Shown one piece after another: positions 1-33,473 of a DNA stretch of 33,473 bases. Numbering within the stretch: the first letter of the stretch is position 1; each line of letters starts with the position of its first letter. A program made the position numbers and the translations under genes. The stretch is from Gemmataceae bacterium (GTDB taxonomy: Bacteria; Planctomycetota; Planctomycetia; Gemmatales; Gemmataceae), in the NCBI GenBank assembly GCA_025055215.1, contig JANWYO010000198.1, positions 1 through 33,473 on the forward strand, read 5' to 3'. The notes beneath the pieces are model-generated. The model made no database searches and had not been told where the DNA came from. It saw only the letters and a list, made by a program, of their open reading frames with translations.

Positions 1-975
1 GCCAGCAAGAAGAAGGTGCCCGGCTTCTACGCCACCGGGGCTGACGCCGGGGGCCTGAGTCGGGTGCGCGTCTTTAATCCGGCGACCGACACGGAGGTGT
101 ACAACTTCATCGCTTACCCCGGCTTCATGGGCGGGGTGCGCGTGGCGGTGGCGGACGTCAACGGCGACGACGTGGCGGACATCATCACCGCGCCTGGGTC
201 GGGGGGTGGCCCGCACATCAAGGTGTACAACGGCGTCAACTTGTCGCTGATGTACAGCTTTTTCGCCTACGCTCCGACCTTCACGGGCGGCGTGTTCGTC
301 GCGGCGGGGGACGTGAACAACGACGGCTACGCTGACATCATCACCGGCCCCGGCCAAGGCGGCGGGCCGCACGTCCTCGTCTTCAGCGGCAAGGACTTGA
401 GCGTTCTGTACAGCTTCTTCGCCTACGCGCCGACATTTGGCGGCGGCGTCCGCGTCGCCGCCGGCGACGTCAACGACGACGGCCATTACGACATCATCAC
501 CGGTGCCGGGCCGGGGGGCGGGCCGCACGTCCGTTCGTTCAGCGGCAAGGACTTGAGCCAATTGGCCAGCTTCTTCGCCTACTCCCCGTTGTTCACCGGT
601 GGCGTCTTTGTGGCGGCCGGGGACATCAACGGCGACGGCCGCTTCGACTACATCACCGGCCCGGGCATGGGCGGTGGCCCGCACGTGATGATCCGCAGCG
701 GCGCTAATCCCAACGTCGTCCTCGCGAGCTTCATGGCCTTCCCGCCGGGCAACACGCCAGAGCCGCTGATCGGCAACAGCGTCTGGCAAAGCGGCGCCCG
801 GGTGGCGGCGACGGACGTCAACGACGATGGTGTGGCCGACATCTTGGTGTCCGGTGCCCACGGCCAGCCGCCACGGGTGCGGATCTTCGATGGCCTCAGC
901 TTGGCGATGATCGACGACTTCTTCGCCTACGACCCGACCTTCCAGGGCGGCGTCTTCGTGGGCGGCCGCGTCTAA
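1..975 (+). CDS. FG-GAP/VCBS repeat surface protein, C-terminal part (5' end outside window)
   Basis: The frame is open from base 1, so this is the C-terminal end of a longer protein; the GTG at 16 is probably internal. The visible part consists of about five tandem units of roughly 52 residues. Units begin near 133, 289, 445, 601 and 793, and a truncated sixth starts at 949. Each has the pattern G-V-x-V-A-x-x-D-V-N-x-D-G-x-x-D-I-I-T-G, then a Gly-rich GGGPH turn, then SFFAY. The DxNxDGxxD loops match the calcium-binding loops of FG-GAP/integrin-alpha beta-propeller blades. Such proteins are usually exported and act in adhesion or as large extracellular matrix proteins; the role here is inferred. 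Unit 4 is followed by a longer insertion (about 725-790). The protein ends directly after the start of the last blade, which suggests a closed propeller completed by an N-terminal strand. Confidence 0.85.
   Translation, partial: ASKKKVPGFYATGADAGGLSRVRVFNPATDTEVYNFIAYPGFMGGVRVAVADVNGDDVADIITAPGSGGGPHIKVYNGVNLSLMYSFFAYAPTFTGGVFVAAGDVNNDGYADIITGPGQGGGPHVLVFSGKDLSVLYSFFAYAPTFGGGVRVAAGDVNDDGHYDIITGAGPGGGPHVRSFSGKDLSQLASFFAYSPLFTGGVFVAAGDINGDGRFDYITGPGMGGGPHVMIRSGANPNVVLASFMAFPPGNTPEPLIGNSVWQSGARVAATDVNDDGVADILVSGAHGQPPRVRIFDGLSLAMIDDFFAYDPTFQGGVFVGGRV
133..960 (+). repeat. Tandem ~156-bp coding repeats (FG-GAP blades)
   Basis: Five diverged direct repeats of about 156 bp lie within the FG-GAP gene. 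Repeat starts at 289, 445 and 601 are exactly 156 bp apart and each opens with a GGCGT codon context (Gly-Val). The unit encodes one propeller blade. Units 2 and 3 are the most alike, including a shared SGKDLS segment, which suggests recent duplication or gene conversion. Confidence 0.8.
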
Positions 976-995
976 GCTGGCCGCGGGCGCCCGTC

Positions 996-1024
996 GCGGG
1001 GCCGGGCCCGCGGCCCGGCCCCGC
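996..1024. terminator. GC-rich perfect hairpin after the FG-GAP gene
   Basis: GCGGGGCCGGGCC (996-1008) pairs perfectly with GGCCCGGCCCCGC (1012-1024) across a 3-nt loop, 20 nt after the stop codon. There is no T-run, so it is not a canonical intrinsic terminator, but position and stability suggest transcript 3'-end formation or protection. The rest of the 976-1307 gap holds no gene that can be supported. Confidence 0.5.
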
Positions 1025-1307
1025 CGAGGTGCCAGCGACTTGAGCACTTCTGCCCCTGCCAACGGCCCGGACCACAGACCACGGCCCGTTTTCTCGTTAC
1101 GCAGCGATCACTCCCCCTTTGCGATGCTTCGCGCGCCTTCTGAAACTTCGTTTCAGGCGATTCCTCATTCAGGTTCTTCAAAATCGTGACGATCAGATAT
1201 AGGGCCGACGATAACGGATTTGCCACCCGCCGAGAGCAGGCCGGACCCAACCCACCACGCGATTATTGCCGGGGAACCCTTCGCCGGCACAAGATAGGGA
1301 GTCTGCG

Positions 1308-2675
1308 ATGAGGACGGGAATTCTCAGTTCGCTTACTCTGTGGATAGCCGGCTCCAGTTGGGCGTTGGGGCAGGCGGTGCCACCGGTGAGCCTGCCGGTG
1401 GTGTCGCCGCCGACGTTTGCCAGTACGTCGGTGAGCGACGCCGGAACCAGCCCCGCGGCACCGTTGGTGCCGACGGAAACGGCCTCCGCCAGCGCTGCCG
1501 CCGAGCCGACCGTCGCCGATCCCGAGCCGACGTGTCTTCCCGACCCGGTTCCATGTCAACCTTGTCCTCCGAAGCAGAAAAAGTGTCCCCCGGGAATGGT
1601 GTGGGCCAGTATCGACTACATCCTCTGGTGGGTCGAGGAGGCCCCGATTGCCATCCCCCTGGTGACGACCGGCCCGCCCGCGTCGCTGGGCATTCTCGGG
1701 AATTTCGGCACCCGCGTGATCTTCGGCAACGAAGACCTCGATTACAGCGTCATCTCCGGCGGCCGTATCTCCCTGGGCGTCAGCAACCGGGAACACACCC
1801 TCGGCTTGTTCGGGACCGTTTTCATGCTGGAAGACAAATCGGCCACCTTCACACCGACCTCGAACCCGGAAGGCTTACCATTGCTGGCCCGGCCGTTCAT
1901 CAATGCGGTCACGGGGCTGGAGACGTCGCTCATCTCGGCCGCGCCGGGGACGGCCAGCGGGGGCGTTAACATGGGCACCGATCTGTTCCTGTGGGGCGCC
2001 GAGGCCAACGGCGTGGTCCAGATTTATTCCGACGTGATGTTCAGCCTCGACGGCCTCCTCGGCTTCCAGTTCCTCGACCTGGAAGAAAAGCTCCGCATGC
2101 ACAGCGACTTCAACCTCGCCCCGGGGAACTCGCAGAGCTTCTTCGGCCAGACGTTCAGCTTTCCGGCGGCTTTCCAGGTCCACGATGCCTTCCACACCAA
2201 GAATTACTTCTACGGCGGTCAGGTCGGCGTGCTGACGGAGCTGCGCTGCAACCGGTTCTACAGCACCTTCACGGCCCGCTGCGGCATCGGCTCCACCCAC
2301 CAGACGTTGACCATCAACGGTACCTCGCGGGTGGCCGGCAACGGCCAGATCTTAAGTGTTCCTGGCGGCCTGCTCGCCGTCGCCTCGAACATCGGACGGG
2401 AAGACCGCAATTTCTTTACCGTCGTGCCCCGCGGTGAAGTCAACGTCGGTTACGAACTGACTCGTTGGATGCGCGTCTATGTCGGTTACACCTTCATTTA
2501 CTGGAGCAGCGTGATTCGGCCGGGCATGCAGCTTGATCGCGTGGTCAACTTGGCCCAAGTGCCCTTGAGCCAGTTTTATGGCGGTGAAGTGGACCCCATC
2601 CGTCCCCGGTCGATGTTTAACCCCACCGACATCTGGATTCAGGGCGTGAACTTCGGCCTCGCGGTTCGGTATTGA
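1308..2675 (+). CDS. BBP7 family outer-membrane beta-barrel protein
   Basis: A 455-residue secreted protein. The ATG at 1308 is chosen because AGGGAG lies 6-7 nt upstream (1296-1301) and a signal peptide follows immediately (residues 1-23, ending in A-L-G-Q-A). An in-frame TTG at 1266 would place charged residues before the signal. Residues 24-75 are a Pro/Ser/Ala-rich spacer, followed by a Cys cluster (C76, C83, C86, C93). The barrel then begins with WASIDYILWW (99-108), the hallmark opening of the planctomycete BBP7 family. The rest alternates aromatic and polar residues as expected of beta-strands and ends in aromatic-rich FGLAVRY, typical of a C-terminal barrel strand. BBP7 proteins are predicted outer-membrane porin-like barrels of planctomycetes; their transported substrate is not known. 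It appears monocistronic, followed by a strong terminator. Confidence 0.9.
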   Translation: MRTGILSSLTLWIAGSSWALGQAVPPVSLPVVSPPTFASTSVSDAGTSPAAPLVPTETASASAAAEPTVADPEPTCLPDPVPCQPCPPKQKKCPPGMVWASIDYILWWVEEAPIAIPLVTTGPPASLGILGNFGTRVIFGNEDLDYSVISGGRISLGVSNREHTLGLFGTVFMLEDKSATFTPTSNPEGLPLLARPFINAVTGLETSLISAAPGTASGGVNMGTDLFLWGAEANGVVQIYSDVMFSLDGLLGFQFLDLEEKLRMHSDFNLAPGNSQSFFGQTFSFPAAFQVHDAFHTKNYFYGGQVGVLTELRCNRFYSTFTARCGIGSTHQTLTINGTSRVAGNGQILSVPGGLLAVASNIGREDRNFFTVVPRGEVNVGYELTRWMRVYVGYTFIYWSSVIRPGMQLDRVVNLAQVPLSQFYGGEVDPIRPRSMFNPTDIWIQGVNFGLAVRY

Positions 2676-2700
2676 GCAGCGTGCGAGCTTGATCCAAACG

Positions 2701-2732
2701 GAAAGCCCACGGGGAATCCCCGTGGGCTTTTC
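2701..2732. terminator. Bidirectional intrinsic terminator
   Basis: A perfect stem, AAAGCCCACGGGG (2702-2714) against CCCCGTGGGCTTT (2718-2730), with a 3-nt loop. It is flanked by an A-run on the left and a T-run on the right, so it works on either strand. It lies between the convergent BBP7 gene (stop 2675) and the proline-rich protein gene (stop 2755). Confidence 0.9.
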
Positions 2733-2754
2733 CATTGCTCGAGCCTCCCCGGCC

Positions 2755-3603
2755 TCAGAAAGGCTGCGGATCGAAACTCCCCGGGAGGGCGTCGCTGGGC
2801 CGAAACTCCATGGTGTCGATGTGGGACTGCGGGGCGGTTGACTCCTCTTCCCCTTCAAGGATCGACCGCAAGGACCGAGGCACCGGTGTCTCCCCGCTTG
2901 CCGCGCCCCCCGTTTCTATTTCCTCGGGCGGCTGCCGCGGCGTCGGGACCATTGGCGGCACCACGCGATAGGGATACGGACATCCCTGCATGGACGGACA
3001 CAGCGGACAATGTTGCGAATCGGCCCAGTCCTCCGCGCCTTCCGGCGGTAAGGCCGGACACGGCAGGCCCTCCACCGTGTCGCCCGTTGGCGTGTCTGGC
3101 GTCGCGACCGGCTCACCGGGGGGCAAGGGCCGCCGGTCCCAGGCAAACGGGCTGGCGTCATCGTCCGACAACGAACCTGCCGGGATGACCTGCGGCGGCG
3201 CGACGAGGGCATCACCGCCCGGTGGCGTGGTCCAATCGTTTGTGACCGACGGGGCAATCGGCGCAACCTGGTTGGATTCGGGATGCCAGAACTCTTGCCA
3301 GCTGATAGTGCTCAGGTCGATGACGTCGATCGGCCGAGGGTCGAGCAACTCCGTGGAAATCGGTGGTTCAGCCGTCGAAGGCAACGGCTCGGCGGTTTCC
3401 TCGCAGGGTTCCTCCACGGGCGGTTGGCTCGGCCGGTGGCTCCAAGGCCCGCAGAGCGGGTTCCATTTGAGCCCAAGGCGGCAGAGTCGTTGCACCGTTG
3501 CTAGCCCGCATGATCCCGGGGCACGGAGCGAATCACTGACGACCCACCAACCCGCGGCGGCAGCAATGACGGCTGCCCCACCATACCAAATGACGTAACG
3601 CAT
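2755..3603 (-). CDS. Proline-rich, acidic, membrane-anchored hypothetical protein
   Basis: A 282-residue protein that I cannot assign to a characterised family. The ATG at 3603 is chosen because GGGGAGAAG lies just upstream on the minus strand and a hydrophobic segment follows at once (residues 3-21, YVIWYGGAAVIAAAAGWWVV). That segment is a signal anchor or uncleaved signal peptide. The remainder is rich in Pro, Glu, Asp and Ser with low-complexity stretches, and contains several Cys pairs (for example QHCPLCPSMQGCPYP). It probably sits in the periplasm-like space, attached by the N-terminal helix. A short segment, DVIDLSTISWQEFW, is the only part that looks folded. The frame extends upstream to 3891, but that part has no hydrophobic or conserved features. 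Confidence 0.6.
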   Translation of the reverse strand: MRYVIWYGGAAVIAAAAGWWVVSDSLRAPGSCGLATVQRLCRLGLKWNPLCGPWSHRPSQPPVEEPCEETAEPLPSTAEPPISTELLDPRPIDVIDLSTISWQEFWHPESNQVAPIAPSVTNDWTTPPGGDALVAPPQVIPAGSLSDDDASPFAWDRRPLPPGEPVATPDTPTGDTVEGLPCPALPPEGAEDWADSQHCPLCPSMQGCPYPYRVVPPMVPTPRQPPEEIETGGAASGETPVPRSLRSILEGEEESTAPQSHIDTMEFRPSDALPGSFDPQPF

Positions 3604-3862
3604 TTCTTCTCCCCTGTTCCCGTAGTTCCGCGTGCGGCGGACAGCGTAGCTTGCCCTGCCCGCCCCCACAAGCAGGCGGGGCAAGGCCATCGGACGCGGA
3701 GTCCCACATGGTCCCTTTGCGCTCGGCGCGGCGCGGACTATAGCGACTCTCCCTGGCCACGCCAGAGCAATTCCGGCGGCAAGTCGGGCAGTTGATTCTC
3801 CATTCGTCCGTCTCCGCTGCCGCGACCGTTGCGAGAAAGATGCATGAACCTTGACTACCTGC

Positions 3863-3891
3863 TTGACGGGGCGCCTCGGGCCGACAATCAT
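3863..3891 (+). promoter_or_regulatory. Candidate sigma70-type promoter for rsfS
   Basis: TTGACG (3863-3868) resembles a -35 box and AATCAT (3886-3891) a weak -10 box, with 17 bp between them. It lies about 190 bp upstream of the rsfS start. The -10 matches only 4 of 6 consensus positions, so this is tentative. Confidence 0.3.
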
Positions 3892-4070
3892 GGTTAGTGG
3901 GAATTAGCGCGGGCTACAGTGGCTCGCGCCGGCCGTCGGTCCCGGTCGTGTTCGGGCCCGGCGGCGTCAAGTGTCCACTCAAGAAATCGGCCGCTTCGGC
4001 CTGGAGGTGGTCCACGACGCGGAAGCTGCCCGGAACGGTCGGGTGCGGGGCCTCCTCTGGCTGGCCCGGA

Positions 4071-4077
4071 AAGGAGG
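4071..4077 (+). promoter_or_regulatory. Strong Shine-Dalgarno that decides the rsfS start
   Basis: AAGGAGG at 4071-4077 lies 4 nt before the TTG at 4082. No comparable site precedes the upstream in-frame GTG at 3971. This favours a TTG start and a protein of the normal RsfS length. Confidence 0.6.
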
Positions 4078-4081
4078 TCCA

Positions 4082-4471
4082 TTGAAGGTCGCATCCCTGA
4101 CAAACGGACCGATCGCCCGCTCGGTAGTCGCCCTGGAACGTGCCGCCCTGTGTGCCCGAGTCGCCGCCGACCACAAGGCGGACGACATCCTCATCCTCGA
4201 CATGCGGGGCCTGACCCCGCTGTACGATTTCTTCGTCCTCGCCACCGGCAGCAGCCGCCGTCAACTGCACAATCTGGCCGAGGGCATCGACGCCGCCCTC
4301 CGCGAACTGGGTGAACAGCGCCTCGGAATCGAAGGCTACGAAGCCAGTCGCTGGATCGTCCAGGATTACGGCGACATCGTGGTCCACATTTTCGATCCAG
4401 ACGCCCGTCGCTTCTATGCCTTGGAGGATCTCTGGGCCGACGCACCACGGATCGATTGGGAGCGAATCTGA
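4082..4471 (+). CDS. rsfS: Ribosomal silencing factor RsfS
   Basis: RsfS (DUF143/Iojap family) binds ribosomal protein L14 and blocks joining of the 30S and 50S subunits, reducing translation under nutrient limitation. The 129-residue product from the TTG at 4082 has the whole family core: KADDILILDMRGLTPLYDFF (about residues 32-51), the ATGSSRRQ turn (54-61), then EGYEASRWIVQDYGDIVVHI and FYALEDLWADAPRIDW at the end. The TTG start is inferred from the AAGGAGG site; a GTG at 3971 would add 37 residues with no family similarity. It is followed 189 bp later by argS. A GC hairpin at 4510-4535 lies between them, so co-transcription is uncertain. Confidence 0.92.
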   Translation: MKVASLTNGPIARSVVALERAALCARVAADHKADDILILDMRGLTPLYDFFVLATGSSRRQLHNLAEGIDAALRELGEQRLGIEGYEASRWIVQDYGDIVVHIFDPDARRFYALEDLWADAPRIDWERI

Positions 4472-4509
4472 CCGGCTGGCTCTGTCACAGCGCGGCCGCG
4501 GACTATCCT

Positions 4510-4535
4510 CGTCCCGTGCCCGGAGGCACGGGACG
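4510..4535. terminator. GC-rich hairpin after rsfS
   Basis: CGTCCCGTGCC (4510-4520) pairs perfectly with GGCACGGGACG (4525-4535) around a CGGA loop, 38 nt after the rsfS stop. No T-run follows. It may end or attenuate rsfS transcription before argS. Confidence 0.5.
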
Positions 4536-4660
4536 GGCCAGGGGTGCTACCGCGATCATGCCCGGCACTTCCGAGGCGAGAGCGGCGGCAACAGACGCTG
4601 CATTCGGCCGCGCTTCCGGGTATGATGCCGCTTTCTTTCCCCGGGGTGCAGAGGACCGGC

Positions 4661-6433
4661 ATGAACCTCCTGTCGCTTCTGCAAGAGAAACTGACCGCGG
4701 CCCTCACGGGTCTGGTGCCACATCCCGAGACGTACGGCGCCCTGGTTCGGCCCACGCAGGACGAGCGTCATGGCGACTATCAGGCCAATGCCGCCATGCC
4801 GTTGGCCAAAGTCTTGGGCCAGAAACCGCTGGATGTCGCGCGGCGAATCGTGGAGCGGCTGGCGCTGGACGACGTCGTCGAACCGCCGGCGATTGCCGGG
4901 CCTGGTTTCATCAACTTCCGCTTCCGCTCTGATTGGCTGGCGCGGCAGCTCCAGGCCGCGGCTGCTGATGACCGCCTCGGGGTGTCTTCCACGGCCCGGC
5001 CGCGGACCGTGGTCATCGACTTCAGCTCCCCCAACGTCGCCAAGCCGATGCACGTCGGCCATCTCCGCAGCACCATCATCGGCGACAGTCTGACCCGGTT
5101 GTTGCGTTTTTTGGGCCATCGCGTCATCACCGACAACCATTTGGGCGATTGGGGGACGCAATTCGGGATGTTGTTGTACGGCTACAAACACTACCGCAAC
5201 GAAGAGGCGCTGCGGACCGATCCGGTGCGGGAGATGGCGCGGCTGTACGTCAAGGTGCGGCAGGAAATCGCCGCCGGCGAGGACGAAGCCGAGGAAGCGG
5301 CGAACCCCGTGGCCGAGGCGTGTCGCCAGGAAACGGCTAAGCTCCATGCCGGCGATGAGGAAAACGTTCGCCTCTGGCGGCTCTTCATGCCCTGGTGCTT
5401 GGCCGACATCGAGCGGATCTATCGGCGTCTGGATGTTCGCTTCGACCACACCCTGGGCGAGAGTTTCTATCACCCGATGCTCGCCGACGTGGTGCAAAGC
5501 CTGCTGGATCGTGGCATCGCCCAGAAGAGCGAAGGTGCCGTGGTCGTATGGTTCGGTGCTAACGAACCGCCGGCCCTTATTCGGAAAAAAGACGGCGCTT
5601 TCACCTACATGACGACCGACCTGGCCACCATTCGGTACCGCGTCGAAACGTGGAAACCCGATGCTATCCTTTACGTCGTCGATTTCCGCCAATCGCTCCA
5701 CTTCAAGAATCTCTTCGACACCGCCCGACGCTGGGGTTACGACCAAGTCGAACTCGTGCACGTATCCTTCGGCTCGGTGCTCGGGCCGGACCGTCGGCCG
5801 ATCAAGACGCGCGAGGGAGGAGCCATTGAACTGGAACAGCTGCTGGACGAAGCGGTGGCCCGCGCCGAGCAGCAGTACGAGCGAACCCGCGAAGAACGCC
5901 TGGCTCGCGGCGAAGAGGTGCCCGAGCTTGGCGCCGATGAGCGCCGGCAAGTTGCTGAAACGGTCGGCCTCGGGGCGGTCAAGTACGCCGACCTCAGCCA
6001 GAACCGGGAATCGGACTATGTGTTCAACTGGGACAAGATGCTAGCGATGGACGGCAACACGGCGACATACATGCAATACGCATACGTCCGCAACCGGGGC
6101 ATCTTCCGGAAAAGCGGCGCCGCCGTCGAGCCGTTCCGCACCGAGCCGCCGGAGCCGACGCTTACGCACCCGGCGGAACGGGCCCTGGCGTTGCAGCTGC
6201 TGCGGTTTTCCGAGACGCTCCAGGCTGCGGCTATCGAATACCGTCCCCATCTGATTTGCGGCTATCTGTGGGAACTGGCCAAAAGCTACAGTGTGTTTTT
6301 CCAGAATTGCCCCGTGCTCAGGGCGGAAACGTCCGTGCTCACCCGCAGCCGGCTTCTGTTATGCGACCTGACTGCGCGGACGATCCAGCGCGGGCTGGAC
6401 CTGCTGGGCATTCGCACGGTGGAGCGGATGTAG
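4661..6433 (+). CDS. argS: Arginyl-tRNA synthetase
   Basis: Class Ia aminoacyl-tRNA synthetase charging tRNA-Arg in the cytoplasm. The ATG at 4661 gives 590 residues, close to the usual ArgS length, and begins MNLLSLLQEKL as in homologues; the frame's further upstream start lacks family similarity. The N-terminal Add-1 domain spans about 1-110. The HIGH motif is HVGH at 131-134 within FSSPNVAKPMHVGHLRS. The KMSK region is the ArgS-type degenerate PIKTREGG, which is normal for many ArgS proteins. The anticodon-binding domain follows from SDYVFNWDKMLAMDGNTATY to the C terminus (AKSYSVFFQNCPVL). AGAGGA upstream of the ATG can serve as ribosome-binding site. Confidence 0.97.
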   Translation: MNLLSLLQEKLTAALTGLVPHPETYGALVRPTQDERHGDYQANAAMPLAKVLGQKPLDVARRIVERLALDDVVEPPAIAGPGFINFRFRSDWLARQLQAAAADDRLGVSSTARPRTVVIDFSSPNVAKPMHVGHLRSTIIGDSLTRLLRFLGHRVITDNHLGDWGTQFGMLLYGYKHYRNEEALRTDPVREMARLYVKVRQEIAAGEDEAEEAANPVAEACRQETAKLHAGDEENVRLWRLFMPWCLADIERIYRRLDVRFDHTLGESFYHPMLADVVQSLLDRGIAQKSEGAVVVWFGANEPPALIRKKDGAFTYMTTDLATIRYRVETWKPDAILYVVDFRQSLHFKNLFDTARRWGYDQVELVHVSFGSVLGPDRRPIKTREGGAIELEQLLDEAVARAEQQYERTREERLARGEEVPELGADERRQVAETVGLGAVKYADLSQNRESDYVFNWDKMLAMDGNTATYMQYAYVRNRGIFRKSGAAVEPFRTEPPEPTLTHPAERALALQLLRFSETLQAAAIEYRPHLICGYLWELAKSYSVFFQNCPVLRAETSVLTRSRLLLCDLTARTIQRGLDLLGIRTVERM

Positions 6434-6468
6434 GGCAGCAACGGGGGCGATGGCTGGCGTCCGGGGTT

Positions 6469-6498
6469 GCTGGCGGCCGCCAGGTGGCGGCCGCCAGC
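6469..6498. terminator. GC-rich perfect hairpin after argS
   Basis: GCTGGCGGCCGCC (6469-6481) pairs perfectly with GGCGGCCGCCAGC (6486-6498) across AGGT, 35 nt after the argS stop. No T-run on either side. It lies between convergent argS and the lipoprotein gene ending at 6597. Confidence 0.55.
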
Positions 6499-6596
6499 CC
6501 CGGGCGGCTCTGTGTGGTCACGGCTCCCCGATCGGCTCACTTCGGGCGCGGAAGGCAATTTCTCCGGCCGACAACCAAAAAGACGGACCGATGAAA

Positions 6597-6965
6597 TCAC
6601 GGAAAGAAGAGTCCGCCGAGGCGGCGTTTGCTGGGGGTGTAAGGCGTCGGCTGGGCCTGAGGCGGCGGCGAGCCGTTACGGGGGGGCGTGGCCAGGGGCG
6701 GCACGGTCGTCTCCGGGGCCAAGGGAGGCGGTGACGTGCCGTTGGTGGCCGGTGGCGGAGCAACGGTGGCTGGCGCAGGCCCCGGGAGCACGGGCAGGGC
6801 TTCACCCACCACCGGACCATCGCAGCAGGGAGCCGCCGGCACTTCGCAGCAGCACTCCGGGCAGCAGCCTCGCCGTAAGCCGCCGAAGAGAGGCCGATCA
6901 CCATTGCAGCAGCCGGTTAATATCCCCACGCCGACTGCCAAGGCCGCCAAAGATACACGCGCCAT
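6597..6965 (-). CDS. Small Cys- and Pro-rich lipoprotein
   Basis: A 122-residue predicted lipoprotein of unknown function. The N terminus is a short signal peptide with a lipobox, GILTGC, placing the lipidated Cys at residue 19. A Cys-rich segment follows (CC at 19-20, then RRGCCPECCCEVPAAPCC), giving about ten Cys within the first 50 residues. After that comes a Pro/Thr/Ala-rich tail to a basic C terminus (KRRLGGLFFP). The Cys cluster might bind metal or form disulfides; nothing in the sequence decides this. GAAGG lies 8 nt before the ATG at 6965. Its architecture resembles the two other lipoproteins in this window (17488 and 24903) but not their C-terminal domains. Confidence 0.7.
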   Translation of the reverse strand: MARVSLAALAVGVGILTGCCNGDRPLFGGLRRGCCPECCCEVPAAPCCDGPVVGEALPVLPGPAPATVAPPPATNGTSPPPLAPETTVPPLATPPRNGSPPPQAQPTPYTPSKRRLGGLFFP

Positions 6966-7245
6966 GAGAACACCTTCGCTCGAAGACAGGTCGTTGCACG
7001 CAGACAGGGAGTCGGGAAACCACGTCCGGGAACGTGCTCCCCGGATCGTCGGAACGGGCGAACGCCCGTGTGCACAATCATGCGCCCGAAATCGAGCACG
7101 GGCAAATCACGCCGACGGTCAATCTCTCGGCCCGCAAGCCGCCGCGATCAAATACCGCAGATTTTCCGTCCCCACCGAGGGTAGCTGGGCGGCTCCCGCG
7201 CGACTCCCTACGATGGCAACAGCGGAGTGAGGAGTGCCGGCGGTC

Positions 7246-7659
7246 ATGGTGCGACGTTCCCGGGCCCGAGAAGTGGCGCTGCAATTGTTGTTTCAACACG
7301 ATTTCAATGCCCACGTCGATCGCCGGGCGATCGAAGGCTTTGTGCGGCAACGCGTGCCCGAACCTGCCTTGCGAACGTTTTGTCTGGCGCTGTACGACGG
7401 TACGCTGGCCCACTTGGAAGAGATCGACCGAGCGGTGGGGGAGGCCGCGGAAAACTGGCGGCTGGCGCGCATGGCGGCGGTCGATCGAAACGTTCTCCGC
7501 TTGGGGACCTACGAGTTGCGCTTCATGCCGGAAACGCCGCCGGAGGTCGTCATCAACGAGGCGATTGAGCTGGCGCGGCGCTTCAGCACCGCCGACTCCC
7601 CCGCGTTCGTGAATGGCATACTCGACCGCCTTTACCGTGGGCGAGCGCCCTCCCCCTGA
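7246..7659 (+). CDS. nusB: Transcription antitermination factor NusB
   Basis: NusB binds boxA RNA together with NusE (S10) and takes part in antitermination of rRNA operons. The 137-residue product has the all-helical NusB fold: RRSRAREVALQLLFQHDFN at the N terminus, DRNVLRLGTYELRFMPETPP in the middle, and VVINEAIELARRFSTADSPAFVNGILDRLYR at the C terminus, all family signatures. The ATG at 7246 is preceded by GAGGAG (7229-7234); an in-frame GTG at 7234 overlaps that site and is less likely. It is the first gene of a close set: the PHP gene starts 3 nt after its stop and ftsY follows. Confidence 0.95.
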   Translation: MVRRSRAREVALQLLFQHDFNAHVDRRAIEGFVRQRVPEPALRTFCLALYDGTLAHLEEIDRAVGEAAENWRLARMAAVDRNVLRLGTYELRFMPETPPEVVINEAIELARRFSTADSPAFVNGILDRLYRGRAPSP

Positions 7660-7662
7660 GGT

Positions 7663-8532
7663 ATGCCCCAGCGCCAACCCTTCACCGCCCTTTGTCGAGC
7701 TGCGGCACGTCGGCCGGCCACGGGCCGGGCCGACTTGCATGTGCACACCTCCTACAGCGACGGAACCTACACCCCGGAGGAGATCCTCAGCCTGGCGCGG
7801 CGGTCCGGGCTCTCCGCCGTGGCCATCACCGACCACGACACCTTTTCCGGCGTCGCGCCGGCACGCTTGGCTGCTATCGGCACCGGCGTCGAAATCATTC
7901 CCGGTGCCGAAGTAACCTGCGACTTCGACGGTCGGGAATTGCACCTGTTGGCCTATTTCTGCGAACCGACCGCCGGCCGACTGGCCGCAGCCCTCGACCG
8001 GCTGCGGGCCCATCGCCTCGGTCGCTTTTGGGACATGGTCGATCGCTTAGCGGCCTGCGGGGTGCGCCTCGACCAAGCCGCCCTGGAGGAACACGCTCGG
8101 CAAGGTACGGTCGGCCGACGTCACCTGGCGGCCATGCTCGTCGAGAGTCGCCGAGCCCGTTCTCTGCGGGAGGCGTTTCATCGCTATTTGGGGGACCAGG
8201 GCCAAGTAGCACTGCCCAAGTTACGCCTTCCAGTCGCTGAGGCCTTGGAGTTGGTTCATGAAGCGGGCGGCGTTGCGAGTTGGGCCCATCCACCCTATGA
8301 TGGCACACGAGATGCCTTGGCTCGCCTTCGTGAGATGGGCCTGGATGCCGTGGAAGTGGAGTATCCGGGCCATCGGCCAGCCCGAGTCCGGCAACTCCGT
8401 CTTTGGGCCGCCGAGCTGGGCTTAGCCGTCACCGGCGGCAGCGACTGTCATGGTGCTGGCCCCCGCGCCGTCGGCAGCCGTTCCATTACCGCCGCCGAGC
8501 TGGAAGCTCTTCGCCGGCTGACCTGTCGATGA
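7663..8532 (+). CDS. PHP-domain phosphoesterase (RNase AM / nucleoside 3',5'-bisphosphate phosphatase-like)
   Basis: A 289-residue metal-dependent phosphoesterase of the PHP superfamily. Metal ligands are visible: HVHTSYSDGT (26-35), TDHDT (56-60), GAEVTCDFDGRELHLLAY (81-98) and GSDCHG near residues 258-263. The pattern DLHxHTxxSDGxxxPxE is that of the YciV/TrpH group, whose characterised members hydrolyse 3',5'-nucleoside bisphosphates or degrade short RNAs from the 5' end. A role in RNA turnover fits its place between nusB and ftsY, but the substrate is inferred. The start is 3 nt after the nusB stop, so translation may be coupled. Confidence 0.9.
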   Translation: MPQRQPFTALCRAAARRPATGRADLHVHTSYSDGTYTPEEILSLARRSGLSAVAITDHDTFSGVAPARLAAIGTGVEIIPGAEVTCDFDGRELHLLAYFCEPTAGRLAAALDRLRAHRLGRFWDMVDRLAACGVRLDQAALEEHARQGTVGRRHLAAMLVESRRARSLREAFHRYLGDQGQVALPKLRLPVAEALELVHEAGGVASWAHPPYDGTRDALARLREMGLDAVEVEYPGHRPARVRQLRLWAAELGLAVTGGSDCHGAGPRAVGSRSITAAELEALRRLTCR

Positions 8533-8539
8533 GGTCGAG

Positions 8540-9454
8540 ATGGTGTTCCGTGCCCTTTTCGAGAAGATCAAGCAAGGCTTAGCCAAGACCCGCGATCTCT
8601 TCTCGGGGGTCGCCGCCCTGTTCCGCATGAAAGGGCGGGTGGATCGCAATTTCCTCGACGAGTTGGAACGCCGCCTCTACCTCGCCGATGTGGGCACCGT
8701 GGCCACCAGCGCCATCGTCGAGCGTGTCCGCCAGGCTTTCCTCGATAAAGAGATCACCGGCGACGTCGAAACCTTCGTCAAGGCTGAGTTGCGCGCCTTG
8801 CTCAATGCCCCGTTGCCCGGCCTGAACTACGCCCCGTCGGGGCCAACCGTCGTCATGGTGGCTGGCGTCAACGGCTCGGGCAAGACCACGTCCATCGCTA
8901 AGTTGGCCTACCGCTGCCAGAACGAGGGAAAGAAAGTCATCGTCGCCGCCTGCGACACCTTCCGGGCGGCGGCCGTCGAACAGCTCACCATCTGGAGCCA
9001 GCGGCTCGGCTGCGACATCGTCAAGGCCCAACAAGGGGCCGACCCCGCCAGCGTCGCCCACGATGCCTGCGAAAAAGCCAAGGCCCGCCAATTCGATGTC
9101 CTGATTGTTGATACGGCTGGCCGACTCCACACCCAGGCACATCTGATGCGCGAGTTGGAAAAAATCCGTCGGGTGGTCAGCAAGCAGATCGACGGGGCGC
9201 CTCACGAAGTCCTCCTCGTGCTCGATGCGACCACCGGCCAGAACGCGATCACGCAGGCCGAAATCTTCACCAAGACCATCCAGTGCACCGGCATCATCCT
9301 CGCTAAACTCGATGGCACCGCCAAAGGCGGTGCCATCTTCGCCATCAAGCAGAAACTCGGCCTGCCGGTCAAATTCGTCGGCGTCGGCGAGCAACTCGCA
9401 GATCTGGAACCCTTCGATCCAGAGGCTTACGTCGAAGCCCTGTTCACCCGTTGA
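8540..9454 (+). CDS. ftsY: Signal recognition particle receptor FtsY
   Basis: SRP GTPase at the cytoplasmic membrane that receives ribosome-nascent-chain-SRP complexes. The 304-residue protein has an N-domain helical bundle (about 1-90) and a G-domain with GVNGSGKT (109-116), DTFRAAA (139-145), DTAGR (191-195), AKLDG (255-259) and the closing GVGEQLADLEPFDP (281-294). It lacks the long acidic A domain of enterobacterial FtsY, as do many bacteria outside that group, so membrane contact probably relies on the amphipathic N-terminal helix. GAGG lies between the upstream stop (8532) and the ATG. Last gene of the nusB-PHP-ftsY set. Confidence 0.97.
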   Translation: MVFRALFEKIKQGLAKTRDLFSGVAALFRMKGRVDRNFLDELERRLYLADVGTVATSAIVERVRQAFLDKEITGDVETFVKAELRALLNAPLPGLNYAPSGPTVVMVAGVNGSGKTTSIAKLAYRCQNEGKKVIVAACDTFRAAAVEQLTIWSQRLGCDIVKAQQGADPASVAHDACEKAKARQFDVLIVDTAGRLHTQAHLMRELEKIRRVVSKQIDGAPHEVLLVLDATTGQNAITQAEIFTKTIQCTGIILAKLDGTAKGGAIFAIKQKLGLPVKFVGVGEQLADLEPFDPEAYVEALFTR

Positions 9455-10242
9455 CAAGGGCCAATGACTCGCGGCCGACCGAGACACATCCGGGAGCCAG
9501 CGCCCGAACCGAAAACGAGGCCTATAAAAGGCTGCCCGCGAGCACATGGCCGCCTTGGGCGACCAAGGCACGGAAAGGATACCGTACCGGCATGATGGAC
9601 AAACAATGACAGCGTCGCCCGGTGAGTCGCAAGACGGAGGCCCAGCGGCCGGTCACCGGTTCAAACACGCCCCAACACCCTGAATGCCCCCATTTCCCAA
9701 GCGCGCCATGCGTCCAGCCTGCCCTACCGCACGCCCCACCCCGGTTTCAGATCGTTAATTAATTCCTTGAAGTGTGGCAGAAGGTGATTGGTCCCGAGCA
9801 GTACACCCTCGAGTACGAACTGGGCCTGTTGGGAGCGTTCGTGGTCAACCCGCCATCAGCGCGCAATCGTGACGTGGCCATGAGGTAGACCCTCAACTGC
9901 ACTAAAAGGTTCGTCTTCTGGGCGCAATCCCGGGCGATGCCTCTAACAAGCAACGCTGATCTTGGCAGGCAAGTTAAGGGGCTGGGTGATTACAATCGCC
10001 TGTCGTTCAAGTGGTTAATTCGTCGGTGCGCGGAATCGGTGGCTAGCTGAGCTAATCTTGGACTGGCTGGATTGCGATCGCCGGTTGTCCACGGCCCATC
10101 AATGTACGGTTGAAAGAAGCCCATGCTTTGCCTACGTTGGCATGATCCGTCTGAACAAGCGCGGACTGAAATTTTTAGCCATGTACGACGTTGTCTAAGT
10201 CGGCCTTAGGCGACCGCAGCAATCGCTTTGCGGAGTAGTGCC
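9455..10242. other. Long gene-poor intergenic region with lower GC
   Basis: Almost 790 bp without a supportable gene. A small hairpin with a GCGA tetraloop (stem 9552-9558 with 9563-9569) lies about 100 nt after the ftsY stop. From about 9740 to 10200 the sequence is visibly richer in A and T than its surroundings and no frame stays open for long. A short stretch (9771-9887) could encode GPEQYTLEYELGLLGAFVV before a stop; it looks gene-like but I recognise no family. This may be a decayed gene. Confidence 0.5.
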
Positions 10243-11706
10243 ATGCGTCAACGAACTCGATTTCGGGTCGCGGTTGCGGTTCTGCTTGTCACTTCGATGC
10301 CCGCAGGCGTATGGGGCAGCTACGCCATCTACGTCGGCAAAAACCTGACGACGGACGGAAGTGTCATCCTGGCTGGCTACGGCGATGAGCCGTCCAGCCA
10401 TTGGATTGACATCGTGCCCGCCCGGGAGTGGCCCGAGGGAACCAAGATCAAGGTCGGGGCCACGCCGAGGGCCAGGTTCCCGGGAGAGTTGATTGAGATT
10501 CCTCAAGTGCGCCGGACCGCCCGATACATCAGCGTCAACTACTCAGCGTTTGCCGGGTTCCCTGGGCCATTAACCAACGGGGGGCTGAATGAGCATGGAG
10601 TCGCTGCCCGGGATGTGTGGTCGCCATCACGGACGGAACTGCGGCAAATGACCCCCGTACCCCAGCGTGGCCTCAGCTATAGCGACTTGTCTCGGATCGT
10701 GATGGAACGGGCGCGCACGGCACAAGAGGCGGTCGAGATCGTTGGTGAACTGATTGACAAGTATGGGTATGCAACCTACGGCGGCAACTCGCACCTGTTT
10801 GCCGATGCCAATGAGGGGTGGGTGCTCATTGAATTTGCCGGGGGCCAGAAGCTGTGGGTGGCGGAGCGGCTGGGACCGGACGACATTCGCGTCTCCCGCC
10901 CAGGCTACATCGGAGAGATGCCTGTCGATTTTGAGAAGCATCCCCAATATCGCGGCTCCCGTAACCTGGTCACCTTCGCGGTTGACCAGGGGTGGTTTGA
11001 TCCCAAGGCCGGCAAGCCGTTCAACGTGAACCAGGTTTACGGCGACGGCCAAATGCGGCACCGCGGAGTGGTGCTGATCGAGGAACGTCTCCGCGCCAAG
11101 GCGAAGTCCGGCAAGATCAGTCTCGTGGACGTGATGGCGGCGGTCCGGGATCCGGAGCTGACCGGCGACATGGCCGGCTACGGCCAAGTCGTCCAACTCC
11201 GCCGGGTACCTCATCCTGATTTGGCGGTCCTCTGGATCGCTCCAGCGACCCCGACAGCGGCACCTTTCCTCCCGTTTTCCTTAGGGGTCACCGGGGTGCC
11301 ACCGGAGTATCAGCGACACCGTTACCTGACCGAGGGCGAGGCGGAGCGCTTCATGGAACGTCATCAGCAGGGGATCGAATCGACACGCTATGCCTTTCAG
11401 GAGTGTAAGCGATTGTTTTACCTGATGAACGAGCATCCCAAAGAGTTTCAGCCGGAGGTCACCAAGGCCCTGGAAGCGTTTGAGGCGAATCTGATCGCCG
11501 AACAGGCCACGGTGGAGCGGACGGCCCAAACGCTGTACGCGGCGGGTGAGCCGGAATTGGCGCGACGCTACCTGACATACTACAGCCAAGCCGAAGCGAT
11601 GAATGGCCTGCGATTGGTGCAGGCCTTGGCCAACAGTATCGAGGCTCGCACCAAGGTTCGATTCGGCATCCGGGCGCCGGCGGGCCCGCCGCCGCCCGCG
11701 AAGTGA
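10243..11706 (+). CDS. C69 (PepD/secernin-like) family peptidase homologue, secreted, Ser at the nucleophile position
   Basis: Ntn-hydrolase-fold protein of the C69 dipeptidase family, 487 residues from the ATG at 10243 (preceded by CGGAG). Residues 1-25 form a signal peptide ending V-W-G, and the mature protein would begin SYAIYVGKNLTTDGS. In C69 enzymes the equivalent segment is A-C-x-x-I-x-V-G-K, with the Cys becoming the N-terminal nucleophile; here that position is Ser26 (AGC, 10318-10320). Other family features are present: GGLNEHGVAARD, ERARTAQEAVEIVGELIDKY, and GGNSHLFADANEGWVLIEFA. Length is usual for the family. The C-terminal third (about 365-470) is helical and charged. It may be an active Ser-type enzyme or an inactive homologue; substrate is unknown. 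Confidence 0.85.
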   Translation: MRQRTRFRVAVAVLLVTSMPAGVWGSYAIYVGKNLTTDGSVILAGYGDEPSSHWIDIVPAREWPEGTKIKVGATPRARFPGELIEIPQVRRTARYISVNYSAFAGFPGPLTNGGLNEHGVAARDVWSPSRTELRQMTPVPQRGLSYSDLSRIVMERARTAQEAVEIVGELIDKYGYATYGGNSHLFADANEGWVLIEFAGGQKLWVAERLGPDDIRVSRPGYIGEMPVDFEKHPQYRGSRNLVTFAVDQGWFDPKAGKPFNVNQVYGDGQMRHRGVVLIEERLRAKAKSGKISLVDVMAAVRDPELTGDMAGYGQVVQLRRVPHPDLAVLWIAPATPTAAPFLPFSLGVTGVPPEYQRHRYLTEGEAERFMERHQQGIESTRYAFQECKRLFYLMNEHPKEFQPEVTKALEAFEANLIAEQATVERTAQTLYAAGEPELARRYLTYYSQAEAMNGLRLVQALANSIEARTKVRFGIRAPAGPPPPAK

Positions 11707-11850
11707 CGTCGCCTCTGCGTACTGAGTGCGGGGAGGTCCGTCTGCGGTTCTACGGGCTATTGGCTGGTCCGAGCGAATGGTCGGATGGGCGGGCCACGGA
11801 GGGGCGAATGGAGGCACCGAGACTTGCGCGCTCGTCTCGCCCGTCGGCGA

Positions 11851-11872
11851 GCGGCGGGGGCGAAACCGCCGC
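11851..11872. terminator. GC hairpin between convergent genes
   Basis: GCGGCGG (11851-11857) pairs with CCGCCGC (11866-11872) over an 8-nt loop, in the 190-bp gap between the convergent C69 gene and the gene ending at 11899. No T-run. Likely 3'-end element for one or both genes. Confidence 0.35.
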
Positions 11873-11898
11873 GCGCTTGTCGAGGCGCGGGCGAGATC

Positions 11899-12870
11899 TT
11901 ATTTGCCGGTTAGCTTGCCGAGCTTTTCGATCGATTCTTTGTTGACGTGGCCGGTGATCGTGACCGCGTTTCCTGCGGACGAGACCTTGAAGGTGTTGGC
12001 CACGTCGATCAGGGGCGCGAGGTCGGGCTGGGACGCCGCGAACAGGGAGATGAATCCCTTCAACTGTTGGATGCCGGTGCTCGCGCCTTTGGACAGCTCC
12101 TTGGCATCGGCGGGATTCTTGGCGGCCAGGACCAACTCCATTTTCACCTGGTCCGTGACATGCATGCTGGCCATGAGCGTTTTGATCCGGCTGGCAGCGG
12201 CCTTGGTCTTTTCAGGGTCGCCGATCGGCACTTGGCCGAGCGTCTCGCCCAAAGCCACGAACGACATCGTCTGCTGGAAGTCAGCTTTGGCGAGGAGGTC
12301 ACGCAGCTCCTGGGAGATACCGGGGGCCTTCTTGCCTGCTTTCCGTTCGAGTGCTTCCGAAACGTAGGATTTGTTTGGGGACAGCACCAGCACTCCGCCA
12401 TCGAGCAACGCCCCATAGATGGGCTGTTTCTCGTCGGGCGGAGTCACCTCGTAGATCCTGCCTTCCGGAGTGGAGTGGACCTTGACCAAGGTGCCCTGTT
12501 TGGCAGCTTCCTCGGCGCGGGCGTGAAACTTCGGCAGGTTGAAGCGACCGCGGACGATCACCAATCCCTTGTCCGACTTTCCTTCGAGGTTGGGACCGGC
12601 GATGGTCACCGAGGTCACGTCACGCAAGGGGTCGAAGCCGAGAGACTCGAGGACGGCGCGAACCTGCTGGTTGTCCTGAATAGCGGACTTGATGATGTCC
12701 AGAAGGTACTCCTTGGCCACCGCGGAGCCGAGGAGTTGTTGAACATTGATGTTCCAGACAAGTGCAGCATCGGCGGGAAGGTAAAGATCGGCTTCCGCGG
12801 CTCGGCCGGAGCCGTGGATTGCCAGAATCACCACCAAAGAGGTCTGGAACACACATCGGAACCAGCGCAT
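11899..12870 (-). CDS. Secreted hypothetical protein, planctomycete type
   Basis: A 323-residue protein with a clear signal peptide (residues 1-24, ending S-G-R-A-A) and no recognised catalytic motif. After the signal it begins EADLYLPADAALVWNINV, and it alternates beta-strand-like segments with charged helices (for example EELRDLLAKADFQQTMSFVA-like and ASRIKTLMASMHVTDQVKMEL). It ends ITGHVNKESIEKLGKLTGK. This pattern, a secreted 'amount of X per protein' type beta-alpha protein without Cys in the mature chain, is common among uncharacterised planctomycete exported proteins; I do not assign a function. AAAGGG lies 7 nt upstream of the ATG at 12870. Transcribed alone and convergent with the C69 gene. 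Confidence 0.75.
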   Translation of the reverse strand: MRWFRCVFQTSLVVILAIHGSGRAAEADLYLPADAALVWNINVQQLLGSAVAKEYLLDIIKSAIQDNQQVRAVLESLGFDPLRDVTSVTIAGPNLEGKSDKGLVIVRGRFNLPKFHARAEEAAKQGTLVKVHSTPEGRIYEVTPPDEKQPIYGALLDGGVLVLSPNKSYVSEALERKAGKKAPGISQELRDLLAKADFQQTMSFVALGETLGQVPIGDPEKTKAAASRIKTLMASMHVTDQVKMELVLAAKNPADAKELSKGASTGIQQLKGFISLFAASQPDLAPLIDVANTFKVSSAGNAVTITGHVNKESIEKLGKLTGK

Positions 12871-13376
12871 GGGAACCCTTTCGTAAGGCAGAGACTTAAA
12901 CCGTCAACGGACCCTCAACGTTGCTACCCTTCATCCGCGTTCTGGGTTTCACAAAATACCCGCAAGCGGAGGGTTCACGCAACGGCAGGTGGCCGTGGCG
13001 AAGCTAGCCGCCGCCCGGAGTCATGGTCAGGAATGGAGCAAGTGAGCAGTATTGGACCAGCGCTGGTCCGCCACGAGCCGTTTATCCGGGCCGCCCCTTG
13101 GCGGAGGCTGGACGGCCTGATGCGTCACAACCAGTTGCCCATGCGATAGTTGCGATTTGTGGGCCCCAGGTTGGCCGAGCCAACTCCGTTTGGCACGCAA
13201 TTCGCATCCTCACTAGCTGACTTTCGACTCGCGACTTTGAGGGAGCCGGAGGCCTTGAACTCCCTCATCGTCGCGAGTTTTTTTGCGCTGATGGCGGAAG
13301 CGAGCTTGTCCTGTTGGGACGGAAGGATACATTGGTGGGGGCCATGAGCCCCGGCCTTTCGACCAAGGATGGTGCA
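12871..13376. other. Divergent intergenic region containing an orphan terminator
   Basis: About 500 bp between the divergent starts at 12870 and 13377. The main structure is the intrinsic-terminator-like hairpin at 13227-13284. No known riboswitch core could be recognised by eye. The region may hold a small RNA or a long leader. Confidence 0.45.
13227..13284 (+). terminator. Orphan intrinsic terminator / possible attenuator upstream of the deacetylase gene
   Basis: ACTCGCGA (13227-13234) pairs with TCGCGAGT (13271-13278), and inside it GAGGGAG (13239-13245) pairs with CTCCCTC (13260-13266). Seven consecutive T follow the outer stem (13278-13284). The T-run gives plus-strand polarity, yet no plus-strand gene precedes it within 1.5 kb. 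The next start codon is 92 nt downstream. Confidence 0.7.
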
Positions 13377-14225
13377 ATGCTGAATGCGTTTACCGTCGAT
13401 GTGGAGGATTATTTTCAGGTCTCGGCATTCGAGCGCGTGGTTTCTCGACGAGATTGGGACCTTTACCCGAGCCGGGTGGTAGCCAACACCCGAAGACTTC
13501 TCCATCTGTTGGAGCGATTTGACGTTCGGGCGACGTTCTTCGTGCTCGGCTGGGTAGCGGCTCGGTTTCCGGACTTAGTCCGCGAGATTGCCCGGTGTGG
13601 TCATGAAATCGGCTGCCATAGCTACTGGCATCGATTGGTCTATACGCTGACGCCCGAAGAATTTGCCGATGACCTCCGCCAAGCGAAAGGGGCGCTGGAA
13701 GATGCCATCGGCGCGCCGGTCACGTCGTATCGTGCTCCGAGTTATTCGATCACTCGGCGATCGCTTTGGGCGCTTGACATTCTCGCCGCCGAAGGTTTTA
13801 CCTACGATTCGAGCGTTTTCCCGATTTGCCACGACCGCTACGGGATACCCGACGCGAATCCGTTGCCGCACCGGTACACGGGTTCGCATGGGTCCATTTG
13901 GGAGTTCCCTCCATCGGTGATTCGTTTGGGACGGTTGAACGTTCCGGTCGGCGGGGGTGGCTATTTCCGCCTCCTTCCCGCTTGGTGGACGGAACGGGGT
14001 GTGGCGTGGCTCAACGCCCAAGGGCGGCCCTTTCTCTTTTACATCCATCCGTGGGAGATTGACCCGCAGCAGCCACGCTTGCCCGGCACCCGCTGGAAGT
14101 GGCGGCACTATGTCAATCTCGCAACTACTTACGAGAAGCTCGAAATGCTTCTGTCGCGGGTCCGCTTTGGCCCTATGACCGAGGTCTTGAACGACGCGGG
14201 CCGGTGCGTCGCGGTCGCGACGTGA
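13377..14225 (+). CDS. Polysaccharide deacetylase, PEP-CTERM/exosortase-locus (XrtA) type with DUF3473 C-terminal region
   Basis: NodB-fold carbohydrate esterase (CE4) removing N- or O-acetyl groups from an exported glycan. The ATG at 13377 gives 282 residues starting MLNAFTVDVEDYFQVSAFE, the standard opening of this subfamily, with AAGGA 8 nt upstream; an in-frame ATG at 13344 is the alternative. Catalytic and metal positions are visible: the Asp/Glu in VDVEDYF (7-13), H81 and H85 in CHSYWH, R119 in YRAPSYSIT, and the His of IHPWEID near residue 225. The C-terminal part with the FPPSVIRLGRLNVPVGGGGYFRL-type segment is DUF3473. Homologues usually sit in exosortase-linked exopolysaccharide clusters. 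Here it stands alone, though glycosyltransferases lie 4-7 kb away. No signal peptide, so it may act at the cytoplasmic face. Confidence 0.9.
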   Translation: MLNAFTVDVEDYFQVSAFERVVSRRDWDLYPSRVVANTRRLLHLLERFDVRATFFVLGWVAARFPDLVREIARCGHEIGCHSYWHRLVYTLTPEEFADDLRQAKGALEDAIGAPVTSYRAPSYSITRRSLWALDILAAEGFTYDSSVFPICHDRYGIPDANPLPHRYTGSHGSIWEFPPSVIRLGRLNVPVGGGGYFRLLPAWWTERGVAWLNAQGRPFLFYIHPWEIDPQQPRLPGTRWKWRHYVNLATTYEKLEMLLSRVRFGPMTEVLNDAGRCVAVAT

Positions 14226-14334
14226 ATGACCCGTCGTGGGCACGTCAGTTGGCGAACCATCAAGGCACCGGGCTTTCCTGCCTCGGGCTATCGGCATCCG
14301 TTTGCGAGTGCAGGACCGAAATCCAAAAAGTAAC

Positions 14335-14364
14335 GGCGGGGCCGGGGTGCTCCCCCGCCCCGCC
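14335..14364. terminator. GC-rich hairpin between convergent genes
   Basis: GGCGGGGCCGGGG (14335-14347) pairs with CCCCCGCCCCGCC (14352-14364) with one mismatch and a TGCT loop. It lies in the 163-bp gap between the convergent deacetylase and S41 protease genes. No T-run. Confidence 0.5.
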
Positions 14365-14388
14365 GCGGTCGCCCGACAGCGGATTCGC

Positions 14389-16977
14389 TCAACCCGCTCG
14401 CTTGAGCGGCGAACGCGCCGCGGTCTTGATCTGGCCGCGCAGGTAGTCCAGGGCCATTTCCAGCTGGCGGTCCTTGAACTCCGGCTTGGGGTCCTTCGGG
14501 GGCAGGTCGCGCCGCGGAATGACCTCGGTTTCCCGCTGATACTCGGCCAAGTCGTCGCGTTCCTTCGGGGTAAGTTTGAGGAGGTAGCCTTTATCGGGGA
14601 TCACACCCCAATCCTCGTCTTCGCTCCCCTTGGTGCTCGACTTGTTGATGTTCTTACCGCTTGGCCGCCAGTACGATGCCGTGGTCAGCTTGATCTCGCC
14701 ACCGGTGGCCTCGAATGGCTGGATGTTCTGCACGCTTCCTTTGCCGTAGCTGCGCTCGCCCATGATGATGGCCCGCTTATGGTCCTGGAGGCAGGCGGCG
14801 ACGATTTCGCTGCCGCTCGCGCTACCACCATTGATCAGGCAGACCATGGGGAAGCTCAGCATGCTCCCTTCGCTCTCGCCCGTGTAGCTGAGTTCCCGGC
14901 CGACTCGCGGACGGATGGAGACGATCAGGCCGTCGTCCACGAACAAGTCGGAGATGCGCACGGCACTGTCGAGCAGTCCGCCGGGATTGAAACGGAGGTC
15001 GAGGACGAATCCCTTCATGCCGGCGCGTTCCAAGTCGGTGACGATTTTCTTGAGGTCGCGGTAGGTGTTCCGCGAGAACTGCGTCAGGCGGGCGTAGCCA
15101 ATCTTGTTGACCGGGTCGATCATATAGTCCCAGCTATCGTCCTCCTTGCGTTGGAAGCCGAGGACTGATTCGACCTCGATGGTGCCCCGGGTGATGCGGA
15201 AATCGAGGACTTCCTTGCCGCCATCCTTCTTTTCCCGCTCGACGGTGATCTCCACGTCGGTCCCGGGCTTGCCGAGGATGCGTTTGACGGCTTCGTTGAG
15301 GGGCAAGCCTTTGGTGTTGATGATTTCGGGCTTGGACAGCGGTCGTCCCTCTTTATCTTCGAAGCAGCGGACTTGGGTGATGATGTCGCCCGCCTTGACA
15401 CCGGCGTGGTACGCCGGGCTTCCCTTAATCGGCGAGACGACCATCAGCATGTCGCGGGTGAGGTCCTTGCGGATTTGGATGCCGATGCCCGTGAACCGAC
15501 CCATCATCTCGCGGCGAACCTGGGCGAGAGTTTCGGGGTCGATGTAGTTGGTGTACGGGTCGAGGTGCGACAACATCTGCTGCAAGGAGATGTCCACGTC
15601 TTTGTTCTTGTCGAGGTCTTCCCGCTTTCCCAGTCGCTCGCGGACGTCCGCCAGGAGGAGGGTCAGCTCTCGCTCACTCATCGACTTGGCGAGCTTGAGA
15701 CGGTCGGCGAACTCGCTGAGAAGCTTGCGCTCTTCGAGGCGACGCAACAGGCCGCGGATGGCCCAATCAACCATCTCGCCCTGGTTCAGTTCCTTGACAT
15801 AGCCTTCGCGTACGAGGTTGATGGCCTGCATGACCTTGGCCGCGTATTCGAGGGCCTCGGAACGCCGCAGCTTCATGCTGGTCAGAATTTGCTCCCGCTC
15901 CTTGGCGAAATCGGCAGCCGACAAGGTGCCATCGACAAGTTTCTGATAGTTTTTCCGCAGCTCCTGATGGGCCTTCAGCTTGGGCATCTGGCTCAGGAGT
16001 CGGCGCCCCTCCTCGACCCATTCGGGCTTCAGGATACCCTGTTGCGACATCCGCGTCAGCTTCGCCAGCCGCTCCTCCACTTTCGGCATGACGGCCGGAT
16101 TATGCGTCAGGCCGAAGTGATTCAAACGCCCGCCGAGAATGATCGGCAGCTGTTCCTTTTCCTCGCGGGTCTTGCCCACGCTGCGGGCCAACGGCGGCAA
16201 CTCCTTGCTCAGGTATTCGCTCAACTCGTCGACGGTGATGATGCCGTCCGGCTCGTAGCCGTCCGTGTCGGCCTTGCCCGACAGGCCGTCGAGGAGCACC
16301 TTGGCGAAGATGCCATGGTCCTTCAGGTCGATCGATTGCGTCAGCCCGTTGGTGGCCAGGAAGACGACTCGGCCGTGGGTGGGCAACTGGTCCTCTTTTT
16401 CCTCGTTATTGCCGAGGAAGGTGCGGTAGAGGTCCATGGGATTCGGCTCGACGACCGCTTCCTTGCCCGCGTCGAAGCCTTTAAAGTTCACGTCGATGAA
16501 GGCGCAAAAGCGCTGGCTCTTGAGCTTTTCCAGTTCATGCTCGATGTCCGCGCTGGCCACGGCATCCTTGTCGCGCCCCTTGAACGTGGAATCGCTGGCC
16601 AAGAAACAAGTGCGCTCCCCTAGCGGGGCGCCTTGGCCAAAGAAGCCGAAGATCACCAGGTCGTCTGAGCGGGCGCTGCCGACGGCCCAGCGGAGTTCCT
16701 TGAGGATGTTGTCGCGCGTGGCTTGGGCACCGACCAGGAGCTTGACCTGCTCCCGCGGGACGTTGAGATGTTCCTTGCGAGCCAGCAGGTCGTGGAGGGC
16801 CCGCGCGTCGGCCTCGGCGTGCTGCCGAGGTTTGATCTGTTCGTCCTTGTACCGATCGATGCCCACGAGCACGACATACGCCGTCGCCGACTTCGGCTCC
16901 GCAGCCTGCGCGGGCACCGCCAAACCGGCCGTCCAGACCCAGCCTCCCAGGAGGCCGACACACATCGCCTTCCACAT
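14389..16977 (-). CDS. S41 (C-terminal processing) protease with PDZ domain and N-terminal degenerate caspase-like domain
   Basis: An 862-residue exported fusion. Residues 1-26 are a signal peptide. Residues 33-290 match a C14 caspase/metacaspase-like domain: YVVLVGIDRYKD (34-45), AEADARALHDLL (54-65), SDDLVIFGFFGQG (104-116), CAFIDVNFKG (158-167) and a late EF-hand-like DGIITVDELSEYL. The catalytic His of SGHG is Gln115 and the Cys of DACHSG is Asn164, so this part should be proteolytically dead. A charged helical linker (about 295-465) leads to a PDZ domain (FTGIGIQI...VKAGDIITQV, about 495-585). The S41 domain follows, with GFVLDLRFNPGG and an intact serine-lysine dyad: Ser721 in NGGSASGSE, Lys746 in SYGKGSVQ and Gln750 four residues later. 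S41 proteases trim or degrade exported proteins; the caspase-like part may be a binding module. GAGAGG precedes the ATG. Confidence 0.92.
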   Translation of the reverse strand: MWKAMCVGLLGGWVWTAGLAVPAQAAEPKSATAYVVLVGIDRYKDEQIKPRQHAEADARALHDLLARKEHLNVPREQVKLLVGAQATRDNILKELRWAVGSARSDDLVIFGFFGQGAPLGERTCFLASDSTFKGRDKDAVASADIEHELEKLKSQRFCAFIDVNFKGFDAGKEAVVEPNPMDLYRTFLGNNEEKEDQLPTHGRVVFLATNGLTQSIDLKDHGIFAKVLLDGLSGKADTDGYEPDGIITVDELSEYLSKELPPLARSVGKTREEKEQLPIILGGRLNHFGLTHNPAVMPKVEERLAKLTRMSQQGILKPEWVEEGRRLLSQMPKLKAHQELRKNYQKLVDGTLSAADFAKEREQILTSMKLRRSEALEYAAKVMQAINLVREGYVKELNQGEMVDWAIRGLLRRLEERKLLSEFADRLKLAKSMSERELTLLLADVRERLGKREDLDKNKDVDISLQQMLSHLDPYTNYIDPETLAQVRREMMGRFTGIGIQIRKDLTRDMLMVVSPIKGSPAYHAGVKAGDIITQVRCFEDKEGRPLSKPEIINTKGLPLNEAVKRILGKPGTDVEITVEREKKDGGKEVLDFRITRGTIEVESVLGFQRKEDDSWDYMIDPVNKIGYARLTQFSRNTYRDLKKIVTDLERAGMKGFVLDLRFNPGGLLDSAVRISDLFVDDGLIVSIRPRVGRELSYTGESEGSMLSFPMVCLINGGSASGSEIVAACLQDHKRAIIMGERSYGKGSVQNIQPFEATGGEIKLTTASYWRPSGKNINKSSTKGSEDEDWGVIPDKGYLLKLTPKERDDLAEYQRETEVIPRRDLPPKDPKPEFKDRQLEMALDYLRGQIKTAARSPLKRAG

Positions 16978-17487
16978 TGCCTCTCGATCCTTTCGACGCT
17001 GAGGGATGTTGCTTCTCGATCAGGTCCCAACTCGTTGCGGCCGGCCCCGGCCGCTGTCATGGGGCCGCCCACTCCATTGTGGCTGACCGGGCCGCTCAGT
17101 CAATCCAGATTCGCTGGCCTTCCTTCTCCGGTTGCCGACCGTTTGCCTTCCGCCCACCGGACGCTGGTCTGACCCCGGCAAAGGTGCGGCCCGGTTCGGG
17201 GCGCTGACGAACGCCCCCAATGACCGTGCCCGATTTCGCACGGCGAATCCACCTCGCTTGCCCGGCCAGGGGCCGCGGCGGCGGGCTTGCCCGCCGCGGC
17301 TTCGCGCCGATCCGCAAGGTTTTCCCCTGTTGACATTCTTTCCCCGCAAACCGATCGCCGACAAGCCCTTCGGCTTCGACGGCAAGGAGCAATTTGCTTC
17401 AGCGCCGCGGTCGCCGCGTCCGATGTCACGACAAGGAGACCGAGTACCGACGCGATCCGGGAGGAACCACATGCCAGGAGGGTGTTC
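16978..17487. other. Divergent intergenic region with GC hairpin
   Basis: 510 bp between the divergent S41 and lipoprotein genes. A GC-rich stem-loop lies at 17272-17300 (GCCGCGGCGG with CCGCCGCGGC; a shifted pairing with a TT loop is also possible). TTGACA occurs at 17330-17335, a perfect -35 hexamer, but I see no good -10 at the right distance. Frames open here on either strand look like random GC-rich sequence. Confidence 0.45.
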
Positions 17488-18153
17488 ATGGTTGGCCGCT
17501 TCTGTTCGGTATCGGTCCTGCTAGCCGCGACTCTCTCATGGGGCTGCCAGCACGCTTCGGAGAGTGCTTACCCTAACGACCCGCTGCTCTTGAGCAAAAA
17601 GCCGGTCGAAGGGACGCTGACCTCTCCCGGTCCGACGTTGTTAGCCCAGGCGGAGCCACAGGCGCCGCCGCAGCCTCGGCTGCTGGCCAAGTCGCGGCGT
17701 ACCGGTGGCCCTTCCGACGGCCGACCGGCCCACTCCGGCACCGCCGACGACAGTGGGCCGACGTTGCAGCCGATCCCAGGACATCGCGGCCCTGCGCCCG
17801 CAATTCCCGCAGTGCAGGGCCGACCCAGCGAGGGCCCGCCTGAGTCGCGCTCCGCTCCCCATGCCGTCGTCGGCACCTACGGCCATGCCCCCGACTACTC
17901 CTGGCTCCAGGGGGAGCTGGACCGCCATTACCGGGGGACCTACTATCTCCGCTTCTGCGACCCGACGGTCGCCCATCCCCTGGGCGGAAAAGTCACTTTG
18001 GAAGACGACCCACGGCTGAAAAACTTTCAGGATGGCGACATCATCCAGGTCGAAGGCGCGCTTCTCGCCGAGGACCAGGACGCCTCCCAAGGCCGTCGGC
18101 CATATCCTCGTTACCGGATCGAGCGGATCTGGCTGGTCCAGCGAAAACGCTGA
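17488..18153 (+). CDS. Lipoprotein with C-terminal OB-like domain, function unknown
   Basis: A 221-residue predicted lipoprotein. AGGAGGG (17476-17482) precedes the ATG at 17488, and residues 1-20 form a signal peptide with lipobox LSWGC (lipidated Cys near residue 21). Residues 25-125 are Pro/Ser/Gly-rich and probably unstructured. A compact conserved-looking domain begins around residue 130: YSWLQGELDRHYRGTYYLRF, then HPLGGKVTLEDD, NFQDGDIIQVEGAL and YRIERIWLVQRK at the very end. The strand pattern and the 'GDIIQVEG' turn resemble an OB-fold, which is a suggestion rather than an assignment. A substrate-binding or scaffolding role at the cell envelope is possible. The frame extends upstream to 17287 without signal or ribosome-binding support. 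Confidence 0.75.
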   Translation: MVGRFCSVSVLLAATLSWGCQHASESAYPNDPLLLSKKPVEGTLTSPGPTLLAQAEPQAPPQPRLLAKSRRTGGPSDGRPAHSGTADDSGPTLQPIPGHRGPAPAIPAVQGRPSEGPPESRSAPHAVVGTYGHAPDYSWLQGELDRHYRGTYYLRFCDPTVAHPLGGKVTLEDDPRLKNFQDGDIIQVEGALLAEDQDASQGRRPYPRYRIERIWLVQRKR

Positions 18154-18203
18154 TCAGCGCCGGAGCCCGATTCGCTCCAACCGGCGTCGTAACTCGGGCC
18201 CGA

Positions 18204-19463
18204 TCACCAGGCAACCGCCGCCCTTCGCCTTGGTCGGCTTCCCTTCCACGCGCTCACGGCTTCGACGACGCGCCACAACCGTTGGGCAATGTGGTCGGGG
18301 TGGAAGTTCCGCAGCACGTACTCTCGACCTCGCTGGCCCAGACGCTGTCGCCAAGCCTCATCGTTGATGAGTCGTCGCAGGTGAGCGTCGAACTCTTCGG
18401 GCCGGGTGTAGTACAGGCCGGCCCGGCTGGCCCGGCAGTGTTCCACCATGGCCGCGCTATGTCCGTTGACCAGCACCGGTGTCCCGACGCGCAGGCTCTC
18501 CAAGAGCACGATCGAGAAACTCTCAAAGGGCGACGGATGAAGCAGGGCGCGGGCCCGCGCCATCAGGGCGCATTTGACCGGCTCGCTGACAAAGCCCAGA
18601 TACACGACGTCGGGATGTCGCGGCAGCGGGAGAGGTCCCTTGCCGATGAGAACGAGCCTCAGCGAGGACGGGTGGCGGCGCTTGAATGCCAGAAACTGAT
18701 CGAGCAGTTCGGGGAGGCCCTTGGCCGGCTCGATCCGCCCCGCGTACAGCACGAACACGTCGGGCGTTGCCGCCGGCGGCGGACCAGCCGGCGGCGGTTC
18801 GGGAATTCCCATGCCCACCACCCAGCCGGCGCCGCGGTACGCGTGCATTTCTCGCGCCAGGCACCGCTCCGCCTCGGTCAGAAAAATGGCGTGCTTCACG
18901 TGAGCGAAGACGTCGCCGACAAGCGGGAGATGCGCCTCCGGCTCGTCATGCAGTGTCGGACAAAGCACCGTCCGTTCCGCCGGGACTTGCCGGATGCCGA
19001 AACAGGTCGTCGGATACAAGTATGTGCAAAACAGAAACACATCGAAGCGATGTCGGTGCTGGCCCAGAAATTTGAGGAGGTCCGGCGGCCACGGCCCCTG
19101 GGCGCGGATCAATTCCTCCTGCACACTTCGGGGAGCTTGGGCCAATCGGTCCACGAGTTGGCGCTTGTAGTGGGGGCAACGGGCAAATTGCATCAGGTCA
19201 ACCGGGCCAAACACGTGCCCATGCAACTCTGCCCAACGTGGACCACGCTCCTCTGACACGCGAAAACGATGAACCAGGACAGGGCCATCACGGCTGGTTC
19301 CGGCGGGGAACCAGTTGCGCCAGGTCACGTGATCACGGGCGCAAGTCGTCAGGACCTCAACGTCGGCATCGTGCGCCAGGGCGTGGGCGTATACTCGAGC
19401 GAGTGCCTCCGAGCCACCCAGCACGTCTGGGCCATACCGCTGCACCACGATCGCAATCCTCAT
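18204..19463 (-). CDS. Glycosyltransferase family 4 (GT-B)
   Basis: A 419-residue retaining GT-B glycosyltransferase. The N-terminal Rossmann domain starts MRIAIVVQRYGPDVLGGSEALARVYA, with the Gly-rich acceptor loop. The C-terminal GT4 domain starts VFVLYAGRIEPAKGLPELLDQF and has SPFESFSIVLLESL, the E-x7-E donor-sugar motif. It transfers a sugar from an activated donor onto a growing surface glycan; donor and acceptor cannot be told from sequence. It is the last gene of a minus-strand run: 21 bp separate its start from the stop of the next GT4 gene, so the two are probably co-transcribed. A basic tail (KGSRPRRRAAVAW) ends the protein. Confidence 0.92.
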   Translation of the reverse strand: MRIAIVVQRYGPDVLGGSEALARVYAHALAHDADVEVLTTCARDHVTWRNWFPAGTSRDGPVLVHRFRVSEERGPRWAELHGHVFGPVDLMQFARCPHYKRQLVDRLAQAPRSVQEELIRAQGPWPPDLLKFLGQHRHRFDVFLFCTYLYPTTCFGIRQVPAERTVLCPTLHDEPEAHLPLVGDVFAHVKHAIFLTEAERCLAREMHAYRGAGWVVGMGIPEPPPAGPPPAATPDVFVLYAGRIEPAKGLPELLDQFLAFKRRHPSSLRLVLIGKGPLPLPRHPDVVYLGFVSEPVKCALMARARALLHPSPFESFSIVLLESLRVGTPVLVNGHSAAMVEHCRASRAGLYYTRPEEFDAHLRRLINDEAWRQRLGQRGREYVLRNFHPDHIAQRLWRVVEAVSAWKGSRPRRRAAVAW

Positions 19464-19484
19464 GGCCCGCCTCCGAGCGATAAC

Positions 19485-20636
19485 TCAAATGGCCGAGGCT
19501 GCCATCGATCGGCCGGGGTGTCTGGCCACGGCTCGGACGGGGGTCAATTGCAATTCGTCCCAAACCGCCATGAAGCGTTCGGCGATCCGGTCCGGCCGAA
19601 ACTCGCATTCATATCGCCATCGTTGCCAATCGATCAGGAGTTGGCGAATGGCACCGGCGGTGCAAACCGCCCTCAGCCCCTCGGCCAATAGCGCCGGTTC
19701 CGCGCTGTCCCAGACGAGGCCGGTGGGGCCGAGTGTTTCCCGAACAGCACCCGCGGCCTGGGCGACGACGGGCACCCCGAAGCGCATCGCCTCGACCAGC
19801 GGGACGCCGAATCCTTCGTGCTCGCTGGTGCACAAGAAGGCGTGGGCCTTGGCATAGAAAGTCCGCAGTTGACGGGGTGAGACGCTGCCGTGAAATCGGA
19901 CCGCATTTTCAAGTCCGAGGTTGCTTACTTGGCGGCGCAGCTCGGCGACGTAGTCGCCCAGCTGCGGGTCGAGTCGACCGACGATGTGCAGCTGGCTGGT
20001 GGCCGCCTGGCGGTGAAAAAGGGCGAATACCCGGAGGAGATGGCGATGGCCCTTATTCGGGGCGACCTTCCCGACGAACACGACGTGGGGACCACCCTGC
20101 AACATGCGCTCCAGCCGCGGGTCAGCGGGCAGGTTCGCCAGCTCTTCGGCGGCGTGAAAGGGGGGCACCACGCGGCAATCCTCCGGGCGGGCGCCCGCCG
20201 CGAGCAGTTCGGCGAAGTTGTGGTGCGAGTCGGCCAACAGCCGGATCGGCCGGTCGCGCAGGAGTCGGCGGGTTTGCCACTCGCCGAATTGACACCCGGC
20301 GGCGTAGCGGGGCTGATAGCGACGGAAGAACCGCGCCGGGGTGACGCTGTGGTAGCGGAGGATGCGGCGATTGCGGCTGTGCTCCCAGAGGTGCTGGCCC
20401 AAGGGCCAGCCCACCGAGTGATGGTAAATGAGCCAATCGCGCCGTGCTTTCAGGAACGGCTCGAATGCCGCGAGCGGTTGGGCCAAGTCGCGCAACCGTC
20501 CGTCGCAGTATTGCGCATAGGCCATCGCCTGCCAACCCCAGCAACGCAGCTGGCGAACCATCCCCAGCGCGTCATGCGTCACGGCGTCGCCAGGGCTCAG
20601 GACCGGCGTCAGGATGTGCACACGCGGCGGGGTCAC
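19485..20636 (-). CDS. Glycosyltransferase family 4 (GT-B)
   Basis: A 383-residue GT-B glycosyltransferase. The N-terminal domain opens VHILTPVLSPGDAVTHDALGM. The GT4 donor-binding domain has VVFVGKVAPNKGHRHLLRVF and then TSEHEGFGVPLVEAMRFGVPVVA, a complete E-x7-E motif with the usual EGFGxPxxEA sequence. The two GT4 proteins in this run are clearly different, suggesting successive transfer steps. Its ATG overlaps the end of the upstream methyltransferase gene by 4 bp (20633-20636), which indicates translational coupling. Conserved family assignment is firm; specificity is unknown. Confidence 0.93.
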   Translation of the reverse strand: MTPPRVHILTPVLSPGDAVTHDALGMVRQLRCWGWQAMAYAQYCDGRLRDLAQPLAAFEPFLKARRDWLIYHHSVGWPLGQHLWEHSRNRRILRYHSVTPARFFRRYQPRYAAGCQFGEWQTRRLLRDRPIRLLADSHHNFAELLAAGARPEDCRVVPPFHAAEELANLPADPRLERMLQGGPHVVFVGKVAPNKGHRHLLRVFALFHRQAATSQLHIVGRLDPQLGDYVAELRRQVSNLGLENAVRFHGSVSPRQLRTFYAKAHAFLCTSEHEGFGVPLVEAMRFGVPVVAQAAGAVRETLGPTGLVWDSAEPALLAEGLRAVCTAGAIRQLLIDWQRWRYECEFRPDRIAERFMAVWDELQLTPVRAVARHPGRSMAASAI

Positions 20637-21805
20637 TTTCGGCCCACGAGAGCGTAGTCCTGGTAGCGATGCAGCGGTGCCCCGGCATCGACCGTTGTTC
20701 GCACGACCGGCTCGAGGCCGGGGTCAACCGGCGCGCTGTAGACGGCTTCTTCCACCGCGAATCCCTGGCTCTCCATCAAGAACCGCAGCAATTCCGGGTG
20801 GACCGGGCGGACGTGGGTCGGATCGAGGTAGAAATTCCCGTTGGCCTCGGGACAGCACGGATTGACGGTTTCCACGACCAGGACCCCGCCTTTCCGCAAG
20901 GCCCGCCAACAACGCTCGAGCAGGCGGGCGATGCCCGCCGGCGGCAGGTGCTCCACCACCTGGCCGAGGAAAATTCCACCAAGCGACTGCTCCTCTACCC
21001 CGGTCAAATAGGCCTCCCCCTCAGCCTGCACGACCGCCAGACCCAACTCCCGGCAGAACGCCACCATCTCGGCGTTGGAATCAATCCCCTGCACGGGGAT
21101 ACCTTCGCTCGCCAGCAGCTCGACGAACTCGCCGCGCCCGCAGCCGATGTCGAGCACCTTGCCGCGGTCCCGGAACCAGGGCAGGTAGACGCGCTGGCGA
21201 TCGCGGATCTCCTCGCGGGTGCCCCGGAACTGGTTCTCGAACAGGAAATAATCGAAGGGCAGTTCGTGGGTCCCGTTCGGCGAAGGGGCGCCGGCCTCGG
21301 CCTCCGGGCCGAGGCCGCCATGCAGCTTGACGCGCACCCGATAGCTCACGAGGGTGTCACGCACGCGGGACACCTCGCGCCGGAGCCGACCCAGCTCGCT
21401 CTCGGCCCGGCCTTGCTGATCGGCGAAGGCTTCCACGGCGCGTTCCAGTCGACGGACCGTGTCATACAACTCTCCGAGGTTCTGATCGAGCTGCGACAGC
21501 AACTGTGCCGTCTCTCGGACCTGTTCGACCACCACACCGTTGAACTCCACTTGCCGCATCAACACCCAACGCAGGCCCAGCCGAAGAACCCGCTTGGCCC
21601 AGGTCTTCAGCCGGCCCAGCCATGACGGCCCGGCCGGCAGCACCGCCAGTTCGAGCACGTCTTGCCGGTAACTCAGTTCGGATTCATGTCGGTACAAGGT
21701 GTCAAAGTGCAGCGGGGCGTAGCCCAGCGGCACCCGCGTGCGGATGTCGCGCTGGATGTCATGGATGGTCAAGGACGCATTGGCCGTTGGATGGTGCTCA
21801 ATCAT
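20633..21805 (-). CDS. Coiled-coil class I SAM methyltransferase, WbdD-like in architecture
   Basis: A 390-residue protein starting at the ATG at 21805 (an in-frame TTG at 21823 would add six residues). The N-terminal half is helical. After YRQDVLELAVLPAGPSWLGRLKTW comes a heptad-rich segment of about 70 residues (QVRETAQLLSQLDQNLGELYDTVRRLERAV...LRREVSRVRDTL). The C-terminal half is a Rossmann methyltransferase: VLDIGCGRGEFVELLA (motif I), IPVQGIDSNAEMV (motif II), LGGIFLGQVVEHLPPAG and LRKGGVLVVETVNP. The coiled coil plus methyltransferase plan resembles the WbdD type, which caps O-polysaccharide chains and sets their length, though no kinase domain is present. It is translationally coupled to a GT4 gene, which supports a glycan substrate. 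Confidence 0.82.
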   Translation of the reverse strand: MIEHHPTANASLTIHDIQRDIRTRVPLGYAPLHFDTLYRHESELSYRQDVLELAVLPAGPSWLGRLKTWAKRVLRLGLRWVLMRQVEFNGVVVEQVRETAQLLSQLDQNLGELYDTVRRLERAVEAFADQQGRAESELGRLRREVSRVRDTLVSYRVRVKLHGGLGPEAEAGAPSPNGTHELPFDYFLFENQFRGTREEIRDRQRVYLPWFRDRGKVLDIGCGRGEFVELLASEGIPVQGIDSNAEMVAFCRELGLAVVQAEGEAYLTGVEEQSLGGIFLGQVVEHLPPAGIARLLERCWRALRKGGVLVVETVNPCCPEANGNFYLDPTHVRPVHPELLRFLMESQGFAVEEAVYSAPVDPGLEPVVRTTVDAGAPLHRYQDYALVGRK

Positions 21806-21844
21806 GGGGTGGACCCCAAACAATTGGCCGCGAATCGAGAACGA

Positions 21845-22453
21845 TCAACCGGACGCCGTCAAGGCCGCGTCGACGTAATCGCAGACCACGTGGATGAATA
21901 GAAGGTGTGCCTCCTGGATGCGGGCGGTTGATTGGCTGGGGACGATCCATTGGCGTTCCGCCTCGCCGGCCATGACCCCGCCACCTTTGCCCAGCAGGGC
22001 CAGGGTATGCAAACCGACCTCGCGCGCCGCCCGGATCGCCAGCAATACATTCCGCGATTGCCCGCTGGTGCTCAACGCCACCAGCAGGTCTCCCGGGCGC
22101 CCCTGGCCCCGGACCTGACGCGCGAACAGCTCATTGGCGCCATAGTCGTTGCTGATGCAGGTCAGCAGGGAACCATCGGCCGACAACGCCACCGCGGGCA
22201 GGGACCGTCGTTCGGCGGAGTAGCGGCCCACCAGTTCGGTGGCGAAGTGCTGGGCCTCGGCGGCCGAGCCGCCGTTGCCACACGCTAACAGGCGCGAGCC
22301 GCCGAGTATCAACCCGGCAGTCCAGCGGGCCAGTTCGTCGATGGTTTCGCGGCAATTCGCCAAGTCGTCGATCAACTGGCGCCACTCGGCTAAAGCCTTT
22401 TCCGCGAGAAGAGAGCGGCCTGAAGCTGGATGGAAGGAAACCTTGGCAGACAT
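21845..22453 (-). CDS. gmhA: Phosphoheptose isomerase (sedoheptulose-7-phosphate isomerase) GmhA
   Basis: SIS-domain isomerase converting sedoheptulose 7-phosphate to D-glycero-D-manno-heptose 7-phosphate, the first step of ADP- and GDP-heptose synthesis. The ATG at 22453, preceded by AAGGATG, gives 202 residues, near the usual GmhA size. Visible signatures are LLACGNGGSAAEAQHFATEL, ALSADGSLLTCISNDYG, LVALSTSGQSRNVLLA (phosphate-binding SIS loop) and the late QEAHLLFIHVVCDYVD. The gene lies 39 bp upstream of the methyltransferase start in the same direction, so heptose supply and glycan assembly appear linked. No GmhB or HldE/HddA gene is in the window. Confidence 0.93.
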   Translation of the reverse strand: MSAKVSFHPASGRSLLAEKALAEWRQLIDDLANCRETIDELARWTAGLILGGSRLLACGNGGSAAEAQHFATELVGRYSAERRSLPAVALSADGSLLTCISNDYGANELFARQVRGQGRPGDLLVALSTSGQSRNVLLAIRAAREVGLHTLALLGKGGGVMAGEAERQWIVPSQSTARIQEAHLLFIHVVCDYVDAALTASG

Positions 22454-22858
22454 GGGAACATCCTTGCCCTCGAGCAGCCCGTCCGTGGTGCCAAAGGATG
22501 CGGGCGAACCGCGATCGTAGCTTTGGCGGATATTAGCAAGACCGAGCAAACGGGGTCAAGGCCGTTCGCCGTCGCGGTGGACCTGTTGTTTGGGGCGGGT
22601 TGCGCGCTCCAGTCGGCGGTTTTTCTCCACTCCCCGCCGCGCCGATTCGCCGATTCATCGTCTCGCGCTTGGCGAGTAGCGAGCGCGAGACGATAGATCT
22701 CCCTTCGGGCCCAGCACGCGACTCCCCTCCTCGCGCGAGCGCGAACCGATCAATCCCTCGCCCCCGCTGCGCCCTCGCCGCGCCGAAACGTCGAGGACTC
22801 CCCGCCATCGTGGCGGCATCCGGTTAACCTCGGGGCGCGGGAGTTGAGCGTTTCCAGC
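22454..22858. other. Intergenic region between the PLP enzyme gene and gmhA
   Basis: About 400 bp with no supportable gene. The main feature is a stem-loop at 22658-22693 with a perfect 12-bp stem (TCGTCTCGCGCT against AGCGCGAGACGA) and a 12-nt loop. It lies downstream of the PLP enzyme stop and upstream of gmhA, so it may separate the two transcription units. Confidence 0.45.
22658..22693. terminator. 12-bp stem-loop upstream of gmhA
   Basis: Perfect 12-bp stem 22658-22669 / 22682-22693 with a 12-nt loop and no T-run. It is 166 nt downstream of the PLP enzyme stop on the minus strand. Confidence 0.35.
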
Positions 22859-23995
22859 CTACGCCAGGCCGCGGCTGATTTCCCGCTGGATGTCCGCAAG
22901 CTCCTCCACTCCAACCGACAGGCGGATCAAGCCGTCGCTGATGCCCTGACGGCGTTTCTCGGCTTGGCTGACGTACCGGTGCGAGGTGGAGGCAGGGTGG
23001 CTGCACGTGGTTGTGGTGTGGCCCAGCGACGGACTGAAGGGAATGCCGACGGCTTGACGGAGGAAACGGTTGACGCCGTCGCGGCCACCAGCCACCTCGA
23101 AACAGAGCATGTTGCCGAACGCCCCTGCAAGCAAGCGCGAGGCCAAGGCGTGATCGGGATGATCGACCAGTCCAGGGTAAATGACGCGCACGACGTTGGG
23201 TTGGCGGGTCAGCCAGTGGGCCAAGGCCAGGGCGCGCTCGGAGGCAGTCCGCACCCGCAGCGCGAGGGTTTCCAGGCCGCGGAGCGCCAGCCAGCAATCA
23301 AACGGATTGGCCGACAGCCCCCAAATGCTCATCGTCTGACGCTGGGTCCCGAGCAGGTCGCCGGTGCCGGCCACGGCACCGAGCGTCACGTCGCTGTGAC
23401 CGGCGAGCATCTTGGTGAGGCTTTCGATCGTCAGATCGGCCCCCCACTCGGCGGGTCGGAAGAGCACGGGTGTCGCGAAGGTGTTATCCACGCACAGCCA
23501 AGTATCGTTGGCTTTGGTCCAGCGCGCCAGCGTTTCCACGTCGGCCAGTCGCAGAAGCGGGTTGGAGATCGTCTCCACCAGCAGCACTTTGGCGGGCCGC
23601 TGTAGCGCCGAGCGTACTTCGTTGAGGTCGCAGGGATCGACGAAGGTGGTTTCAACGCCGAAACGGTGCAACTCCCGGGCGAGGAGTTGCGTGGTTCGGC
23701 CATAGAGCCGATTGCTGGCGACGATGCGGTCGCCCTGCTGGACCAGGGCCAGCAGGGCGGCGGAGATGGCCGCCATCCCGGAGCTGCCGACGAGGGCCCA
23801 GTCGGTCCCCTCGAGCTGGGCCAATCGCTCCGCGAGGAGCTGGGCGTTGGGATGGGCGTCCCGGGCATAGACGAACCCGGGAGCCCCTTCATCCATGATG
23901 GCATCCAGGGCGTCCAGGTCCGGCAAGACGTAGACCGACGACTGATACAGCGGCGGCACCAGCGGGCGACTACGGCCTAGCGACGGCTCGTCCAT
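22859..23995 (-). CDS. Trans-sulfuration enzyme family PLP-dependent protein (cystathionine gamma-synthase / gamma-lyase-like)
   Basis: Fold-type I PLP enzyme of the Cys/Met metabolism family, 378 residues from the ATG at 23995, with GGAGGG about 9 nt upstream. The internal aldimine Lys is K195 in ESLTKMLAGHSDVTLGAV. Other family landmarks are YARDAHPNAQLLAERLAQLEG near the N terminus, LVGSSGMAAISAALLAL, VETISNPLLRLADVETLA and CVDNTFATPVLFRPAEWGAD. The C-terminal SLGHTTTTCSHPASTSHRYV and GLIRLSVGVEELADIQ complete the fold. Members catalyse cystathionine or homocysteine synthesis or gamma/beta-elimination; the sequence does not decide among them. It is transcribed in the same direction as gmhA but 400 bp upstream, and the link to the glycan genes is doubtful. 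Confidence 0.92.
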   Translation of the reverse strand: MDEPSLGRSRPLVPPLYQSSVYVLPDLDALDAIMDEGAPGFVYARDAHPNAQLLAERLAQLEGTDWALVGSSGMAAISAALLALVQQGDRIVASNRLYGRTTQLLARELHRFGVETTFVDPCDLNEVRSALQRPAKVLLVETISNPLLRLADVETLARWTKANDTWLCVDNTFATPVLFRPAEWGADLTIESLTKMLAGHSDVTLGAVAGTGDLLGTQRQTMSIWGLSANPFDCWLALRGLETLALRVRTASERALALAHWLTRQPNVVRVIYPGLVDHPDHALASRLLAGAFGNMLCFEVAGGRDGVNRFLRQAVGIPFSPSLGHTTTTCSHPASTSHRYVSQAEKRRQGISDGLIRLSVGVEELADIQREISRGLA

Positions 23996-24087
23996 GCAAG
24001 GTGGCCCTCCCGAACGGTTCCGGCCCAGCCGTGGACCTGGCGCGAAGCCCACCACCAGTTAGGGATGCGTCGCCGCCCGCAGGTTCC

Positions 24088-24903
24088 TCAAGGACGCGCG
24101 CCGCTCAAGAGCCGCTGGACGGCGATCCAATAAGTGCGGTGGGCCTCGCTGGCATCGGTTTTCAGCCCCAGAGCGATCGCCCGGTCCATGGCCTCGGCAT
24201 CGGTCAGACGATCGACCAGGCGAAAGTGAAGATACCACAAACCGCCCGCCAGCAAGCCATCACGATCATATACGAACAGCGGCAGTCCCGCACTGTCGCT
24301 GACGACGCGGTTGAACTCGTCGACCACGGCGCGGTTCAGGGTCGTCGGCGAGACTTCGAGGCTGACAAAACCAAGCCCCAGCCGTTCCACTTCGCGGCGG
24401 TCGGCACTGTCGTCCTCCTCGGGAAGCCGCAGGCGAAGCACGGTACGGAAGCCGTGGCGTTGCAACCACTCAAACCCGCCGGGGAAAGGTTGCAGGCCGT
24501 TCGCAACTCGGTCCTTGACGCTGGCGAAATGAGGGATCGCCACGGGCAGCGCCGCATCCGCCGAATCCGTCGGCGCGTTGGGGGGATTGAGCCGGGCCGA
24601 CGGCGGGGGAGTCGGCGAGGGGGGAGAACGTGGTTCCGCTGGTTGGGAAGGGTTGCTTGGATTAGGCGACCAATCCGGGGCCGGCGGATACTGACGAACC
24701 TCGGACGGCCACGAGGGCGGAGGCGGAACCGTTGTCGCCGGGGAACTCGCTGGACCCAGGACAACCGCGCCGCCAGCCGGTGGGGGCGGGGCGGGCAGCA
24801 GCGGTGCCGGCCCGCAACATGGCCGACATCGATGCTGGCAGCTGGCCGCGCCGGCCACGACCGCAACCCCCACGATGACCCAAGATCCACCCGGCAACTT
24901 CAT
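24088..24903 (-). CDS. Lipoprotein with catalytically degenerate tyrosine-phosphatase-like domain
   Basis: A 271-residue predicted lipoprotein. GAGGAGG lies 7-8 nt before the ATG at 24903, and the signal peptide ends GAASC with a Cys near residue 22, followed by more Cys (CQHRCRPCC). Residues 30-130 are Pro/Ser-rich. The C-terminal domain (about 135-270) resembles a dual-specificity/tyrosine phosphatase: FEWLQRHGFRTVLRLRLPEE, then GLGFVSLEVSP, then LPLFVYDRDGLLAGGLWYLH in the place of the P-loop. Where active enzymes have H-C-x-x-G-x-x-R, this has Y212-D213-R-D-G-L-L-A219, so the nucleophile Cys and the phosphate-binding Arg are both missing. It should be a pseudophosphatase or binding protein. 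The frame extends upstream to 25587 only because it runs antisense to GC-rich coding sequence. Confidence 0.78.
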   Translation of the reverse strand: MKLPGGSWVIVGVAVVAGAASCQHRCRPCCGPAPLLPAPPPPAGGAVVLGPASSPATTVPPPPSWPSEVRQYPPAPDWSPNPSNPSQPAEPRSPPSPTPPPSARLNPPNAPTDSADAALPVAIPHFASVKDRVANGLQPFPGGFEWLQRHGFRTVLRLRLPEEDDSADRREVERLGLGFVSLEVSPTTLNRAVVDEFNRVVSDSAGLPLFVYDRDGLLAGGLWYLHFRLVDRLTDAEAMDRAIALGLKTDASEAHRTYWIAVQRLLSGARP

Positions 24904-25038
24904 GGCTGGCCTCCTCTCGGTCCGGTCCCAGGGTCGATTGTACCCAGGCCGAGAGGGTTTCCCCCAGATCAGCTCAGTATCTGGTGGCCGAACCTGATGA
25001 TAAGAGCGGCTGACTTTGCGGGTGGGGCCGTTCGTACG

Positions 25039-25068
25039 GTGGGTCGGCGGCAGCCGCCGCCGACCCAC
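25039..25068 (-). terminator. GC-rich perfect hairpin after the YHS-domain gene
   Basis: GTGGGTCGGCGGC (25039-25051) pairs perfectly with GCCGCCGACCCAC (25056-25068) over AGCC. It begins 7 nt beyond the stop codon of the minus-strand gene ending at 25076. No T-run. Confidence 0.6.
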
Positions 25069-25075
25069 GCAAGCC

Positions 25076-25780
25076 TCAGCGCTTTTTTCGCGCCTCGAAT
25101 TCCCGGATGTATTTTTCGGGATCTTCGCGAAAGGCATCGCGGCAGCCGCTACAGCAGACGTAGTACGTCTTCCCCTGGTACACGACCGGCGACGTCCCCA
25201 GGCCGCCGCTGACGATGCACTCCGGTTTGCCGTCGCCCAACGCGAACGGCTCGCCCTCTTTCGTGGCACCAACCTGATATTGCCGAACGAAGGCGTTTTT
25301 GTCCGCGGGCTTGACCTCGTAGCGGTAGAGGTAGCGGTTGGAGTGCAGCAAAGTGAGGACAAGGCGCTGGTGCTCTCCCGTCGTCTCGTCGGTGCGGTCC
25401 ACGGTGAGAATGCGGTCTTTAAGCGTCCCGACGAAAGTACGCGTCGAACCTTCCACGGTCCGGAGGGAGAGGGCATAGCGATCGGTGTCCGGCAAATAGC
25501 GCAGTTCGCCGCCGGTGAAATGGCGTCCCTTGTTGATGGTAAGCACCAACCAGGCGTCCTGGCCTTTGAACTTCCACGACCAGGCAATTTCTTCCTGCCA
25601 GAAGTCGCGTTGCGGGTCCGCCCGCTTCACCAAGGGAATCCCCGTGCCGCGCCAAGAGCCGATCAGGTCGTGGAAGGCCCGGAGCGCCTCGCCTGGCTGT
25701 CGGCCGGCCGGTGCCTCGGCCGACGGTAGCACCATCACCCACCCCCACCATAAGCTTCCGACCAGCGCGAACGCTCGCAT
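25076..25780 (-). CDS. Secreted protein: lipocalin-like barrel plus C-terminal YHS/TRASH metal-binding domain
   Basis: A 234-residue exported protein. Residues 1-23 form a signal peptide. Residues 30-175 are a run of beta-strands (FHDLIGSWRGTGIPLV, EIAWSWKFKGQDAWLVLTI, GGELRYLPDTDRYALSLRT, RTFVGTLKDRILTVDRTD) with the layout of a lipocalin-like or DUF1579-type barrel. The C terminus, PECIVSGGLGTSPVVY then GKTYYVCCSGCRDAF and EDPEKYIREF, is a YHS/TRASH-type domain, with one Cys upstream and the CCxxC cluster expected to bind a metal such as copper or zinc. A role in metal sensing or trafficking at the envelope is an inference. GGGGAAG precedes the ATG. Confidence 0.8.
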   Translation of the reverse strand: MRAFALVGSLWWGWVMVLPSAEAPAGRQPGEALRAFHDLIGSWRGTGIPLVKRADPQRDFWQEEIAWSWKFKGQDAWLVLTINKGRHFTGGELRYLPDTDRYALSLRTVEGSTRTFVGTLKDRILTVDRTDETTGEHQRLVLTLLHSNRYLYRYEVKPADKNAFVRQYQVGATKEGEPFALGDGKPECIVSGGLGTSPVVYQGKTYYVCCSGCRDAFREDPEKYIREFEARKKR

Positions 25781-25847
25781 GGCTACTTCCCCGGGAGTCT
25801 CGATCCAATGAGCATACCTCGAGACCGATTAACAATTCATGAAGACG

Positions 25848-26582
25848 TCAGCGGGGCTTCGGGGCCGGTGTGATCGGCTTCCGGAAGACGATCACATGTT
25901 GCCAGGGGAGCTTGGGGTAGGTCTCCACCCACTCCAACGCATGGGGTGCCATCTCCTTCTTGACCTGGGCCTCGCTCATCTTATGGACCCGTTTGATCGG
26001 CACTCGCTCGTCTTCCAGGCGGTACTCCACGAAGACGAGTCGGCCACCGGGTTTTAACGCCTGCCGCATAGCGACGGTCATCTCCCAAGGATGCGAGAAC
26101 TCGTGATAGACATCGACGAGGAGGATCAGATCGACCGATTCGGGCGGGAGCTTGGGGTCCGTCTCGGTGCCGAGGATTGGCTCGACGTTGCTGATCTTTC
26201 GACTTTTCAAGCGTTGCCGGATGATGTCGAGCATTTCCAGCTGCACGTCCACGGCGTAAACTTTGCCAGCCGCACCCACGCGCTCGGCCAAGCGAAGGGT
26301 ATAGAAGCCGCTGCCGGCACCAATGTCGGCGACCACGTCTCCCTGTTTCAGCCTGAGGTAATCGACGAGCCGGCTGCACTGCTCCTCTTTTTCGCGCTCG
26401 GGCCGGTCCAGCCAGCCGGCGGCCTGGTGGCCCATGACCTGAGCAATTTCGCGGCCCATGTAGAATTTGCCGGTGCCATTAGGGTCATGGTCTTGGCGGT
26501 ATTCATAACGTGGGGATTCCGCCCAACCGATGGCGGCGAGGCATGCCCAGGCCACGACCGTCCGGCGTGCTGTCGTGTTCAT
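25848..26582 (-). CDS. Exported class I SAM-dependent methyltransferase
   Basis: A 244-residue methyltransferase with an N-terminal signal peptide. The ATG at 26582 has GAGGAG about 9 nt upstream and is followed by a hydrophobic stretch ending A-I-G-W-A-E (residues 1-21). The mature part begins with YEYRQDHDPNGTGKFYMGREIAQVMGHQAAGWLDRPEREKEE, a segment conserved in a family of exported methyltransferases in planctomycetes and proteobacteria. The SAM-binding core is VVADIGAGSGFYTLRLAERVG, VYAVDVQLEMLDIIRQRL, ESVDLILLVDVYHEFSHP and LKPGGRLVFVEYR. SAM would be needed outside the cytoplasm, or the protein stays on the cytoplasmic side of its anchor; the substrate is unknown. The gene is transcribed alone, divergent from sbcD. 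Confidence 0.85.
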   Translation of the reverse strand: MNTTARRTVVAWACLAAIGWAESPRYEYRQDHDPNGTGKFYMGREIAQVMGHQAAGWLDRPEREKEEQCSRLVDYLRLKQGDVVADIGAGSGFYTLRLAERVGAAGKVYAVDVQLEMLDIIRQRLKSRKISNVEPILGTETDPKLPPESVDLILLVDVYHEFSHPWEMTVAMRQALKPGGRLVFVEYRLEDERVPIKRVHKMSEAQVKKEMAPHALEWVETYPKLPWQHVIVFRKPITPAPKPR

Positions 26583-26707
26583 CGGTGGTGTCTCCTCGGC
26601 CAGAGCGCGTGAGTGACAACCAGGTAGTGGCAAGGTTCGCGTGTCCGATTCTTGAGGCTATCCGGTCTTTGGGGCGGGCACCAGGGGGAGTCTGGCGCGA
26701 GGGGTGC

Positions 26708-26737
26708 GCGGCCCGGCGGCCTGGGCCGCCGGGCCGC
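26708..26737. repeat. 14-bp perfect GC palindrome in the divergent region before sbcD
   Basis: GCGGCCCGGCGGCC (26708-26721) is followed, after TG, by its exact reverse complement (26724-26737). It lies between divergent genes (starts 26582 minus and 26854 plus), where a terminator is not expected. It could fold as a hairpin in the leader of either gene or act as a dispersed palindromic element. Confidence 0.5.
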
Positions 26738-26853
26738 GGGCGGGGCTGGCCTCGGCGGCTCCGGTAGGCAACGGGGACCTGGCGGCCAACTCGGGCAGCG
26801 GTTCCTGGCGTGTATGATGAGGTGAACGCCGCGCTTGCTGACGAGGGTTCGAA

Positions 26854-28065
26854 ATGCGGCTGATCCACACCGCGGACTGGCACTTGTGCGATCGGTTGGG
26901 TCGCATTGACCGCACCGAGGATCTGAAGGTTCGGGTCGAACGGGTGGCCGAGCTGTGCCGCCAATACGAAGCCGACCTCCTGCTTATTGCCGGCGACCTC
27001 TTTTCGGAGCAGGCAAGCGTGGACCAGATGACCGACGCTTTACGGCACATGCAGGAGGTGTTTGCGTCGTTCCTGCAAGGTGGGGGCACCATCGTGGCCA
27101 TTGCCGGCAACCACGACCACGAGGGGCGCATCGAGCTGCTGCGGGCGGGGATGTCGCTGGCGGCGCCGCCGGCCGCCGGCGGCCGCCTGGCCGCCGGCCG
27201 CCTCCACCTCCTCAACCAGCCCTTCTTCGGTACCTACACTTCAGCCGCCGGTGACACCATCCAGCTCGTCGCCATTCCCTATCCCGCGCTCCGCCACTTC
27301 AACCCCGCGCCGACGGCCTACCTCACCAGAACGGAAGAGCACCAAATGCTGAGCCAAAGTGTCACAACCTGGCTTACCAGCCTGCGGCAGCAGGCCGAGT
27401 TCGACCCCAAATTGCCGACCGTGCTCACCGCGCACCTGCACGTGCGTGGCTCAGCTGTTCACCGTCTCTACCGGCTCGACGAAAGCGACGACATCATCTT
27501 TGAGCCAAACGTCTTCATGAATGGCTGGACCTATGTCGCCTTGGGCCATGTCCACAAGCCACAGACCATCGGAGGCCGAGAGCACGTCCGCTACGCGGGC
27601 AGTCTCGATCGGCTCGACTTCGGCGAGACCCACAACAATCATGGTGTAGTCCTGGCGGAAATTGGCCCCGGGGGACTGGTGGGCACACCGCGGGTATTGA
27701 CGTTGCCCGCCACCCCGTTTCACGACGTCCAACTTGACGATCCCGCCAACCAGCTGGCCACCCTGATGGATCGCTTTTCCGATCGGGACCAAGCGATTGT
27801 CCGGGCGACGGTTCGGCCGGCGAGCGTTGGTCCCAGCCGGGACGAAGTCATGCGCGCCCTGCGTGTGACGTTTCCTCGGCTGTACGAGCTGACCTGGGAG
27901 GAACGCCCCGGAGACTCTTTCAACGGAGGCCCCGGCTTCGCGCCGCGAGGCGGGTTCGCGGCCACTGTGCGAGCTTATCTGGCGGAGAAGCTGGGCAATG
28001 ACCCAGACCGCGAGGCCCTCGACGCCCTGTTGGACAGCTTCCTGGCGGAGGAAGAAAACTCGTGA
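26854..28065 (+). CDS. sbcD: SbcD/Mre11-type exonuclease subunit
   Basis: Manganese-dependent DNA nuclease subunit of the SbcCD (Mre11-Rad50-like) complex that opens hairpin and protein-blocked DNA ends. The 403-residue product has all metal and catalytic motifs of calcineurin-type phosphoesterases: HTADWHL (5-11, D8 and H10), IAGDLF (45-50, D48), AGNHDHEGR (85-92), TAHLHVRGS (192-200) and GHVHKP (231-236). The ATG at 26854 has GAGGG 7-8 nt upstream. Residues 103-116 are an Ala/Gly/Pro-rich loop encoded by a GC palindrome. The C-terminal capping domain ends EALDALLDSFLAEEENS. The stop overlaps the sbcC start. Confidence 0.96.
   Translation: MRLIHTADWHLCDRLGRIDRTEDLKVRVERVAELCRQYEADLLLIAGDLFSEQASVDQMTDALRHMQEVFASFLQGGGTIVAIAGNHDHEGRIELLRAGMSLAAPPAAGGRLAAGRLHLLNQPFFGTYTSAAGDTIQLVAIPYPALRHFNPAPTAYLTRTEEHQMLSQSVTTWLTSLRQQAEFDPKLPTVLTAHLHVRGSAVHRLYRLDESDDIIFEPNVFMNGWTYVALGHVHKPQTIGGREHVRYAGSLDRLDFGETHNNHGVVLAEIGPGGLVGTPRVLTLPATPFHDVQLDDPANQLATLMDRFSDRDQAIVRATVRPASVGPSRDEVMRALRVTFPRLYELTWEERPGDSFNGGPGFAPRGGFAATVRAYLAEKLGNDPDREALDALLDSFLAEEENS
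27175..27198. repeat. In-gene GC hairpin in sbcD
   Basis: GCCGGCGGCC (27175-27184) pairs perfectly with GGCCGCCGGC (27189-27198) over a GCCT loop, inside sbcD. It encodes part of an Ala/Gly-rich loop (about residues 107-115) after the GNHD motif. Confidence 0.5.
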
Positions 28066-30581
28066 TTATCAAGCGCATTGTTCTGGAGAATTTCCTGACC
28101 TTCGGCTGTCCGGCCACGGAGATTGTCTTCAGCGACGACGAGCCGCTCTGGGTGCTGAGTGGACCCAACGGCATCGGCAAGTCGGCGGTGTTCGACGCCA
28201 TCACCTACGCTCTGTTTGGCTACCATCGCGGTGGCGCTCAAGACGCCGACTGCTTGATCCGCCATGGAGCGAAGGGCTTCTACGTGGCCTTGGAGTTCGA
28301 GCATGACCGCAAGGACTACCGCATCGTCCGCAGGCGAGCGGGCAAGGCCACGCAGCGGCTGGAATGCCGAGTCAACGATCAATGGCGAGCGGTGCGAGGA
28401 GTACAGACGGCCAACGAACTCAAAGCATGGGTGGAGCGGACGCTGGGGCTGGACTACTTCACGTTCACCGCCTCGGTGCTCTTGCGTCAGGGGGAAGCGG
28501 ACGAGTTCTTGACAGCGGACGGGAGCCGTCGCCTGGCGATCCTCAAGAAGATCATTGGCCTGGAGAGGTACGAGGCGCTGTCGCAGCGCGTACATGAGGC
28601 ACGGCGGCAATGGGAGGAAAAGCTGAGGATCCTCCGGGTGCAACGGGACAACACCCAGGCCGTGTCCGACGAAGACATCCAAGCAGCGCACCAGGCGTTG
28701 GCGGAAGTCGAGGCCATTCGGGTCGAGGCTCAGGCGGAGGAGCTGGCAGCGTCGAAGCGCCTCATGCACTCCGAGAGGTGGGAGGAACTTTGTCAGGAAC
28801 GCCAGGGTTTGGAGAGGGAAGTCAAGCAAGCCCAGGCAAGGGAAGCTGAGCTTGGCCATCTCCGTGCCGCTTCGGAGCGACTTCGCTGCCTTCAAGCCTT
28901 GGAGCCGGCAATGCGTCAAACCATCCGTCTCGGCGGTGAGTTGGGTGCCACGCTCTCCGACCTTCTTGCCCAACTGACCGGCGAACAGCAGGAAATGGCC
29001 CGCCAACTCGACCAACTGACAACCTCAGTGAAGCAGACGAGGGACCAGTCAGAACACCAGCAACGGCAGGCGCGGGAGGCGACCGAGGCGGCGGAAAAAC
29101 GGCGCCACGAGCGAGAGCATTTGAAGGTGTTCGCCGCCCAGGCTGAGCACCTGGCGAACCTGCGGCGGGAGTGGGAGGAAATCCCGGCTGATGTGGAAGC
29201 GAGGAGGGCGCGGGCGGAGGCAATGGCCGAAGCCGCCGCCGCCGTTGCCGAGCAGGCTCACGGCCAGAGAGCGGCCCTCGTCGCCCTGGTCGCCGAGGCC
29301 CGTCGGCGACTCGAGGCCTTTCAACGAGTCCAAGCCGGTGTCCCGTGCTCGCTCTGCGGTCAAATCGTTTCCGAAGAGCACGCCCGTAATGAACGCCGTC
29401 GGCTCACCGACGCCCTCCGCGACCTCGAACACCGGCTTACGGAAAGCGAGAACCTGGCGCGGCAGGCAGCAGCCCAGCGAGAGCAAGGGGAAATCGAGTT
29501 ACGAAATCTCGAGCGCCTGTCTCAGAGGAAGCACGAACTCGAGCGAGAGATTGACCAGGTGGAGAAGCTGCTGTCCAGCGCCGGCGTACCGCCCGACGCT
29601 GGACAGGTGCAAAGGGAGTTGGCTGCTCGGGATGCCGAGATTGCACAGTGGCAGGATAAGGCGGCGGCGGCCCAAGCCGCCGCCGCCCAAGCGACCGAGC
29701 AGGTGCGTCTTATCGAACACGAAAGCGCCCGGTTGGCCGAACGTCTCCTCCAGAGCCTCGCCCAAGAGCGTGCCCAACTCGAACAACAAGGCGTGGTGCA
29801 ACGCTTGCATGAATGCGAGCAAGACGCTGTTCGCGCGGACGAAAAAGCCCAACGACTTCGAGAAATCGAACGCGCCATACGGGCCATTCCTCCATCGGCT
29901 CGGATTCCCGCGGCCGAGGCAAAGCGCCACCTCGAGGAGCTGCGGCTAAGGGTCTCGAATGCGGACAAGGACCGGCGTGTCGCCCAAGGCCGAGTCGATG
30001 AGGTGACACGCCGAGCGGCCGAGTACCATCGCGTCGTGCAACAACTGGCGGAGGCGGAGCTTCAGGCCGAGCGGCACCGCAAGCTCGACGAACTTCTTGG
30101 CCGGAATGGCCTGCAACGCGACCTCGTCCGCTCCGCCGAGCGGGAGATCGTCCACTTGGCGAACAATACCGTGTACAAGCTGTCAGACGGAGACTTGTCA
30201 CTTGAACTCGATGGCCGCGTTGATGGCGACGACCGAGCACTCAGCCTCCTGGTTCGGCGGGTCGGCAGTTCCCAGCCCATCCCGGTGGCTTTTCTTTCGG
30301 GGAGCCAAAAGTTCCGCGTGGCCATCGCCCTCGCCTTGGCCATCGGCCGATTTGCATCGGGTCAGGCGCGGCCGTTGGAAAGCGTGATCATCGACGAAGG
30401 CTTCGGCAGCCTCGACCGCGACGGGCTGCGGGCGGCAGCCGACGAACTGAATCGCCTGCGGGGTTACCTGCGCCGCATCGTGCTCGTCTCTCACCAGCAG
30501 GAATTTGCCGAACGCTTCCCCGTGGTCATCCAACTGAAGCCCGGGGAAAACGGCACCATTGCGGAGCAATTCCGCCGTTGA
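28062..30581 (+). CDS. sbcC: SbcC/Rad50-type ATPase subunit
   Basis: ABC-type ATPase partner of SbcD. The GTG at 28062 overlaps the sbcD stop (GTGA), so the two subunits are translationally coupled. The 839-residue protein has Walker A GPNGIGKS (34-41) and FTASVLLRQGEADEFL (Q-loop). Long coiled coils follow on both sides of a zinc hook, C429-S-L-C432 (PCSLCGQ). The return coiled coil leads to the ABC signature FLSGSQKFRVAIALALAI (about 742-760) and Walker B VIIDEGFGSLD (about 773-783), then VLVSHQQEFAERFP with the switch His. The coiled-coil arms are somewhat shorter than in E. coli SbcC (about 1,050 residues in total). Alanine-rich heptads near 29650-29700 are part of the coiled coil. Confidence 0.96.
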   Translation: MIIKRIVLENFLTFGCPATEIVFSDDEPLWVLSGPNGIGKSAVFDAITYALFGYHRGGAQDADCLIRHGAKGFYVALEFEHDRKDYRIVRRRAGKATQRLECRVNDQWRAVRGVQTANELKAWVERTLGLDYFTFTASVLLRQGEADEFLTADGSRRLAILKKIIGLERYEALSQRVHEARRQWEEKLRILRVQRDNTQAVSDEDIQAAHQALAEVEAIRVEAQAEELAASKRLMHSERWEELCQERQGLEREVKQAQAREAELGHLRAASERLRCLQALEPAMRQTIRLGGELGATLSDLLAQLTGEQQEMARQLDQLTTSVKQTRDQSEHQQRQAREATEAAEKRRHEREHLKVFAAQAEHLANLRREWEEIPADVEARRARAEAMAEAAAAVAEQAHGQRAALVALVAEARRRLEAFQRVQAGVPCSLCGQIVSEEHARNERRRLTDALRDLEHRLTESENLARQAAAQREQGEIELRNLERLSQRKHELEREIDQVEKLLSSAGVPPDAGQVQRELAARDAEIAQWQDKAAAAQAAAAQATEQVRLIEHESARLAERLLQSLAQERAQLEQQGVVQRLHECEQDAVRADEKAQRLREIERAIRAIPPSARIPAAEAKRHLEELRLRVSNADKDRRVAQGRVDEVTRRAAEYHRVVQQLAEAELQAERHRKLDELLGRNGLQRDLVRSAEREIVHLANNTVYKLSDGDLSLELDGRVDGDDRALSLLVRRVGSSQPIPVAFLSGSQKFRVAIALALAIGRFASGQARPLESVIIDEGFGSLDRDGLRAAADELNRLRGYLRRIVLVSHQQEFAERFPVVIQLKPGENGTIAEQFRR

Positions 30582-30679
30582 GCGGAGTTGGGGAGAGCGG
30601 CGGGGGCATTTCGGATCGACACGTCATGGAGCGGGATTCGAAGCGTCAGCAACCATCAATGCCCGACGCCTCGGCCGAC

Positions 30680-30752
30680 TGGAGCCGACGGGGATCGAAC
30701 CCGTAACCTCAGCATTGCGAACGCTGCGCTCTCCCAATTGAGCTACGGCCCC
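30680..30752 (-). tRNA. tRNA-Ala (anticodon CGC)
   Basis: A complete cloverleaf on the minus strand, 73 nt. Acceptor stem GGGGCCG/CGGCTCC with one G-T pair, D-arm GCTC-AATTGGGA-GAGC, anticodon stem CAGCG/TGCTG with loop TTCGCAA (anticodon CGC, reading GCG), and T-arm ACGGG-TTCGATC-CCCGT. The discriminator base is A. CCA is not encoded; the next bases downstream do not match. GCG codons are frequent in this GC-rich genome, so a dedicated CGC isoacceptor makes sense. Confidence 0.95.
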
Positions 30753-30769
30753 GGGAAAATATCTGTAAA

Positions 30770-30798
30770 ATCCTAGGAGGAAGGCCGCCGATTGGCAA
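30770..30798 (-). promoter_or_regulatory. Candidate promoter of tRNA-Ala
   Basis: On the minus strand, TTGCCA (30793-30798) and TAGGAT (30770-30775) are separated by exactly 17 bp. They match 5 of 6 and 4 of 6 positions of the sigma70 consensus. The expected start site is about 10 nt before the mature tRNA 5' end at 30752, leaving a short leader. Confidence 0.5.
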
Positions 30799-30849
30799 GC
30801 AGCGCTGGCTGAGCCACGGCGGGGGGCGGGGTCAGGGTGGCGCACCGTC

Positions 30850-30879
30850 GCGGGTGGCCGACCAAGGCCGGCCACCCGC
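30850..30879. repeat. GC-rich hairpin upstream of ispD
   Basis: GCGGGTGGCC (30850-30859) pairs with GGCCACCCGC (30870-30879), a perfect 10-bp stem with a 10-nt loop. It lies 30 nt before the ispD start codon, so it would form in the ispD leader. Confidence 0.5.
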
Positions 30880-30908
30880 CGTCGACGCCACCGGCGAGGG
30901 GGTGGAGC

Positions 30909-31670
30909 ATGGCACGCTTCGCGGTGATTCTCCCAGCGGCGGGCAAGTCGTCCCGCTTCCGCGACAAGGAAAAAAAGCCCTTCGTCAACCTCGACGGGCG
31001 AGCCGTCTGGCTGCGGGCCGCCGAACTCTTCGTGGCACGCGACGACGTCTGCCAATGCATCATCGTGATCGCTAAGGACGATCAGGAAATGTTTCGGCGC
31101 CGTTACGGTCCGAACCTCGCCTTCATGAACGTCCAGATCGCCGACGGCGGTGCCGAGCGCTTTGAGTCGGTGGCCAATGCCCTGGCCTTGTTGAGGCCTG
31201 AGGCCAAATTCGTCGCCATCCACGACGCGGTACGCCCATGCCTGACCTCGACGCTGATCGATGCGGTCTTCGCCGAGGCGAAAAAAGCTGGTGCGGCCGT
31301 CCTGGCCATTCCAGTCTCCGACACGCTCAAAGAGGTGGACGAGCACAAGCGGGTCGTGAAGACGGTTTCGCGGCAGCGGCTGTGGCAGGCCCAGACGCCC
31401 CAGGTCTTCCGTCGGGATTGGCTCGAAGAAGCCTACGCCAAACGGAGCCAGCTCGGGCACGAGATCACCGACGACGCCCAACTCGTCGAGGCCGCCGGGC
31501 ATCCCGTGCAGGTGGTTGAGGGGTCGGCCTCCAATCTCAAGATCACGACCAAGGCCGACCTGCAATTGGCCGAAGCCATCCTCAAGGCCCAGCCAAAGCC
31601 GAAGCCGGCTGGTTCGGTGCATCCCTTCGCCGAGGAAGAGATGTGGGGTGGCCGGGGACCGCGATCCTGA
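30909..31670 (+). CDS. ispD: 2-C-methyl-D-erythritol 4-phosphate cytidylyltransferase
   Basis: Third enzyme of the non-mevalonate (MEP) isoprenoid pathway; it joins MEP and CTP to give CDP-ME. The ATG at 30909 gives 253 residues and starts MARFAVILPAAGKSSRF, the nucleotide-binding N terminus of the family, with GAGGGGGTGGAG just upstream. Further landmarks are KKPFVNLDGRAVWLRAAELF, DGGAERFESVANAL, AIHDAVRPCLTS, LWQAQTPQVFRRDWL, ITDDAQLVEAAGHPVQVVEGSASNLKITT and DLQLAEAIL. Length fits IspD, with about 15 extra residues at the C terminus (QPKPKPAGSVHPFAEEE). The frame extends upstream to 30837, but that part covers the leader hairpin. No IspF is fused or adjacent. Confidence 0.95.
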   Translation: MARFAVILPAAGKSSRFRDKEKKPFVNLDGRAVWLRAAELFVARDDVCQCIIVIAKDDQEMFRRRYGPNLAFMNVQIADGGAERFESVANALALLRPEAKFVAIHDAVRPCLTSTLIDAVFAEAKKAGAAVLAIPVSDTLKEVDEHKRVVKTVSRQRLWQAQTPQVFRRDWLEEAYAKRSQLGHEITDDAQLVEAAGHPVQVVEGSASNLKITTKADLQLAEAILKAQPKPKPAGSVHPFAEEEMWGGRGPRS

Positions 31671-31679
31671 CGTCTTGGG

Positions 31680-31713
31680 GCGTCGCGGCGGTCCTCAGGG
31701 GCTGCCGCGACGC
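31680..31713. terminator. GC-rich hairpin across convergent gene ends
   Basis: GCGTCGCGGC (31680-31689) pairs with GCCGCGACGC (31704-31713), a perfect 10-bp stem with a 14-nt loop. It spans the 24-bp gap between ispD (stop 31670) and the permease gene and includes the last codons of the permease. No T-run. Probably serves both genes. Confidence 0.5.
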
Positions 31714-32690
31714 TTGAGAATTTCATCGGCGATCGTCCCCAGTAGCAGCGACAATCCAATCACGGTGTACTCTAAGTCGCTCGGCACACCCGCGAAAATG
31801 CAGAGATTGCGCAGCAGCGGCAGCACCGCTGTGCCGAGGAGGATGCCGGCCACCAGCCCTTGGCCCCCGCGAAGGCTGCACCCGCCCAGCACCGCCCCAG
31901 TGATGGCGTAAAGCTCGTACCAGCTGCCGGCCGCTGACGGTTGGGCCGTCTCCAGGTCCAGCAGCAGCATCAACCCACCCAGCCCCGCCAGCAGCGAGCA
32001 GAGGACAAAGGCCACGATTTTGTAACGGTCGGTGGCGATGCCAGCGTACCGGGCGGCCTGCTCATTGGCGCCGAGGGCATACAAGTAGCGGCCATAAACG
32101 CTGCCATGCAACATTAGCCCCAGGAAAAACGCCAGCCCCAGGAGCAGCCAGAACATCATCGGCACGCCCAGCCAGTCGCCGGCCGCCAGGAAGCGGATGC
32201 CGGCGAGGTCCGGCCGACCCCCAATGCCAACGTCGCGTGACGAACCGTGCAGCCACGGTTCGCCCCAATGGCTCGGCAGCAGCGCCCGGAAGCGGAGCAC
32301 CGGCGCCAACTGGGCCAGTCCCCGATAAATGAACAGCCCGCAGAGTGTGACAATAAACGGTTGCAAGCGAAGCTTGGTGACGAGCAAACCGTGACACAGA
32401 CCGAGGACGCTGGCCCCCAACAGCACCAGGCCCGCCGATAGCCACGGGTCGAACCGTTGTTCCAGAAGCAGCCCGAAGCTGATGGCCGACAAGCCGACCA
32501 CCGAGCCGATCGACAGGTCAATGCCGCCAGCGATGATGAGGATGCCGGCCCCCAGGGTCAGGATGCCGAAAAAACCGACCCGCCGTGCCAAGTTGGCCAG
32601 GTTCTGGGGCGATGCGGCTCCAGGGTCCGAGGCGATCAGAATGCCGCATAGGATCACGACCATCAAGGTGATGCCCAGCAGTCGTTTCAC
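31695..32690 (-). CDS. Sugar ABC transporter permease, RbsC-like
   Basis: Inner-membrane permease of the BPD_transp_2 (RbsC/XylH/MglC) family, 331 residues from the GTG at 32690, which overlaps the ATPase stop by 4 bp (GTGA). Eight or more hydrophobic segments are visible, starting LLGITLMVVILCGILIA. Family signatures are ILTLGAGILIIAGGIDLSIGSVVGLSAI near the N terminus, LCGLFIYRGLAQL, and the cytoplasmic loop YALGANEQAARYAGI that contacts the ATPase. The late AITGAVLGGCSLRGGQGLVAGILLGTAVLPLL and VIGLSLLLGTIADEI complete the pattern. Substrate is probably a pentose or other monosaccharide; no binding-protein gene is in the window. Confidence 0.93.
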   Translation of the reverse strand: MKRLLGITLMVVILCGILIASDPGAASPQNLANLARRVGFFGILTLGAGILIIAGGIDLSIGSVVGLSAISFGLLLEQRFDPWLSAGLVLLGASVLGLCHGLLVTKLRLQPFIVTLCGLFIYRGLAQLAPVLRFRALLPSHWGEPWLHGSSRDVGIGGRPDLAGIRFLAAGDWLGVPMMFWLLLGLAFFLGLMLHGSVYGRYLYALGANEQAARYAGIATDRYKIVAFVLCSLLAGLGGLMLLLDLETAQPSAAGSWYELYAITGAVLGGCSLRGGQGLVAGILLGTAVLPLLRNLCIFAGVPSDLEYTVIGLSLLLGTIADEILKRRGSP

Positions 32691-33473
32691 GCGCCGCCTC
32701 CCGTCGCCAAGTACATGATCGCTTCCTCGGTCAGCGCCTCGCGTGCCAGTTCGCCGGCGAGCCGCCCCTGGTGCATGACCACCACGCGATCGCTCATGCC
32801 GATGATCTCCTCCAGATCGCTGGAGATCATGATGATGGCCACACCTTGGCCGGCCAATTCGTCCATGAGGGCGTAAATCTCGCTTTTGGCGCCCACGTCC
32901 ACGCCGCGGGTCGGCTCGTCGAGGATAAGGACTCGCGGCCGGCGAACCAGCCACTTCGCCAGGACGACCTTTTGCTGATTGCCGCCGCTCAGCAGGCCGA
33001 CGGGCTGCCGCACGCTCGGCGTCCGCACGCCGAGCCGTTGCCGCATGTCTTCGGCAAGTGCGGCCTCACGGCGGCGAGCGACCAGGCGAAGGAAGCTGAG
33101 CCGATCGAGGTTCGGCAGGCTGATGTTGTGGGCCATGCTCGCCTCGAGGATCAGGCCGTGGTACCGACGGTCCTCCGGCACCAGCAGCAAACCCGCCGCG
33201 ATCGCCTGACGCGGATGTCGCACCTCAACCGCTTCGCCATCGAGCAGGACTTCGCCGCCCAGGATCGGGCGAATGCCGAACAGGGCCTCGGCCAATTCGG
33301 TCCGGCCGGCACCGACCAGACCGGCCATCCCGACGATCTCGCCTGCCGACAAGCGGAGCGAGATCCCGGTGGGGCTTGTCGGCGTGGTCACCCGTCGCAG
33401 CTCCAGGCGCGCCGGGGACGTCCCCGGCGCGGGCGCGTGCTGGCGGTGGAAGAACTGGCGGAGTTCCCGGCCG
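32687..33473 (-). CDS. Sugar ABC transporter ATP-binding protein, RbsA/MglA-like (5' part outside window)
   Basis: The C-terminal half of a double-NBD ATPase; the frame stays open to the window edge, so the protein starts beyond 33473. The visible sequence begins GRELRQFF, the end of NBD1, then a linker (HAPAPGTSPARLELRRV) encoded by a perfect palindrome. NBD2 follows, with the diverged P-loop GLVGAGRTELAEALFG, LLLVPEDRRYHGLI, signature LSGGNQQKVVLAKWL and Walker B VLILDEPTRGVDVGAK. The NBD2 P-loop lacks the canonical GKST (GRTE instead), which is usual for the second NBD of this family. The stop overlaps the permease start, so the genes are coupled. A GTG at 33391 is an in-frame internal codon rather than the start. 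Confidence 0.95.
   Translation of the reverse strand, partial: GRELRQFFHRQHAPAPGTSPARLELRRVTTPTSPTGISLRLSAGEIVGMAGLVGAGRTELAEALFGIRPILGGEVLLDGEAVEVRHPRQAIAAGLLLVPEDRRYHGLILEASMAHNISLPNLDRLSFLRLVARRREAALAEDMRQRLGVRTPSVRQPVGLLSGGNQQKVVLAKWLVRRPRVLILDEPTRGVDVGAKSEIYALMDELAGQGVAIIMISSDLEEIIGMSDRVVVMHQGRLAGELAREALTEEAIMYLATGGGA
33408..33431. repeat. Perfect 24-bp palindrome inside the ABC ATPase linker
   Basis: CGCGCCGGGGAC (33408-33419) is followed directly by its exact reverse complement GTCCCCGGCGCG (33420-33431). It encodes PAPGTSPA in the linker between the two nucleotide-binding domains. A similar GC-rich hairpin type is found in many intergenic gaps of this window. Confidence 0.7.

Follow-up and report, generated by a model that had tools for sequence, protein, structure and literature searches.

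A Bacterial Branch of the C69 Peptidase Family with a Predicted N-Terminal Serine as Its Probable Nucleophile

Introduction

Family U34 is said to have been placed among the N-terminal nucleophile (Ntn) hydrolases by a paper of 2003. In some members of the choloylglycine hydrolase family (PVA/BSH) the nucleophile is exposed by removal of methionine or by cleavage of a leader, and where methionine stands ahead of serine it is removed by methionine aminopeptidase. An excerpt of PMC2739207 describes an Asn and an Arg as essential in other Ntn-hydrolases, gives N241 and R263 as this pair in penicillin G acylase, and states that a His or Arg near the Ntn nucleophile probably lowers the pKa of the latter. 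According to a section of PMC9140057, exchange of Cys for Ser is linked with loss of self-processing in SCRN1 and in a Cys-to-Ser mutant of PLBD2. By titles and abstracts, no description of a Ser-type bacterial C69 branch was found in the open-access literature searched. Here we analyze a C69-like gene with such a serine on a stretch of 33,473 nucleotides from a Gemmataceae bacterium (contig JANWYO010000198.1), which is referred to below as the window.

Results

A C69-like gene in the window

The gene under study is the following.
10243..11706, + strand: coding sequence of a Ser-type C69-like protein (PF03577) of 487 amino acids plus stop, with an intact frame by translation and with relatives 57-71% identical to it.

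Residues 29-271 of the product matched the Pfam model PF03577 (Peptidase_C69) with 83.7 bits, above the cut-off of 23. Against the NCBIfam equivalog for C69 dipeptidases, NF033678, the protein scored 87.6 bits, below the cut-off of 250 bits, as did the Cys-type relatives L030 and L055 (182 and 227.6 bits). The C69 cysteine dipeptidases as defined in MEROPS C69 and NF033678 have Cys as the N-terminal nucleophile and a conserved oxyanion Asn; Ser was found at the former position in 24/24 loci of the clade described below, and Arg219 at the latter in the window protein. The nearest solved structures were the entries of the Lactobacillus farciminis C69 dipeptidase, which a mixed profile reached with an E value of 6e-56.

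The gene is preceded by genes with ArgRS, PHP and SRP54/FtsY-type domains and followed by genes with polysaccharide deacetylase, S41 protease and glycosyltransferase domains, and the domains on the two flanks gave no hint of a role. Foreign base composition was considered and nothing striking emerged, the GC content of the gene being 0.620 against 0.643 for the window and its GC3 0.734 against 0.678-0.832 across four neighbors. Pairwise blastp of flanking reading frames revealed no neighbor shared between subclades of the exported forms among the matches listed; within that same set, shared flank genes occurred only in the close relatives L018/L024, L019/L020 and L047-L050, and the remaining matches were the C69 gene itself.

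Serine in the nucleophile column

The residue on which the analysis centers is encoded as follows.
10318..10320, + strand: codon AGC of Ser26, in the nucleophile column and expected at the mature N terminus, placed by alignments, mixed profile and superposition.

The original prediction had set Ser26 against the nucleophile Cys of C69, and this assignment held. In the column alignment, S-Y-A-I-Y-V-G-K of the window protein stands opposite C-T-T-I-L-V-G-K, with Ser in 14/14 aligned clade rows and Cys in all 33 outgroup rows, a set free of duplicates, secernin-like rows, L066 and L072. Outside this set, Cys was also present in L077 and L078 from the Verrucomicrobiota sample and in L080-L082 from viral contigs. 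In the mixed profile, the counterpart of the Ser26 column in the L. farciminis dipeptidase is residue 9, a Cys by the title of a PDB entry, "C9A mutant". A move of the nucleophile to some other residue was examined and rejected, as Cys28 occurs in only 3/14 and Cys40 in only 2/14 aligned rows.

When the N-terminal piece of L023 was added to the 14 aligned rows, Ser was kept in 15/15 leader-bearing loci (the window and members from the Planctomycetota, Acidobacteriota and Verrucomicrobiota samples), and it was likewise kept in 9/9 leaderless loci, which gives 24 in all. The clade uses AGC, AGT and TCG as codons for it. L023 itself (2935-4436, from a Pedosphaera MAG) is a Ser-type gene split over two frames by a frameshift or an assembly slip. 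A sequencing error or a decaying gene in the window was ruled out, because 23 other loci share this Ser and the dN/dS values lie well below 1 (0.045-0.264 in nine pairs with dS < 1.2). Invariance of the serine taken alone is weak evidence for function, given that there are 117 invariant columns among 341.

We also modeled the mature window sequence from an input alignment that contained six further Ser-type and three Cys-type rows, which yielded a pLDDT of 83.9 and a pTM of 0.87; an earlier model from seven Ser-type rows had reached a pLDDT of only 44.5 and was not used. The model has the alpha-beta-beta-alpha fold of Ntn-hydrolases, with C69 (Z 36.4) and PVA/BSH (Z about 19) as top structures. 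Its residue 1, Ser26, pairs with C9 of 5iau (rmsd 4.3, 413 residues aligned), and all 50 matches listed, which include chains of PVA, BSH, NAAA and PvdQ, start at this residue. Because the input alignment had already paired Ser with Cys, the superposition agrees with the sequence evidence on this pairing and does not prove it.

The leader and its predicted cleavage site

The leader of the window protein occupies the codons directly before Ser26.
10243..10317, + strand: predicted signal peptide, residues 1-25, with RQRTRFR as n-region, AVAVLLV as core and V-W-G at -3 to -1, from comparison of leaders.

The hydrophobic core ends 8 residues ahead of Ser26, and the corresponding distance was 5-9 residues in 14 of the 15 leader-bearing rows, the fifteenth (L021) being truncated by the end of its contig and left out of this count. 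All 15 members have residues permitted for signal peptidase immediately before the serine (Ala or Gly at -1; Ala, Val, Thr or Leu at -3), in line with the original prediction that Ser26 lies exactly at the cleavage site. The window's own V-W-G|S is plausible and weaker than the A-x-A found in 10/15 members. Among the 33 Cys rows, by comparison, the distance from core to Cys ran from 5 to 27 residues with a median of 17, and just 16 rows had permitted residues at both -3 and -1. In five of these rows (L003, L004, L014, L029 and L032) A-x-A directly precedes the Cys, and cleavage by signal peptidase could suffice to free the nucleophile; the Ser type is therefore not alone in allowing exposure by export.

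A crude, hand-weighted cleavage scan covered five rows, in which the site before Ser came out at ranks 2, 1, 2, 1 and 6. For the window it gave 2.6 at this site and 3.1 for a cut after residue 28 (S-Y-A|I). Cleavage away from Ser26, which would have spoken against the original prediction, is thus slightly favored by the scan at +3 and is not indicated by the comparison of members.

A leaderless alphaproteobacterial branch

A protein search of plasmid records returned 37 records, 18 of them with relatives spanning at least 80% of the query (16 from Sinorhizobium and one each from Limimaricola and Sulfitobacter). We read nine of these 18 loci, seven from Sinorhizobium and two from Rhodobacterales. 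The encoded proteins are 48-54% identical to the window protein. In all nine the start codon (ATG in eight, TTG in one) stands immediately before Ser. The frame remains open upstream of this start for 33-46 codons in four loci, with no signal-like stretch there, and for 11-17 codons in the other five. In a tree where eight of the nine rows were used and one near-duplicate was left out, the leaderless rows group together as a single clade within the Ser branch, with both nodes at 100/100, and the change of leader type behind them was probably a single event.

An oligopeptide-type transporter gene, whole or as a remnant, adjoins the Ser-type gene in 7/7 Sinorhizobium loci read, with SBP_bac_5 domains in the binding proteins and BPD_transp_1 domains in the permeases; no such neighbor was present in the two Rhodobacterales loci read. 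Two gene orders were seen. L086 and L087 have binding protein, C69 gene and permeases, with an ATPase in addition in L086, whose leaderless C69 protein is WP_013851028.1, while L089, L093 and, in part, L090 have C69 gene, binding protein and permeases with a divergent HTH regulator. In L088 the binding protein lies downstream of the C69 gene. In L094 (S. meliloti RCAM1750), insertion-element genes break up the transporter genes between 6400 and 10200 and leave a remnant of the binding protein. The oligopeptide type of these neighbors points to a substrate that is imported as a peptide or a peptide-like compound.

Other positions of the active site

Four further features bear on the active site.
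10375..10377, + strand: codon of Gly45, which replaces the His or Tyr of Cys-type C69 (Arg in lactobacillar members), from row counts.
10384..10386, + strand: codon of Asp48, a conserved Asp present in 23/23 Ser rows and 31/33 Cys rows.
10786..10788, + strand: codon of Asn182, a clade-specific invariant polar residue, present in 23/23 Ser rows.
10894..10905, + strand: codons of S218-R219-P220-G221, with Arg219 in the column of the oxyanion Asn, from row counts.

Column 45 is Gly in all 23 Ser rows, against His in 28 and Tyr in 5 of the 33 Cys rows. Asp48, counted from C9, falls at the position of D31 of the L. farciminis enzyme, for which entry 5imh is titled D31P. Column 182 holds Glu in 25 Cys rows, Arg in 6 and other residues in 2 (n=33). 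Column 219 is Asn in 33/33 Cys rows and Arg in 21/23 Ser rows (12/14 leader-bearing and 9/9 leaderless); the 218-221 loop was shifted by two residues in one alignment with other rows, and the window protein has no Asn there in either placement. The equivalent of the catalytic Arg was matched by residue 282 in one alignment and not in another.

Over residues 26-290, 43 columns are conserved in the Cys rows. The Ser clade keeps 32 of them, among others Asp48, Asn116, Arg156, Asp188, Trp193, Trp205, Ala207 and Arg209; 4 are mixed and 7 are lost, including the nucleophile Cys, the Pro-Asp pair 211-212 and the Asn at 219. Because columns 45 and 219 changed as well, the Ser clade does not represent a one-residue exchange of Cys for Ser. 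The original prediction had offered a Ser-type Ntn-hydrolase or an inactive protein; Ser26 proved invariant in its column, and the replacements by Gly45 and Arg219, which that prediction had not mentioned, speak against a simple swap. Either the active site would have been rebuilt around Ser, or catalysis would have been lost. Asn182 and Arg219 are, we infer, the clade-specific residues of first interest.

Distribution and phylogeny

The occurrence of the Ser type is sporadic. By matches that stood far above the rest, it was found in 2/392 genomes sampled from the window's phylum, in 6/396 from the phylum of the Bryobacterales match, one of these genomes having two copies, and in 1/288 from the phylum of the Pedosphaera match; no near full-length match appeared in the 58 other genomes of the relatives sample. 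The two copies of the Bryobacterales genome (G449; L044 and L025) lie on one contig at 53-829 and 6886-8298, about 6 kb apart, and one of them is more divergent, with the Ser retained and the SRPG loop altered. The viral contigs yielded three distinct relatives, all of the Cys type, and phage records returned only five weak partial matches.

In a tree from which the nucleophile column was omitted, the Ser rows lie on one side of a branch with 100/100 support and a length of 1.55. The cytosolic, secernin-like relatives of planctomycetes form a lineage of their own that is apparently degenerating: in the nucleophile column the nine aligned rows have Cys in four (L006, L009, L010, L011), Ser in three (L005, L007, L012), Arg in one (L008) and Gly in one (L002). 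L002 belongs to the window's own genome (G000:C62:3509-3853).

Discussion

These data are best explained by a Ser-type branch of C69 Ntn-hydrolases in which signal peptidase or removal of Met exposes the serine, which would then act as nucleophile; we hold this to be probable. Its two parts differ in strength. Exposure of Ser at the mature N terminus is well supported by the sequence comparisons, since both the leaders and the start codons predict Ser26 at this place, and catalysis by Ser26 is likely. In the proposed mechanism, the window protein would be exported and cut by signal peptidase I between Gly25 and Ser26. The exposed Ser26 would serve as nucleophile with its own alpha-amine as base, and the protein would, outside the cytoplasm, hydrolyze a peptide-like substrate at an amide bond. 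Cys members shed a propeptide by self-cleavage. Serine is here probably incapable of that reaction, which would account for a Ser branch without propeptide, and a general enzyme would take over instead. For the exported forms this would be signal peptidase I; for the leaderless ones of alphaproteobacteria, methionine aminopeptidase. That nothing stands ahead of Ser in either leader type is expected if a free N-terminal serine is needed and cannot free itself, and this agreement between two leader types is a stronger point for function than the invariance of Ser. The pattern is also in line with what the consulted excerpts and entry title give for SCRN1, the Cys-to-Ser mutant of PLBD2 and the Cys1Ser precursor of PVA.

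The main alternative is a pseudoenzyme whose catalysis was lost along with Cys, His/Arg and the oxyanion Asn and that now binds a peptide-like ligand or serves as a scaffold, its N terminus coinciding with Ser only as the point where the fold's first strand begins. Three active-site positions altered together would suit such a loss, as would the Ser, Gly and Arg variants in the secernin-like planctomycete rows and the precedent of SCRN1 in excerpts of PMC9140057 and PMC6792018. However, one would then have to explain a serine that has not drifted across 24 loci, the absence of any extra residue before it in two types of leader, and the retention of 32/43 pocket columns. The Sinorhizobium neighbors, moreover, already include a dedicated binding protein, so that a metabolic step is the natural role for the C69 gene product. 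We regard loss of catalysis as rather unlikely.

Activity by another chemistry, for instance through a bound metal or an Asp/Arg pair with Ser26 merely structural, would draw on the clade-specific invariant polar residues (Asn182, Arg219, His53, Arg123) and on the loss of the canonical Asn. Against it, the nucleophile is the residue that pairs with Ser26 in all 50 matches listed, and we know of no testable precedent in this fold, which leaves such chemistry very improbable. A signal peptidase cut three residues later, which would remove Ser26 as part of the leader, is scarcely credible despite its edge in the crude scan, because permitted -3/-1 residues precede Ser in 15/15 members, residue 28 is equally small in the forms that lack a leader and in the majority of Cys rows, so that its size belongs to the strand, and the leaderless forms start at Ser.

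Returning to the Ser-type Ntn-hydrolase that we prefer, a further proposition is that Ser naturally took over from Cys as nucleophile within one Ntn family. Self-processing would have been given up for maturation by signal peptidase I where the protein is exported and by methionine aminopeptidase where it is cytosolic, and in a rebuilt transition-state site Arg219, perhaps together with Asn182, would stand in place of the canonical Asn; on this proposition as a whole we are evenly divided. A conserved natural Ser branch would mean that evolution may bypass the loss of self-processing through a general leader-removing enzyme that exposes the nucleophile. The branch would also make it possible to test cleanly what else in an Ntn active site has to change along with the nucleophile. 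For annotation, the current database names of the alphaproteobacterial members, "C69 family dipeptidase" or "dipeptidase", imply a cysteine chemistry that does not apply to them.

Among known systems, the C69 dipeptidase of L. farciminis (formerly U34; PDB 5iau, 5img for C9A, 5imh for D31P) is the closest, with a match over the whole length of the fold and with the nucleophile column and the conserved Asp in common. The window protein differs from it in having Ser for Cys, Gly for Arg/His/Tyr and Arg for Asn, and in its lack of a propeptide. Human SCRN1 is a C69 relative reported with Ser at the active-site position in an excerpt of PMC9140057, where it is described, unlike the exported forms considered here, as cytosolic, uncleaved and presumed to be without protease activity; PMC6792018, in the portion consulted, has the Cys region as not shared and uses a C9A mutant, and so disagrees with PMC9140057 on the residue. 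The PVA/BSH proteins have a similar core fold (Z 17.8-19.7, rmsd 3.5-5.5 and 234-265 residues aligned among the matches listed) and an N-terminal nucleophile as predicted for the window protein, but theirs is Cys. The engineered Cys1Ser PVA is a precursor mutant according to the title of entry 2iwm, whereas the Ser of the window protein is natural and self-cleavage would not be needed to expose it. Finally, the Ser-type Ntn acylases (penicillin G acylase, cephalosporin acylase and PvdQ, the last with chains at Z 17.8-18.2 in the superposition) have the N-terminal Ser nucleophile that is predicted for the window protein, but they belong to another family, are two-chain products of self-cleavage and retain the Asn/Arg pair.

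Follow-up and report, generated by a model that had tools for sequence, protein, structure and literature searches.

A gene on the reverse strand of the window (the whole analysed stretch of 33,473 nucleotides, from a Gemmataceae bacterium) encodes a protein of 862 amino acids in which a caspase-fold domain that has lost its catalytic dyad is fused to an S41 C-terminal-processing (CTP) protease (14389..16977). Both kinds of component are already known; a pseudo-orthocaspase joined in cis to a CTP protease would be a new combination. We propose that the dead caspase domain may serve as a built-in, non-catalytic adaptor for the S41 protease. The docking or signalling step of this proposal is inferred by analogy, and we judge the adaptor reading about equally apt to be right or wrong. 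At a less specific level, the caspase domain probably steers or assembles the protease rather than cutting.

Gene layout and the protease part

The ORF comprises 862 codons from an ATG start. Its coordinates and start codon, and the positions of Gln115, Asn164, Ser721, Lys746 and Gln750, were all given correctly in the first-pass annotation. A chimeric ORF or assembly error was ruled out, as the fusion recurs in dozens of genomes. The protein starts with a predicted Sec signal peptide, judged from the sequence (residues 1-26, cleavage between AQA and AE; 16900..16977). A hydrophobic stretch with a mean hydropathy > 1.8 lies ahead of the caspase domain in 76 of the 78 fused homologues; the window's own signal peptide scores 1.6 on the same crude measure. 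The caspase-fold domain (residues 30-295; 16093..16890) is followed by a helical module (residues 296-371; 15865..16092), a CtpB-type N-terminal dimerization region (NDR; residues 372-450; 15628..15864), a PDZ domain (about residues 491-610; 15148..15507), the S41 protease core (residues 621-780; 14638..15117) and a C-terminal region (residues 781-862; 14392..14637). In the AlphaFold2 (AF2) model the latter contains a terminal helix, FKDRQLE, of which the D and the Q are invariant (alignment A1). The full-length AF2 model reached a pTM of 0.75, and its top structural match was the CtpA-LbcA complex.

The protease part was readily recognised by profiles. The S41 core matched PF03572 with 157 bits (E 4e-46) and TIGR00225 (prc family) with 277.2 bits against a cut-off of 218.6, while the NDR exceeded the cut-off of PF22694 (35.3 bits, cut-off 27). 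The PDZ domain was located by PF17820, which was at its cut-off, by PF13180 and by alignment with CtpA of Pseudomonas aeruginosa. The predicted catalytic residues Ser721 (14815..14817), Lys746 (14740..14742) and Gln750 (14728..14730) align with those of CtpA at the same +25/+29 spacing, and in the fused homologues Ser and Lys are each present in 78/78 and Gln in 77/78. The profiles, the CtpA alignment and this conservation bear out the earlier claim that the PDZ and S41 parts are present and keep the three residues. With its triad intact, the S41 protease is active-looking at the level of sequence.

Between the caspase domain and the PDZ domain, the first-pass annotation had described a long charged helical linker. 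The region is not a mere linker: it consists of the conserved module, which AF2 models as helices, and the CTP dimerization region.

A caspase fold without its dyad

When residues 29-299 were scanned alone, PF00656 matched with 31.5 bits against a curated cut-off of 21.4 (E 1.8e-7). The match was missing from the Pfam scan of the full-length protein and appeared only with the domain alone; 42 of 55 homologous domains matched PF00656 at E <= 0.01. Searching the window's genome with PF00656 gave no match, but this very domain was missed as well, so the result does not show that other caspases are lacking. AF2 modelled the domain with 55 homologues at a mean pLDDT of 95.6 and a pTM of 0.93. The top Foldseek matches of this model were the MALT1 paracaspase (E 4e-11) and then metacaspases. 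VIA-align superposed it on Arabidopsis metacaspase 4 (AtMCA4) with a Z of 21.2 (rmsd 2.7, 216 aligned), on MALT1 with 20.5, on caspase-7 and bacterial GSU0716 with 19.7 each, and on chain B of 3h11, the c-FLIP(L) entry, with 19.2. The caspase fold of residues 30-295, on which the whole idea had been staked, was thus predicted by AF2 and recovered by Foldseek and VIA-align against C14 folds, and from profile and predicted structure together we consider the assignment secure.

Distant matches were also obtained to NF047832, an 'EACC1-associated' caspase (55.3 bits, E 5.9e-15), and to a PADLOC caspase model. Such matches could point to an immune or cell-death effector that forms part of a caspase-linked conflict system. 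However, the NF047832 score does not reach the subfamily cut-off of 140 bits, the protein has a signal peptide and has lost its dyad, and the gene is retained in nearly all genomes. Moreover, no caspase-system partner gene was recognised among the window ORFs scanned. We regard an effector role as highly improbable, the least probable of the readings considered here.

In alignments with unfused caspases, Gln115 (16633..16635) takes the place of the His of GHG and Asn164 (16486..16488) that of the Cys of DxC. Gln115 also aligns to the His of SGHG in the solved metacaspase MCA2 of Trypanosoma brucei. In the set of 78 distinct fused homologues, the residue at 115 is Q, R, E, N, S or A; at 164 it is N, H, Q, D, S, A or Y, and in one case C. 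The His-Cys pair is found in 0/78 fused homologues versus 56/61 unfused planctomycete caspase domains; one divergent member (G263, L121) has a His at or beside position 115, depending on the alignment, without the Cys. The alignments therefore agree with the replacement of the catalytic pair that was read from the window's protein, and the absence of the pair throughout extends it to the entire fused set. Whether the Gln and Asn themselves are conserved had been raised as a check, and they are not: both positions vary widely, though never to a His-Cys pair. Ordered by conservation, position 115 is 144th and position 164 is 180th among 264 positions of the fused domains, whereas the two stand 8th and 10th among 222 in the unfused ones.

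The view of an inactive caspase also stood up to a search of the alignment for a relocated dyad. No conserved His/Cys pair was found elsewhere in the domain; C124 and H221 are only partly conserved and both lie off the catalytic positions. We ruled out that the dyad was lost recently or locally, since 78/78 fused homologues lack the pair. From these alignments, both catalytic residues were lost anciently, across the whole fused clade, yet the domain was kept. It has the p20-like fold with replaced dyad of a pseudo-orthocaspase, and not the His-Cys dyad of an active orthocaspase or metacaspase. A second dyad-less group was observed in other planctomycetes (L039, L040, L051, L053 and L062; 5/61 unfused domains). 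It has GYG or GLG for GHG and S, P or G for the Cys, forms one clade (support 85) and is unrelated to the S41 fusion.

A further change, missed by the first-pass annotation, affects residue 113, two positions before the His (Phe113; 16639..16641). This residue is F, I, V, L or M in 76/78 fused domains versus Ala or Ser in 61/61 unfused domains. Counted from the His, it matches Ser156 of MCA2, a small residue lining the S1 pocket, which in MCA2 includes Cys92, Asp95, Ser156 and Asp211 (PMC4357240). The equivalent of Asp211, D162, is retained in 77/78 fused domains, and D57 (76/78), on the same helix, most likely matches Asp95, an assignment made by motif and not by direct alignment. The bulky residue 113 would probably tend to fill the S1 pocket, and its presence in 76/78 counts against a simple role of the old cleft in capturing caspase-type substrates.

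A cleft that is probably filled speaks against ligand binding there and would suit the main rival to the adaptor reading, namely that the dead caspase is a scaffold only, which oligomerizes or anchors the protein and neither senses nor recruits. Caspase domains often pair, and the activity of CTP enzymes depends on their oligomeric state (PMC11021448). Yet the most conserved non-catalytic patch of the domain is an EF-hand-like loop and no evident dimer surface, and we consider a pure scaffold unlikely.

This loop spans residues 237-251 (DTDGYEPDGIITVDE; 16225..16269). The surrounding motif, AD..GYEPDG.VT.DEL (residues 236-252), is near-invariant in the fused proteins. D237, G240, E242, D244, G245 and E251 are each 97-100% conserved in the 78 fused proteins, as are D57, D106 and D162, whereas D237, D244, G245 and E251 reach only ~70-75% in unfused caspases. 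The loop looks like that of an EF-hand lengthened by two or three residues, and in the AF2 model it has a helix on either side. Its conservation and its position between helices would be compatible with a calcium switch, in which the loop binds Ca2+ and toggles the protease as a remnant of metacaspase Ca2+ dependence. The extra residues make the spacing non-canonical, however, and the conservation may be structural; a switch of this kind appears rather improbable to us.

The helical module is conserved too, with the motif EGR.LL.RMPKLK..Q.LR..Y and with R341 in 78/78 fused proteins. An HMM of the module matched all three fusions of a second lineage (E 2e-14 to 2e-19), of which two were themselves rows of the underlying alignment, so that only L121 is an independent hit. 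No convincing match was found in unfused caspases, and the module thus appears specific to the fusion. Attempts to place it in a known family failed: neither SHOCT nor any other known identity could be assigned, since Pfam yielded only a sub-threshold GvpG match, and an origin from WD40-caspase relatives, suggested by similarity to the eye, was unsupported by the HMM search. Column entropy was 1.8-1.9 in the caspase domain, 2.0-2.1 in the rest of the N-terminal half and 1.3 in the S41 core. As read from the alignments, the conserved sites are non-catalytic, above all the EF-hand-like loop and the helical module.

Distribution, origin and gene neighbourhood

We searched a class-wide sample of genomes that were >= 85% complete with a profile of the caspase domain. 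The fusion domain was detected in 52/54 sampled genomes of the window's order, in ORFs of 856-1022 amino acids. It occurred in 49/50 genomes of the window's family, the Gemmataceae, and in 3/4 of a second family of the order. Both negative genomes are draft assemblies, and one of them (G341) has a congener that carries the gene. Divergent full-length fusions were present in all three sampled species of a separate order (3/3), the second lineage. The first-pass annotation had suggested looking for the same domain order in other planctomycetes, and nearly every relative sampled has it. Among named relatives, the closest is a contig of a Gemmataceae MAG, with 61% identity over the full length. 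None of about 60 unfused caspase ORFs examined carried an S41 domain.

Two individual cases deserve a remark. In one genome (G032:C1:539756-542298) the fusion is encoded by two overlapping ORFs, which cover query residues 32-275 and 271-860 and split at the boundary between caspase domain and helical module; the cause may be a frameshift error, or the split may be natural. The fusion gene L066, with 51% identity to that of the window, comes from a contig labelled as a Candidatus Kuenenia stuttgartiensis MAG, which is probably misbinned or mislabelled.

A branch with a support of 98 separates the fused domains of both lineages from the other domains of the caspase tree, and the nearest unfused domains are those of intact-dyad WD40-caspases, with a weak support of 77. 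The S41 tree depended on the treatment of two S41 proteins without a caspase domain that are nested in the fused clade (L211, G017:C526; L212, G317:C197). A single clade of both lineages was not rejected when these paralogues were included (p 0.22), versus a p of 0.038 against it when they were excluded. Secondary loss of the caspase domain is a possible explanation for both. Most searched genomes also encode shorter S41 proteases without a caspase domain.

S41 paralogues without the domain, together with the free drift of positions 115 and 164 among many residues, would be expected if the domain were a vestigial passenger, left behind without function by an old gene fusion. Against this, the fold and many sites are conserved down to ~40% identity within the order and also in the second lineage, and retention in the order is near-universal. 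A mere leftover is very unlikely.

The gene neighbourhood in the window revealed no functional partner for the fusion. The flanking genes encode a polysaccharide deacetylase with DUF3473 (13314-14225, forward strand) and a cluster of two glycosyltransferases, a methyltransferase and a SIS-domain protein (18204-22549, reverse strand), a surface polysaccharide context that is not conserved in relatives. Further along, adjacent genes for a metallophosphoesterase and an AAA/SMC ATPase (26857-30581, forward strand) resemble an SbcD-SbcC pair. In some relatives (L126, L134, L135, L136 and others) a block of a Ser/Thr kinase, an unknown membrane protein and an aminotransferase lies just upstream on the same strand, the kinase and aminotransferase being named from sequence. 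This block occurs in a subset of genomes and is missing from the window, and a conserved operon was ruled out.

Proposed role and comparison with known systems

CTP proteases require activation. In the adaptor reading, the pseudo-caspase would use a surface outside the old cleft to bind a partner, substrate or ion; the best candidate site is the EF-hand-like loop, and binding there may depend on Ca2+. The helical module would transmit this binding to the adjoining dimerization region and the PDZ domain, by which the S41 site would be positioned and supplied with substrate. The job proposed is that of the separate adaptors LbcA, for CtpA, and NlpI, for Prc. In P. aeruginosa, LbcA attaches to the CtpA NDR by its N-terminal adaptor domain, moves the PDZ domain and realigns the catalytic residues, and in the published model it already has substrate bound (PMC11021448). 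Because the helical module directly precedes the NDR, the region where LbcA docks on CtpA, a built-in adaptor is the simplest reading. The near-universal retention of the domain (52/54) and its conserved non-catalytic sites also count for this role, whereas the paralogues L211 and L212 count against it, as the domain is dispensable in them. A fuller picture is tentative: a core envelope protease of the whole order, its activity gated in cis by a caspase domain that was inactivated long ago and has a filled cleft and a conserved EF-hand-like loop. We would sooner expect this picture to need revision than to hold in full.

Most bacterial pseudo-caspases described so far come from cyanobacteria and rhizobia, and there are few clues to what they do. 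In the fusion, a pseudo-caspase adjoins a protease of a class whose structures, assays and adaptors are known, and this arrangement is kept across a family and an order that contain cultured planctomycetes. The known protease class and the cultured relatives make the role of a dead bacterial caspase directly testable. Control by a dead protease domain in cis may be a second mode of CTP protease control; if so, it would be a case of a bacterial pseudo-caspase regulating an unrelated protease class.

The closest known proteases are CtpA of P. aeruginosa, CtpB of Bacillus subtilis and Prc of Escherichia coli (MEROPS S41A), which share the NDR, the PDZ domain, the S41 core, the identical Ser-Lys-Gln spacing and export. 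Identity to CtpA and CtpB is ~30-33% over the protease part. The solved structures of these proteases are not known to include a caspase-fold domain; CtpA and Prc have their adaptors as separate proteins, whereas the window protein has a dead caspase in cis.

Bacterial pseudo-orthocaspases, such as SyOC of Synechocystis, likewise combine a p20-like fold with replacement of both catalytic residues (PMC6426788, PMC7889975). Those known are mostly Tyr-Ser types from cyanobacteria and alphaproteobacteria, whereas the fused domains have Q/R/E/N/S with N/Q/H/D/S/A. Unlike them, the fused domain also has its S1 residue replaced and a live-looking protease partner. A survey from 2012 found that only 64% of planctomycete caspases retain the dyad, and mentioned neither S41 nor PDZ (PMC3501461); the 2019 survey of pseudo-orthocaspases mentioned neither these domains nor planctomycetes (PMC6426788). 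We found no description of a caspase-PDZ-S41 architecture in the open-licence PMC papers searched; it may well be listed automatically in domain databases.

Planctomycete WD40-repeat caspases (L175), the nearest unfused domains, share the export-type N-terminus but have an intact GHG...DAC dyad and WD40 repeats in place of S41. In animals, the pseudo-caspase c-FLIP(L) activates caspase-8 (PDB 3h11). Its fold is similar, and by analogy it may work alike, as a dead caspase that modulates a live protease. The partner of c-FLIP(L), however, is another caspase in trans, whereas here it would be an unrelated serine protease in cis.
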